From a virus, in IMG/VR virus record IMGVR_UViG_3300047321_000114, positions 1-39,691 of that record: a stretch of DNA of 39,691 nt. One strand, given 5' to 3'. The notes under the pieces are model-generated. The model was not told the origin of the DNA and ran no database searches. It saw nothing but the letters and a program-made list of their open reading frames with translations. This document shows, piece by piece, positions 1 to 39,691 of this stretch (position 1 is the stretch's first letter; every line of letters begins with the position of its first letter). The position numbers were made by a program, and so were the translations under genes.

Positions 1-77
1 TGTAAATGAATGCCGAAAAGGCATCTTAACCCATAAAGCCGGCAGTGCTTTAGAAACGGCCAACACGAGGAAACACC
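1..77 (+). promoter_or_regulatory. leader of the early operon with a small hairpin
   Basis: This untranslated stretch continues from the sequence at 39434-39564. It contains the short inverted repeat ATGCC-GAAAA-GGCAT at 9-23 and ends with the ribosome binding site GAGGA at 67-71, seven bases before the first ATG. A similar hairpin built around GATGCCG lies in the leader at 3870-3887, so this may be a shared regulatory element. That role is inferred. Confidence 0.4.
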
Positions 78-127
78 ATGTTCAAGATCGAGAAGCACAT
101 CCCTGTTCCTGAGTCGCGCCGCGGCCG
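1..127. repeat. 127-bp terminal direct repeat, left copy (assembly overlap of a circular genome)
   Basis: The first 127 bases are identical to bases 39565-39691. The repeat breaks off in the middle of the first gene and ends at the window edge on both sides, as expected when an assembler closes a circle with a k-mer overlap of 127. It is therefore most likely not a biological terminal repeat. The real unit length would be 39,564 bp. Confidence 0.93.
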
Positions 128-314
128 GCCTGCGCTCTATCCGTTCGCCGATATGGCGCCGGGCGAGTCGTTCTTTGTCGCCGAAGCCGAACAGCGCCTG
201 GTTGCGATCCGTCGCGCTGCCAGCTCGCACACGCGATACACCGGGAAGAAGTTCACCGTTCGCTTAGTTGATGGCGGCGTTCGTGTGTGGTGCTGCGAGA
301 AAGCGGCAGCGTGA
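78..314 (+). CDS. small conserved phage protein, function unknown
   Basis: This 78-residue protein begins MFKIEKHIPVPESRRGRPALY, a proline/arginine-rich opening seen in many small phage early proteins (recalled, not searched). It has no membrane segment or signal peptide and no catalytic motif I recognise; the C-terminal half looks like a small beta-rich fold. GAGGA sits seven bases before the ATG. It is the first gene of a tightly packed early operon: its stop codon overlaps the GTG start of the next gene (GTGA). Because the contig is circular, the helicase gene at 38060-39433 lies directly upstream. Its role in the cell is unknown. Confidence 0.8.
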   Translation: MFKIEKHIPVPESRRGRPALYPFADMAPGESFFVAEAEQRLVAIRRAASSHTRYTGKKFTVRLVDGGVRVWCCEKAAA

Positions 315-517
315 GCGATCCGGTCAACAACCCGAAGCACTACACGTCTCACCCTAGCGGCGTGCAGTGTATCGAGGTCGTCGAGCACATGGGATTCAAC
401 CTTGGCAACGCCATAAAGTACATCTGGCGTTGCGACCTGAAATCCGATGCGATCGAGGACCTCAAGAAAGCGCGCTTTTACATCGAACGCGAGATCAAGA
501 AACGGGAGCGGGCATGA
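311..517 (+). CDS. DUF3310-type small phage protein
   Basis: A 68-residue protein with the motifs NPKHYTSHPSGVQCIEVVEH and GNAIKYIWR, followed by EDLKKARFYIEREI. These match the DUF3310 family of small phage proteins found beside replication and nucleotide-metabolism genes; the biochemical function is not established. I chose the GTG at 311 because it overlaps the upstream stop codon (GTGA) and is preceded by GAGAAAG. An in-frame ATG at 287 would add eight residues with no family similarity. The 3' end overlaps the next gene by ATGA. Confidence 0.85.
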   Translation: MSDPVNNPKHYTSHPSGVQCIEVVEHMGFNLGNAIKYIWRCDLKSDAIEDLKKARFYIEREIKKRERA

Positions 518-723
518 AAAGGACAAAATGGTTTCCGGCGAGCATCAATCCGGTGCGTAAAGGCGTCTATGAGCGGAAATATGATTGGGGCGTCGATTAC
601 GCCTACTGGAATGGCTCGGATTGGTGTACGTCGGGCGAAACGCCGGGAGCGGCGTATTGCTGGAGGCACCTGCTTTCGGATTTCCTCCTCCCCTGGCGCG
701 GCCTGACGGAACCCGCAGCATGA
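514..723 (+). CDS. small phage protein, WFPAS-PV-GVYE family
   Basis: This 69-residue protein opens with MKRTKWFPASINPVRKGVYE and is rich in tryptophan, tyrosine and phenylalanine. It shares the pattern WFPxxxxPVxxGVYE at the start and a WRG near the C terminus with the protein at 3039-3269, so the two are paralogues. I recognise this as a common small-protein family in phages of proteobacteria but know no function. The start overlaps the upstream stop (ATGA), and its own stop overlaps the next ATG, so translation is probably coupled. Confidence 0.8.
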   Translation: MKRTKWFPASINPVRKGVYERKYDWGVDYAYWNGSDWCTSGETPGAAYCWRHLLSDFLLPWRGLTEPAA

Positions 724-815
724 GCCCCGCCCTCGCCTACTGGATGTTCTTCAACGTCATGGCGCGGGCGTATTTCCCGGCGCCCAAGCCCGAGCAGAAG
801 AAGGACGGCGAGTGA
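720..815 (+). CDS. very small hypothetical protein (31 aa)
   Basis: The frame encodes 31 residues with an aromatic, hydrophobic N-terminal half (AYWMFFNVMARAYF) and a charged tail. It is supported mainly by context: ATGA overlap with the gene before it and GTGA overlap with the gene after it, filling exactly the gap between two otherwise unconnected genes. The hydrophobic stretch is short for a transmembrane helix but could bind a membrane surface. No family is recognised. Confidence 0.55.
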   Translation: MSPALAYWMFFNVMARAYFPAPKPEQKKDGE

Positions 816-1051
816 AGCGGCCGCAGCCATTACGCCAATACGAATACAAAGACCCTCTTGAGGTCTTGATAACGCGCGAGGAACGATCATGCAAGGGCTG
901 TGTGTGGACCGTGGGACGGATCAACTTCGGGGAACGCTCACTCTGCGCAAAGCTGCGCGTGATGACGAGGCGGTGTGCGGACTACCAATGTTCCGCAGCA
1001 TGGAGAGCGCGTTATCGTTCGCGTACCTCTGGCGAGCCTCCGCAGGGGTGA
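812..1051 (+). CDS. cysteine-rich small protein, possible zinc-binding
   Basis: A 79-residue protein with CKGC in the middle followed by two more cysteines and a C-terminal RCADYQC. This spacing could bind a zinc ion. It starts with GTG in a GTGA overlap, preceded by AAGGAC, and its 3' end overlaps the next gene by about 60 bases in another frame. The last 15 or so residues are arginine-rich and may be forced by that overlap. I recognise the pattern from small phage early proteins but cannot name a function. Confidence 0.65.
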   Translation: MKRPQPLRQYEYKDPLEVLITREERSCKGCVWTVGRINFGERSLCAKLRVMTRRCADYQCSAAWRARYRSRTSGEPPQG

Positions 1052-1485
1052 AGATTGGCGAGATCAAGGAATACACCGGCAAGGTCGGCGGCATGATCCT
1101 GTCTGCGAGCGAAAAGAAGGCGCAGGCGGGCCTGATACTCGACGTCATAGCCTCGCACCTATCCCGCGATCAACGGGCGCTTCTAGACGCTTCCTATGGC
1201 GGCGAGAACGGCGAACGCCATGCAGGTATCGAGCGACTGACGCACTTATGCGCTCACCAGAACCGCACCCTGGTTCGCATGCTGATGATGCGCGAGTTCG
1301 TGCACGGTGAACGCTACTGCCCGAGCCAGCAGGACATAGCGCGCGAGTGCGCCGTCCATCAAGCGACCGTATCGCGCGTCGCATCCAAGATCGCCAAGAC
1401 CATCGCCGAGCTGCGCGAGTCGACCATCACGAAGCTGACGCCAGCGTTCCAACGACGGGGATGGGTGCCGCGCGATGAAACGTAG
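988..1485 (+). CDS. helix-turn-helix protein, possible phage transcription regulator
   Basis: A 165-residue basic protein. Residues near 115-150 (QQDIARECAVHQATVSRVAS) form a clear helix-turn-helix, with a preceding helical domain rich in leucine and histidine. The opening MFRSMESALSFAYLW resembles phage regulatory proteins of similar size that lie early in Burkholderia phages (recalled). The start at 988 is preferred over an ATG at 889 because the upstream codons lack family character and overlap the previous gene deeply; 1000 is also possible. Its size and single HTH would suit a late-gene activator or antiterminator, and the many terminators in the late operon would need one. That role is inferred. 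Confidence 0.7.
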   Translation: MFRSMESALSFAYLWRASAGVKIGEIKEYTGKVGGMILSASEKKAQAGLILDVIASHLSRDQRALLDASYGGENGERHAGIERLTHLCAHQNRTLVRMLMMREFVHGERYCPSQQDIARECAVHQATVSRVASKIAKTIAELRESTITKLTPAFQRRGWVPRDET

Positions 1486-1515
1486 TCGACCGCACAAAAA
1501 AGATCGCTTTAGTGC

Positions 1516-1544
1516 TTGCATTAAAGCATCGGTTAAAGTATCGT
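1516..1544 (+). promoter_or_regulatory. sigma70-type promoter with GTATCGTTTC operator-like element
   Basis: TTGCAT at 1516-1521 and TATCGT at 1539-1544 are separated by 17 bases, a good sigma70 layout. The -10 box is part of AGTATCGTTTC (1537-1547), a variant of the dispersed element GGCATCGTTTC, and the spacer carries AAAGCATCGG. It lies in the only gap between the HTH gene and the next gene, so it probably drives the operon from 1590 and may be repressed by the phage repressor. Confidence 0.65.
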
Positions 1545-1589
1545 TTCATCACAGCAGCAAAACAACCAAAACCAACGGAAGGAACTGCC

Positions 1590-1985
1590 ATGAAACCTCA
1601 AGCCCTTATGCAGTCTGGATTATTACGCAGCATCGCCGGATTTCGCCCGCAACAGGCTCCTGTTGCGCGTAAAGTTTTGTCCTCAAACGATGCCGTAAAA
1701 GATACCTTGGCGTCTATCCCGAAATCGGTCTTCATGTCCGAACTGCGTAAGGCCGGCGACGAGCACCTTTGTGCCGTTCCCGAACTGGTCGAGATCTACC
1801 GCCAGTCGCAAATCTCCCAGAAGGTCGCCGACATGTACGTGATCCTGCGCGAGCTCGATCTCGAATGGCCTGCACTTCAAAAAATGACATCCGCCGACAT
1901 GACAGCGTGGATGCAACTCCTTGTGAACCGTGCGCGCGTCCTGCGCGATGAAATCGACGAGATCAGCCATGCGGGCCGCAATTGA
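1590..1985 (+). CDS. hypothetical early protein (131 aa)
   Basis: This 131-residue protein has a basic, glutamine-rich N terminus, then an alpha-helical body (KSVFMSELRKAGDEHLCAVP, and VADMYVILRELDLEWPALQK), and ends in a charged helix. No catalytic or binding motif is recognised. The ATG has a very good ribosome binding site, GGAAGGAA, within a leader (ACCAACGGAAGGAA, 1571-1584) that is repeated exactly at 7134-7147. It is the first gene after a sigma70-like promoter, so it may be expressed strongly and early. Function is unknown. Confidence 0.75.
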   Translation: MKPQALMQSGLLRSIAGFRPQQAPVARKVLSSNDAVKDTLASIPKSVFMSELRKAGDEHLCAVPELVEIYRQSQISQKVADMYVILRELDLEWPALQKMTSADMTAWMQLLVNRARVLRDEIDEISHAGRN

Positions 1986-2061
1986 TTGGGCGATCGCCGC
2001 GCTGATCTGCTTCGGCGGCAGCGCTTGGGCGGCACACGAAAACCTAAGGCTGCTGACATGA
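1969..2061 (+). CDS. very small putative membrane protein (30 aa)
   Basis: A 30-residue frame that begins inside the end of the previous gene and encodes a single hydrophobic segment (IDWAIAALICFGGSAW) followed by a short polar tail. Its stop overlaps the next ATG (ATGA at 2058-2061), which suggests translational coupling. There is no strong ribosome binding site. A one-helix membrane peptide is plausible, but nothing else supports it. Confidence 0.4.
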   Translation: MRAAIDWAIAALICFGGSAWAAHENLRLLT

Positions 2062-2222
2062 GCGACTGGCAGCAACAAATCGAATGCGAAGAACAGCAAC
2101 TTTACGAACTGGACCGACACCATGAAAACGAGCGAGAGCATCGACAAGCTGGCCGAAGCGCTTTTGAGAGCGCAGCAAGAAATCCGTTTCGCAGCGAAGG
2201 ACTCGAAGAACCCACATTTTAA
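2058..2222 (+). CDS. small charged hypothetical protein (54 aa)
   Basis: A 54-residue frame starting MSDWQQQIECEEQQLYELDR, very acidic and glutamine-rich at the N terminus, which is typical of small phage early proteins. Its start overlaps the upstream stop. However, its last 100 bases overlap the erf gene in another frame, so the C-terminal half may not be under selection. It could be a real coupled peptide or a chance frame. Confidence 0.4.
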   Translation: MSDWQQQIECEEQQLYELDRHHENEREHRQAGRSAFESAARNPFRSEGLEEPTF

Positions 2223-2730
2223 GAACAACTATGCCGACCTCGAATCCGTCATCGACGCGATCAAAGGTCCGCTCAATGACAACGGCATCGTGTTTCTGCA
2301 ATCGCCATCGCCTTCTGACGACGGCAAGTTGCACCTGACGACGCGCCTGATGCACCGCTCGGGCCAGTGGATGGAAGACACAGCCGTTGCGCCGATGCCG
2401 AAGCAAGACCCGCAGGGGTTCGGCTCGACGCTCACCTATCTGCGCCGCTACAGCCTGTCGGCCGTGACTGGGCTCTACCAGGCAGACGACGACGGCAATG
2501 CTGGATCTGGCGTCGGCACGAAGCCGGAAGCGAAGCCCGCACCGAAGGCGAAGCCGGTCGACGCATCGGAACTCAACGACTGCGTTATCGCGCTCCGCGA
2601 GTGCGAGGAAATCGAGCAGTTGCAGGGAATTTTCGCGGGCGCCTGGAAGCGCGTCACAAAGGATCAACAACCGCAGCTGAAGGCCGTCTACGACGCGCGA
2701 AAGGCTGAACTCTCAACCGTAGGGGCTTAA
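2122..2730 (+). CDS. erf: ERF-family single-strand annealing recombinase
   Basis: A 202-residue protein of the ERF superfamily, which anneals complementary single strands during phage recombination and genome circularisation. The family signature is clear: FAAKDSKNPHFKNNYADLES near residue 30, a G-rich core QGFGSTLTYLRRYSLSAVTG near 95-115, and the following GLYQADDDGN. An acidic and lysine-rich linker leads to a helical C-terminal tail. It sits next to an SSB-like gene and upstream of a rusA resolvase, a typical phage recombination module. The ATG at 2122 lacks a strong ribosome binding site and may be coupled to the overlapping upstream frame. Confidence 0.93.
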   Translation: MKTSESIDKLAEALLRAQQEIRFAAKDSKNPHFKNNYADLESVIDAIKGPLNDNGIVFLQSPSPSDDGKLHLTTRLMHRSGQWMEDTAVAPMPKQDPQGFGSTLTYLRRYSLSAVTGLYQADDDGNAGSGVGTKPEAKPAPKAKPVDASELNDCVIALRECEEIEQLQGIFAGAWKRVTKDQQPQLKAVYDARKAELSTVGA

Positions 2731-2733
2731 CAC

Positions 2734-2988
2734 ATGGCTAATTTCGACAACACTAACCGCGGCACGCTCGGCAAGAACCGGCGCAAAGAGAAGGACACGC
2801 ATCCGGAATATGCCGGAAATATCAACGTCGATGGCGTCGACTATTGGCTGTCGGCATGGGTCAGGGAAGGCCCGACAGGAAAGTTCTTCAGCCTGTCAGT
2901 TCGCCGCAAGGACGAGCAGCAGAAGCCGCAAGGCGTTCCGGCACCGGCCAACGATCAGTTCCTCGACGACGATCTTCCGCCGTTCTAA
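2734..2988 (+). CDS. small single-stranded DNA-binding-like protein with SSB-type acidic tip
   Basis: An 84-residue protein that starts three bases after erf. The N-terminal part (residues 1-60) has beta-rich segments, DGVDYWLSAWVRE and KFFSLSVRRK, that could form a small OB-like fold. The C terminus ends DDDLPPF, very like the acidic tip DDDIPF of bacterial SSB, which recruits partner proteins. With ERF directly upstream, a role in coating or handing over single-stranded DNA is likely. It is much shorter than bacterial SSB (about 170 residues). The SSB assignment rests on the tail and on context. Confidence 0.7.
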   Translation: MANFDNTNRGTLGKNRRKEKDTHPEYAGNINVDGVDYWLSAWVREGPTGKFFSLSVRRKDEQQKPQGVPAPANDQFLDDDLPPF

Positions 2989-2998
2989 AACAACGACC

Positions 2999-3024
2999 GC
3001 GCCGCTAGCCCGAGCTGGCGGCGC
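2999..3024 (+). other. strong hairpin between ssb-like gene and next gene
   Basis: An 11-bp stem (GCGCCGC-T-AGC paired with GCT-G-GCGGCGC, with one T-G wobble) closes on the four-base loop CCGA. No T-run follows, so it is not a classical terminator. It may stabilise the upstream mRNA or pause transcription. The next ribosome binding site follows within ten bases. Confidence 0.45.
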
Positions 3025-3038
3025 ACAAAGGGGAAGGC

Positions 3039-3269
3039 ATGCAAGCATTCAGCGAATGGTTTCCGCGAGACGTTAAGCCCGTTCATCAAGGGGTCTACGA
3101 GGTGCGCGTAAAGGCAAACGGGAAACTGGTGCGATGGTTTAGCTGCTGGACCGGCGAGCATTGGGGGCTGTCGGATCAGACGCCGATCGCAGCATTTGAG
3201 CACTGTGAAACGCCGAGCGATGCAGCGAAGCACGCGGGCGGATTCGAATGGAGAGGAATCAAGAAATGA
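3039..3269 (+). CDS. small phage protein, WFPxxVKPVxxGVYE family (paralogue)
   Basis: A 76-residue protein that opens MQAFSEWFPRDVKPVHQGVY and ends in a WRG-containing tail. It shares the same opening and ending with the 69-residue protein at 514-723. The aromatic-rich middle (RWFSCWTGEHWGLS) suggests a compact SH3-like or beta fold. GGGAAGG lies just before the ATG. No function is established for the family. The stop codon overlaps the next start. Confidence 0.8.
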   Translation: MQAFSEWFPRDVKPVHQGVYEVRVKANGKLVRWFSCWTGEHWGLSDQTPIAAFEHCETPSDAAKHAGGFEWRGIKK

Positions 3270-3640
3270 GCACGAAACATACGCCGGGACCGTGGACAGT
3301 GCATCACAAGATGCGCGACTGTGTGACCTTCGACGGTCGAGACGGAATGGAAAATCTCTTCCTCTGCAACGTCGACGGCTACTACGCTTGTCAAAGCGAA
3401 GCGGACGCCCGCCTGATCGCCGCCGCGCCTGAATTGCTGGCAACCCTTCAAAACCTGCTTGGAGTTCTTGAGCAAGTTTCGCTCGAAAGCGGAATCTGCT
3501 GTTGTGGCGACAGCATGAAGAATCACGCAAGCCCCATGTACTGCGGGCACTCTGAAGTCGACAGCGGCGAATACTACGGCCAAATGGCTATCGGGGACGC
3601 GCAGAAGGCTATCGCCAAAGCAACCGGAGAACAATCATGA
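3266..3640 (+). CDS. small phage protein, MSTKHTPGPW family
   Basis: A 124-residue protein beginning MSTKHTPGPW and containing ADARLIAAAPELLATLQNLL and the C-terminal AIAKATGEQ, a family I recall from many phages and prophages, without known function. A CCCGDS pattern and several further cysteines (residues 75-100) could bind metal. A second member at 37797-38063 shares nearly identical 5' and 3' DNA ends but a different middle. The start at 3266 overlaps the upstream stop (ATGA); an ATG at 3248 is in frame but lies before the conserved opening. Confidence 0.82.
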   Translation: MSTKHTPGPWTVHHKMRDCVTFDGRDGMENLFLCNVDGYYACQSEADARLIAAAPELLATLQNLLGVLEQVSLESGICCCGDSMKNHASPMYCGHSEVDSGEYYGQMAIGDAQKAIAKATGEQS

Positions 3641-3828
3641 GCCAGTTACACAGCGACATGCCCGTCATCATCGTACCGCTTTCGCATATCCGCGAGCAGA
3701 TCCGCATCGCCGAGATCGACATCGCAGAGAGCACCATGCGCCGCGATGCACTGCGCCTGATCCTCGATCTGCGCGAGATTCAAGAGCTTAATCGCACCAG
3801 AGCAATCATTGAAACAATTTATCAATAA
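3637..3828 (+). CDS. hypothetical helical protein (63 aa)
   Basis: A 63-residue, strongly helical protein whose C-terminal two thirds (HIREQIRIAEIDIAESTMRR onward) is an amphipathic helix likely to form a coiled coil. It is coupled to the previous gene by an ATGA overlap and is the last gene before a regulatory gap. No family is recognised. Confidence 0.65.
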   Translation: MSQLHSDMPVIIVPLSHIREQIRIAEIDIAESTMRRDALRLILDLREIQELNRTRAIIETIYQ

Positions 3829-3921
3829 ACGCATCCGTAAAGGCATCGTTTCGCGCTATTATGTGTGAACCGATGCCGAAACGGCGTCACATAACAAGAT
3901 GATCAGAGCGCGAGGTTAAGC
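3829..3921 (+). promoter_or_regulatory. promoter and operator region before the HNH gene
   Basis: The exact element GGCATCGTTTC lies at 3842-3852, just upstream of a -10-like TATTAT at 3857-3862; the -35 region 17 bases upstream is poor. Downstream, TTATGTG (3859-3865) and CACATAA (3888-3894) form a perfect inverted repeat that encloses the hairpin GATGCCG-AAA-CGGCGTC. This looks like a repressor-controlled start for the downstream genes. Confidence 0.5.
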
Positions 3922-4395
3922 ATGAAGGCCGGATACGAATGGACCGGGTTACGCGGATACGGCGCAGAAAGATATGGCCTGTCTAACACGCGCGTGTATC
4001 GAGCTTGGACGCAAATGCATACCCGCTGCAAGAGCGAGAAATCCATCAGTTACCCGAGGTATGGCGGAAGGGGTGTAAGAGTTTGCGATCGCTGGATTTC
4101 GTTTGATGCGTTCATCGAAGACATGGGGTTCCCTCCAACAGAGAAGCATCAGCTCGATCGAATTGCCGTCGATGGAAATTACGAGCCATCAAATTGTAGG
4201 TGGGTAACGCACAAGGAAAACTCTCGCAACAAAAGCAACAACACGATGCTTTCGTTCGGCGGAAAAACGAAGTGCGTGTCGGAATGGGCGGAAGAGCTTG
4301 GAATGAAAAGCCAAACGCTCAGCCGAAGGATCCATACCAGTAAATGGTCGATTGAAAAAGCACTTACGACGCCGGTAGGAAGGAGAAGCAGATGA
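3922..4395 (+). CDS. HNH-type homing endonuclease-like protein
   Basis: A 157-residue protein with the pattern of free-standing phage HNH endonucleases: YRAWTQMHTRCKSE, then YGGRGVRVCDRWISFDAFIE, then LDRIAVDGNYEPSNCRWVT and NSRNKSNN. The first histidine/cysteine cluster, the DRI/NY motif and the asparagine-rich end form the metal-binding nuclease core (residues 30-110). The C-terminal part (CVSEWAEELGMKSQTLSRRI) is a small DNA-binding helix-turn-helix of the type seen in such enzymes. It sits behind its own promoter-like region inside an otherwise continuous operon, as expected of an inserted selfish gene. Overlaps the next gene by ATGA. Confidence 0.85.
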   Translation: MKAGYEWTGLRGYGAERYGLSNTRVYRAWTQMHTRCKSEKSISYPRYGGRGVRVCDRWISFDAFIEDMGFPPTEKHQLDRIAVDGNYEPSNCRWVTHKENSRNKSNNTMLSFGGKTKCVSEWAEELGMKSQTLSRRIHTSKWSIEKALTTPVGRRSR

Positions 4396-4889
4396 GCAAC
4401 CTATTCGAAATTGCCAGCGAATACCGCGCAGATGCCGCGAAGCTGGTCGATCTGGATCTGGATGACGCCACGTTCGCTGACACACTCGAAGCGATCAGCG
4501 GCGACCTGGAAACGAAGGCAATGAATACGGCTTTCGTATGCCGCAATTTGGAAGCGACGGCCGAGCAGATCAAAGAGCACGCGAAAGCGATGACCGAGCG
4601 CGCGAAGGCGATGGAAAACCGCGCTGCACGAATCCGCAAGTACTTGCTCGACGGGCTGCAACTGGCGGGACGCGACAAGATCGACACGCCGTTCTTCAAG
4701 ATCAAGATCGCGCAGAACCCGCCGAGCGTACAGATCAGCGACGAGTCGTTGATCCCGGCGAGCTACAAGACCGACCCGCAGCCGCCCGCCCCTGCTCCCG
4801 ATAAGGCGCTTATCAAGAAGGCGCTTTCCGATGGCTTCGAAGTGCCGGGCTGCTCGCTGGTTCGCGGCCAACGTCTCGACATTCGATAA
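4392..4889 (+). CDS. Gp157-family phage protein
   Basis: A 165-residue protein resembling the Siphovirus Gp157 family. The N-terminal half is a long coiled coil (around FADTLEAISGDLETKAMN and on through the alanine/lysine/glutamate-rich repeats EHAKAMTERAKAMENRA). The C-terminal half carries KYLLDGLQLAGRDKIDTPFF, KIKIAQNPPSVQISDE, and IPASYK, the conserved ends of that family. Family members lie beside recombination genes and one was linked to phage resistance when expressed in Streptococcus; the molecular role is uncertain. Coupled to the HNH gene by ATGA. Confidence 0.85.
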   Translation: MSNLFEIASEYRADAAKLVDLDLDDATFADTLEAISGDLETKAMNTAFVCRNLEATAEQIKEHAKAMTERAKAMENRAARIRKYLLDGLQLAGRDKIDTPFFKIKIAQNPPSVQISDESLIPASYKTDPQPPAPAPDKALIKKALSDGFEVPGCSLVRGQRLDIR

Positions 4890-4900
4890 CCGATCCCGCC

Positions 4901-5011
4901 ATGCATACCGTCATCCTGCCTCACTTATCGGCTTACACAGAGTACGGCAACGCTGGCGGCTGCTGGTTCATCCGCCGAACAGTCAACCTGGCGGACATTC
5001 CGTGGTGCTGA
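4901..5011 (+). CDS. very small hypothetical protein (36 aa)
   Basis: A 36-residue frame (MHTVILPHLSAYTEYGNAGG and on) that fills the gap between the Gp157-like gene and the following gene and overlaps the latter by seven bases. The arrangement fits the overlapping style of the operon. No ribosome binding site better than a weak purine run is seen, and no family is recognised. Confidence 0.45.
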   Translation: MHTVILPHLSAYTEYGNAGGCWFIRRTVNLADIPWC

Positions 5012-5184
5012 CGCGAGAACAATGCCTAGCGTCGTTCATGCAGGCGGTACGCGACGGACGACGAGGCGACTACGGGGCGGCGAAGGCGATCGTCGAGCGA
5101 GTTCGGCAGAAGTTCGACGATCAGGCGGCCGAGACGGCGAAGACGGAAATCTGGAAGTACATAAAAAGCGACAAGAAAGCATGA
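5005..5184 (+). CDS. small hypothetical protein (59 aa)
   Basis: A 59-residue helical, charged protein (LTREQCLASFMQAVRDGRRG and on, ending in KSDKKA). The open frame extends upstream to 4831 but the upstream codons overlap the previous gene and look unselected, so a GTG at 5005 (or 5002) is preferred. It overlaps the 36-residue frame before it and rusA after it (ATGA). Function is unknown; small genes placed just before rusA are common in phages. Confidence 0.6.
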   Translation: MLTREQCLASFMQAVRDGRRGDYGAAKAIVERVRQKFDDQAAETAKTEIWKYIKSDKKA

Positions 5185-5558
5185 CAGGCCAAAACGAGTT
5201 ATCTGGCGAGGCGCAGTTCCTGACGCTTCCCCTTCCCCCTTCCGTAAATTCCTACTGGCGCAAGTCGCCACGCGGCATGTACATCAGCCAGGAAGGCAAG
5301 ACCTTCCGCCAGCGTGTTGCCGAGATCGTCGCCGAGCACAACGCGATCAAGTTCGGTTCCTCGCGCCTGTTCATGGCCGTCAAGCTGTCAATGCGCGATC
5401 GACGTGCGGCAGACCTAGACAACCGCCTCAAGGCGCTGAATGACGCGCTGGAACATGCCGGCGTATTCGATGACGACGAGCAGATCGACGAGCTGTTCGT
5501 GACGCGCGGTCCGATCGTCAAGGGCGGCGAATGCACTGTGATGATCGCGAGGGCGTGA
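5181..5558 (+). CDS. rusA: RusA-family Holliday junction resolvase
   Basis: A 125-residue protein of the RusA family, which cleaves Holliday junctions and branched phage DNA. The opening LPLPPSVNSYWR and the core RDRRAADLDNRLKALNDALE followed by DDDEQIDEL carry the conserved aspartates (D-x-D-N, then D-D-E-Q-I-D) that bind the catalytic magnesium. Length matches the family (about 120). It is part of the early recombination module with ERF and the SSB-like protein. The start at 5181 overlaps the upstream stop; upstream in-frame codons are arginine-rich shadow sequence. Confidence 0.95.
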   Translation: MTGQNELSGEAQFLTLPLPPSVNSYWRKSPRGMYISQEGKTFRQRVAEIVAEHNAIKFGSSRLFMAVKLSMRDRRAADLDNRLKALNDALEHAGVFDDDEQIDELFVTRGPIVKGGECTVMIARA

Positions 5559-5902
5559 TGACAGAAGAAGGCGAAATCAATATCTTCCGCGCGCTCGACT
5601 ATCTACGCGACCAGGCGCCGGCATATGCCAAAGCGAAAGCCGAGCGCGTCTATCTCGAAGAATTCCGCAAGTCGAAGAAAGCCATTCTGATGCGATCCGC
5701 AGAGGAAGCCGGCCACAAGTCCGCGGCATCGCAGGAGCGCGAAGCCTATGCCGATTCGGACTATCACGAACTTCTGGTCGCGCTGTCAGCAGCCGTCGAA
5801 GCAGAAGAAACGCTGCGCTGGCGCATCGTCGCGGCGCAGGCTCGGATCGAAACATGGCGGACGCTGGAAGCAAACCGGCGAGCAGAAGCAAAGGTACTGT
5901 GA
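5558..5902 (+). CDS. RusA-adjacent helical protein
   Basis: A 114-residue, almost fully helical protein with YAKAKAERVYLEEFRKSKKA in the first third, a pattern I recall from proteins next to phage resolvases; no function is known. The remainder is a charged coiled coil ending in WRTLEANRRAEAKVL. Start ATG at 5558 overlaps the rusA stop (TGATG) and has GAGGG upstream. A DNA-binding accessory role in recombination would fit the context but is not shown. Confidence 0.72.
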   Translation: MTEEGEINIFRALDYLRDQAPAYAKAKAERVYLEEFRKSKKAILMRSAEEAGHKSAASQEREAYADSDYHELLVALSAAVEAEETLRWRIVAAQARIETWRTLEANRRAEAKVL

Positions 5903-5909
5903 GGAAAGC

Positions 5910-6269
5910 ATGAAATTATCCATCCGCGAGATCGCACTTTCGATGCTCGCCAGCAGCGACTACACGCGAAAAGAGATCGAAGACCTGTCCGGATGCTCGC
6001 ATTCTGGATTGCACAAGGCGATCCACAAGATGCGCGAAGAGAAGTTGATCCACATTTGCCGATGGGAGCGCCCGGACGGCCGCGGCAACTTCGAAGCAAC
6101 GTATCGTCTCGGCAATCGCCCCGATGCAAAGAAGCCGGCGCCATACACGCACAATGAGATCGCCCGGCGCCACTATAAGCTCAATGCAAAGCGCATCAAT
6201 GCGAGGCGCTCGGCGCAGGCTGGTCGTCCGGTCAATCCGTTCCTCCAACTCACATGGGGCGTCCGATGA
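5910..6269 (+). CDS. winged-helix DNA-binding protein
   Basis: A 119-residue basic protein. Residues 1-65 form a winged helix: IREIALSMLASSDYTRKEIE, a recognition helix CSHSGLHKAIHKMREEKLIH, and a wing RWERPDGRGNFEATYRL. The C-terminal part is basic with HNEIARRHYKLNAKRINARR. It could regulate early genes or act in DNA metabolism. A second short winged-helix protein lies two genes downstream (6688-7065), so they may be distant relatives. The ATG has GAGGAAAG in front. Confidence 0.78.
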   Translation: MKLSIREIALSMLASSDYTRKEIEDLSGCSHSGLHKAIHKMREEKLIHICRWERPDGRGNFEATYRLGNRPDAKKPAPYTHNEIARRHYKLNAKRINARRSAQAGRPVNPFLQLTWGVR

Positions 6270-6691
6270 AACGATCCGCCCCGATGAAGCGCACCGGGTT
6301 CAAGCGCCCCGAGCCGAAGCCGTTCGCGCTGGCCGATCGCAAGACGACGCTTCAGCGCACCGAAATGAAGAAGCGCGCACGCAAGCCGAAGGCGGGCGAT
6401 GACAAGCGCATGCGCGACGCCTGCCGCGACGAGCCGTGTTACCTGCACATCAATGGCGTCTGCATCGGTGACGTCCGCACCAGCGTACCGGCGCACCGCA
6501 ACGAAGGGAAAGGAATGGGGTTGAAGGTACCCGACGAATTCACGATCCCGGCGTGCGCCGCTTGTCACTTCGAATACGACCAAGGGACGCGGTTCCTGCG
6601 CGAGCAAAAGCGCGACATGTGGAACGCAGCCTTTGCAGAATGGGCGCCAGTGCGCGCCGCAAAACTCGGTATCCAACTGGAAGCAGCATGA
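6266..6691 (+). CDS. DUF1364-like putative HNH/zinc nuclease
   Basis: A 141-residue basic protein resembling the DUF1364 family. After a lysine/arginine-rich N terminus come CYLHINGVCIGD, then APAHRNE-like (VPAHRNEGKGMGLKVPDEF), and PACAACHFEYDQ near residue 100. The two cysteine pairs and two histidines suggest a zinc-supported HNH-like fold; family members are linked to phage recombination (the NinB/Rap region of lambdoid phages), though activity is unproved. The ATG at 6266 overlaps the upstream stop; an ATG 12 bases earlier is also possible. Confidence 0.82.
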   Translation: MKRSAPMKRTGFKRPEPKPFALADRKTTLQRTEMKKRARKPKAGDDKRMRDACRDEPCYLHINGVCIGDVRTSVPAHRNEGKGMGLKVPDEFTIPACAACHFEYDQGTRFLREQKRDMWNAAFAEWAPVRAAKLGIQLEAA

Positions 6692-7065
6692 AAAACACGA
6701 TGAAACTTGGATCTTCGACCGCGAAGACCGTACCGCAGCAGGAGCTGATCGACGCCATGACGGCGGACACGATCTACAGCCAGGATCAGATCATGGACCT
6801 GTTGCCGGACCACCCGCGCGCCGCTGTGCGTGACACGCTGCATGTTCTCGTCGGCAAGGGCATCGTATGGCGCGAAGGGCGACGCAGCGGCAGCAGCAAG
6901 AGCGTGATCGTGCGATACAGCCTGCTCGAAGGTGATGCTTTACGGGAAGCAGTCGAGCGCAAGACGAAGCGCGCAGAGACACCGGAATGGATGAAGGCGA
7001 ATCTAACCGGATACGAAGCGCCGATGAACCGTCATCGTGAACTTTGCATGACCGTGCGGAAATAG
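6688..7065 (+). CDS. small winged-helix-like protein
   Basis: A 125-residue basic protein. IYSQDQIMDLLPDHPRAAVR and TLHVLVGKGIVWREG look like a winged helix-turn-helix, followed by the wing SKSVIVRYSLL and a charged helical tail. It is coupled to the previous gene by ATGA and is the last gene before a strong promoter. A transcription-regulatory role is inferred from the fold only. Confidence 0.7.
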   Translation: MKNTMKLGSSTAKTVPQQELIDAMTADTIYSQDQIMDLLPDHPRAAVRDTLHVLVGKGIVWREGRRSGSSKSVIVRYSLLEGDALREAVERKTKRAETPEWMKANLTGYEAPMNRHRELCMTVRK

Positions 7066-7077
7066 TTGTTTTAGCAC

Positions 7078-7106
7078 TTGCCAAAGCGATGCCGTATAAG
7101 TATTAT
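7078..7106 (+). promoter_or_regulatory. strong sigma70-type promoter
   Basis: TTGCCA at 7078-7083 and TATTAT at 7101-7106 are separated by exactly 17 bases. The spacer contains GCGATGCCG, the core of the inverse of the dispersed GGCATCG element, so a repressor could cover it. The leader downstream repeats ACCAACGGAAGGAA from the leader at 1571-1584. Confidence 0.72.
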
Positions 7107-7153
7107 TGACACCAATAAAGCAGCACTACAACAACCAACGGAAGGAAGCCAAC

Positions 7154-7237
7154 ATGACCAACTCAACGCACTTCTTATTATTACGCCCGTCACGTTCCGT
7201 GGCCGCCATCTTCGAACACGACCGAGCCAGGTTATAG
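7154..7237 (+). CDS. possible leader peptide (27 aa)
   Basis: A 27-residue frame starting MTNSTHFLLLRPSRS directly behind a strong ribosome binding site (GGAAGGA) and a strong promoter. It stops 67 bases before the next gene. Because the promoter and the ribosome binding site are good but the product is tiny, it may be a leader peptide or a decayed gene start. No family is recognised. Confidence 0.45.
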   Translation: MTNSTHFLLLRPSRSVAAIFEHDRARL

Positions 7238-7304
7238 CGTCTCGGTCGTACTCAAAGCAGACAGACACTGTGGCGCATCGCGCCGGACATACAAGGAGCG
7301 GGAA

Positions 7305-8183
7305 ATGACAGACAACAAACGCGCGGCAGACGATTCGGAGCGGGACGAAGCGCTCAAGAAATGGATGCAGGAAGTCGAAGGCACAAGCATCGAAGTTACA
7401 CCGCTGATGCGATCTGCATACCGTGACGGATGGGCCGATCGGGCCGCGCTGTCGTCCCGCGCCGATGGCGGCAAGGGTGAGGCGGTACGAGCGTATGCCA
7501 TCTACCGCACACGTCTCGAAGAGAACGAGGGGGAAGAATTTTTCTTCGCCGCAAATTGGCATAACGACTATATCGCGCAGGACGGCGAGCGAATCGTGTC
7601 CGGCCTATTTGTTCCTGACACCGCCCCGCAAGCCGAGTGCGCACCGCGTGAGGCGCAGCCGGATGTGTGGGCGCGAGCAGATTGGCCTACGCCTTGGACG
7701 CGTCACGGTTCTGGCGAAAGCGAATGGTGGTCACACGATGGATTTGAGGCTAGAAAGTCTTCGGGCGGACATTGGGTCTTGCTTCGCGACGGCAAAACGC
7801 TTTTCATGCATGAATATTTGCACGAGGTCATGACGTTCGCCGCCCCTACGCCTGAGCGTGCGGACGCCGACACAGCGGGGGCCGCTGAGTATATTGGGCC
7901 GCATGGTCGGGCGCTGTTGGATGCTATGGCGAGTCAGGAGCGTGCGGACGCCGAAGAAGATGATGATTACATGCTCACTCGCGCCGTCAGGAATGCGGAA
8001 ACAAAATTCGATCTTTGGGAGTATGCGCACCGTGCGGACACCGGGAAGGATGCGGCGCGGTGGAAGTGGCTCAAGATGCAATCGACCGTAGGCGAGCAGT
8101 GGGGAATCATGAAAACGCCGCGGGGCCAATGGGACGCATACGCAGACGCCGCAATCCTAGCCGCGAACAAGGAGCCGACGTAA
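7305..8183 (+). CDS. hypothetical phage protein with short RADA repeats
   Basis: A 292-residue, hydrophilic, acidic protein, the longest in the early operon except for replication genes. It opens with a charged helical region and RSAYRDGWADRAALSS, a pattern I recall from composite phage proteins of unknown function. Three short repeats, ERADADTA, ERADAEED and HRADTGKDA, mark joints in the C-terminal half (DNA GTGCGGAC at about 7859, 7944 and 8033), which suggests assembly from modules. The last segment WKWLKMQSTVGEQWGI and the rest are unassigned. The ATG has GGAGCGGGAA in front. Confidence 0.7.
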   Translation: MTDNKRAADDSERDEALKKWMQEVEGTSIEVTPLMRSAYRDGWADRAALSSRADGGKGEAVRAYAIYRTRLEENEGEEFFFAANWHNDYIAQDGERIVSGLFVPDTAPQAECAPREAQPDVWARADWPTPWTRHGSGESEWWSHDGFEARKSSGGHWVLLRDGKTLFMHEYLHEVMTFAAPTPERADADTAGAAEYIGPHGRALLDAMASQERADAEEDDDYMLTRAVRNAETKFDLWEYAHRADTGKDAARWKWLKMQSTVGEQWGIMKTPRGQWDAYADAAILAANKEPT

Positions 8184-8692
8184 TGCCGAGCAGCAAGAAA
8201 CCTCGCAAGCCGCGCAAGTTACGCGAGGTGAAGAACCACATCATGTACCTGAAAAACGCCGACGAGCCGATGCAGGGGGAAGAACGGCTCGAAGTGCTGA
8301 CGTCAGTTCATATGGCCGCCCTCTCCTTCTCGCGCGGCACGGCAACCAAGGCGGAATGGGACACGATTGTCATCGGGATGAATATCGCGATCGTACTGTG
8401 TGAAAGCGCGGGAAATGGCGAGATCGGACTGCGTGCGCTGTACGACGCGCAGAACGCCATGATCGAAGTAGCCGAGCGGTTCCATGTGCGCGACAGTTTC
8501 GTACTAACTGGCGACGAGTTGCGGGCATTGAATGGCGGGATTCACGTATTCGAGGCGCTTGTCGACACGGTTAGCCGGCGCCAGTACACGCGGGCGTGCG
8601 CCGAATATACGAAGCGGCTCAATGCCGGGAAGGCTGTACAGATACGCAAGGGGAAACCCACAGAGCGGTTCGAACTGAGGCAGGCTGCGTAA
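8183..8692 (+). CDS. hypothetical protein (169 aa)
   Basis: A 169-residue, mainly helical protein with a basic start (MPSSKKPRKPRKLREVKNHI), a central helix MNIAIVLCESAGNGEIGLRA and a basic tail. The arrangement of helices around LTSVHMAALSFSRG resembles small phage proteins that lie before replication or partition genes, but no function is known. ATG overlaps the previous stop (TAATG) and AAGGAG lies eight bases upstream. It is the last gene before the partition region. Confidence 0.68.
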   Translation: MPSSKKPRKPRKLREVKNHIMYLKNADEPMQGEERLEVLTSVHMAALSFSRGTATKAEWDTIVIGMNIAIVLCESAGNGEIGLRALYDAQNAMIEVAERFHVRDSFVLTGDELRALNGGIHVFEALVDTVSRRQYTRACAEYTKRLNAGKAVQIRKGKPTERFELRQAA

Positions 8693-8787
8693 GCAAGGAA
8701 GGAACCAAGGAAGGTTGGAATCTTGGTTCTCGCCAAGTTTCCTTGATTGGTTTATTCTTTCCAAGATAACAAGGAAGGAAGGAACCA
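8693..8787 (+). promoter_or_regulatory. parS/operator-like repeat cluster and parA promoter
   Basis: This gap is full of CAAGGAA/GAACC repeats: AAGGAACCAAGGAAGG at 8699-8714, CTTGG-6-CCAAG at 8722-8737, TTTCCTTG at 8738-8745 and AAGGAAGGAAGGAACC before the parA start. A promoter TTGATT (8743-8748), 16 bases, GATAAC (8765-8770) lies inside the cluster. In type Ib partition systems the centromere and the operator lie just upstream of parA and bind the small partner protein, so this is the expected place. The 16-mer at 8699-8714 recurs inside the partner gene. Confidence 0.7.
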
Positions 8788-9432
8788 ATGAGAACGCTCG
8801 TGTTTTCCTGCCTGAAGGGCGGGAGCGGAAAGACGACGCATAGCGCGCACGTTGCTGTTGCGCTGGAACTGATGGGGAAGGGGCCAGTCGTTACGATGGA
8901 TCTCGACCCGCAAGGCTCGTTTTCCGCCTGGTGGAATGACCGGCAGGCCACGACGCCAGCGTTTGCCAAGGTGAAGGATGCGAAGCACCTGCCGGCAAAG
9001 CATGCCGAGCTGGCGACCGCGGGTTTCGAGTGGTGCATCATCGACACACCGCCGCAGGATCACGAGATAAACCGCACGGCGATCCGACTGGCCGATCTCG
9101 TCATTATTCCGGCCAAGCACTCGCCGCACGACATTCGGGCCGCAGAAAGCACGGTCGACTTGTGCGAGCAGGAGAACAAGAAGTTCTATTTTCTGCTCAA
9201 CGAGACGAACGGGAAGGCGGTCACGCTATCGGCCACGCGTAAGCTGGCGTCGATGGGGCCGGTTATCCCGCACGCCGTGCCGAAGCTGAACGGCTATTGG
9301 GAGTCGATGATCCCCGGCCTGACGTTTCAGGAAACGAGCCAAGGGACCGGCGCAATCATCATCGACAACGTGGTGAGCTTCCTTGTTGGGCTATTCGAAA
9401 AGCCAGCAATGAAGGAGAAGGCACATGTCTAA
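8788..9432 (+). CDS. parA: ParA-family partition ATPase (short, type Ib-like)
   Basis: A 214-residue ParA/MinD-type ATPase that would position phage-plasmid copies along the nucleoid. The deviant Walker A motif KGGSGKTT is at residues 10-17, Walker A' VTMDLDPQGS at about 35-44 and Walker B CIIDTPP at 83-89. There is no N-terminal helix-turn-helix, so it is of the short (type Ib, ParF-like) class that uses a separate small repressor/centromere-binding partner. That partner is encoded next with an eight-base overlap. Upstream repeats give the likely centromere. Such genes mark prophages that replicate as plasmids, such as P1-, N15- and KS14-like elements. Confidence 0.93.
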   Translation: MRTLVFSCLKGGSGKTTHSAHVAVALELMGKGPVVTMDLDPQGSFSAWWNDRQATTPAFAKVKDAKHLPAKHAELATAGFEWCIIDTPPQDHEINRTAIRLADLVIIPAKHSPHDIRAAESTVDLCEQENKKFYFLLNETNGKAVTLSATRKLASMGPVIPHAVPKLNGYWESMIPGLTFQETSQGTGAIIIDNVVSFLVGLFEKPAMKEKAHV

Positions 9433-9745
9433 GGCGACGCTCGATATGGTTGTGACGAAGAAGGGGGGCGCGGCGCCCGCAACCTTGGAAGCAAGCAAGG
9501 AAGAAACCAAGGAACCAAGGAAGGAAGCAACCAAGCAAGAACCTGAGAGAGAGGCGAGAAAACGCCCGTGGGACGGCCAAGACGATGTGATAAAGGCCAA
9601 TTATGAAGTGCCGCGCCGGATTCAGACGAAACTCCACACCCTCAAGACCTGGGGGAGGATCGAAAACCTAAAGGGGTTCGTGTCTGAGGCGCTAGAGAAG
9701 GCGCTGGATCGGGAGATCGCGGCAGCCGAGCGGGAAGGGTACTGA
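9425..9745 (+). CDS. ParG-like partition adaptor, ribbon-helix-helix
   Basis: A 106-residue protein. The first 45 residues are flexible and very charged (ASKEETKEPRKEATKQEPER). The last 55 (IKANYEVPRRIQTKLHTLKT, then KGFVSEALEKALDREI) fit a ribbon-helix-helix dimer: a short beta strand followed by two helices. A mobile charged tail plus RHH is the layout of ParG-type proteins that bind the centromere and stimulate ParA. The gene overlaps parA by eight bases and the next gene by TGATG. The DNA that encodes the tail repeats the centromere-like CCAAGGAA units. The assignment rests on context and fold, not on a close match. Confidence 0.72.
   Translation: MSKATLDMVVTKKGGAAPATLEASKEETKEPRKEATKQEPEREARKRPWDGQDDVIKANYEVPRRIQTKLHTLKTWGRIENLKGFVSEALEKALDREIAAAEREGY
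9493..9541. repeat. CAAGGAA/CCAAGGAA repeats inside the partition adaptor gene
   Basis: Within the coding sequence for the charged tail, CAAGGAA-type units occur three times in 30 bases. The 16-mer AAGGAACCAAGGAAGG at 9509-9524 is identical to 8699-8714 upstream of parA. The repeats continue as GAAGCAACCAAGC to about 9536. They could be a second binding site for the same protein. Confidence 0.7.
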
Positions 9746-10293
9746 TGAACGATCAGCCGGAGTTGTGGGAAGAATTGAAGGTCGAGAATCACTGGTTCCA
9801 CGTCGTGCGCGCGATGATCCAGCGCGACAAGATCGCCGAAATGGGTGTTCACGCGTGGGCGGTCTATTGCGTGCTCAAGAGCTACGCGGCGCTCGATACC
9901 GGGAAATCCTATCCGGGCCGTGATGCGATAGCCAGGCACGTAGGCGTGTCGCTGGATACCGTCGACCGGGCGCTATCGAAGCTGGACGAAATGGGGATAG
10001 TTGCGCGAAGGAAACTCGGGCGAAGCAATTCGTATGAACTGACGGAGCAAATACCGATGACCGCAGCAAATGGCGAGATCGCGATGCACGGTGAGGCGAA
10101 GTACGTCCCGATGCAGTTTCAACAGGTTTTAGACCAGCTGAAGGCGTTCGCGGCGAGCGGGAGTATGCAGGGAGGTCTAGAGGTCAAGATCGTCTTAAAC
10201 GCCAATTTCCTGACTGGCTCACATGCGACGGTAAACAACTACAATGCGCCGGCCGTTGTCGGAGTCGAAGTTACCCCCAAGAAGTCGGACTGA
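9745..10293 (+). CDS. winged-helix Rep-like protein (candidate replication initiator)
   Basis: A 182-residue protein whose first 95 residues match the HTH_36 type winged helix of plasmid and phage replication proteins: HVVRAMIQRDKIAEMGVHAW, YPGRDAIARHVGVSLDTVDR, ALSKLDEMGIVARRK. The rest is of lower complexity and includes MQGGLEVKIVLNANFLTG. It is co-transcribed with the two partition genes (TGATG overlap) and lies directly before a DnaA-box and repeat-rich noncoding segment. This is the usual place of an initiator gene. A transcription repressor of the same cassette is the alternative. Confidence 0.68.
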   Translation: MNDQPELWEELKVENHWFHVVRAMIQRDKIAEMGVHAWAVYCVLKSYAALDTGKSYPGRDAIARHVGVSLDTVDRALSKLDEMGIVARRKLGRSNSYELTEQIPMTAANGEIAMHGEAKYVPMQFQQVLDQLKAFAASGSMQGGLEVKIVLNANFLTGSHATVNNYNAPAVVGVEVTPKKSD

Positions 10294-10337
10294 GTTATCC
10301 CATCTAAAGACTTTAAGATATATAGAATCTATATAGT

Positions 10338-10418
10338 GCCGCTGGCCAGCGGCGTATTCGCCTCGATAAGCCGCTCACCAGCGGCGTATCAGAAAACAAT
10401 AGGCCGCTCGCCAGCGGC
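10338..10418. repeat. three phased GCCGCTnnCCAGCGGC palindromes (iteron-like)
   Basis: Copies are at 10338-10353 (perfect 16-bp palindrome GCCGCTGGCCAGCGGC), 10370-10385 and 10403-10418. All keep the six-base arms GCCGCT/AGCGGC, and the first two are followed by GTAT. The 32/33-bp periodicity puts them on the same face of the helix, as expected for cooperative initiator or ParB-type binding. Confidence 0.85.
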
Positions 10419-10492
10419 TAATGAAATGTTGTCCACAGCCAGTTATCCACAGATTCTGTGCGTAACCCTGTGCGCAATTTCCGTTCGATAAA

Positions 10493-10498
10493 TACTAT
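10493..10498 (+). promoter_or_regulatory. -10-like element before the acyltransferase gene
   Basis: TACTAT at 10493-10498, followed by TATG, resembles the -10 boxes at 36971 and 39465 (TACTATTA in all three). No good -35 box lies 16-18 bases upstream, so the promoter is weak or needs an activator. It would let the acyltransferase be expressed apart from the early operon. Confidence 0.35.
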
Positions 10499-10525
10499 TA
10501 TGTCAAATAACATAGGCGAGTAGCC

Positions 10526-11605
10526 GTGCACCAACATCTGCGCCGTCTTACTCCGCTCCGCTTCATCGCCGCACTTTTCGTCGTCCTGTTCCACTTCGGG
10601 CAATCCGTGCCACCGTTCAACGCGGCATGGATTCATCCGGCGATCGTGCATGGAAACAATGCCGTCTCGTTCTTCTATTGCCTGTCCGGCTTCATCATGG
10701 CGACGGTCTACCAAACGCCGATGAACTGGTTCGAGAAGAAGGAATACTGGTGGGCTCGCGTCGCCCGCATCTATCCGGTGTATCTGTTGTGCCTCGCCAT
10801 CAGCGCGATATGTATCTGGCAGTCGACGCCGACAGAAGTCGCGCTATCGGCGCTTCTGCTACAGGCATGGGTTCCGGGTTATCCGCTGACGCTGAATGCG
10901 CCGGGCTGGTCGCTGTCGGTCGAGGCGCTGTTCTACCTGCTGTTTCCGTTCATGGCGGGCGCGCTCACGCGGAAGCGCCTGCGAGCGACGGCGATCGGCG
11001 CGGTTGCGCTGTGGGTTGCAACGCAGTTCCTGACGTTCTACCTGATACGATTCCACTACGACGGCTATCCGTCGAAGTCGCACGATTTCATTTTCTACTT
11101 TCCGCTGATGCATCTGAGCGAATTCGTGCTCGGAGCGGCGGCGGGCGCCGCGTACCATCTCAAGAAACCCGGCGCTTCGCCGATATTGCTGATGTGCCTT
11201 GGGTCCGTCGCCGCTGTCGCGCTGCTGTTCGTGGCCGCGCCGCTGGTCGGGCTCTCTGCGTACCCGGCAAACGGTCTGTACGCGCCACTGTTCCTCGCCG
11301 GCATCTGGCTTGTCGCATCGCTGCCGCGGATCGGGCTGCTAGAGCACCACGTCGCCGTGACGCTCGGCGAAGCCAGTTACGCGATGTACCTGCTTCAATT
11401 CGTGGTGATGTACTGGATCGGAGGCAAGCTGCGCGAGGTGTATCCGATGGGCGACACGGCGCATTTCTATTTGTGCCTTGCGGTTCTCGTCGCCGCATCG
11501 CTTCTCGTCTATTTTTTCTTCGAGCGGCCAATGCGCGCAATCATCAAGCGCGCATATGGCGTCATGCTCAATCCGCGCAATAAAGTGAAGTCTATTTTGC
11601 GCTGA
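10526..11605 (+). CDS. membrane-bound acyltransferase (OafA/Oac family), putative O-antigen modification
   Basis: A 359-residue integral membrane protein of the acyltransferase_3 family, with about ten hydrophobic helices. The N-terminal LRFIAALFVVLFHFGQ carries the family histidine, followed by NNAVSFFYCLSGFIMA and the arginine-containing YWWARVARIYPVY. Such enzymes acetylate lipopolysaccharide O-antigen, and phage versions (for example Oac of Sf6) change the lysogen serotype and block superinfection. It lies at the end of the early arm, expressed possibly from its own start (GTG with GGCGAG upstream), next to a convergent beta-helix gene, with which it overlaps by 14 bases at the 3' ends. 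Confidence 0.9.
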   Translation: MHQHLRRLTPLRFIAALFVVLFHFGQSVPPFNAAWIHPAIVHGNNAVSFFYCLSGFIMATVYQTPMNWFEKKEYWWARVARIYPVYLLCLAISAICIWQSTPTEVALSALLLQAWVPGYPLTLNAPGWSLSVEALFYLLFPFMAGALTRKRLRATAIGAVALWVATQFLTFYLIRFHYDGYPSKSHDFIFYFPLMHLSEFVLGAAAGAAYHLKKPGASPILLMCLGSVAAVALLFVAAPLVGLSAYPANGLYAPLFLAGIWLVASLPRIGLLEHHVAVTLGEASYAMYLLQFVVMYWIGGKLREVYPMGDTAHFYLCLAVLVAASLLVYFFFERPMRAIIKRAYGVMLNPRNKVKSILR

Positions 11606-12950
11606 AAACGACACCGTCTAAACTGACGACGCTGCCAACGGCGCCGCCAGGGACGGCAATTTGCACAACTCCTGCCGACGAGATGTAAAGCACCGCGACC
11701 GTGTTCGCCTGCGTGATGGTCACGATTTCAAGATTGATCGGCGGAGCATAACCAGCCGGAAGCGTGAAGGCAGCGGCGCCGAGCGAACCTGTCCCGGCCG
11801 TAATGGCGCCGCGCAGCTCGACAAGTCCGTTCATTGCCTTCTTATAGCTCGGAGCGCTGCCGCCAGCCGTCCAATTGTTTGCAAAGGACGGAACGGCCTT
11901 GAAGTTGTTCGCGCCTAGCGTCGCAGTCCCGAGCAACAAATTGTTGCCCGGATCAACATCAGACACAGTCGCCGCGAACGTCCACGCAGAGTTGTACAGC
12001 GTATTTCCAGTGAACGAACCGCCAACCACATTCGCAATGGTAGTCGGCACCGAGTTAGCCCCGAGCCAGTTCTGTTTAATCTCGACCAGATTGTTAGTGC
12101 CGGTGAAATTGAATGCTGTCGCCGTACCGAGTTCGATGTAATTGCCATCGATTCGCACAGACGTGTAGTTAGCCATCGCAATTGCGGTCGCGTTACCTTC
12201 CATGTCCGTATCACGGATAACAATATTGTTCCCGCCGACGCCGAGCGAAATGCCGATGGCATTGGAGTTAAGCGCGCCCTTGTCCACGTACAAGCTGTTT
12301 GTGCCAGTCGTGCGCGTTGCGATTCCAGCAACGCTAGAGCCGTAAATAAACGGCGCGATGATCCGCGTGTTGTAGGACGCATTAAGTGCAATACATGTCG
12401 AGTAGTTATAGCAACCGACGTTTTGAACGAGAGCGCTGTTCGTGTTGCGCAGATATAACGCGGCGTTCGCGCCGGTAGCGGTCCCGCTATTGGGCTGCGC
12501 AAACGAGAAGTCGCGGAATACGTACTGCGTATCGAACAGATTCGTCGCACCGCCGACGCTCAAAAGATCCGGGAATGATCCGCCGAAATACTTGAGTTGC
12601 GTCGCGCGGCCATCGCCAAACAGCGTAAAAGATACGGTCGTAGTAAACGGGATATTGATGGTCGCCGAAATCTTGTAAGTGCCAGCGGGCATATACACGG
12701 CGGCGCCGTGCGGAAGCGACAGCGCATAATTGATGGCCGATTGGATCGCTGTAGTACTGTCGGTTGCGCCCGTCGCGTCGGCACCGAAATCCTTGATGCT
12801 GATCACATCCTGAAACTTTCCTTGAGCCGTCCGAGCCAAAGCGCCGGTGCCGGATTGCGTGAACCCAACGAGCTGCGCCGGGACCTGAGTAGTCGCCCAC
12901 GACGAAGCAACGCAGAAAGCCAGCGCGAGGCTGGCGATAATTCGTTTCAT
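11592..12950 (-). CDS. secreted pectate-lyase-like beta-helix protein (with signal peptide)
   Basis: A 452-residue protein that begins with a classical signal peptide, MKRIIASLALAFCVASSWA, with a likely cleavage after SWA. It continues with FTQSGTGALARTAQGKFQDV and the pectate lyase_3 start SIKDFGADATGATDSTTAIQ, followed by repetitive, asparagine- and glycine-rich beta-helix rungs to about residue 330 and a compact C-terminal domain (about 350-452). Its core resembles the tail spikes at 14190-16211 and 24605-26590, but it has no virion head-binding domain. A polysaccharide lyase or hydrolase acting in the periplasm or outside the cell is likely. AGGA precedes the start. It is last in the late operon. 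Confidence 0.85.
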   Translation of the reverse strand: MKRIIASLALAFCVASSWATTQVPAQLVGFTQSGTGALARTAQGKFQDVISIKDFGADATGATDSTTAIQSAINYALSLPHGAAVYMPAGTYKISATINIPFTTTVSFTLFGDGRATQLKYFGGSFPDLLSVGGATNLFDTQYVFRDFSFAQPNSGTATGANAALYLRNTNSALVQNVGCYNYSTCIALNASYNTRIIAPFIYGSSVAGIATRTTGTNSLYVDKGALNSNAIGISLGVGGNNIVIRDTDMEGNATAIAMANYTSVRIDGNYIELGTATAFNFTGTNNLVEIKQNWLGANSVPTTIANVVGGSFTGNTLYNSAWTFAATVSDVDPGNNLLLGTATLGANNFKAVPSFANNWTAGGSAPSYKKAMNGLVELRGAITAGTGSLGAAAFTLPAGYAPPINLEIVTITQANTVAVLYISSAGVVQIAVPGGAVGSVVSLDGVVFSAK

Positions 12951-12976
12951 GGTTTTTGTCCTACTGAGTGAGAGAT

Positions 12977-13519
12977 TTAGCCGCGGTTGTCGCTTTGCAC
13001 GCGCGGGTCTGACTGCATCTTTCCGCGAAAGAACGACGCCACGCCGAGCACCGCGCCGATCGTCAGCGTCAGATCGGTTGACAGCGATACGGGCTGCACA
13101 TGGAATAGCGGCAGCATGAATAGCGAAATGATGTAGAAGCCGAACGTGAAGCCGATAAACGGGCGCCAGGTGTATGACGGCCAGTGATCGGACTTCGACT
13201 CACTCTGCATCGTCGTGTTGACGTCCTCGATAGCATCAGAGCCGGCCTTAATCGACGCCTGTTCGGTTGCCGCGCTGATCTGCGCCATCTGAACCTTGAA
13301 ATCGTTGTCGGCCTTCTGAAGCGCTGTAATCGCATCAGGCGATAGACCCGCTTGAATCGCCTGCGTCACCTGATCGGCTGTCCCGTCTTGATGGCCGAGC
13401 ACGGCCGCGCTGACCGTCCGAAGTGCGGCGCCTGCTACCATGCCGGCCGGCCCGCCAACAACAGACAGCGCGGTTGCCAGCGTCGGCGCGACGCCACCTA
13501 GAATCGTTTTCCAGTCCAT
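12977..13519 (-). CDS. holin of the 3TM type
   Basis: A 180-residue membrane protein. Hydrophobic segments lie at about residues 8-33 (GGVAPTLATALSVVGGPAGM), 118-140 (WRPFIGFTFGFYIISLF) and 146-165 (LTLTIGAVLGVASFF), with a long soluble helix between the first two. The SYTWRPFIGF motif is typical of the 3TM holin family, which makes the lesions that let endolysin reach the wall. It starts directly at the lysozyme stop (TGATG) with AGGGGG upstream. It is longer than classical lambda holin. Confidence 0.82.
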   Translation of the reverse strand: MDWKTILGGVAPTLATALSVVGGPAGMVAGAALRTVSAAVLGHQDGTADQVTQAIQAGLSPDAITALQKADNDFKVQMAQISAATEQASIKAGSDAIEDVNTTMQSESKSDHWPSYTWRPFIGFTFGFYIISLFMLPLFHVQPVSLSTDLTLTIGAVLGVASFFRGKMQSDPRVQSDNRG

Positions 13520-13965
13520 CACACCCCCTTACGCATCATGTCGGCAAGGCGTTGCGCCCTGCCCTTTACCTGAGTCGCCCAAGCGCTCGCGAGCATTCCA
13601 TCGGCTGCGGCGCCGTATTTGCCCTGACGCATTGCAACGAGCGTGTTGCGAAAGCCGAGCAGCTTAGTAATCCCGAGGTTGAACGCCATGTTTGCAAGCA
13701 CGCGCTGGCGAACGTCGTTCAAGTCTGTCCACCACGGGAGGTTGCGGTCGAGATCGTGAAATACGTCCTCAAGGTCGTCGTCAAGCAGCGAATTGACTTG
13801 AACGTCGTTGAGGGGATACTTCCACCCGGCCGGCAGCGGCTTCGCTTCCAGGTTGTGGCCGACGCCCGTTGTGTCGATATTCTTCGTGTCCTTGTAGACC
13901 ACGTATCGAACACCTTCATCGCGCCGCAGCTCGGCGATCAGTGTCTGGCGGTTCTGGTTATTCAT
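13519..13965 (-). CDS. endolysin, T4-type lysozyme (GH24)
   Basis: A 148-residue muramidase that cleaves the MurNAc-GlcNAc bond. The catalytic triad equivalent to T4 lysozyme Glu11-Asp20-Thr26 is visible as E17 in RRDEG, D26 in YKDT, and T32 in DTTGVGH. The conserved LANMAFNLG lies near residue 92. There is no signal peptide or signal-anchor, so it depends on a holin to cross the membrane. It sits between a one-helix membrane protein (overlap of eight bases) and the 3TM holin, a normal phage lysis cassette. No Rz/Rz1 pair was recognised nearby. Confidence 0.93.
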   Translation of the reverse strand: MNNQNRQTLIAELRRDEGVRYVVYKDTKNIDTTGVGHNLEAKPLPAGWKYPLNDVQVNSLLDDDLEDVFHDLDRNLPWWTDLNDVRQRVLANMAFNLGITKLLGFRNTLVAMRQGKYGAAADGMLASAWATQVKGRAQRLADMMRKGV

Positions 13966-14146
13966 GAACGGGCTTCCCCTTCTTCAGTCGCTTTACGGCC
14001 GAATACAGTTGCACTGCGGTGTAAGCGATCGACAGAACAAGTAGGATTCTCGGGAAATTGACATCACCCCATGCGAGCGCAGTAACGATCCACGACGGCG
14101 TTGTTTTTGCCACTGAGGCGATTACGGCTGATGCTTCATTCGGCAT
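13958..14146 (-). CDS. one-helix membrane protein of the lysis cassette (holin or antiholin)
   Basis: A 62-residue protein with one transmembrane helix (residues about 24-43, NFPRILLVLSIAYTAVQLYS) and a basic C-terminal tail KRLKKGK. Its place directly before the lysozyme gene suggests a second holin or an antiholin. The ATG at 14146 has GGGGA upstream; a TTG four codons earlier is less likely. No experimental family is recognised. Confidence 0.7.
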   Translation of the reverse strand: MPNEASAVIASVAKTTPSWIVTALAWGDVNFPRILLVLSIAYTAVQLYSAVKRLKKGKPVHE

Positions 14147-14160
14147 CTGTTTCCCCAAAG

Positions 14161-14181
14161 GAAAAGCCGCCCGTAGGCGGC
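14161..14181 (-). terminator. intrinsic terminator after tail spike gene
   Basis: On the minus strand GCCGCC-TACG-GGCGGC is followed by TTTTCC. It lies eight bases after the stop codon of the tail spike gene and before the lysis cassette. Confidence 0.8.
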
Positions 14182-14189
14182 GTTGTGGA

Positions 14190-16211
14190 TCAGGAAATCA
14201 GACCGTTCCCGAAAACCTTGACGGATACATAGGCGAAGTCAGTCAATACGCCAGATGCGTTAAATGTGTTCACTGTCACGTTTGATGGGGTCATGGCGTT
14301 TACGGTCCCGTAGCCGACACCGCTTCCGACCATCACGTCGACCGGATATACAGACAGCAAACCCGCCTTCTGGAACGTGACGCGATAGACACCCGTCCCC
14401 GTCTTGGTGATCTGCGGCGCGTTGTAGCTATACGTCGGCGTCGGCGAGGCTTGCGTACCATCGAACGTTGCCGCAGCGGACACCGTGAAATGGTCCGACT
14501 TGACAGGGCCCAAGAACACCGGACGTTCGACGCTCGATGCGTAGAGGTTGCCGTAATCGACCACATCGACGGGCGCGTTGGAGCCATCGTTGACGAAGAC
14601 GTAAGGCGTCGTCGATGACGGGACATAAGGGCCGAAACCAGCAAACCCGTTGCCGACCAGCGTCATCTTCACCGCGTTAGGCGGGTTCACATCAACAAGG
14701 ACGTTGTACGAGACGAACTGATTGACCGCGCTTGTGAGTCGGTTGAACGTGCAGCCGATCACCGTGATGGCAGTCGGGCCTTCGATGTTGTTGCCGGCCT
14801 GGAACCAGATGTCGGCCTTATAGGCGTTGTTCTCAAAATAAACGCCGTTGAACATCGCGGCGAGCGCACCGCTCAGGCCAACCGTGCCGTTGTTCGCAAT
14901 GACCGCTATACCATACCGATAGGTCGCCGAGCCCGTCAGGCCGTTACCCTGTACCGCACCGCCGATGAACGATACCGTCGACGGGTTGCCGACGAGAGCT
15001 GCATAGTTCTGGTTGTCGATGAATTCGCAGTCGATAAAGCTGATCGCGTTCGGCGGGGAATAAGCGCTGTAGTTGAGATTGACGCCGCCACCATTCACCG
15101 CAAACAGGCAGTCATAGAACGACGACTGCAAAACATCGGTGCCATTCATGCCGGTTGTGAACAACCGCGAGGCGACGTTGCGCATTACCACGCCCGACGC
15201 GAGGGTCAACTGAATACCAATGCTGCCGTTGATGGCCGACGTTCCGAGAAAGCGAATGTCGGACATCGTGAAATACGAATTCAGCGCACTCGGCGACGCC
15301 CCCGTGTAGGTGAATGCGGTTCCGCTGCCGGTGTAGTAAATCTGGCTCGCGCCCCATCCTGCGCCCTGGATGCTGACGTGCTTTAGATCGGAGTCTGTAA
15401 CGCCGCTCTGATCGAGCTTTAGGCCCGAGCCCGTAACAAGGTAATTGCCGGCAGGAAATTTCAGGACGCCGCCCACGCTCACAGCGTAATTGATCGCGTT
15501 CTGAATGCACGCGGTATCGTCCGTCGTGCCGTCGCCCTTTGCGCCAAAGTCCTTGACTGAGATCGTCTCGCGAAGGCGGTCTTGCACCGTGCGCTTAATA
15601 GCACCCGAACCGCCTTGCAGAAAACTCAACTTCGACGAACTGATACCCGCGCCGGCCGCGACAGTTTGGTCCGTGACGGACCCCGCAGACGGCGATCCGA
15701 CCGCCACCGAAAGGCCGCTTTTGGTGTAGACGTTCTGAATGCCGACAGGGATCGGGCTCGTAAAGGTAATGACCGAGCCGGACAGCGTGAAGTCGCTAGG
15801 TTCATGCTGCGGTACGCCGTCAAAGTCGACCCACAGATTCGAGGCGGTGCCGGGCGCGTTGGACAGCGTGAGTTGCGTCGTGGTGCCGGGCGTGAAGTCA
15901 GTTCCGGCGACGAACGCCTGATCGACCATATTCCCCGTAATGCCGGCGTTGGCATCGCACGTCAGTTGATCCCAGATCGTGACGCCTGCTGCGTCCTTGA
16001 CCACCTGACGGAACGTGCCATGCCCCCAAATGACAGCCTGGCCGCGACTGTCGAGCAGCACAGGATTCGTATTAGCCGCAGCGCCGGTCGGGTCTTGGTA
16101 TGTCGGCATCGGGTTCGTCGTGCCGGGCGCGTAGAAATACACCGACCCATTGGCAAGCGGCGCCCCGTTTTGGTCGATAAACTGCTGTTTCCCGTTTTGG
16201 AGAAGCTGCAT
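14190..16211 (-). CDS. tail spike with head-binding domain and pectate-lyase-like beta-helix
   Basis: A 673-residue receptor-binding protein, probably a polysaccharide depolymerase. Residues 1-110 (MQLLQNGKQQFIDQNGAPLA, then SVYFYAPGTT and LLDSRGQAVIWGHG) form the widespread phage tail-spike head-binding domain. Residues about 110-175 (GTTTQLTLSN to NVYTKSG) repeat a beta-domain also present in the virion protein at 21801-22409. From about residue 210 a pectate lyase_3 beta-helix follows, starting at ISVKDFGAKGDGTTDDTACI. A C-terminal beta domain probably trimerises. Two hairpin terminators lie just upstream, one downstream. Confidence 0.9.
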   Translation of the reverse strand: MQLLQNGKQQFIDQNGAPLANGSVYFYAPGTTNPMPTYQDPTGAAANTNPVLLDSRGQAVIWGHGTFRQVVKDAAGVTIWDQLTCDANAGITGNMVDQAFVAGTDFTPGTTTQLTLSNAPGTASNLWVDFDGVPQHEPSDFTLSGSVITFTSPIPVGIQNVYTKSGLSVAVGSPSAGSVTDQTVAAGAGISSSKLSFLQGGSGAIKRTVQDRLRETISVKDFGAKGDGTTDDTACIQNAINYAVSVGGVLKFPAGNYLVTGSGLKLDQSGVTDSDLKHVSIQGAGWGASQIYYTGSGTAFTYTGASPSALNSYFTMSDIRFLGTSAINGSIGIQLTLASGVVMRNVASRLFTTGMNGTDVLQSSFYDCLFAVNGGGVNLNYSAYSPPNAISFIDCEFIDNQNYAALVGNPSTVSFIGGAVQGNGLTGSATYRYGIAVIANNGTVGLSGALAAMFNGVYFENNAYKADIWFQAGNNIEGPTAITVIGCTFNRLTSAVNQFVSYNVLVDVNPPNAVKMTLVGNGFAGFGPYVPSSTTPYVFVNDGSNAPVDVVDYGNLYASSVERPVFLGPVKSDHFTVSAAATFDGTQASPTPTYSYNAPQITKTGTGVYRVTFQKAGLLSVYPVDVMVGSGVGYGTVNAMTPSNVTVNTFNASGVLTDFAYVSVKVFGNGLIS

Positions 16212-16225
16212 GTGGCCTCAAAAAC

Positions 16226-16248
16226 AAAAAGGCCGCACAATGGCGACC
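16226..16248 (-). terminator. intrinsic terminator upstream of tail spike gene (second of two)
   Basis: On the minus strand GGTCGC-CATTGT-GCGGCC (one T-G wobble) is followed by TTTTTG. It lies only 15 bases before the tail spike start codon, in tandem with the hairpin at 16257-16279. Confidence 0.65.
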
Positions 16249-16256
16249 TAGAATGA

Positions 16257-16279
16257 GAAAAGCCCGCACGTGGCGGGCT
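16257..16279 (-). terminator. intrinsic terminator after the ejection protein gene (first of two)
   Basis: On the minus strand AGCCCGC-CACGT-GCGGGCT is followed by TTTC. It is about 100 bases past the stop of the 583-residue virion protein gene. Confidence 0.75.
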
Positions 16280-16291
16280 CAAGGGGAATCA

Positions 16292-16498
16292 ATGAATAGC
16301 GATCAGCTTTGGCGCATGATCTTTACGACCGCTTGCATTGCGGCGCTTTCAGTCGTCTATCCAAGAATCAAGGCGATAGTCCTACTGGCCTGTGAGCGCT
16401 CGGAGGAGCGCATTGGACGCCGGCGCGGCGATTGGGACCCCGTAGCGCGCAAGCGCATTCCCTACTGGTGCCGCGACCGCGGGACGCGAAGTAAGTAA
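16292..16498 (+). CDS. possible small membrane protein on the opposite strand (68 aa)
   Basis: A 68-residue frame against the direction of the late operon, with a good ribosome binding site (AAGGGGA). It encodes two closely spaced hydrophobic stretches (RMIFTTACIAALSVVYPRIK and AIVLLAC) and a basic tail. The first 90 bases lie in the gap between two late genes; the rest is antisense to the end of the 583-residue gene. No promoter is obvious. It could be a real membrane peptide or a chance frame. Confidence 0.4.
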   Translation: MNSDQLWRMIFTTACIAALSVVYPRIKAIVLLACERSEERIGRRRGDWDPVARKRIPYWCRDRGTRSK

Positions 16499-18133
16499 CG
16501 CCTGCGCGACCTTCTGGCCGGCTGCTGTGTACGGCAGCGCGCCAGCACCAATGGCAGCAGCGAGCGGCGCGGTGTACGCCGGTGCAAATGCGTGCCCGAG
16601 CGCAGCCGGACCCATCAGCGCCAGCAGCGATCGCCCGGGCGTTCCAGAGTCCGGATACTTCGAGCCAAGAACCGATTGGCCTGCGCTCGAAAAGTCCTGC
16701 ATCAGCGCGTTTCCGGTAGCCGACGCGCCTTTGCCCGCCGACTTATCAGCCGACCGAACTGCGCTATTCAGTTGGGCCGCAGTGAACACGCCCTCGTTGT
16801 TCATGGCCCCCTGCGAACCTGCCGCGCCACGCAGACGAACGAAGTTTGCATAGGCCGCGTTCGCCTTCGTCAGATCCTGCACGGCATCGGCCGCGTTATT
16901 GCGCGGCAGCGACGATTCGACAAGGCTCTTGATCTCGCCGATTGCTTGCCCGAGCTGCTGGTTATCGAATGAAGGATCACCAGTGAGCCCGCGCGAGATC
17001 CGGCCAAGTTCGCTTTGAACGCCCTTGAGCGTGGCACCGTCCATCGTGCCTTGCGGCGAAAGTTTGCCGGCGACCTGCGTTTTCAGCACGTTCATGAACT
17101 GCTGCTGCTGCGCGGCCGGAAGCGACTGCGCCATCTGCGTGAGATTTCCAAGGTCGGATTGAAACTGAGCATCCGGCTTGAACGTCAATTTCGACAGTGC
17201 ACTATCGTAGGCGTCGCCGATGGTCTTCTGTACGGCGGCGACCCCCTCATTCCCGACCGGCCCGGAATACTTCTGCCCGAGCGGCGCGAGAACCTGATCG
17301 TATGTCGCCTTGTTGAAGCCCTGCACTGCGCGCTGCTGACCGTTCTTAATCATGTCGCCGAGGAACGGGACGCTGGTCAGTTTCGCTTCTGTGCGCGCCG
17401 CAGCCCCACCGAGTATTTGGCCCGGCGTCAGCGGCACGCCAGCGTCGAGCAGCTTGCGTTGAGCCGCACCGATCGTCGGCGATACCGCGCTTCCAATCGC
17501 ACTCACGAGCGGGTTAGCAACTGCGCCGACTGCTGCGCTGGTGCCGATCTGAGACGCCTTCTGTTTCGCATAGCTGTCGCCAGCGTTGGTGACAGGCGTA
17601 ACCAAGCCGCTCGCCAATCCGGATACGGCGCCAGCGCCCGCCTTCGTCAGCAAGCCGCCGCCAGCGCCAGCGGGAAGCGCCATCAGTGGAGCGCTGCCGA
17701 TAACGTTGCCTGCCGCTCGCCCAACGTCGATTCCTGAGCCGCCCTGCGCCGCGCGTTGCTGTGCGTACTGCGCCTCTTGGGACTGGATCGTTTGATCGAC
17801 TTGCGGAACTGCGGCGTTGATGTCCTTGGCGAACTGCGAATCAGGCGCAACCTTGTCGGCGAGCCAAGCGCCACCGTGAACCAGCGACTGAACGCCTCCC
17901 TTGATGACGTCGCCGATACCCATCGTCACCGAGCCGGGCGTTTTCCATTGCGGGTCTTGAGTTGCGGTGGGGGCTGGTGCGGCTGGCGCGGCGCCCTTAT
18001 CCTTTGCCGACATGACGCTATTTGCCATGTCGAGCATAGGATCGCCGGTAGACGCCGCGGCGCCCGGCGCCGCCGTCGAAACGGCTTTGCCAGATTGCAC
18101 CGCGTTCGCCATATCGAGCAGCGGATCTGCCAT
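16382..18133 (-). CDS. large internal virion / DNA ejection protein (583 aa)
   Basis: A 583-residue protein rich in alanine, glycine and glutamine. It begins MADPLLDMANAVQSGKAVST and repeats DPMLDMANSVMSA near residue 32. Long alanine-glycine stretches (about residues 140-220 and near 500-560) could insert in membranes, with helical, glutamine-rich segments between. Its position after two similar genes and before the tail spike is that of the P22 ejection proteins gp7, gp20 and gp16, which leave the virion with the DNA and form a channel through the envelope. No transglycosylase motif is evident. GGGAG precedes the start. Confidence 0.75.
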   Translation of the reverse strand: MADPLLDMANAVQSGKAVSTAAPGAAASTGDPMLDMANSVMSAKDKGAAPAAPAPTATQDPQWKTPGSVTMGIGDVIKGGVQSLVHGGAWLADKVAPDSQFAKDINAAVPQVDQTIQSQEAQYAQQRAAQGGSGIDVGRAAGNVIGSAPLMALPAGAGGGLLTKAGAGAVSGLASGLVTPVTNAGDSYAKQKASQIGTSAAVGAVANPLVSAIGSAVSPTIGAAQRKLLDAGVPLTPGQILGGAAARTEAKLTSVPFLGDMIKNGQQRAVQGFNKATYDQVLAPLGQKYSGPVGNEGVAAVQKTIGDAYDSALSKLTFKPDAQFQSDLGNLTQMAQSLPAAQQQQFMNVLKTQVAGKLSPQGTMDGATLKGVQSELGRISRGLTGDPSFDNQQLGQAIGEIKSLVESSLPRNNAADAVQDLTKANAAYANFVRLRGAAGSQGAMNNEGVFTAAQLNSAVRSADKSAGKGASATGNALMQDFSSAGQSVLGSKYPDSGTPGRSLLALMGPAALGHAFAPAYTAPLAAAIGAGALPYTAAGQKVAQALLTSRPAVAAPVGNALARYGVPIAAPASNALLRALTGQ

Positions 18134-19675
18134 TTAGAACGCTCCCAAGGCTTTCATTGCCTGATAATCCTTCGTCCACTGCTGCAAATGGCCCGATGCC
18201 TTCAGCTTCTGCATGGCGGCCTGCTGATCTTCCGGCGAGCCAAGCGAGCGGATATACGAAACGTCCGGATTGAACGACTGATTCCATTTCGCCTCAAACT
18301 GAGGCAGCGAAGACGTGTTGTTGCCGTTCTGCGCGAGGAAATTGGTCGTTGCTTGCTGGCGATCGAGAACCGCCTGCTGCAATCCCTTGACGTGGTTGAT
18401 CGACTCAAGCAACGCCGGCCCGTTCATGTTGTTCGGGTCGGGTTGCCCCGCCTTCGCTGCCGCCAGTCGCGAATCGCTGCCGGACAAGCCGAGCGATGCC
18501 GCTGCCTGATCGGCCGCGCTGTTCAGGTAGTTGGCGAGAAGCTGATTGTTCTTCACCGCATCAGAGCCAGCCTGAATGCCGAACGTGTTGAGCAGCGCCG
18601 GCACATTGAGCGCCGCATTGGCGCCCTTGCCGGCCATCGTTCCCTTGAGTGCTTGGGCCGCCAAGTCGTAAGTCTGCATGAGCGGCTTGGCCTGCTGCGC
18701 GGCTTGCTGAAGATTGCCGTATCGCGTAGCTGCGTCTCCCGACACCTTGTCTGCGCCCATTGGCGCGCCGGTCGCAACGAATCCGGCCGGAGCGCCAGGA
18801 GCGGGGCCGCTCGGAAGCGGTGCAGCCTGACCGTTACTGGTCGGCATGTTCGCTGGCTGCGCAACAGACGGCAGCGGAGGCGGGCTACCCGACCCGCCAA
18901 ACCCCGGAAGCGAGTTCCGCGGCGCGATTCCCGGCACGCCGTTCTGGTAGACGGGAACCGGCGCCGTTGCTGTAGCCGGGTCGAGTGCTTTATTGATCGA
19001 TCCCGTCTGCGCGACATCGCCCGATACAGGGTTCGTGTTCGTAAGCAGGATTTGATCGCCCTTGTCGATCGCGCCAGTTTTCGGAAGCATGATGCCGAGC
19101 TGCTGCGCCTGCCCCGCTGCCTGCGCGACGTGATTAGCTGCCCACTGTTGCAAGGCGCCCTTTGGCGAATCGGCGCCCGGCATATCCGCCAGAGCTTGAG
19201 CGGCGATCTGCGGCGTAATCTGCCCGCTATCTATCGCGCGGCCGACCGCGGCCGTAACATCCGAAGCAGTCGCGTTCGGGTTGTTCGCGATAGATCCGGC
19301 CGTTTGATAGGCCCACCCAAGATGCTTCTGCGCGCTATCGAGCTGGTCGTTACTCAGCCCAATATCGCCGCGCGCCAGCGTCTGCTGCTGCTGCTTCTGC
19401 GTATTGATGCCCTGCACAACGTCGCCGAGCTTGAACCCTGCTGCGGGATCTTGGCTGATGATCGCCATCAGCTTGTTATTGTCGACCTGACCGGTCTTCG
19501 GATCGGTCGCCTGCTGATACGCCCGAGAGATGGCGCGATTGGCGTCTAGCCCCTGCTGTGCGGCCTGGCCGTTAGCGTTGTAGGCGCGGAACTGCGCAAC
19601 CTGCAACGCCGTCTGGAGCGGGTTAGTCGGCTGCGGCGCGTTCGCGTTGAGTGCAATGCTGGTGTCGAGTGGCAT
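18134..19675 (-). CDS. internal virion / DNA ejection protein (513 aa)
   Basis: A 513-residue, alanine- and glutamine-rich, largely helical protein with a proline-glycine linker near the middle (FGGSGSPPPLPSVAQP). No enzyme motif is recognised. It starts at the stop codon of the 249-residue ejection protein (TGATG) and ends directly before the 583-residue one, the layout of the P22 gp7-gp20-gp16 block, so a role as an ejected internal protein is inferred from order, size and composition. Confidence 0.72.
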   Translation of the reverse strand: MPLDTSIALNANAPQPTNPLQTALQVAQFRAYNANGQAAQQGLDANRAISRAYQQATDPKTGQVDNNKLMAIISQDPAAGFKLGDVVQGINTQKQQQQTLARGDIGLSNDQLDSAQKHLGWAYQTAGSIANNPNATASDVTAAVGRAIDSGQITPQIAAQALADMPGADSPKGALQQWAANHVAQAAGQAQQLGIMLPKTGAIDKGDQILLTNTNPVSGDVAQTGSINKALDPATATAPVPVYQNGVPGIAPRNSLPGFGGSGSPPPLPSVAQPANMPTSNGQAAPLPSGPAPGAPAGFVATGAPMGADKVSGDAATRYGNLQQAAQQAKPLMQTYDLAAQALKGTMAGKGANAALNVPALLNTFGIQAGSDAVKNNQLLANYLNSAADQAAASLGLSGSDSRLAAAKAGQPDPNNMNGPALLESINHVKGLQQAVLDRQQATTNFLAQNGNNTSSLPQFEAKWNQSFNPDVSYIRSLGSPEDQQAAMQKLKASGHLQQWTKDYQAMKALGAF

Positions 19676-20424
19676 CAGATCGTGAACCCGTAAGAGTTGG
19701 TGCCGGTCGTCGTGCCGGCGTTGCTCGTGCCGCCCGCGTTGTTGCTCAATAGCGCATATGTGCTTGCGCCGTTGGCGATACTGCTCAGGCCGCTAGAAAG
19801 CGCGTTTGCGCTGCCGATCGTGCCGGATGCGCTCGCATTGGCTGCGCTCGTGAGCGTGTTGCCGATGCTGTTGGCCGTTTGCGCGCCGAGCGATCCGAGC
19901 CCCGCCGCCGCGTTCTGGCCGCTGCCGACGACGCTTTGCAGTCGGTTGGCGTTGTTCGATGCGCTGCTGTAGTTCGTGTTGAACGTCTGCAACGCACGGT
20001 TATAGACGTCGTTGTACGTCGAGTCAGCAAGGCCAGTTGCGTAGTTCGATGCGCCCTTGAGCGCTGCGCCAGATGTGCCGAGACCGCGAGCCGCCGCGCT
20101 GTTCTGGACCGACTTCAAACCCTGATTGAGCGTGAACTGATAGCCCGGCGTCGCCTGCGCCTGCGCCTCTGTTGGCGCCGAGAACTGCTGCGTCAGCATC
20201 GGGTTCGACAGCGCCGACTTTAGCGGATTGATATAGCTCGACCCCAAGTCCATATAGGGCTGGAGGTTCTGTTGCGTCTGCTGCCACTGCTCGTTCTGAA
20301 GTTCTGCCGCGTAGTTGGCTGCATCAGCCTGCTTGCTCGCGGCACTCTTTGACGCACTCGAACTCATAGCGGAGCCGGCCACGCCCGCGACAGCCGCCCC
20401 GATGCCTACTGCTGCTGCAACCAT
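19675..20424 (-). CDS. DNA transfer (ejection) protein, gp7-like position
   Basis: A 249-residue protein with a hydrophobic alanine/glycine N terminus (VAAAVGIGAAVAGVAGSAMS) followed by the pattern PGYQFTLNQGLKSVQNSAAA and RGLGTSGAALKGASNYATGL, which I recognise from podovirus DNA transfer proteins. The C terminus is rich in serine, asparagine and glycine. It is the first of three ejection-type proteins. In P22 the corresponding small protein gp7 is required for genome delivery into the periplasm and cytoplasm. Confidence 0.8.
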   Translation of the reverse strand: MVAAAVGIGAAVAGVAGSAMSSSASKSAASKQADAANYAAELQNEQWQQTQQNLQPYMDLGSSYINPLKSALSNPMLTQQFSAPTEAQAQATPGYQFTLNQGLKSVQNSAAARGLGTSGAALKGASNYATGLADSTYNDVYNRALQTFNTNYSSASNNANRLQSVVGSGQNAAAGLGSLGAQTANSIGNTLTSAANASASGTIGSANALSSGLSSIANGASTYALLSNNAGGTSNAGTTTGTNSYGFTI

Positions 20425-20427
20425 GTT

Positions 20428-20886
20428 TTAATCCTCTAGCCACTTGGAATAGGTCGTCTCGACCGGCTCGAACTTCATGAACCGAAACAGCGCCGTCGAG
20501 TCGTGTGCGTTCTTGCTGCCAACGAACCACAGCTTTACGCCTCGGCGCCTTAGCTCTTTCTCAACGAACTTGAACAAGCGCACGCCGACCATGCCGGTTC
20601 GCTTATCCGGACGGACAAAGAAAATGTCGGGAGAGCAGGTAAGGCAGGATTGATAGTGCAATCCTGGCGCAATGAAGCACAGGAAATAGGCGACGATTTC
20701 GCCAGCCTCGCGCCCGACAACCGTCATAAGCGATCCGTCACGCTCGCGCGCGTGGTACGCGGCTAGTTGAGGATCGAGAGGAACGTCGTGCGCTTTGTGC
20801 AGCGAGATTTCGCCGTAGTGCTCATGCAGGAGCGGAAGCATTTCGCCGTACACGTCCGAGAAGTTCTCGACTGCGTATGTGATCAT
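20428..20886 (-). CDS. GNAT-family N-acetyltransferase in the virion operon
   Basis: A 152-residue protein with the GNAT fold. The order is an N-terminal helix pair, a beta sheet around SLMTVVGREAGEIVAYFLCF, the acetyl-CoA-binding beta4-alpha3 unit DIFFVRPDKRTGMVGVRLFK, and the last strands with KLWFVGSKNAHDS and LFRFMKFEPVETTYSKWLE. It would transfer an acetyl group to an amine on a small molecule or protein. It lies between the oxygenase gene and the ejection proteins, so it is expressed late. Similar genes occur in some podovirus head-tail regions (recalled); the target is unknown. Confidence 0.85.
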   Translation of the reverse strand: MITYAVENFSDVYGEMLPLLHEHYGEISLHKAHDVPLDPQLAAYHARERDGSLMTVVGREAGEIVAYFLCFIAPGLHYQSCLTCSPDIFFVRPDKRTGMVGVRLFKFVEKELRRRGVKLWFVGSKNAHDSTALFRFMKFEPVETTYSKWLED

Positions 20887-21462
20887 TCAGAACCTCAGGT
20901 CGACGACAAGATGAATGCGGTCTTCCGCCGAATTGTTGATAACTTCGTGCTCGATCGCGTTTTGGAACCACCACACCTCACCGGGCCGCATCCATACTTG
21001 CTCGTCGCCGCAGCGGAACACGTTTCCGGGTTCCGACTGGATGACGATGTGATAGCGGTCCCAATACTGCGCATGCCACGGCGAATCGGCATGCGGGAAA
21101 ATCCGCCCACCCGGAACAACGCGATTGAGCATGCAGCGGCCTAGACGCGTTGCACCCATCGACGACATAAGCGCCATGATGTGCGCGCGTGCTTCCGGTA
21201 ATGCGTTGACTTCCTCGCGCCAAGGGCACTCGTGCAGGTCGTGGCCGGCGAGCTTGTTCTGCTTGTAGAGTTCAAGCTGCTCGTCGTTCTCGACGTTCAC
21301 CTTGTCTTGAAAGCGCAGATAGATCGTGTCTGTTTCGCCAAACGGACCCTGCGGAAACTTTCGCAGGAAGTCGTCCGCCTTCCACAATCCCGGCTGGCGA
21401 TAGATGGCGTTGAGCAACGGTTGAACGTTCAGCCCTTCAGCGATCTTTAGAAAGTTCCTCAT
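20887..21462 (-). CDS. aspartyl/asparaginyl beta-hydroxylase-like 2-oxoglutarate oxygenase
   Basis: A 191-residue Fe(II)/2-oxoglutarate dioxygenase of the Asp/Asn beta-hydroxylase type. The iron ligands are visible as H124 and D126 in PHADSPWH and H172 in AIEHEVINN, with R182 as the likely 2-oxoglutarate anchor. The core strands (YHIVIQSEPGNVFRCGDE, EVWWFQN) complete a double-stranded beta helix. The start at 21462 overlaps the upstream stop (ATGA) and has AAGGA in front. It lies in the late operon next to a GNAT enzyme, so it may hydroxylate a virion or host protein. The substrate is unknown. Confidence 0.88.
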   Translation of the reverse strand: MRNFLKIAEGLNVQPLLNAIYRQPGLWKADDFLRKFPQGPFGETDTIYLRFQDKVNVENDEQLELYKQNKLAGHDLHECPWREEVNALPEARAHIMALMSSMGATRLGRCMLNRVVPGGRIFPHADSPWHAQYWDRYHIVIQSEPGNVFRCGDEQVWMRPGEVWWFQNAIEHEVINNSAEDRIHLVVDLRF

Positions 21463-21797
21463 GCGCCGTCCTTCACGTACTCGATTCCGCTGACACTGAG
21501 CGCGCATCCGTTGCCATTCGCGAAAATCTGCGTTCCCGGCTCGAGCTTGTGATTGACGAGTTCGGGAAACTGCGCCGTTGCGTCTGCCGCGACGTTCTTT
21601 GATGCGATGCGCGTCGAGCTATCGGCCACGCGACCGCTCGGAACCTTGTAGACGTTGATGGTCACGACGCCCGCAGTCGGGTTGTTCGCGCTTGCGGCCT
21701 GAATTGATGCGGAAGTCGCGGTCGGCGCGGTGTAGAGCGGAACCGATGAGCCCGTCAGACTCGCGCCCTTGACCAGTTCTTTGTAAGTCGTCGTCAT
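21459..21797 (-). CDS. small virion-region protein, beta-rich
   Basis: A 112-residue beta-rich protein (SLTGSSVPLYTAPTATSASI, GVVTINVYKVPSG, LVNHKLEPGTQIFANGNG) without enzyme motifs. It looks like an Ig-like or jelly-roll small structural protein and I recall similar proteins near tail genes in Burkholderia phages. It lies three bases after a virion protein gene and overlaps the oxygenase gene. Confidence 0.68.
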   Translation of the reverse strand: MTTTYKELVKGASLTGSSVPLYTAPTATSASIQAASANNPTAGVVTINVYKVPSGRVADSSTRIASKNVAADATAQFPELVNHKLEPGTQIFANGNGCALSVSGIEYVKDGA

Positions 21798-21800
21798 TCG

Positions 21801-22409
21801 TTACCCTCGTGCATAGACGGTCTGCGTGCCGGTCGGAATGGCAGACGTAAAGGTGATCGTGTTGCCGCTGATGGCGTATTGATCGCTACCCTGAAAGCCG
21901 CCGTCGAAGTGCACCGTGACTGCGGCCGGGCTTGCGTATGCCTTCGAGAGCGTCAGGCTTGTGGTCGTGCCGGCAGTGAAGCCGGTCCCGGACTGGAATA
22001 TGTCCTCGACAGTTGCGGAAATGCCGTCGAGCTTCGCCTTGTCAGCGCTGGACAGGAAGCCGTGCGCCGTTTGCGTGGCGAGCGCGTGAAGGTCGGTCGC
22101 GTCCTGTATGCCGTGCGTCGGCACGAACGATTCGGGCTCCACCGGCTTGGACGAGTTGACCAGCGCTGCCAATGCTGCTTCGACATCCTCGATGCGCAGC
22201 GATGGACCGCGATCGACTGAAACCTGCGACTCGATCAGCTGGAACAGATCGGCGAACATCGCAGAAGCGTCCGAGCCTTCGTGCCCGCTGATGCCGCCCG
22301 TTCGGTTGAACACCGCTAGCAAAAGCTGGAACCAGACCATCGAAATCCGGCCCGTCTTCGGGTCAGTCATCGGCACGCCAACATCAGGAAAATTCGTCGG
22401 CGTACTCAT
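21801..22409 (-). CDS. virion/tail protein sharing a domain with the tail spike
   Basis: A 202-residue protein. Residues 1-60 include MVWFQLLLAVFNRTGG, a helix motif common in podovirus tail proteins that follow gp10. The middle is helical (LATQTAHGFLSSADKAKLDG). The last 60 residues (FTAGTTTSLTLSKAYASPAA to IPTGTQTVYARG) match a domain in the second tail spike (FTPGTTTQLTLSNAP and on). By position it may take the role of the P22 tail needle or be an adaptor for spikes. It overlaps the gp10-like gene by ATGA. Confidence 0.7.
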   Translation of the reverse strand: MSTPTNFPDVGVPMTDPKTGRISMVWFQLLLAVFNRTGGISGHEGSDASAMFADLFQLIESQVSVDRGPSLRIEDVEAALAALVNSSKPVEPESFVPTHGIQDATDLHALATQTAHGFLSSADKAKLDGISATVEDIFQSGTGFTAGTTTSLTLSKAYASPAAVTVHFDGGFQGSDQYAISGNTITFTSAIPTGTQTVYARG

Positions 22410-23830
22410 GTTCTAGCCCGTGATACGTCGACCCATGCGCCGTTGAGCGCCGTCTTGACGGGCGCGGACCATGACAGCTCAAACACGCGATCACGCGCAT
22501 AGCCGAGGCGCTGCCACTGGATGGACGTCAGGTATTCGCCCGTCTTGCCGAGCGTGTTGACGACGGCGTTGCCCCAACTGCGCCCGCGGTCATCCGACCA
22601 GCGCAGCCGCACTTCAGGCGCAGCAGAATCGTCCGGCAGACCGTTTCCGACTTCCATGTCGGCAATGAACTGGCGGAACAGAACCCGATTGCCATCTGCG
22701 CCGCCGATATGCGGGAAGCTGCGCATGCACAGGATCGTGTTGCCGTTGTCCGTGTAGGCGTTCGGGTCAAGCGCGTAGACATTTCCCGTTTGCCAGTCAC
22801 CGACGAGGTTCCGGCCGCCGTTGAAGCTGTGGCAGTTCATCCGATGCCGGCTGAACGTTCCGTCCGCTTCCAGGTAGCCGCGCTGCGCCCACTGCCCCGT
22901 CGCAGTGTCGAAACACCACGTTTTGTTAGCGGCCGGGAATGTCAGCACATAGAACGCATGGCCGCCTTGCAGGTACGAAAAGCCGATCGCGTCGTCTATA
23001 CGGCTGTACGTTAGAAACTCCTGCTCCATCGCATGCGTCGAGATCCGCTCGGCGGCATAGTTGCGACCTGCGAATACGACGCCCTGCCCTTGCAGATCCT
23101 TGCCGAGCCAGAACAGCGCGAGATCAATCTTTGCAACCGAATGAACGGCCGCACAGCCGTGCTCGATGTAGACGCCCGGCATGCGCCCGAACGTGAAGTC
23201 AGAGGCGCCGGTGTTGTACCAAACTTCAGTCGTTTGCTCGCCGAACAGCCACAACTCGCGGTGCATTACCACTGCCGTGACGAGATTGTCGGCATACGTC
23301 GACTTGCTCGCGATGTCTTCCGGATCGAACGTAATGTCGTTGTACTTCGAGATGTAGAAGTGCTGCGTGCCGGGCTGATTGAAGACGAAATAGCCGTCGA
23401 CGTAATCAACGCGATCCGAGCCATAGAACGCAGGGTCAGTACACACTGACATCGCGTTCTTCGCAATGTCGATGATGTAGCCGATCTCCGAGCCATCCAC
23501 CAGAAAGGCAGACGTTCCGTTGTCGATGATCGACACTGGGCCGCTTTCCGTCGACAACGAGCCGAGCGCCGCATAGACGTTCGACGCACTTACCGAATAC
23601 ACGGTATCGGCGATGACGTCGTATCGCTGGCCGTTCGTGGCCGTATAGATCGCGCGGCACTCGCCAGTGATCGGCGGCGTCGAGACGAGCGTCAGGCCCG
23701 GCGTCGGGTAATACGTGAAAGGCGCCGTGGCATCTTGCGGATTCTGCTCGGCGTACAAATTCACGCTGCGCTGCGCGTCGGCGATGACGCTTTTCGCGGC
23801 GTATGCACCGCCAGTCAGAGGGATTCGCAT
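22406..23830 (-). CDS. P22 gp10-like tail hub / DNA stabilization protein
   Basis: A 474-residue protein in the position and of the length of P22 gp10, which plugs the portal and forms the tail hub. It opens MRIPLTGGAYAAKSVIADAQ and RSVNLYAEQNPQDA, a start I recognise from this family, and continues with beta-propeller-like repeats (SIIDNGTSAFLVDG, VDGYFVFNQPGTQHFYIS, HRELWLFGEQTTEVWYNTG). The ATG at 23830 overlaps the stop of the gp4-like gene (TAATG); the open frame continues upstream to 24418 but only as antiphase sequence of that gene. Confidence 0.88.
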   Translation of the reverse strand: MRIPLTGGAYAAKSVIADAQRSVNLYAEQNPQDATAPFTYYPTPGLTLVSTPPITGECRAIYTATNGQRYDVIADTVYSVSASNVYAALGSLSTESGPVSIIDNGTSAFLVDGSEIGYIIDIAKNAMSVCTDPAFYGSDRVDYVDGYFVFNQPGTQHFYISKYNDITFDPEDIASKSTYADNLVTAVVMHRELWLFGEQTTEVWYNTGASDFTFGRMPGVYIEHGCAAVHSVAKIDLALFWLGKDLQGQGVVFAGRNYAAERISTHAMEQEFLTYSRIDDAIGFSYLQGGHAFYVLTFPAANKTWCFDTATGQWAQRGYLEADGTFSRHRMNCHSFNGGRNLVGDWQTGNVYALDPNAYTDNGNTILCMRSFPHIGGADGNRVLFRQFIADMEVGNGLPDDSAAPEVRLRWSDDRGRSWGNAVVNTLGKTGEYLTSIQWQRLGYARDRVFELSWSAPVKTALNGAWVDVSRART

Positions 23831-24570
23831 TAGTATGGTCGGTCTGCGTAGATGTTGTAACGCTGCTTCGATCCAAGCCCGCGCGGCATCGTCATTGCTT
23901 GGATGCTCGTGTTCATGCGCTTTACGATGCGCTTGGCGTTCACAGCTAGGCCGATCAGCGTGCGTTGAGGGTCGATCTGATACGACGGCGCGAGATACAG
24001 TGCGAGGTTGTAGCGGATCGCCGCCATGTACTCGGGCGGAAGATTGATGACCGTTGCCGGCGTCGCGAACTGCGGCAACGCTTCCATCGTCACGATGTGC
24101 AACTCGAACGTGTTGTTCGGGATCGGGTAATAGATCAGGTTGCCGAGCGGGAATGCCGGGTCGTAATACGCATACGACGGGAACGATTGAAGCGCTTTCA
24201 GCGCGATGCGCGAATAGTCCTCGCGGGAGTCGATGATCGTCACCGGGTAGTCGATCGGCGTTGCGCTGCCGGCGTTCAGGCGCGCGTAAGCCGCATTGAT
24301 CGCGATCGGGCGCTGAATGCTGAAATCCCCGCCATTGCCGACCGAGTATGCCTGCGCGCCGGTCGATGCGATGGCTGTGTCTACCAGGTGATAGACGCTC
24401 AGGCGTTCGCCCTGCCACTGACCAAGCATCATGTTCAGCGTAGCGAGCGCATCTGCGGTATCGTCAGCGGAGATAGCCTGACCGATACCGAGTGCGCCAA
24501 TGTCTTTCAAGGCGAGCGTTATCAAGTCGAGCGCGGTAGTCGCGCCCGACTGCTGGATTGTGATTGACAT
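23830..24570 (-). CDS. P22 gp4-like tail accessory factor
   Basis: A 246-residue protein of the gp4-type head-completion family, which binds the portal ring after packaging. The N-terminal LDLITLALKDIGALGIGQAI plus DALATLNMMLGQWQGERLSV is the characteristic helical start. LPPEYMAAIRYNLALYLAPS near residue 180 is also typical. P22 gp4 is shorter (166 residues) and has muralytic activity; no catalytic residues are evident here. AAGGG precedes the ATG. Confidence 0.9.
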   Translation of the reverse strand: MSITIQQSGATTALDLITLALKDIGALGIGQAISADDTADALATLNMMLGQWQGERLSVYHLVDTAIASTGAQAYSVGNGGDFSIQRPIAINAAYARLNAGSATPIDYPVTIIDSREDYSRIALKALQSFPSYAYYDPAFPLGNLIYYPIPNNTFELHIVTMEALPQFATPATVINLPPEYMAAIRYNLALYLAPSYQIDPQRTLIGLAVNAKRIVKRMNTSIQAMTMPRGLGSKQRYNIYADRPY

Positions 24571-24604
24571 ATGCCCTTAAATTAAGAGTGGCAGGCCAGC
24601 GAGG

Positions 24605-26590
24605 TTAGGCGAGCGTGAGGCTTGCGCTTCGCACTACTCCATCGGAACCCTTAACCTTGATCGTCAACTGTGTGTCGCTCGTAAGCTGGAACGACATAGA
24701 GCCGAGCGCACTCGGCGTTACCGAGGCGGGCGGAGTCAGTTCGACGTTCCGGCTAAATACGTTCGTCCATCGGGCACCGGACCCGCCAAGCGATGCCGTG
24801 CCGTCTGCATCCGTCGAGAGGTTGTTCGAATAGAAGCGGTAGCCATTGCTCCCGCAAGACAGCCTCCAGAAGTCAGACGACCACGTATAGAGCAAACCAC
24901 GCACGTTACCGTTGGCAGACACCATGTAGCCGTTCTGGCCTGTGCCGTCCGACAGCACAAGCGTCTCCCCGCTACCCACACACTCGTAAATCCACTTGTG
25001 TTCAGTGTAGGGAATGGCCGATCCGGACAGCGCATGCCGCCATTTCCATCGACCGGAAAGAGTGCCAAGGTATTCGCCCGTTGCATGGCAATACACCGGG
25101 TTGCTGTTCGCGCCGGAAAGCGGCTGTCCAGACTGGTCAAGCACGAAACTGCTGGAGATGTTCGGGCGCGTCCCGGGATGGTTGACTGCTACGACGTTCT
25201 GCGTGGCACCCGCCTCAAGCGTCACCCCGAAGCCGGTGTTCTGGAACGAGCCCGACAGGTAATTTCCGGTTCCCCATGTATGCACCGGCTGGTTGAACGT
25301 GCCCGCGAACAGCGCATTGGACACGCTGTTGTAGTTCGAGCCGGCCTCGAAGCGCACGCCGTCAGCGAGGTTATTCGACGGCCATTTCTGCGTGTTATGC
25401 ACCATCAGGTTCGACAGCACGTTGTAGCTGCCGATACCGTATTCCACGCCTGCGCCGCAGTTGTATGAGACGACATTGCTCGCTGCGCTGTACTGCGTAC
25501 CCGGCGTGGACGTGTTGCCGTAAGTCAGGCCGTTGTACGAGTTGCTGACGATGATGTCCGACGCGAGCGAATGCACGGTCGCGTTCTTGTACTCGACTGC
25601 GAATTCGTTGAGGCTGTCTGCATGGATGCCACGCATCATGCTGTACGCGCCATTGACGATCAGCGGGCCGTTGTTGTTCGTCGCGTTCGTCAGATTGCCT
25701 GTCACGTTCACGTCTTCGATACGAATATCGTTGACGGTCGCGTTATTGTTGGGGTAGACGATGATCGCCGAACCGGACCCGCTCAATCCCGTGATATTCA
25801 CATCACGGATCGTCACGTCGTTGACGTCGATCAGCGAGATAGGATGGCCGGTCGTCGCAAGTTGCGAGTTGGGCGTCTGCAACGTCAGGTCCGTAATGCG
25901 CGTTCCGTTGACGTTCGTGTTGCTGAGAATCGAATTCGTGGCCGACGAAGTTTGCACTAGAGTCGTCGTCGCCTTCGAGTCTCCCCTAAGTCGCAGTGGC
26001 TTCGTGAGCGACTGCGCAAAATTCGTCATGTTGTACGTGCCATCGGGGATGCGCACAGTGCTATTCGCCGCGATCGTATTGGCAAGCTGCACCGAGTTGT
26101 CGGCAGCTCCCGTGCTCGCACTATAGTCCTGCGGCGTGGCGGGAAGCTCGTTCAGCTTGGCGATGACCGAGCGGACGATGGCTCCCGTCCCGCTTTGCGT
26201 GAATCCCTGGTACGTCTGGATAACCCATTGCGCGATCTTCGTGAGTGTCGTTTGCACGACTCCGCCGGCCTGCTTGATGTTGGCGGTTTCAGTGCCGTCA
26301 AGCGCAGCGGCGGGCGGAATACTCGCGCTCGATCCAGACGAATCAAGCACGATGCCCGTTTGTGTTCGCGTTACGTGACCGATCGCGCTAATAACAAGCG
26401 TGTAATTACCATCGGCAGCGTAGAACGCGAACTGACCGTTAGCGCCTGCTTTGATCGGATTATCGGCGATGGTCACGCCGTTGTCGCTGTAGATCGTGGC
26501 CTGGGCGCCTGTCGCTGTCAGAACGCGAATGCTTGCGCCTGCAACGGGCGTTCCGTTGTTATGCGTTACGCTGTCTTGGTATTGCTGCAT
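24605..26590 (-). CDS. tail spike/fibre with different adaptor domain and beta-helix
   Basis: A 661-residue protein. The N-terminal 90 residues (MQQYQDSVTHNNGTPVAGAS, QATIYSDNGVTIADNPI, GNYTLVISAIGHV) form a carboxypeptidase-regulatory-like beta domain found at the start of many podovirus tail fibres. FTQSGTGAIVRSVIAKLNEL leads to a beta-helix rich in NV, DV and NG rungs (residues about 190-430). The C-terminal part ends with a tail-like sandwich. It lies unusually between the coat and gp4-like genes and starts at the stop of the 109-residue gene (TAATG). It is likely a second receptor-binding protein. Confidence 0.88.
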   Translation of the reverse strand: MQQYQDSVTHNNGTPVAGASIRVLTATGAQATIYSDNGVTIADNPIKAGANGQFAFYAADGNYTLVISAIGHVTRTQTGIVLDSSGSSASIPPAAALDGTETANIKQAGGVVQTTLTKIAQWVIQTYQGFTQSGTGAIVRSVIAKLNELPATPQDYSASTGAADNSVQLANTIAANSTVRIPDGTYNMTNFAQSLTKPLRLRGDSKATTTLVQTSSATNSILSNTNVNGTRITDLTLQTPNSQLATTGHPISLIDVNDVTIRDVNITGLSGSGSAIIVYPNNNATVNDIRIEDVNVTGNLTNATNNNGPLIVNGAYSMMRGIHADSLNEFAVEYKNATVHSLASDIIVSNSYNGLTYGNTSTPGTQYSAASNVVSYNCGAGVEYGIGSYNVLSNLMVHNTQKWPSNNLADGVRFEAGSNYNSVSNALFAGTFNQPVHTWGTGNYLSGSFQNTGFGVTLEAGATQNVVAVNHPGTRPNISSSFVLDQSGQPLSGANSNPVYCHATGEYLGTLSGRWKWRHALSGSAIPYTEHKWIYECVGSGETLVLSDGTGQNGYMVSANGNVRGLLYTWSSDFWRLSCGSNGYRFYSNNLSTDADGTASLGGSGARWTNVFSRNVELTPPASVTPSALGSMSFQLTSDTQLTIKVKGSDGVVRSASLTLA

Positions 26591-26919
26591 TAGACTGCCT
26601 CAAGAGCGGCCCGAATCTTGTCGTCGGACCAGCGTTTGTCGATCTTCACGCCCTTTTCGGCCGCGATCTGGAGCAGGATTTCGCGCTCGTCTGCCGTGTC
26701 GGCGCCAAGCAGCGCGGCCTCTTCTTCAGCCGATTGCACAAGCTGATCGCCAATCCACTTCGGATAGGCGGCAAACTCGGGTTTCTGCTCGCGCGGCACA
26801 GGCGGGACGTATTCGGGAACGGCAAAGCCCGGAAGCGCGTCGAGTTCGTCCTGATTCGCAACCAAGCGTTGCGCACCATCGGGGCCAGTCGCCCACGCGG
26901 GGAATTTTTCGTATGCCAT
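26590..26919 (-). CDS. small protein with HeH/LEM-like C-terminal domain
   Basis: A 109-residue protein that begins MAYEKFPAWATGPDGAQRLV and ends with an acidic helix followed by EKGVKIDKRWSDDKIRAALE, which resembles the HeH/LEM two-helix motif seen in phage head-region proteins. PPVPREQKPEF forms a proline-rich linker. It lies after the coat gene, behind a terminator, and before the first tail spike. Upstream in-frame codons to 27126 overlap the coat gene and the terminator and are not used. Confidence 0.72.
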   Translation of the reverse strand: MAYEKFPAWATGPDGAQRLVANQDELDALPGFAVPEYVPPVPREQKPEFAAYPKWIGDQLVQSAEEEAALLGADTADEREILLQIAAEKGVKIDKRWSDDKIRAALEAV

Positions 26920-26934
26920 CGGCTCGTCAGAATG

Positions 26935-26957
26935 AAAAACCCCCGCCGAAGCGGGGG
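26935..26957 (-). terminator. strong intrinsic terminator after the coat gene
   Basis: On the minus strand CCCCCGC-TTCG-GCGGGGG is followed by TTTTT. The stable TTCG tetraloop and the T-run make this the clearest terminator in the window. It lies 22 bases after the coat stop codon. Confidence 0.9.
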
Positions 26958-26978
26958 CCGATTGCTGAATCAACACCA

Positions 26979-28187
26979 TCAGCGGACGATACGGCAGGCG
27001 AGTTCCGGATAGACCGCCGCCCATCCGTACAGCACGTCGATACGGCACGGCACGGTATCGGTGCCGATCGCGTACTGACGCGAGATACGCATCGAAATGC
27101 CCTTGTGCATGCGACGAGCACCCCATGCGCCGTACTGCGACACGTCTTCGAGGTCAGCGGTCACGAGCGTGAACGCATCCTTGTGGTACGCCAGGTTCGC
27201 GCTGTACTGCGTCGACGGCGCCACGTCCCACGTCACGACAGCAGCGTTCGCCGGGCCAGCCGAAACCGTCTGGTACTGCTGGTTGCTTGCCGCGGTGTTG
27301 ATCGCCGGGAAGATCGACAGCGTTGCGTTGCCCGAGCCATCAGCCGTTGCCGGTGCGGTAACGGTGAACTTGCGCAGCACGCCGGTCGACTGGCGGTTCT
27401 GCGGGTTCACGGCGTAGACGCCAGCGATCTGGAACGTATCGCCCTTCGCGACGCTCGCGGCAGCGCCGAGACCGGTCACGGTCAGCGTCGAGCCGGTTTG
27501 ACCAGCGCCGGAAACGGTGCCGTTCGTGCGCGTGCCGGACGTGAACACGTTGATGTTCTGGTCCATGCCGATGTCGAAGCCGAGCGACGAAGCCTGGAAG
27601 ATGCCGGATTCGTACTGAGCGCCGATCGAGCGCGACGGGTTGAACAGGCCGGATGCAGCCTTGACCATCGACGCGTTCGTTGCCGGGTCCCACACGACCG
27701 TGCGGCTACCATCGCGCGGCGTTGCTTCGTTGTCGAGCACGCTACCAGCGGAGAGCAGCGTTGCAATGTCGTTCGGCGTGGTGCCGACCGTGCCGACGTT
27801 GTTCGCGACGTTTGCAGCGAGGCCCAAGCCGTCAAAGTCGATCTTGTTGGCGATGGTCGCCATTGCCGGCTTGATGTAGCGATCGGCGAACTCGTCGACA
27901 ACCAGCGTCAGTTCTTGCGACGAGAACGTGAAGTCAACGTGGAACTGAGTCGTCAAGCTGATCGGCAGCGACGATTCGTTCACGTTTTCGATGTTCAGGT
28001 TCGGGCCGGTCGTACCGACGAAGCGGTTCGGCTTACGTGCGTTGACGGTCGAGCCGATCTTCGCGCCGCTGACGGCGAATTCCTTGCTGTATTCGCGGTT
28101 TGCGCGCGAGGAGAACGTGAGGTTGTTCTCCAAGATCATCAGCGATTCGTCGAGGATCTTGGTCGGGGTAAGAAGCGTATTTGCCAT
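26979..28187 (-). CDS. major capsid protein, P22 coat (gp5) family
   Basis: A 402-residue coat protein of the P22 gp5 family. The opening MANTLLTPTKILDESLMILE, the following RANREYSKEF and STVNARKPNRF, and the SLPISLTTQFHVDFTFSSQE segment are family signatures; the HK97-like core follows with LTLVVDEFADRYIKPAMATI. An inserted Ig-like domain is probable around residues 220-290 (TVSGAGQTGSTLTVTGLGAA). About 415 copies would build a T=7 shell in P22; the same is likely here. It follows the scaffold gene by seven bases and precedes a strong terminator. Confidence 0.95.
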   Translation of the reverse strand: MANTLLTPTKILDESLMILENNLTFSSRANREYSKEFAVSGAKIGSTVNARKPNRFVGTTGPNLNIENVNESSLPISLTTQFHVDFTFSSQELTLVVDEFADRYIKPAMATIANKIDFDGLGLAANVANNVGTVGTTPNDIATLLSAGSVLDNEATPRDGSRTVVWDPATNASMVKAASGLFNPSRSIGAQYESGIFQASSLGFDIGMDQNINVFTSGTRTNGTVSGAGQTGSTLTVTGLGAAASVAKGDTFQIAGVYAVNPQNRQSTGVLRKFTVTAPATADGSGNATLSIFPAINTAASNQQYQTVSAGPANAAVVTWDVAPSTQYSANLAYHKDAFTLVTADLEDVSQYGAWGARRMHKGISMRISRQYAIGTDTVPCRIDVLYGWAAVYPELACRIVR

Positions 28188-28194
28188 TTAAGTG

Positions 28195-28914
28195 TCAGCC
28201 TTTGTTTCGTTTCTTCCACGCGATGTATTCCGCCGTCGAGGCGAACTCAGCCGGCTCGACAGGTGCGGATTTGCCGCCAACCGGGGTAATCGGCGCGGGC
28301 GCTTTGGAAACTTGTTTCGGGGGAGTGGCTTGAGCGACCTTCGCCTCAAGGCGGGCCAGTTCAAGCGCCATGCGCAACGGTGGGAGGGAAAGAACGCGCT
28401 CTGCGGCTTCGGGGTCTTGGCCCAAGGCATGCAGCACCTTGTGACCGTTATCCATCGACGTGACGGCTTCCAGGAACTCAGCGGGAGCGCCGCCTAGCAT
28501 CTGGAACGTTCGCAGCGACGAATCCCACTCAGCAGAGAATTCCTTCTTTCCCGCGTCGAATACGCTGTTGCAGGCTTCGTCGAACTTCTCTTGCTGGATC
28601 AGCCGCTTTGCCTCGGCGCGGATCTGGTCAGGCGTCATCTGCTGGCCGGGCTGGTGCTCGGTCTGCGGCTGAAGCTGTCGCAGTTGCGCTTCGAGTGCTT
28701 CGCGCTGTCGCTTTTCCTCGTGCTTCTCACGCGTGAGCTGGTCGATACGCCGTTGGACCCAATCACTCTTGGGTTTTTCCTGCTGCGGCTGCTCGGCTGC
28801 TTGCGTGCTTTGCTCGGCGCCCGGTTCCGTGCTGACTTCTGCGGGCTGTTGCGCCTGTTCCTGCTCCGTAGGCGTGACGTTTTCAAGCGGTGCTGCGTTG
28901 TCTTCGATTTGCAT
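28195..28914 (-). CDS. scaffolding-like protein
   Basis: A 239-residue, very hydrophilic protein, rich in glutamine, glutamate and alanine, with a long coiled coil (DWVQRRIDQLTREKHEEKRQ and on) and a proline- and lysine-rich C terminus ending AWKKRNKG. Position (between portal and coat) and composition match P22 gp8 scaffold, which guides procapsid assembly and is released before packaging. An in-frame start at 28995 is possible but would run through the terminator hairpin; ATG 28914 is preferred, although no good ribosome binding site is seen. Confidence 0.82.
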   Translation of the reverse strand: MQIEDNAAPLENVTPTEQEQAQQPAEVSTEPGAEQSTQAAEQPQQEKPKSDWVQRRIDQLTREKHEEKRQREALEAQLRQLQPQTEHQPGQQMTPDQIRAEAKRLIQQEKFDEACNSVFDAGKKEFSAEWDSSLRTFQMLGGAPAEFLEAVTSMDNGHKVLHALGQDPEAAERVLSLPPLRMALELARLEAKVAQATPPKQVSKAPAPITPVGGKSAPVEPAEFASTAEYIAWKKRNKG

Positions 28915-28960
28915 GGACTGAGCCAAGGATTGAGCCCGGTGATACCGCACCGGTACGGGG

Positions 28961-31087
28961 TTATTGCTGTTGAGCGGGCAAAGAAAAACCCGCACTAGGC
29001 GGGTTCGGTTGTTGCGGCATTTGTTGCATCGGGTCAGGCGGTGGAGCGCCGCCTTCTGGCGCGCCGGTCTGCATCATCTGCATGACGACTTGCGTAGCCA
29101 GGTGAGAGACAAGCGCAGGATCGACGGGCCCAAGAGCCTGCATGCGCTTCGTTTCCGAGTCGTATGCCTTGATGTTCGTCTCCTGCTGCTCCTTGCCCTG
29201 CTGCGCCTCTTGGAGCTGCTGCGTCAAGTGCTCGATCATCTGGCCCATGTGCTGCATTTTCTGCGTAGCGTCCTGCATTTCCGGCGTCGGACCCTCACCC
29301 AAGATCGCGGGCGAGATCGTGCGATGCAGACGTTCGGCCACTTCATCAGCCATCGGGAAGTCAGCAGCCTTGAACAGCAGGTCGCCAGCAACCTTCATCA
29401 GTTCCTGATCCTGGCTCATGATCTGCGTAAGCGCGTTGAACGCTTCCTGCCGGCGCGTCTCATAGTTCGGGCCAACTTCGACCGTCACGTCATAGCGCCC
29501 GATGCCAGGGTTGTAGATCAGCTTTACGTCCTTCAGATGGTCGCGCTCACTCTCTGGCGGCGCCGGCTGTCCGTCAGGCAATCCGACCGGGTGTTGCTGG
29601 TCCGGGTTGAACTGCGCAAACGTCTCCGTGCCGTCCTCGCCGATGATGCGAATCACGCGCGCCGTGTCGTAGATCTTCGGGATCAGGTCAATCAGAATGC
29701 GGCCGGTGTAGCGAATGGCGCGCGCAACGTTGTCGATAAAGTGATACGTTGCACGGTCGCCCTGCCGCTGACGGGCCTGAATTGCGACGCCCGCCTGAGC
29801 GTTCGACTGCTGGCCGAACTGCTCCTGATACTGGCCGGTCGTCATCATCAGTTCCTGCTGCGCGGTCTGCATGCCTTGCAGGTACGCAGAGGCCCCTACA
29901 GGCGGCTGCTCGCGCTGCGGACGCTCGATAGGCTGTCCGGACTCGTCCCACGCGTTATAGGGCAGATACGGCAGGTTGTCTTTGTTCGCGTTCGCCCACT
30001 CGCTTTCGTATCCCTCGAAGGCTGCGGCCGGGCCGACAAATGGCGTCTTGGTCTGAAGCGCGATGTACTCGACGTTCGCCGACGACATGTAGTTGTACAT
30101 GCGCTGCGCATCCTTCTGATTGCGCGTATGACCCTTGCGCTCGACCTTGCCGTCGATCACGATCTCTTCGCCGATGACGCGCACGATCGGGATATAGCGT
30201 CCCGCCCACGGCTTTTCGTCGATGATCTTGTCGCCAGCGATCAGATACCACGTGATCTGCGGCTGACTCACCGGGCGCTTCTGCACACTCGGGTCGCTCT
30301 CGATGACCTTGCGCTCTTCCGGGTCTTCGACTTCCGACAGCATCATCGGGCCGTTGACCGGGTGATTGATCAGCGTGTCGGTCTTGGTCGTCTTGCGGAA
30401 ATACTCGCAGACGCGAATCTTGTCCTTGCTGATCCAGTCGCTGCCGGTCGTATCGTCACCGAACACAACGCTTTGCGCGTCCTCGCCCGGGTAAGTCGCC
30501 TCGAATTCGGTTTTCGACATCTGCTCGAAGACAAAGGCGAACTTCATATCGGAGCCGTCTGCGGACTCAATATCCGGGTCGGTGTAGACCGTCAGCGGGT
30601 TTTTGACGCGGCGCAGGAAGATTTCCTGATCGAACGAGCCGTCATGCGCGTACTCGCACACCACGCGCCAGTAACCGAGCCCCGCCTGCACAGCGAACTC
30701 TGTCGCCGTGTCGTACACAATCTCGGCGTGCGAGTTGTATTCGATGTGGCGAACGATGCCGTCGAGAATCTTCGCGATCTCAATGTCCGCGTCGCCGTCG
30801 ACCGGCAGCGTCTTCACGCTCGGCTTGTTCTGCTTCGCATCGTTGATGATCTGCAGATTGTGCTGACGCGTCTTGTTGATCGTCAGGCACGGCCGGCTGT
30901 CGCCTTCGCGCGTGTTGCGGATCGCATCGGGCCATTGCCAGCCGTTATCCGCGTCGCCATTGGCGAACTTCAGGTCTTCAACGAAGCGCTTGCGGAACTC
31001 GCTCTCTGCTTCCTCGCAACGCGCGAAACGCTCTTTCGCCTCGCTGACAATCTTCGCTTTCGGATCTTCTTTCGGCTTTCGCGCCAT
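28961..31087 (-). CDS. portal protein, P22 gp1-like
   Basis: A 708-residue portal protein, close to the 725 residues of P22 gp1. It forms the twelve-part ring through which DNA is packaged and ejected. The N-terminal FVEDLKFANGDADNGWQWPD, CLTINKTRQHNLQIINDAKQ and YWRVVCEYAHDGSFDQEIFL are typical of the P22-like portal family. A long glutamine-rich helical region (residues about 610-670) corresponds to the barrel. The start at 31087 lies two bases after the terL stop. The last codons run through an intrinsic terminator hairpin (28984-29005). Confidence 0.95.
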   Translation of the reverse strand: MARKPKEDPKAKIVSEAKERFARCEEAESEFRKRFVEDLKFANGDADNGWQWPDAIRNTREGDSRPCLTINKTRQHNLQIINDAKQNKPSVKTLPVDGDADIEIAKILDGIVRHIEYNSHAEIVYDTATEFAVQAGLGYWRVVCEYAHDGSFDQEIFLRRVKNPLTVYTDPDIESADGSDMKFAFVFEQMSKTEFEATYPGEDAQSVVFGDDTTGSDWISKDKIRVCEYFRKTTKTDTLINHPVNGPMMLSEVEDPEERKVIESDPSVQKRPVSQPQITWYLIAGDKIIDEKPWAGRYIPIVRVIGEEIVIDGKVERKGHTRNQKDAQRMYNYMSSANVEYIALQTKTPFVGPAAAFEGYESEWANANKDNLPYLPYNAWDESGQPIERPQREQPPVGASAYLQGMQTAQQELMMTTGQYQEQFGQQSNAQAGVAIQARQRQGDRATYHFIDNVARAIRYTGRILIDLIPKIYDTARVIRIIGEDGTETFAQFNPDQQHPVGLPDGQPAPPESERDHLKDVKLIYNPGIGRYDVTVEVGPNYETRRQEAFNALTQIMSQDQELMKVAGDLLFKAADFPMADEVAERLHRTISPAILGEGPTPEMQDATQKMQHMGQMIEHLTQQLQEAQQGKEQQETNIKAYDSETKRMQALGPVDPALVSHLATQVVMQMMQTGAPEGGAPPPDPMQQMPQQPNPPSAGFSLPAQQQ
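28984..29005 (-). terminator. intrinsic terminator inside the 3' end of the portal gene
   Basis: On the minus strand ACCCGC-CTAGT-GCGGGT is followed by TTTTTC. It lies about 20 bases before the portal stop codon, so its stem encodes NPPSAG and the T-run encodes FS. Confidence 0.7.
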
Positions 31088-31088
31088 A

Positions 31089-32327
31089 TCATCCCATCCA
31101 GGCGCCACCACCTATCACGGTGCGGCGAATCGTCGGTTTCGGTTGTGGTTTCGGAGCCTTACCAGCGCGTCGTGCGCCCTCACAGGCGTACCGCAGCGCG
31201 TCGATGACGTGGTTGTCCTTGTCTTCGAGCATCGGCAGGATGGCGCCCGTGAGTGGGTCTTCCTTGTACTTATAGAGCGTCAGTTCGTCGATCAGATGCT
31301 TGCAGCGCGGGTGAACGATGATGTCGAACGACTTAAGAAACTCGACGCCCTCTTCCAGCGACTTCGCGCCCTTGATGGCCGGGCGAATCTTCGGGAAGCC
31401 GTTCTTCTGCATGTGGCTGATCGTTTCCGGCCGCGCAGAGTCAGCCGTGATCGGCCATTTCTCTGCGTCAGGAACTCCCATGAACAGTTCAGGCAGGTTC
31501 ACGATCTCGCAACCGACCATGTACGCCTCATAGTCGACATACAGACGATTGCCGTCTATATCGCATCGAATCAGCACGGACGGATCGACCGAGAAGCCCC
31601 AGTCCGCACCCAACCGATGAATGGTGCCGCCCGGCCGTTCGAATTCCTCGATGCGCCAGTTCTTGAACACGCGCGCTTCGCTGTTCTGCTGGTATGCGCC
31701 AAGCCAGATATGCGCGTACTTGTCCGGGTCGCGCCGCTTGTCGTACTCCATTTCAATGCGCAACTCGTCGGGGAGCCACGGATTGTCCATGTAGTTCGCC
31801 TCGACCACGACAGCGCCAGGCGGCGGCTCCTCACCACGCAGCAGCGCATCTACCGGGTCAGTCGACTCGCGCGGGTTCCATGAGAACCACAGTTCGGATC
31901 CGGGCTTACGAATGGTCGGGCGCAGCAGGTCGAGCGATCGCTGGCTCAGGCTCTGTGCTTCCTCGACCCATGCGATGTCGAAGCCTTCGAGTGACTTGAT
32001 CGACTCCGCGGTGTGGTTCTGCATGCCCTGAAACATGATCAGGCCGCCATGCGTCGACTTGATCTGCGCGTCCTGCACGTCGAAGTAGGCGCCGGCGTTC
32101 AACGCCTCAATCTTTCCTTCGAGCAGCTTCTTGACCGATTGCTTGAGCGACTTCTGGACTTCACGAACGCATACAGCGTCCGTCTTTTCCATGATGCTGC
32201 GCTCGATCAGCATTTCGCCGAAGAAATGCGACTTGCCTGATCCTCGCCCGCCGTGTCCGCCCTTGTAGCGAGCAGGCCCGAGCAGCGGCACGAAGACTTC
32301 AGGCGTCTGAATTTGGAGGATTGACAA
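31089..32327 (-). CDS. terL: terminase large subunit, PBSX/Terminase_3 type
   Basis: A 412-residue DNA-packaging motor. The ATPase domain has Walker A GGRGSGKS at residues 26-33 and Walker B FDIAWVEEAQ at 116-124 with the catalytic glutamate. The nuclease domain has the aspartates of LGADWGFSVDP, ITADSARPE and KDNHVIDALRY. The family is usually linked with headful (pac) packaging, which fits the P22-like head. The start is a TTG at 32327, overlapping terS by 29 bases; no ATG lies before the Walker motif. The operon continues with the portal gene. Confidence 0.95.
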   Translation of the reverse strand: MSILQIQTPEVFVPLLGPARYKGGHGGRGSGKSHFFGEMLIERSIMEKTDAVCVREVQKSLKQSVKKLLEGKIEALNAGAYFDVQDAQIKSTHGGLIMFQGMQNHTAESIKSLEGFDIAWVEEAQSLSQRSLDLLRPTIRKPGSELWFSWNPRESTDPVDALLRGEEPPPGAVVVEANYMDNPWLPDELRIEMEYDKRRDPDKYAHIWLGAYQQNSEARVFKNWRIEEFERPGGTIHRLGADWGFSVDPSVLIRCDIDGNRLYVDYEAYMVGCEIVNLPELFMGVPDAEKWPITADSARPETISHMQKNGFPKIRPAIKGAKSLEEGVEFLKSFDIIVHPRCKHLIDELTLYKYKEDPLTGAILPMLEDKDNHVIDALRYACEGARRAGKAPKPQPKPTIRRTVIGGGAWMG

Positions 32328-32589
32328 TTACGCGCTCGATCTTGGTTATGGCGATCGGGTCGCCGTCCTTGCCGGACATCTCAACCGCCTGCGTGGACTT
32401 GCCATAGCCGCGGTCAAGCAGTTCTTTCGCCGCCGCGATCCGAGCCGAGTCGTTCTCGCTCGTCGTCAGGATCGTTGCCAGCATCGCTATCGCTTCCGGT
32501 GCGTGGTTCTGCGCCAGCGCCCGTATGTCTGCCGTGATCTTGTTCGGCGTGCCCCTGACCCGGCCGCCGGTTTTCACACCTTTAGCCAT
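32299..32589 (-). CDS. terS: putative terminase small subunit
   Basis: A 96-residue basic protein starting MAKGVKTGGRVRGTPNKITA. The N-terminal DNA-binding-like part, the helical middle IRALAQNHAPEAIAMLATIL, and AAKELLDRGYGKSTQAVEM match short proteins that lie before terL in many Burkholderia-type phages. It would recognise the pac site and start packaging. It is shorter than classical small terminases (about 160 residues). It overlaps terL and is preceded by a gap without genes. Confidence 0.8.
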   Translation of the reverse strand: MAKGVKTGGRVRGTPNKITADIRALAQNHAPEAIAMLATILTTSENDSARIAAAKELLDRGYGKSTQAVEMSGKDGDPIAITKIERVIVNPPNSDA

Positions 32590-32894
32590 GTGTCTAAATC
32601 CGTCTAAATCAATCTACTTTTGAGGGTGATCGCCCTGCCCTGTATGTACTCTGCGCGGCTGACCCTGCGCGGAGCAGGACGATCGTAAAAGGTGACTGGT
32701 AGGCTGCTACGTGCGATTTAAGGGCGGCACTACGGGAAGGTTCTTCGCGCCCTACTCTTTACCCAAGCCCGTTCGGACCAGTCGGTTAATGGTTGCCGCA
32801 CCCGGCGCGACCAGAGTTCCCTTGCGGGCGGAGTGATCGCTTCCAATACCTGTGCGGCTGACGCTGTTTGCCCACCTGCGCCTGGGGTGATGTC
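32590..32894. other. 305-bp gap without a recognised gene upstream of terS
   Basis: No gene is supported on either strand. It holds a direct repeat GTCTAAATC (two copies, near 32592 and 32602) and a hairpin at 32649-32674 whose arms CTCTGCGC/GCGCGGAG form an eight-bp stem with one wobble. Either could be part of a pac site or control terS. A minus-strand open frame crosses the region but continues as antiphase of the neighbouring genes. Confidence 0.5.
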
Positions 32895-33107
32895 TTAGTG
32901 CGCTGCCCTGCCGCGCGCCATGATCTTGGCTGCGGCTTCGAACAGGTCGATCAGTTGGTCGTCTTCGTAACAGTCCGTGCGGGCTGCTATCTGCCTCGCT
33001 GCGTCCTCGCTCATGTCGAGCGCGCCTGTTGCGTACATGTGGCTCATTGCGACAGCCAGCGCGTCGCATAGCGTGTCGATGTCGACGTGCGGGTCGATGC
33101 GGCTCAT
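32895..33107 (-). CDS. small hypothetical protein (70 aa)
   Basis: A 70-residue acidic helical protein (HVDIDTLCDALAVAMSHMYA, EDAARQIAARTDCYEDDQLI, FEAAAKIMARGRAAH). It overlaps the metallophosphoesterase gene by ATGA and ends at the gap before terS. No motif is recognised. Confidence 0.65.
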   Translation of the reverse strand: MSRIDPHVDIDTLCDALAVAMSHMYATGALDMSEDAARQIAARTDCYEDDQLIDLFEAAAKIMARGRAAH

Positions 33108-33997
33108 GCCATCCTCTGCCCGCGAAAGTACGCCTTGCCGTCATCCCGCACCGAGCAGAACTCAGGGTGCAGCAGTTCTCCATCGCGCCACGTCAGCACC
33201 GCGAATCCGCTCTGCCAGTTCGCGTTGCGCCCGGTCAGGTAGTGGAACTCGTCTTGCTCGGGATCGGCCAGCATGCCCGTCTCGATGCCGTAGCGCAGTT
33301 TCCCGAACCCGCGGAACTGGACGCATTGCAGGCGGTGCGTGTGGCCGGTGATGATGTGGTAGCCAGCGCCCTTCACCACGTTGTTGTAGGCGGCATGCAT
33401 CCCGTTGGCGACGCTGTGGATAATCACGGTGTCGGCGTTCACGTCGATGCGATAGCTGTCTTTCCACGCTGGCAGATGGTCAGCCAGCGCAAAGCCTGCG
33501 ATGCCCTCATATTCCGGTGCGGCGTGCGCCAGGCGGCTGTCGAAACGAATATCGTGGTTGCCGATCGTGCGAAGCAGCTTCATGCCTCGCGCGGCGCCTT
33601 CGATGTCGCTTAAGCGCTCACGGACGGCCTCAAGCTCGTCCTTGACGCTGTATGTCTTCTGCCAGCCGATGCGCGCGTGCTTGCTGATCCGGGCGCCGTC
33701 GAGCAAGTCGCCATTCAGGATCACAGCCTTAACGTCGCCAGCATGTTCCGCAATCACGTTGCAGAACGCCTTGTGCGCGGTCGTGATGAGCTTCGGCGAG
33801 TAGTGAGCGTCAGAGCCGATCACGATCGAGCCATTGCGGATCGACAGCGTATTGATGACCTTGTTCTCAGCGATCGTCAGTTCGACGTCGCGCTTTGCCT
33901 TCAGGCGGTCGCGGAACGTGCTTTCTGCGATGCCGTGCGCCCGAGCTGCTGCGCGAATGCTGCCGTGTGTGTCGACGGCCTTCTGAAAGTCGATCAA
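33104..33997 (-). CDS. calcineurin-like metallophosphoesterase with N-terminal helix-turn-helix
   Basis: A 297-residue protein. Residues 1-36 (IDFQKAVDTHGSIRAAARAH, then GIAESTFRDRLK) form a helix-turn-helix. The phosphoesterase core has all metal-binding motifs: SDAHYS near residue 63, NGDLLDG near 96, IGNHD at 146-149, IIHSVAN and GHTHRL. The combination suggests a DNA-related nuclease or phosphatase. The open frame extends to 34099, but a TTG at 33997 in a TTGA overlap, directly behind GGAGG, is the probable start. Similar HTH-phosphoesterase proteins lie near terminase genes in Burkholderia phages (recalled). Confidence 0.85.
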   Translation of the reverse strand: MIDFQKAVDTHGSIRAAARAHGIAESTFRDRLKAKRDVELTIAENKVINTLSIRNGSIVIGSDAHYSPKLITTAHKAFCNVIAEHAGDVKAVILNGDLLDGARISKHARIGWQKTYSVKDELEAVRERLSDIEGAARGMKLLRTIGNHDIRFDSRLAHAAPEYEGIAGFALADHLPAWKDSYRIDVNADTVIIHSVANGMHAAYNNVVKGAGYHIITGHTHRLQCVQFRGFGKLRYGIETGMLADPEQDEFHYLTGRNANWQSGFAVLTWRDGELLHPEFCSVRDDGKAYFRGQRMA

Positions 33998-34710
33998 GCA
34001 GCCTCCAATGACTGAGCGCCCGCAATGCGGTTCGTCGCAATAGCGAAGTAGCTGGGATCGCGCTCGATGCCGATGAACTTGCGGCCGGTGTTGGCGCATG
34101 CGACGCCGGTTGTTCCGCTTCCCATGCAGTTATCAAGCACCGTGTCGCCCTCGTTCGTGTATGTGCGAATGAGGTATTCCATCAGCGCGACTGGCTTTTG
34201 TGTGGGATGGACGGTTTTGCCTTCGGACGCGATGCCGATAATTGAGCGCGGATAGTTCTCGAATTCCTGCAGCGAGTCCTTATCAGACTTGCCGTAATTG
34301 CCGCCGTTGTCGCCGCCCTTGCGGATCGTCGGGACCGACTTGCGCACAAGCCCTTGCGGGTTGTATGTCGGCTGCTTGTCGTAGAACACGAGCACGTTTT
34401 CGTGCGTCTTCATCGGCTGCAGCTTTGCGTTTAGATGCCCGGTAGCGCGCGTCTTGTGCCATATCCACTCATAGCGCAGCATCCCGAGATTCGATGCGCC
34501 AAGCACCTTGTCGAATGGAGGCTGCGCCGTAAGAACGATCGCCCCGCGACAAATGCGTTTGTATTGCGCCCATAGCGGCTCGAACGGAATCACCGAATCC
34601 CACTTATTCTGCGTCGTGCCGTAGGGCAAATCGCACAGGATCAAATCGACCGACTTATCAGCGATCGTCTGCATTACTTCCAGGCAATCGCCAAGTTTTA
34701 AGTCGATCAA
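33994..34710 (-). CDS. DNA N-methyltransferase (N6-adenine or N4-cytosine), beta class
   Basis: A 238-residue enzyme that transfers a methyl group from S-adenosylmethionine to an exocyclic amine in DNA. Catalytic motif IV is DLPYG (residues 27-31) and the AdoMet-binding motif I is CMGSGTTG (195-202); IV before I marks the beta class. HPTQKPVALMEYLI at 168-181 is the usual motif X. No restriction endonuclease is next to it, so it is a lone phage methylase, probably for protection of phage DNA or packaging control. The start is a TTG in a TTGA overlap with AGGGGA in front. Confidence 0.93.
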   Translation of the reverse strand: MIDLKLGDCLEVMQTIADKSVDLILCDLPYGTTQNKWDSVIPFEPLWAQYKRICRGAIVLTAQPPFDKVLGASNLGMLRYEWIWHKTRATGHLNAKLQPMKTHENVLVFYDKQPTYNPQGLVRKSVPTIRKGGDNGGNYGKSDKDSLQEFENYPRSIIGIASEGKTVHPTQKPVALMEYLIRTYTNEGDTVLDNCMGSGTTGVACANTGRKFIGIERDPSYFAIATNRIAGAQSLEAA

Positions 34711-34964
34711 GCGCTATCCCCTGTCTGTTTCCGGATTACCGGTACGGCGTTACCCGGCGTTTGCAGGTAGTCGGCGAATGCCTTCTCGCGATCAGCAATC
34801 ATTGCCTCAGCCATCCTCGCCACTTTGGCAAGATGCATGTCGTCAGCCAGATCGGCGTGCGGATCGCGCTTGCTTTCAAGCCCGCGGTCGTACTCAGCGG
34901 CGCACATGACGATCGCCAGCACCACGCATGCGAACAGCACGATGAACAGAATGCTCACGATCAT
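34707..34964 (-). CDS. small membrane protein at the start of the leftward operon
   Basis: An 85-residue protein with one strong transmembrane helix at the N terminus (MIVSILFIVLFACVVLAIVM) and a charged cytoplasmic or periplasmic tail (RGLESKRDPHADLADDMHLA and on). The ATG at 34964 has the ideal ribosome binding site GGAGGG. Upstream in-frame codons to 35093 cover the promoter and are not used. It is the first gene of the leftward arm. The function is unknown; an inner-membrane role such as superinfection control is possible. Confidence 0.72.
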   Translation of the reverse strand: MIVSILFIVLFACVVLAIVMCAAEYDRGLESKRDPHADLADDMHLAKVARMAEAMIADREKAFADYLQTPGNAVPVIRKQTGDSA

Positions 34965-35018
34965 CTGACCCTCCGAAGTATCTTTTTCCGATTCGCTTAT
35001 GGGGTGCGCATCACGCTT

Positions 35019-35047
35019 TGTATCCGTGATCTCACGTACTTGCGCAA
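35019..35047 (-). promoter_or_regulatory. leftward promoter, divergent from the one at 35053
   Basis: On the minus strand TTGCGC (35047-35042), 17 bases, GATACA (35024-35019). The two -35 boxes of this and the rightward promoter are only five bases apart, a classic divergent pair. It would start the methyltransferase/packaging arm. Confidence 0.5.
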
Positions 35048-35052
35048 AGTGC

Positions 35053-35081
35053 TTGCTAAAACGACGCTTTATTAGTATCGT
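35053..35081 (+). promoter_or_regulatory. rightward sigma70-type promoter with GTATCGTTTC element
   Basis: TTGCTA at 35053-35058, 17 bases, TATCGT at 35076-35081. The -10 box is within AGTATCGTTTC (35074-35084), exactly as in the promoter at 1516-1544. It drives the single gene at 35112. Confidence 0.65.
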
Positions 35082-35111
35082 TTCCCCATGCACTCACCCA
35101 CGGAGAAAACC

Positions 35112-35459
35112 ATGAACCAAGCCGACATTCACCACTGGTTGCGCGAAGCGCCCGACGCCAAGATCGAAGCCGCCATTGACGCGGCAGAGCAGCGCGATAA
35201 CCTGATCGCACAGAAGCGCGACGAACTTGCTGCGCAGCGTATCGAAGCCATGTCAGACGACGACATCATCTGCGCGCTTCAGAGCGCCTATGCGGCGGGA
35301 TTCTTGCCGGGTATCCGGTCAGCAATCAAGGAAGTCGACCGCGCAAAGGCATATGGAGTCCTGGCTGCACTCGTCGAACTTTGGATTCGCGTCGACAGCA
35401 AGGAGCAGGCGGTCAAATGGATGGAGCGACTAGAGAGCCCCAATCACCCATGCCACTGA
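35112..35459 (+). CDS. monocistronic helical protein of the immunity region (115 aa)
   Basis: A 115-residue acidic, helical protein (EAPDAKIEAAIDAAEQRDNL, DDDIICALQSAYAAGFLPGI and on). It has its own operator-linked promoter, a good ribosome binding site (GGAG), and its own terminator at 35466-35488, and runs against the leftward arm. This independent unit near the repressor suggests expression in the lysogen or control by the repressor. No family is recognised. Confidence 0.75.
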   Translation: MNQADIHHWLREAPDAKIEAAIDAAEQRDNLIAQKRDELAAQRIEAMSDDDIICALQSAYAAGFLPGIRSAIKEVDRAKAYGVLAALVELWIRVDSKEQAVKWMERLESPNHPCH

Positions 35460-35465
35460 TCGACG

Positions 35466-35488
35466 AGCCCGCCATGCGCGGGCTTTTT
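35466..35488 (+). terminator. intrinsic terminator of the monocistronic gene
   Basis: AGCCCGC-CATGC-GCGGGCT followed by TTTT lies just after the stop codon at 35459. Confidence 0.85.
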
Positions 35489-35763
35489 GTTGATCTTGGT
35501 CCGCTATTTCTTCACCGGGAGCGCATGGAGCCAAACGCTTTCGCGTCCTCCTGCTATTTCTACGGACCGCCCAGCCTCGCCTTCGAGAGCGGCGCTCCGG
35601 TCTGTCTCCCGGCATATCTATGCGCGCACACTCTCACGACTGGCGGCTGATTTCGGCCCTGCGTACCGTACCCTGTACGCTCGCACCTACTACCATCCGC
35701 CATGCGTGAGAGCGCTGTCTTTCCAGCAGTCAGCGATGCGGGAGTCGCGGTGGCATAAAGCAC
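35489..35763. other. gap without a recognised gene
   Basis: About 275 bases between the + terminator and the minus-strand terminator array. Several frames are open on both strands but none has a good start, ribosome binding site or recognisable product. Base composition is like the coding regions, so a decayed gene is possible. Confidence 0.4.
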
Positions 35764-35856
35764 AAAGCCGCCGCTTGATCTCTCAGGCGACGGCTATGGA
35801 ATAAAAGCGCTGCTCAAGCCAGAGGCGAGCAGCAAAACTGTCGATTCAACCGACAG
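35764..35856 (-). terminator. array of three minus-strand terminator-like hairpins
   Basis: On the minus strand, three stems follow one another: CTGTCG-GTTGAAT-CGACAG then TTTT (35834-35856); GCTGCTC-11-GAGCAGC then GCTTTTAT (about 35803-35833); and AGCCGTCGC-12-GCGGCGGCT (one mismatch) then TTG (35764-35795). They lie after the 67-residue gene and would stop leftward transcription from the immunity region. Confidence 0.65.
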
Positions 35857-35938
35857 AAGGAGCCTGCGTTAGCGCGTCAGACGCAATGAAGACATGGTAG
35901 CGATATGATACGAATCTTATGCAGATGCGTCAAGCTAC

Positions 35939-36142
35939 TTATGAAACTTTTTTGGCATCGTTTTGATGGCAACAAGCCAGCGCGAGAAGCGCGGCGAGTG
36001 CTTCCTGCCGTTTGTCAGCGGGAATGGCACGGCAAAAGGCGCGAATGACTTCTGAGTCCGTCCACGAATCCGATAACTCGGAAGGCAGATCGAGGGCCGC
36101 GTGAGGGTTAGACGACGCCGACGAAGTTTGAACACCGGTCAT
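35939..36142 (-). CDS. small protein downstream of the repressor (67 aa)
   Basis: A 67-residue protein with a serine-rich start and a helical end (SEVIRAFCRAIPADKRQEAL and AALLALACCHQNDAKK). It has its own promoter with a repressor-like element just upstream and ends before a triple terminator array. It is not an obvious helix-turn-helix, so it is not a Cro-like protein by sequence. Its place suggests a role in lysis-lysogeny control. Confidence 0.62.
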   Translation of the reverse strand: MTGVQTSSASSNPHAALDLPSELSDSWTDSEVIRAFCRAIPADKRQEALAALLALACCHQNDAKKVS

Positions 36143-36377
36143 TTATTTTCTGCCTTCGCAATCTGTTAGGGGATCGTTTGCTCTGAAACGATGCTGTAAC
36201 GATAATCCCTATCATATGCTGAAGCAAGCGGTTTCGGTTGCGAAATGTTGCATTTTTGTCGGTCTAGTAAGGAAATATTACTTGACGCAAACGTTACCGA
36301 AATAATTACTCCGCCATTGTAATTTTGCTGTCAACCGCATGGGAATGTGTAATCCATTCAATGATTTGTCTGCTGAA
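36143..36377. promoter_or_regulatory. AT-rich regulatory gap between repressor and 67-residue gene
   Basis: This 235-base gap is much more AT-rich than the rest. A minus-strand promoter TTGCTT (36227-36222), 17 bases, TATCGT (36204-36199) is followed by the element GAAACGATGC (36185-36194). Further repeats of the type TTTCGGTT and TTACCGAAA lie between 36231 and 36305. It is likely an operator region. Confidence 0.6.
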
Positions 36378-36806
36378 TCACTTCCGGCGCCGGCCCTGCT
36401 CGACCAGCGTTTCGAGTGGCTTGTTCGTCACTAGCGCGCTCATGACCTTGAACATGGCGATGCGGGTCGCTTCAGGAGCCTGGTTGTAGAGCGCCATCAC
36501 GGAGTCACTGAACGCCTTCGCGTCGTCATCCTTGGTGAGTTGGTCCTGCGAGTGGTCGGAGTCGAGCCAGCCGCGCGGGAGGTTCAGCGCGTCTTCTATC
36601 CGGTCCCGGATGTTCGAGCCCGCCAGCTTGTGGCCGCTCATGATCTGGCGGAAATTGATAACGCTGATCCCCAACCTCTCGGCGAACAGCTTCAGCATGC
36701 CTCGCTCGGGATGCTCCGGATACTGCGCTCGGATCTCGTCCTTGAATTGCTCCAACAAGAATTTCAGGTTCCGTCGACGAACCTGATCCACTGTTTCGAT
36801 TGTCAC
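36378..36806 (-). CDS. XRE-type phage repressor (CI analogue)
   Basis: A 142-residue protein. The helix-turn-helix lies near residues 40-85 (GMLKLFAERLGISVINFRQI, then MSGHKLAGSNIRDRIEDALN, LPRGWLD), as in XRE/CI-type repressors of Burkholderia prophages. The C-terminal part is a helical dimer-like domain; there is no S24 peptidase domain, so it is not cleaved by the LexA route and induction must work in another way. The GTG at 36806 with AGGGA in front is preferred over a GTG at 36839. Both flanks carry the element GGCATCGTTTC or a variant. Confidence 0.82.
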   Translation of the reverse strand: MTIETVDQVRRRNLKFLLEQFKDEIRAQYPEHPERGMLKLFAERLGISVINFRQIMSGHKLAGSNIRDRIEDALNLPRGWLDSDHSQDQLTKDDDAKAFSDSVMALYNQAPEATRIAMFKVMSALVTNKPLETLVEQGRRRK

Positions 36807-36841
36807 TTTCAGTCCCTTAGGTAAGTGCGCCGTGTGCACGC

Positions 36842-36990
36842 GGCATCGTTTCCAGTATGTTCCTGCGTTTTAAATGAAAAAGCAACCGCAATAGGAGCCT
36901 ATTTCTAGTGTTTTCACGCACTTAGAGCATGCTGCGATGCGTTTTCATGGACAGCCATAAAAGCATCGAGTACTATTACGGCATCGTTTC
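36842..36990. promoter_or_regulatory. operator region between repressor and replication operon
   Basis: Exact copies of GGCATCGTTTC lie at 36842-36852 and 36980-36990, and partial copies GCGATGCGTTTTC and AAAGCATCG near 36934 and 36962. The copies surround the start sites of both divergent transcripts. This is the layout of a lambda-like immunity switch. Confidence 0.65.
36948..36976 (+). promoter_or_regulatory. main rightward early promoter
   Basis: TGGACA (36948-36953), 17 bases, TACTAT (36971-36976), with GGCATCGTTTC over the likely start site. It drives the replication operon from 37036 and, through the circle, the early genes. Confidence 0.7.
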
Positions 36991-37035
36991 TCTTGGGAGG
37001 GACGACCCGCTCAAGCGCACCATCCGAGGAAAGTA

Positions 37036-37800
37036 ATGGCAACCATGTTATTCGACGAGCCGCCGCTTGTCGTCTCCCCCACTTTAGCCTGCGCCATCGG
37101 CCTTCACGAAGCGATCGTCCTACAGCAGATGCACTACTGGCTGTCGCACAGCAAGTTCGTCCACGATGACCGTCATTGGGTATACAACACCTATGAGGAC
37201 TGGGCGAAGCAGTTCCCGTTCTGGAAGCCGGAAACCATCCGCAAGATCATCGCCAAGCTGCGCGGTGACGGGCTGATCGACATCGCCAAGCTGTCGGATA
37301 ACCCTTGGGACAAGACCAACTATTACGCGATCAACTATGCGGTTTTGGCTACGCATGGCGCCCGCATCGATGCGGAAAAATCCACCGCATCAGAGCGGAA
37401 ATCTGCACCGGTTCAGATGCGGAAAAATCCACCGCATCACTGTACAGAGAATACAGAGACTACTACAGAGAATACAGAGCGCGCTCCGCGCACCGACCTC
37501 TCCTTCGCGGAATGGATCGAAACCTGCAAAACCTCGGGCGAGCGTCCCGTCCCTGAAAGCGATCCTGTCTTTGAATATGCCGAGAAGGCAGGTCTTCCGC
37601 TCGACTACATCGTGCTGCACTGGAAAGAGTTCAAAGAGCGCTATGCCACTGACGGCAAGCGTTACAAGGACTGGCGCGCGGTCTATCGCAAGTCAGTTCG
37701 TGGCAACTGGTTCCGACTCTGGTTTTTCAATGCTGACGGCGTTTGCACGCTGACGACGCAGGGCCAACAAGCTAACCGCATTCACAAGGAGCAAGCATGA
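37036..37800 (+). CDS. O/DnaT-like replisome organizer
   Basis: A 254-residue replication protein. Residues 1-105 form a winged-helix domain with the signature IGLHEAIVLQQMHYWLSHSK, then WVYNTYEDWAKQFPFWKPET and LRGDGLIDIAKLSDN. A flexible linker (110-155) contains KSTASERKSAP and a TENTE repeat. The C terminus ends with KDWRAVYRKSVRGNWFRLWF, like the DnaT/phage primosome C-terminal domain that loads the helicase. It acts with the DnaB-type helicase encoded after it. The linker DNA carries iteron-like repeats (37369-37479), as the lambda O gene does. GAGGAAAG precedes the ATG. Confidence 0.88.
   Translation: MATMLFDEPPLVVSPTLACAIGLHEAIVLQQMHYWLSHSKFVHDDRHWVYNTYEDWAKQFPFWKPETIRKIIAKLRGDGLIDIAKLSDNPWDKTNYYAINYAVLATHGARIDAEKSTASERKSAPVQMRKNPPHHCTENTETTTENTERAPRTDLSFAEWIETCKTSGERPVPESDPVFEYAEKAGLPLDYIVLHWKEFKERYATDGKRYKDWRAVYRKSVRGNWFRLWFFNADGVCTLTTQGQQANRIHKEQA
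37369..37439. repeat. iteron-like 24-bp repeats inside the replisome organizer gene (candidate lytic origin)
   Basis: An exact 24-bp repeat occurs at 37369-37392 and 37416-37439; each copy starts GATGCGG and ends CCGCATCA, so it is itself an inverted repeat around an A-rich centre. The 23 bases between them (GAGCGGAAATC and on) are a degenerate third copy, so the three units lie in direct tandem. CCCGCATC at 37361-37368 joins the first as a further half-site. Confidence 0.85.
37443..37479. repeat. 16-bp direct repeat TACAGAGAATACAGAG, two copies
   Basis: Exact copies at 37443-37458 and 37464-37479, 21 bases apart, encode the TENTE repeats of the linker. They directly follow the iterons and may be part of the same origin. 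Confidence 0.85.
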
Positions 37801-38063
37801 GCACGAAACATACGCCGAGACCGTGGCACGTTGATGGCGACGGAGGAATTTCCTGCGAGATTGGCTTGAACAAGGATTGGCCGATCGCTGATTGCTCCGG
37901 GCCTGACCGATCCGCGAATGCCGTTCTTATCGCTGCTTCACCGGATCTATTGGCATTTGCAGCGGAGTTCGTCGAAGCATGGGATTTGGGAATGGCCGGC
38001 GATTCATCGTTGCTCAAATCTGCCCGCGCTGCCATCGCCAAAGCAACCGGAGAACAGGCATGA
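37797..38063 (+). CDS. small phage protein, MSTKHTP family (second copy)
   Basis: An 88-residue protein that begins MSTKHTPRPW and ends AAIAKATGEQA, with the family core VLIAASPDLLAFAAEFVEAW. It is a paralogue of the 124-residue protein at 3266-3640: 29 of the first 30 bases and a 23-base block near the 3' end (38034-38056) are identical to it. The middle differs and lacks the cysteines. AAGGAG precedes the ATG, and it overlaps both neighbours by ATGA, between the organizer and the helicase. Confidence 0.82.
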   Translation: MSTKHTPRPWHVDGDGGISCEIGLNKDWPIADCSGPDRSANAVLIAASPDLLAFAAEFVEAWDLGMAGDSSLLKSARAAIAKATGEQA

Positions 38064-39433
38064 GCGCGAATGACCTTCAGCGGGCCGTGCCGGCCTCCGT
38101 CGAATCCGAGCAAGCCGTCATCGGCGCCCTGCTGATCGACAACGACGCAATAGACCGTATCGGCGACCTGCGCGCGGAGCACTTCTTTCGCGGCGATCAC
38201 CGGGCGATCTTCCTCGAGGTGGCCGCGCTGATCTCGAGCAGCGTCGGCGCCGATGTGATGACCGTTTTCGAGCGCTTGCAAGCCAAGGGCCGGGCGGCCG
38301 ACGTCGGCGGGCTCGCGTATCTCAACGACCTGGCGCAGAACACGCCGAGCAGCGCGAACGTCGCGCGCTATGCGGAGATCGTGCGCGACCGGGCGCAGAA
38401 GCGTGGCCTACTGGCGCTGTCGCACGAGATCCAGGATTCAGTCGGCACGACGCCCGACAGCGCCGCGGTGCTGATCGACCGCGCATCGACGAAGCTCGAA
38501 AAGCTCGGAGAGGCGATCGTGAAGTCTGAGCCGGTTCGCGCGTCGGACTCGTTGCAGGAATATCTGAACTACCTTGAGCACCAGATCGACGGCAAGATCA
38601 AGCCCGTCCCTACCGGCCTGACGGATCTCGACCGCAAGCTCGGCGGCGGTTTCTATGGCGGCGATCTGGTGATCGTCGCGGCCCGCCCGTCGATGGGTAA
38701 GACGGCGTTCTCCCTGACGATCTCTGCCAACGTCGCGCAGACGGCGCCGGTTCTGTTCCTGTCGATGGAGATGAAGAACGTTCAGCTTCAGCAGCGTTTA
38801 GTTTCCGCAATGGGCGGTATCCCGATGGGGCAACTGCGCGACCCGGCGAAGCTCGACAACGAGCAATGGCAGCGCGTCACGCACGCCGGCCAGCGGATCA
38901 ACGAGCTGCACCTGTACCTTGATGACCAACCGAACCTGACGCTGCTCGAAGTGCGCAACAAGGCGCGCGCGATCAAGCGCAAGCAGGGACTGTCGATGCT
39001 CGTCGTCGACTATCTCGGGCTGATGGCGACCGGCGACGAAGAGCGGCGCGACCTTCAGATCGGCGCGCTGACGAAGGGGCTCAAGAATCTGGCGAAGGAA
39101 CTGGACATTCCAATCGTCCTACTCTCCCAACTATCGAGAAAGTGCGAGGAACGCCCGAACAAGCGCCCTCTCTCGTCCGACCTGAAGGATTCCGGCGACA
39201 TTGAAGCCGACGCCGATACGATCCTGTTCCTGTACCGCGACGAGGTATACAACCCGGACTCGATGGACAAGGGCATTTGCGAGGTCATCTGCACGAAGCA
39301 GCGCCAGGGTGAAACGGGCGTCGTTGGCCTCGCATTTATCGGCGAACAAACGCGATTCGCGGACCTCGCAAACGAGCGCTCATTCGGCGCGCGCCCTGAC
39401 GTGAGACGCCCTAAATTCGGGGGTCTGGACTGA
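38060..39433 (+). CDS. dnaB: replicative DNA helicase, DnaB-type
   Basis: A 457-residue hexameric replicative helicase. The N-terminal domain (1-150) has the DnaB start SVESEQAVIGALLIDNDAID and the GDHRAIFLEVAALI segment. The RecA-like domain has Walker A ARPSMGKTAF at 208-217, the SMEM element at 235-238, Walker B MLVVDYLGLM at 313-322, and the arginine-finger region near LKDSGDIEADADTILFLYRD. It is full length compared with E. coli DnaB (471). It follows the replisome organizer, which presumably loads it at the origin. The true start is 38060; upstream codons are antiphase. Confidence 0.96.
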   Translation: MSANDLQRAVPASVESEQAVIGALLIDNDAIDRIGDLRAEHFFRGDHRAIFLEVAALISSSVGADVMTVFERLQAKGRAADVGGLAYLNDLAQNTPSSANVARYAEIVRDRAQKRGLLALSHEIQDSVGTTPDSAAVLIDRASTKLEKLGEAIVKSEPVRASDSLQEYLNYLEHQIDGKIKPVPTGLTDLDRKLGGGFYGGDLVIVAARPSMGKTAFSLTISANVAQTAPVLFLSMEMKNVQLQQRLVSAMGGIPMGQLRDPAKLDNEQWQRVTHAGQRINELHLYLDDQPNLTLLEVRNKARAIKRKQGLSMLVVDYLGLMATGDEERRDLQIGALTKGLKNLAKELDIPIVLLSQLSRKCEERPNKRPLSSDLKDSGDIEADADTILFLYRDEVYNPDSMDKGICEVICTKQRQGETGVVGLAFIGEQTRFADLANERSFGARPDVRRPKFGGLD

Positions 39434-39564
39434 CAAAAGCCGTGCATTTTTGGCCGACTTGCGATACTATTACGGCATGACGTACTGTAATAGATTCGCT
39501 TCTTTCTCGTTACTGAGGAAAATCTTAAAAGTCGTGCGTCGTTGCAAAAATACCAATGCAGTAT
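39434..39564 (+). promoter_or_regulatory. junction gap with promoter-like elements and inverted repeat
   Basis: TACTAT at 39465-39470 followed by TACGGCATGA resembles the early promoter at 36971, although its -35 is weak. CTATTAC (39467-39473) and GTAATAG (39487-39493) form a perfect inverted repeat over it. A second candidate, TTGCAA (39542-39547) with TGTAAA 17 bases on, runs into the leader of the gene at 78. This gap probably gives extra early transcription. Confidence 0.45.
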
Positions 39565-39691
39565 TGTAAATGAATGCCGAAAAGGCATCTTAACCCATAA
39601 AGCCGGCAGTGCTTTAGAAACGGCCAACACGAGGAAACACCATGTTCAAGATCGAGAAGCACATCCCTGTTCCTGAGTCGCGCCGCGGCCG
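39565..39691. repeat. 127-bp terminal direct repeat, right copy
   Basis: Identical to bases 1-127; see the left copy. It includes the leader and the first 50 bases (from 39642) of the gene at 78-314, cut by the end of the window. Confidence 0.93.
39642..39691 (+). CDS. partial copy of the first gene (duplicate of 78-127)
   Basis: This is the start of the 78-residue protein gene, repeated because the contig overlaps itself. It is not a second gene. Confidence 0.9.
   Translation, partial: MFKIEKHIPVPESRRG

Follow-up and report, generated by a model that had tools for sequence, protein, structure and literature searches.

We found that the stretch of DNA analysed here (IMG/VR virus contig IMGVR_UViG_3300047321_000114, 39,691 bases; hereafter the window) is the complete genome of a P22-type podovirus that carries a partition and replication cassette of plasmid type, and that this virus is very probably a P22-like phage-plasmid, the lysogen of which would be kept as a low-copy circular plasmid. 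The last 127 bases exactly repeat the first 127, giving a circular map of 39,564 bp. Since the same 127-base end overlap is present in three related records (105 bases in a fourth), the map was taken as closed. Such an overlap arises in assembly both from a circle and from circularly permuted (headful) virion DNA, and does not distinguish them; the genome is complete under either origin, so that the absence of a gene is meaningful. Besides the coat and portal proteins (Table 1), the tailed-phage structural and packaging genes include head closure, Hc3/tail accessory, DNA ejection, terminase and tailspike genes, and the window also encodes an Erf-like annealing protein and RusA. The host is probably a soil-type bacterium of the Burkholderiales. 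The phage has its own O/DnaD-like replication initiator and DnaB-like helicase, and the cassette is therefore a second replication system.

No tyrosine recombinase (PF00589, E≤10) and no serine recombinase (PF00239, E≤1) was matched anywhere in the complete circular map. This agrees with the sequence-only reading, made from the letters of the window, which had recognised no integrase, and a divergent integrase in the window was rejected on the same grounds. The window has no match to Rfam families and no tRNA, and thus neither a tRNA attP nor any recognised RNA-regulated replicon. Of the CI-like repressor that the same reading had proposed, a transcriptional repressor at 36378-36839 on the minus strand was recovered; its PHROG matches are all weak.

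Table 1. Coordinates of the cassette features and of selected phage genes in the window.
Feature	Position	Strand	Basis
Putative centromere/operator (parS-like), AAGGAA / CCAAGG repeats upstream of parA	8693..8787		Repeat motif
ParA partition ATPase, short type Ib, ParF-like	8788..9432	+	214 aa, Walker A KGGSGKT
RHH-like centromere-binding partner (putative)	9425..9745	+	106 aa; AlphaFold2 model m90b324fcd88a; cassette gene order conserved
Second copy of partition-site repeats, within RHH coding sequence	9482..9548		Shared 7-mers
Winged-helix Rep-like initiator (putative)	9745..10293	+	182 aa; HTH_36 E 8e-8; PHROG replication-initiator families
Putative plasmid origin (AT-rich palindrome, three palindromic candidate Rep sites, two DnaA boxes)	10294..10460		Conserved with compensatory changes in L015
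AT-rich palindrome	about 10315-10336		Sequence
Palindrome 1, GCCGCTGGCCAGCGGC	10338..10353		
Palindrome 2, GCCGCTCACCAGCGGC	10370..10385		
Palindrome 3, GCCGCTCGCCAGCGGC	10403..10418		
DnaA box, TTGTCCACA	10429..10437	+	
DnaA box, TTATCCACA	10443..10451	+	
dif-like site, CCGTTCGATAA-ATACTA-TTATGTCAAAT (putative host XerCD dimer-resolution site)	10481..10508	+	Core motif 10487-10506
P22-type coat protein	26979..28187	-	PF11651 E 6e-50
P22-type portal protein	28961..31111	-	PF16510 E 7e-174
Putative lysogeny repressor	36378..36839	-	Weak PHROG transcriptional repressor matches, E 1e-6
O/DnaD-like replication initiator of the phage (lytic)	37036..37800	+	PHROG 6493 E 4e-37
DnaB-like helicase	37979..39433	+	PHROG 19 E 2e-110

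The ParA ATPase and the winged-helix Rep-like protein were both found where the sequence-only reading had put them, in one overlapping operon, and the family searches it had suggested for these two proteins returned ParA partition and PHROG replication-initiator matches. ParA matched AAA_31/MipZ/VirC1 in Pfam, the PHROG ‘ParA-like partition protein’ (E 4e-26) and NF041546 ‘ParA family partition ATPase’ (E 1e-34, but under the cut-off of that model). Its nearest PDB structures are 5u1g (pNOB8 ParA) and 4dzz (TP228 ParF), the latter matched over the full length. As in type Ib systems, the protein is short, has no N-terminal HTH and carries a deviant Walker A motif near residue 10, and a repeat array lies upstream of its gene (AAGGAA occurs seven times within 200 bp). 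Together with its RHH-like partner it gives the phage a set of plasmid partition genes.

The gene of the partner overlaps parA by 8 bp, and its stop overlaps the Rep start. The protein matched no family model (Pfam, PHROG, other family profiles). In the AlphaFold2 model residues 1-40 are disordered and a C-terminal helix-helix domain, preceded by NYEVP, is confident; this predicted arrangement is as expected for ribbon-helix-helix. The best hit of a fold search with the model was ParD, which was not significant (E 2.3). For the ‘ParG-like RHH’ partner named in the sequence-only reading, the ORF, its position and a predicted helix-helix fold were thus borne out, family and fold searches added no identity, and the assignment is a putative one from modelled fold and gene position.

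Further copies of the upstream repeats lie within the gene of this partner. The 5′ half of the RHH gene shares 31 7-mers with the upstream region, whereas synonymous re-encodings (n=2000) share 9 on average and at most 23, so that the repeats in the gene exceed what the amino acid sequence requires. The upstream motif differs between cassettes and matches the motif in the respective downstream RHH gene; it has changed jointly at both places in L025 (CTAGAAA) and L027 (CCAAGAAA). The RHH protein probably owes its low-complexity N-terminal tail to partition-site DNA, as a by-product.

The third protein of the operon matched several PHROG replication-initiator families, more weakly than HTH_36. 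Its AlphaFold2 model has a moderate mean pLDDT of 69 (85-95 in the core). Among the best structural alignments were the RepA initiators of staphylococcal multiresistance plasmids (4pql, 4pt7, 4pta, 5kbj; Z 6.6-7.4, the best RepA structures in the VIA alignment being 4pql/4pt7 at Z 7.4), with which the protein shares a winged-helix, putatively origin-binding domain. However, the rmsd is 4.9-7.5 Å, the scores are tied with those of unrelated, generic winged helices, and RepA_N is absent from the Pfam matches of this protein at E≤0.01; the structural likeness is therefore only suggestive. A fold search with the Rep model gave middling matches, and families outside the searched set are possible. 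A scan of bacterial genomes with the Rep profile (A3) gave no match.

Downstream of Rep, the noncoding stretch at 10294-10525 contains the two DnaA boxes, AT palindrome and three phased palindromes that the sequence-only reading had described. The 16-bp palindromes are of the type GCCGCTNNCCAGCGGC and are spaced by 32 and 33 bp (about three helical turns); three such copies were present in 0 of 300 shuffles. The DnaA boxes at 10429 and 10443 are the sole pair or cluster in the genome (0.02 expected in the stretch). The layout, repeated candidate Rep sites with DnaA boxes and an AT-rich segment adjoining rep, is that of iteron/DnaA-box origins, and it is conserved: across 22 loci of this Rep family, 31 DnaA boxes fall within 320 bp downstream of Rep (vs. 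0.53 expected from shuffles), and most of these loci have two or three same-arm palindromes, absent from nearly all shuffles. The arms vary across cassettes (GCCGC-, GTCGC-, GTGCA-, GTGTC-, GTCTC-, GTTCA- and CCCTT-types), and in L015, the Rep of which is about 59% identical, both arms are altered together. L046, where the same Rep family lies beside an integrase without ParA, is a natural negative, with no DnaA box and no repeated palindrome.

The locus also occurs outside phages. A plasmid collection of 72,556 records contained two relatives of Rep, pA29BJ2 and pRBH2-3. Polaromonas pA29BJ2 (NZ_MN657148, 104 kb) has the same order of ParA, small protein and HTH protein; its Rep is 35% identical to that of the window and is followed by three DnaA boxes and by three 16-bp palindromes (CCCTTATNNNTAAGGG-like). 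In contrast to the window, it is a cargo plasmid without phage genes, its ParA is 29% identical over 109 residues, and it has its own palindrome sequence and upstream repeats. No other initiator is annotated in pA29BJ2, and nine further unannotated proteins gave no initiator match; the three-gene locus is thus the apparent replicon of this plasmid. No paper on it was found in the open-access literature.

These observations bear on the alternative that the third protein is a second partition DNA-binder or an autorepressor, like TubR or AspA, in a partition-only cassette, with lysogenic replication left to the O-like initiator. In its favour, the PDB sequence profile places TubR first (weak, E 1e-4) and AspA among the matches, the protein is short at 182 aa, and the phage does have another initiator. 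Against this, the palindromes are found downstream of the gene, next to DnaA boxes and an AT-rich segment, and go with the winged-helix protein and not with ParA, several replication-initiator families are matched, no second Rep was recognised in the Polaromonas plasmid, and the neighbouring gene encodes a ParA ATPase and not TubZ, as it would in a TubZRC system. We consider the partition-only alternative unlikely.

The cassette consists of two halves that move INDEPENDENTLY, partition versus replication. Among relatives, Rep and its origin are kept as a unit while the flanks are replaced. In L005 and L007-L013 the Rep is 92-97% identical to that of the window and the ParA is unrelated or just 31% identical; the palindromes are retained in those with downstream DNA present. 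In L018 and L020 the ParA (94-97%) and RHH protein (94-98%) are nearly the same and the Rep is 33-34% identical; L020 retains the AAGGAA/CCAAGG repeats upstream of parA, and its palindromes are now of the GTGCA-type. The sites follow their respective proteins in swapped cassettes, which pairs the downstream palindromes with Rep and the upstream repeats with ParA/RHH. Such independent swapping of partition and replication halves resembles escape from incompatibility.

Behind the putative origin lies a site with the 11-6-11 layout and the ATAA/TTAT inner halves of dif, an element that the sequence-only reading had missed. A single copy of the motif GATAA-N6-TTATGTCAA is present in each of 16 records among the 27 that bear the cassette (one-mismatch forms occur in G006, G007 and G032). 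None of the 11 P22-like records with an integrase has it, and it is absent from all five cassette records with a tyrosine recombinase (p=0.006). The site is usually close behind Rep but sometimes kilobases off, and is therefore not part of the origin. A promoter was considered for the same motif and set aside, as it lies at varying distances from genes and lacks a conserved -35. Compared with the chromosomal dif-like site of Pandoraea (TTCGCATAA-TGTACA-TTATGTTAAAT), the XerD arm TTATGTCAAAT matches at 10/11 positions; the XerC arm is poor, with GATAA rather than CATAA and a variable outer part. The simplest reading, and a somewhat probable one, is a host XerCD dimer-resolution site.

Filamentous phages integrate at chromosomal dif through host XerCD. 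The present phage might do likewise, with the par-rep genes stabilising a transient circle, and the ATAA-N6-TTAT core and the match to the Pandoraea XerD arm would suit that. However, the six central bases (ATACTA in the window vs. TGTACA in the host dif) differ from those of the host and also vary among phage groups, which makes integration at host dif less likely and suits resolution of identical copies; no relative was found inserted at dif, and the cassettes with their own tyrosine recombinase are without the site. We regard dif integration as very improbable.

The distribution of integrases was compared in 29 viral records with a P22-type portal and a length of at least 28 kb. ParA was present in 10, a full-length Rep in the same 10 and an integrase in 11 (mostly near the contig end); no record had both and eight had neither. 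The exclusion between ParA plus Rep and integrase gave a Fisher p of 0.003, for records that are not phylogenetically independent. Two chromosomal prophages have the same virion gene order as the window, in Pandoraea eparura (portal 80%, coat 84% identical) and Paraburkholderia kirstenboschensis (portal 70%, coat 76%). They differ from the window in lying beside tRNA-Met and tRNA-Arg and in having an integrase, and no ParA-type Walker motif was found in them. The order in P. kirstenboschensis is integrase, acyltransferase and lysis/tail, vs. Rep/origin, acyltransferase and tail in the window, so that the integrase occupies the slot held here by Rep and the origin. Least credible of the alternatives is that an essentially lytic or defective phage came by these plasmid genes by accident and that they play no part in lysogeny: phages do acquire plasmid genes and ParA homologues are found in many phages, but the architecture is kept in ten P22-like and several unrelated phages with sites matched to the protein variants, and cassette and integrase are mutually exclusive.

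The low-copy plasmid prophage proposed in the sequence-only reading therefore gained support from the lack of a recombinase, the plasmid-shared cassette, the conserved origin architecture and the integrase exclusion. The covariation in relatives, the exclusion and the shared replicons point to a mechanism, more than a resemblance. In such a phage-plasmid, the winged-helix Rep would bind the three phased palindromes that closely follow its gene, with DnaA on the two boxes next to them, and the AT-rich palindrome would open. The RHH protein would bind the repeats upstream of parA, which recur in its own gene, and with ParA would position and segregate the plasmid; host XerCD would probably resolve multimers at the dif-like site. 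The repressor would hold the lytic O/DnaB system off, so that the prophage is a low-copy plasmid, and lytic growth would use the separate O-like initiator and DnaB. A wider proposal, which could equally turn out right or wrong, is that there is a hitherto unrecognised podoviral phage-plasmid family in which an exchangeable plasmid module has taken the place of the integrase, with the halves swapped independently into many compatibility groups, partition repeats in the binder’s own gene, and XerCD resolution at a dif-like site that is absent where the phage has its own tyrosine recombinase.

Phage-plasmids are already known. The catalogued types include P1, N15, SSU5-related groups, AB and cp32 (PMC12977533); most are myo- or siphoviruses that infect enterobacteria or Acinetobacter. 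P1, N15, SSU5-like phages, AB, cp32 and F116 share with the present phage a temperate life with a plasmid-like lysogenic state, whereas the key examples listed are myo- or siphoviruses, and a P22-type virion combined with a ParA-RHH-wHTH cassette is described for none of them (PMC12977533). The podovirus F116 of P. aeruginosa was reported as a plasmid in 1977 despite its integrase (PMC5217972), and glacial metagenomes have yielded circular phages with partition genes (PMC4490671). Four P22-like circular records in plasmid databases (pAS51-4, pB1.H1.1.c7, paNv_CH9 and Salmonella CP043906) were considered as precedents and rejected; each encodes an integrase and lacks an annotated partition gene, and we read them as excised ordinary phages. 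Leptospira plasmids encode a distant P22-type coat (26%). We found no report of P22-like phage-plasmids, or of a P22-type lineage with this cassette, in the open-access literature. The sequence-only reading had called a P22-type podovirus phage-plasmid unusual; this holds for the P22 type and is tempered by the podoviruses F116 and Ab2712/pRBH2-3. New here is the putative XerCD (dif-like) site beside the cassette, apparently confined to cassette phages without a tyrosine recombinase. As one virion lineage (P22-like, Burkholderiales) comes with either an integrase or a plasmid module, the lysogeny switch is directly comparable in related phages. The Rep family, the palindromes and the dif-like site can serve as search signatures for metagenomic phage-plasmids.

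At the level of the cassette, the partition half resembles TP228 ParF-ParG and other type Ib loci in its short ParA, RHH-type partner and upstream repeats, and in the ParA loci of Xanthomonas citri plasmids a small ORF and a RepA come after a ParA that is 48% identical. Unlike these, the window has repeats inside the RHH gene too, and its Rep is of another family. The cassette was also found in other viral contigs, a circular phage of 41.4 kb (G004), the head genes of which are different, and circular elements of 77 kb and 105 kb. Acinetobacter vB_IME_Ab2712 / pRBH2-3 (Schitoviridae, 75 kb), one genome type recorded as both phage and plasmid, shares the order of ParA (37%), small protein and HTH Rep (30%); it differs in that it is an N4-type podovirus, encodes a serine-type recombinase and its own DNA polymerase, and lacks a DnaA box downstream of Rep. 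A cassette common to an ordinary plasmid and an N4-type phage provides a concrete route between the plasmid and phage gene pools.

The repeats within the RHH gene, which resemble the putative partition site upstream of parA, covary with those upstream repeats from cassette to cassette. The dif-like motif was found only in cassette phages that lack a tyrosine recombinase of their own.

Features in and around the cassette and elsewhere in the window
Feature	Position	Strand
Partition-site-like repeats, second occurrence, in RHH protein coding sequence	9482-9548	
Conserved dif-like motif, GATAA-N6-TTATGTCAA	10487-10506	
Acyltransferase (Acyl_transf_3 / O-acetyltransferase), adjoining putative origin	10526-11605	
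Tailspike-like genes (three, separate)	11592-12950, 14190-16211, 24605-26590	
Open frame, 747 aa, antisense to portal gene	28964-31207	+

An orphan Rep-family member at another locus (L046, 7980-8570) has an integrase as neighbor and no ParA; neither DnaA boxes nor repeated palindromes were found there. It is perhaps a cassette remnant or a cassette-derived regulator. A distant P22-type coat protein (26%) is encoded in Leptospira plasmids NZ_CP043879, NZ_CP092160, and NZ_CP006727, which are possibly additional P22-capsid phage-plasmids.

Over 190 bp, the DNA of window 323-512 matches that of Kratiovirus mycobacteriophages, Guillsminger gene 47 being one example, at 81.7% identity, a surprising level given such distant hosts. 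Its reading frame (NPKHYTSHPSGVQCIEVVEHMGFN...) looks like a widespread small phage protein. The frame antisense to the portal gene probably arises from codon phase in GC-rich DNA.

Two of the three tailspike-like genes match the same tail protein families, and the modules flanking these genes differ among relatives. The acyltransferase is probably a receptor-modifying lysogenic conversion gene. In the tRNA-inserted P. kirstenboschensis prophage a related acyltransferase gene adjoins the integrase; that of the window adjoins the putative origin.

Follow-up and report, generated by a model that had tools for sequence, protein, structure and literature searches.

Can the centromere of a partition system be written into the codons of the gene whose product should read it? 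This question is raised by a 39,691-nucleotide stretch of viral DNA (the whole stretch analysed here, termed the window), in which repeats located upstream of a parA gene recur inside the small adaptor gene that follows parA. A preliminary description of this DNA had proposed that the tail of the adaptor is encoded by the adaptor's own binding site. Our analysis supports a tail encoded by a likely binding array, since relatives keep the DNA boxes while the encoded residues change; binding by the adaptor has not been shown.

A par locus with type Ib layout

Type Ib adaptors are described as binding arrays upstream of parA, repressing the operon and driving ParA via a disordered tail (PMC7308502, PMC5016525). 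The par locus of the window comprises three genes arranged head to tail between positions 8788 and 10293, namely parA, an overlapping adaptor gene and a gene for a winged-helix protein:

8788 to 9432, plus strand: parA, 214 aa, with full-length profile matches to 5u1g_D (6e-17) and ParF 4dzz_A (3e-16)
9425 to 9745, plus strand: adaptor gene (ParG-like), 106 aa, overlapping the parA stop
9425 to 9490, plus strand: conserved adaptor head codons (LDxxVxxKGxAAPA), common to adaptors of ParF-type plasmid systems
9563 to 9742, plus strand: adaptor C-terminal domain, which presumably binds DNA; a ribbon-helix-helix is suspected, not shown
9745 to 10293, plus strand: winged-helix gene, 182 aa, matching Pfam HTH_36 (8e-8) and PHROG replication-initiation families

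ParA of the window possesses a deviant Walker A motif (KGGSGKT, residues 10–16), lacks an N-terminal DNA-binding domain, is close to TP228 ParF by profile and, with its 214 aa, matches the type Ib criterion of a small ParA of about 190–310 aa. The type Ib layout is likewise present, with a small adaptor gene directly 3′ of parA, a disordered tail and a repeat array 5′ of parA. Residues 1–42 of the adaptor have pLDDT values below 50 in AlphaFold models, and the N-terminal tail is predicted to be disordered. The winged-helix protein resembles phage replication initiators by its PHROG families, and its gene is probably the last one of the operon. A scan for consensus promoters gave no match near parA.

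The designation of the adaptor as ParG-like, which was made before any search, is backed by its partner ParA and by the gene layout; a ribbon-helix-helix fold could not be confirmed. Profile searches of the adaptor against Pfam, NCBIfam, PHROG and PDB gave no identifying or usable match. Its head (residues 4–22) aligns with plasmid adaptors in hhalign over 19 columns (E 7e-5, probability 62.6), and one of these plasmid adaptors matches Pfam family RHH_10; in the region of the C-terminal domain, hhalign gave no profile match to plasmid adaptors. The AlphaFold models, which represent monomers only, are helical hairpins with a helix where the strand of a ribbon-helix-helix protein would be expected. 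Foldseek with the full adaptor model returned one match, which is meaningless, and the top fold match of the C-terminal domain, the ParD antitoxin 8c24, is weak (E 7.1, Z 4.6); ParD is a ribbon-helix-helix protein. Judged by eye, the adaptor shows a pattern KxNxE ahead of a proline, with alternate residues pointing outward. Plasmid and phage collections contained no match to the adaptor, nor did the plasmids match the operon DNA, and scanning genome contigs with ParA alignments confirmed no relative.

Both arrays consist of C-W-W-G boxes on a 4-bp lattice

The preliminary description had noticed a 16-mer that is common to the region upstream of parA and the adaptor gene. We could confirm that AAGGAACCAAGGAAGG occurs exactly twice in the window:

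8699 to 8714, plus strand: upstream copy of the 16-mer, exact match to AAGGAACCAAGGAAGG
9509 to 9524, plus strand: intragenic copy of the 16-mer, exact match to AAGGAACCAAGGAAGG, within the codons of the 106-aa adaptor

When up to three mismatches are allowed, the window contains six matches, all of them at these two arrays (0.09 expected), a number that was reached in none of 100 shuffles. The accompanying claim of several further units in each place was overstated, as CCAAGGAA has one exact copy upstream (at 8705) and two in the gene (9507 and 9515). The true repeat unit is shorter than the 16-mer, namely a 4-bp C-W-W-G box set on a 4-bp lattice. Since CAAG and CTTG are one box read on opposite strands, the box can be written C-W-W-G and has a two-fold axis. 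The boxes make up two arrays:

8694 to 8773, no strand assigned: upstream array of seven CAAG/CTTG boxes on one 4-bp lattice, covering the parA promoter region
9484 to 9539, no strand assigned: intragenic array of seven boxes (six CAAG, one CTTG) on one 4-bp lattice, from which most of the charged disordered tail is translated

The upstream boxes lie at 8694, 8706, 8722, 8734, 8742, 8762 and 8770 in a single phase, and GAAG/GAAC tetramers, which are related to the boxes, continue from there to the parA start codon. The intragenic boxes, again in a single phase, lie at 9484, 9492, 9496, 9508, 9516, 9532 and 9536, and the adaptor gene reads in fours as CTTG GAAG CAAG CAAG GAAG AAAC CAAG GAAC CAAG GAAG GAAG CAAC CAAG CAAG. 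The repeats had originally been assigned to 9493–9541; the real array is slightly longer, extending from 9484 to 9539.

The tail array is retained while the encoded residues change

Viral contigs were scanned with the adaptor or ParA (as protein or alignment) and then with wider alignments, which yielded 25 contigs with a complete adaptor tail. If the residues were kept and the repeats lost among these relatives, the idea of a tail encoded by its binding array would have failed. The opposite was seen, as 24 of the 25 keep the boxes (at least three in one mod-4 class) while the residues change and two to three codon frames are used. The retained arrays represent 16 distinct tail sequences, or 17 when the single box-free tail is counted, and together with the window this places the array in the presumed binder's own reading frame in all but one case. 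Whole adaptors are 42–98% identical to the window adaptor in an alignment of 14 sequences, with the tail as the poorly aligning part, and ParA identity to the window ParA falls to 54% among the array-keeping relatives. The tails of L012 and L014 clearly differ from the other tails.

At 13 ParF-type loci of plasmids and other phages, no array common to the upstream region and the adaptor was found; L119, which has no annotated adaptor, was left out of the count. Sharing there amounted to at most 7.3% of 7-mers in the first half of the adaptor (5.9% in parA of the same locus), compared to 15–41% in the window phage family. As the plasmid ParA relatives have array-free adaptors, the array is not required for type Ib systems in general.

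To locate arrays across whole phages we used a lattice scan of 13 phage records (677,706 bases) instead of an earlier cluster scan with a six-base core, which had missed five of the 13. At a score of at least 5, the lattice scan gave 13 hits, eight in adaptor genes, five upstream of parA and none elsewhere; at a score of at least 4, ten adaptor genes, twelve upstream regions and three other places were hit. The stricter scan misses both arrays in the records of L043, L048 and L067 (G009, G011 and G013), each of which is recovered in one of its own arrays at the lower score. In 11 of 12 records the tail is also the best record-wide 7-mer match to the 150 bp upstream of parA, and in the remaining one (G012) it ranks fourth.

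The larger phages (about 75–78 kb) contain extra short box clusters at or before the starts of other genes, at 44406 and 41951–42047 in L076 (G002), 69854 and 74857 in L081 (G012), 66256 in L106 (G011) and 30427 in L097 (G008; all in record coordinates), as if the adaptor were perhaps a wider regulator there. Two further clusters, L077 (G002) at 64798 and L079 (G012) at 28463, apparently lie inside other reading frames as judged by eye, giving peptides such as TNQGTKEE. Three loci of larger phages, L011, L042 and L048, carry a perfect palindrome, ACCGTATACGGT, in the parA promoter region, which is perhaps the site of another repressor.

Repeats of this kind might result from neutral low-complexity drift, in which tetranucleotide slippage and exchange between arrays keep them in a tolerant linker and only the upstream array works. 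The residues of the disordered tail turn over, a 4-bp lattice would arise by itself from slippage of a 4-bp unit, and tracts of 9–16 nt are shared within loci. Exchange as part of the likeness is not formally excluded. However, this does not sit well with an array that persists across the relatives down to the ParA identity given above, that is absent where the cognate par is absent and that has no counterpart elsewhere in the scanned bases at a score of at least 5. Moreover, tetramers other than the boxes are not the same in both arrays of one locus, whereas exchange would have homogenised them. We consider drift unlikely, without discarding it. In G001 (L092:12240–12430), the upstream array is interrupted by an insertion of about 180 bases that contains a hairpin-like repeat, and the tail array is intact; this fits a second working array and is no proof of it.

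Box spelling changes in both arrays of a locus

One locus, L012, carries CTAG boxes in both arrays (three of four boxes in the tail, five of five upstream), and CTAG is found on the lattice at none of the 12 other loci. The ParA of L012 shares 92% identity with the ParA of L014, a locus with CAAG/CTTG arrays. In L012, L014 and L067, both arrays mostly have an A directly after the box; in the other loci, this base is mostly G in the tail and mixed upstream. Sharing of 7-mers between the two arrays is 0.265 within a locus versus 0.158 across loci (permutation p about 1.5e-4, uncorrected for phylogeny), and the within-locus value is the higher one in 47 of 55 pairs. Across five disjoint pairs, the difference in sharing amounts to 0.414, 0.234, 0.057, −0.002 and −0.049, such that covariation is clear in two, slight in one and absent in two. 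Position 59 of the adaptor is G only in L012 and N in the 13 others of 14 aligned full-length adaptors. That this position determines specificity rests on a single event and is only a prediction. Covariation is the only evidence that the encoded protein binds the tail array, and binding itself remains an inference.

The arrays might instead be genuine sites of another protein, i.e. the downstream winged-helix protein, ParA or a host factor. The winged-helix gene belongs to this operon, and its product resembles an initiator that binds DNA. In addition, the one exception among the 25 relatives, L129, has no box in its tail and a single box before its ParA, and hence no array, yet it retains the C-terminal domain of the adaptor (68% identical). 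The winged-helix gene is likewise retained in L129, as is the end of the upstream gene, so the loss of the array counts equally against the winged-helix protein as its reader. Within L129:836–2230, another ParA and a small new gene have replaced ParA and the upstream array, with the old adaptor remaining and its tail shortened; the absence of the array goes along with that of the cognate ParA. Type Ib adaptors usually read arrays upstream of parA (PMC5016525, PMC7308502), and the phage with CTAG boxes is the sole one whose adaptor has G for N at position 59, albeit in a single event. A different reader appears improbable to us.

A 4-bp lattice overlies the codon rhythm of the tail

Phases were counted over 12 non-redundant loci, 11 of them with upstream DNA. 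Of 63 boxes in the tails, 60 belong to the modal mod-4 class of the respective locus; upstream, the figure is 59 of 63. All 35 same-strand box spacings in 13 tails are multiples of 4 (8, 12, 16, 20, 32, 36, 44), and modulo 3 they spread as 11/6/18. Self-similarity of the tails is 0.41–0.47 at lags of 4 to 24 in steps of 4, compared to 0.16–0.19 at lags 2, 6, 10, 14, 18 and 22; the upstream regions follow the same lag pattern (0.33–0.39). The rest of the adaptor and parA shows the normal 3-base rhythm with autocorrelation peaks at multiples of 3. Codon choice differs likewise, with GAA:GAG at 63:16 in the tails versus 68:188 elsewhere in adaptor and parA, and CAA:CAG at 14:1 versus 18:103.

Selection at the protein level for a tail rich in K, E and P, combined with biased codons, might produce the likeness of the DNA as a by-product, and charged tails are plausible for such adaptors. 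When synonymous codons were permuted within each tail, much of the box count was preserved; box counts were unusual (p<0.05) in none of 12 loci and 7-mer sharing (p<0.05) in 7 of 11. Given the residues, part of the array follows, which is also expected if the DNA dictates the residues, and the permutation control alone cannot tell the two readings apart. The distinction comes from frame use, lattice and covariation. Boxes occur in all three codon frames (24/18/18 over 16 loci) and encode differing residues (TKE, PRK, NQG), to which the deviating tails of L012 and L014 may be added. Relative to codons drawn from the neighbouring coding sequence, 11 of 12 loci have an unusually high box count (p<0.05; p 0.12 for the remaining one, L049), and the sharing of 7-mers with the upstream region reaches p≤0.01 in 11 of 11. 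Back-translated controls are exceeded in box number (63 versus at most 35) and in lag-4 autocorrelation (0.418 versus at most 0.333). The fraction of boxes in the modal phase does not discriminate tails from these controls (0.89 against 0.95) because the controls hold few boxes. Protein-level selection as the sole cause is thus highly improbable.

A role of the repeats in the mRNA as ribosome-binding or pairing elements is scarcely tenable, since, although GGAAGGAA sits before the parA start codon, CCAAGG and CCUUGG can pair and a stem is detected upstream, the phage with CTAG boxes retains the lattice without purine-rich GGAAGG repeats, upstream boxes of both orientations share one lattice and an Rfam search of the window gave no match.

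Comparison with known systems

The ParF/ParG/parH system of plasmid TP228 resembles the locus studied here in its small ParA without a regulatory domain, its downstream small adaptor with a disordered N-terminal tail and its upstream array of degenerate tetramer boxes serving partition and repression, comparable to the array upstream of parA in the window (PMC7308502, PMC5016525). In contrast to TP228, the window has C-W-W-G boxes that follow a continuous 4-bp lattice, its adaptor gene contains a second array and the adaptor fold is unconfirmed. In phage lambda, the codons of the origin form a linker of the O protein. With its ori in gene O, lambda likewise carries the sites of a DNA-binding protein within the protein's own gene (PMC4488673). 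Unlike the window array, however, lambda ori is a replication origin of four 19-bp iterons and not a partition array. ParB of Bacillus subtilis is a CTPase, and its site parS-359 is a single palindrome. No lattice shaping a tail is present in parS-359, unlike in the window. The site is nevertheless similar in being a centromere site inside parB, the gene of its binding protein (PMC4442127).

Several dispersed sites per partition protein are described for pMF1 parCAB, N15 and pSM19035, of which pMF1 and pSM19035 are type Ib, and pMF1 sites also lie inside the ORFs pMF1.14 and pMF1.16; within the text available to us, such sites are not described inside the codons of the adaptor itself, which distinguishes them from the window (PMC3235114). 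In repABC replicons, parS lies inside or near the operon and also within coding sequences (PMC9040568). Unlike the boxes of the window, these parS sites are of the palindromic ParB/parS type. Hence, sites inside the binder's own gene and dispersed sites inside ORFs are already known. We found no report of a centromere array encoding the tail of a partition adaptor in the open-licence literature, with subscription papers outside the scope of this search.

Gene content and possible origins

The window combines phage structural genes (P22-like portal, coat and terminase) with ParA and a replication-initiator-like gene, and further encodes a RusA-like resolvase, an Erf-like annealing protein and a DnaB helicase. 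The window phage, which is P22-like, and its family probably live as plasmids. No match to a tyrosine or serine recombinase family was found in the window, which is possibly incomplete. Five of 14 records (G003, G004, G005, G009 and G010) contain a tyrosine recombinase, by coordinates about 1 kb from parA, which may be an integrase or a dimer resolvase. A repeat region follows the winged-helix gene:

10338 to 10452, no strand assigned: three GCCGCTnnCCAGCGGC palindromic repeats followed by two DnaA-box-like sequences, 3′ of the winged-helix gene

The last two sequences resemble the DnaA-box consensus, and the region is a possible plasmid origin. Within a DnaD/initiator-like gene (37036–37800), positions 37362–37479 contain palindromic units of 23/24 bp in tandem as well as a duplicated TACAGAGAATACAGAG. 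By analogy to lambda O, of which this arrangement is reminiscent, it might possibly be a second origin located inside an initiator gene.

Proposed function of the two arrays

Most likely, the ParG-like adaptor binds both arrays as centromere and operator, an inference from the DNA alone for which no binding data exist. We regard it as probable that the window encodes a type Ib (ParF/ParG-like) partition module in which the adaptor reads both C-W-W-G arrays and joins them into one complex that ParA moves. Both arrays, their lattice, its conservation, the rotation through codon frames and the matching box spelling are observed; the adaptor as the reader, a complex joining both arrays and a roadblock to transcription are inferred.

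The adaptor would recognise the two-fold symmetric C-W-W-G box and coat DNA that carries boxes on a 4-bp lattice, and the upstream array, located over the parA promoter, would act as centromere and operator. Since a disordered tail could take almost any sequence, we propose that the DNA lattice, rather than the protein, sets its residues. Through adaptor dimers bound to each of them, the two arrays would be united in a single partition complex that is moved by ParA, and the occupied inner array could slow transcription into the adaptor gene and the replication-initiator-like gene behind it. The inner array may thus enlarge the centromere, brake transcription, or both.

A more far-reaching possibility, which we put forward only tentatively, is a dual-coding centromere, in which the ParA-facing disordered tail would be a three-frame translation of the adaptor's own 4-bp binding lattice. 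Box spelling would then change together with the domain that reads the DNA, and the tail peptide would follow, such that specificity would evolve in the DNA and rewrite the protein; as the tail tolerates almost any residue, the spelling would be free to change. A gene occupied by its own product would provide a built-in elongation brake on the adaptor and the replication gene.

Binding sites within coding sequence are usually single and confined to what synonymous positions allow. In the present case, a 4-bp lattice in the DNA appears to override the 3-bp codon rhythm over about 60–100 bases throughout a whole phage family, and it does so in the gene whose product should read the lattice. The loci with CAAG, CTAG or a different flanking base offer a natural series for joint changes in specificity of a partition protein and its centromere. 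If true, the finding would show that disordered tails can be written by constraints on the DNA and would help to explain the fast divergence of partition adaptor tails.
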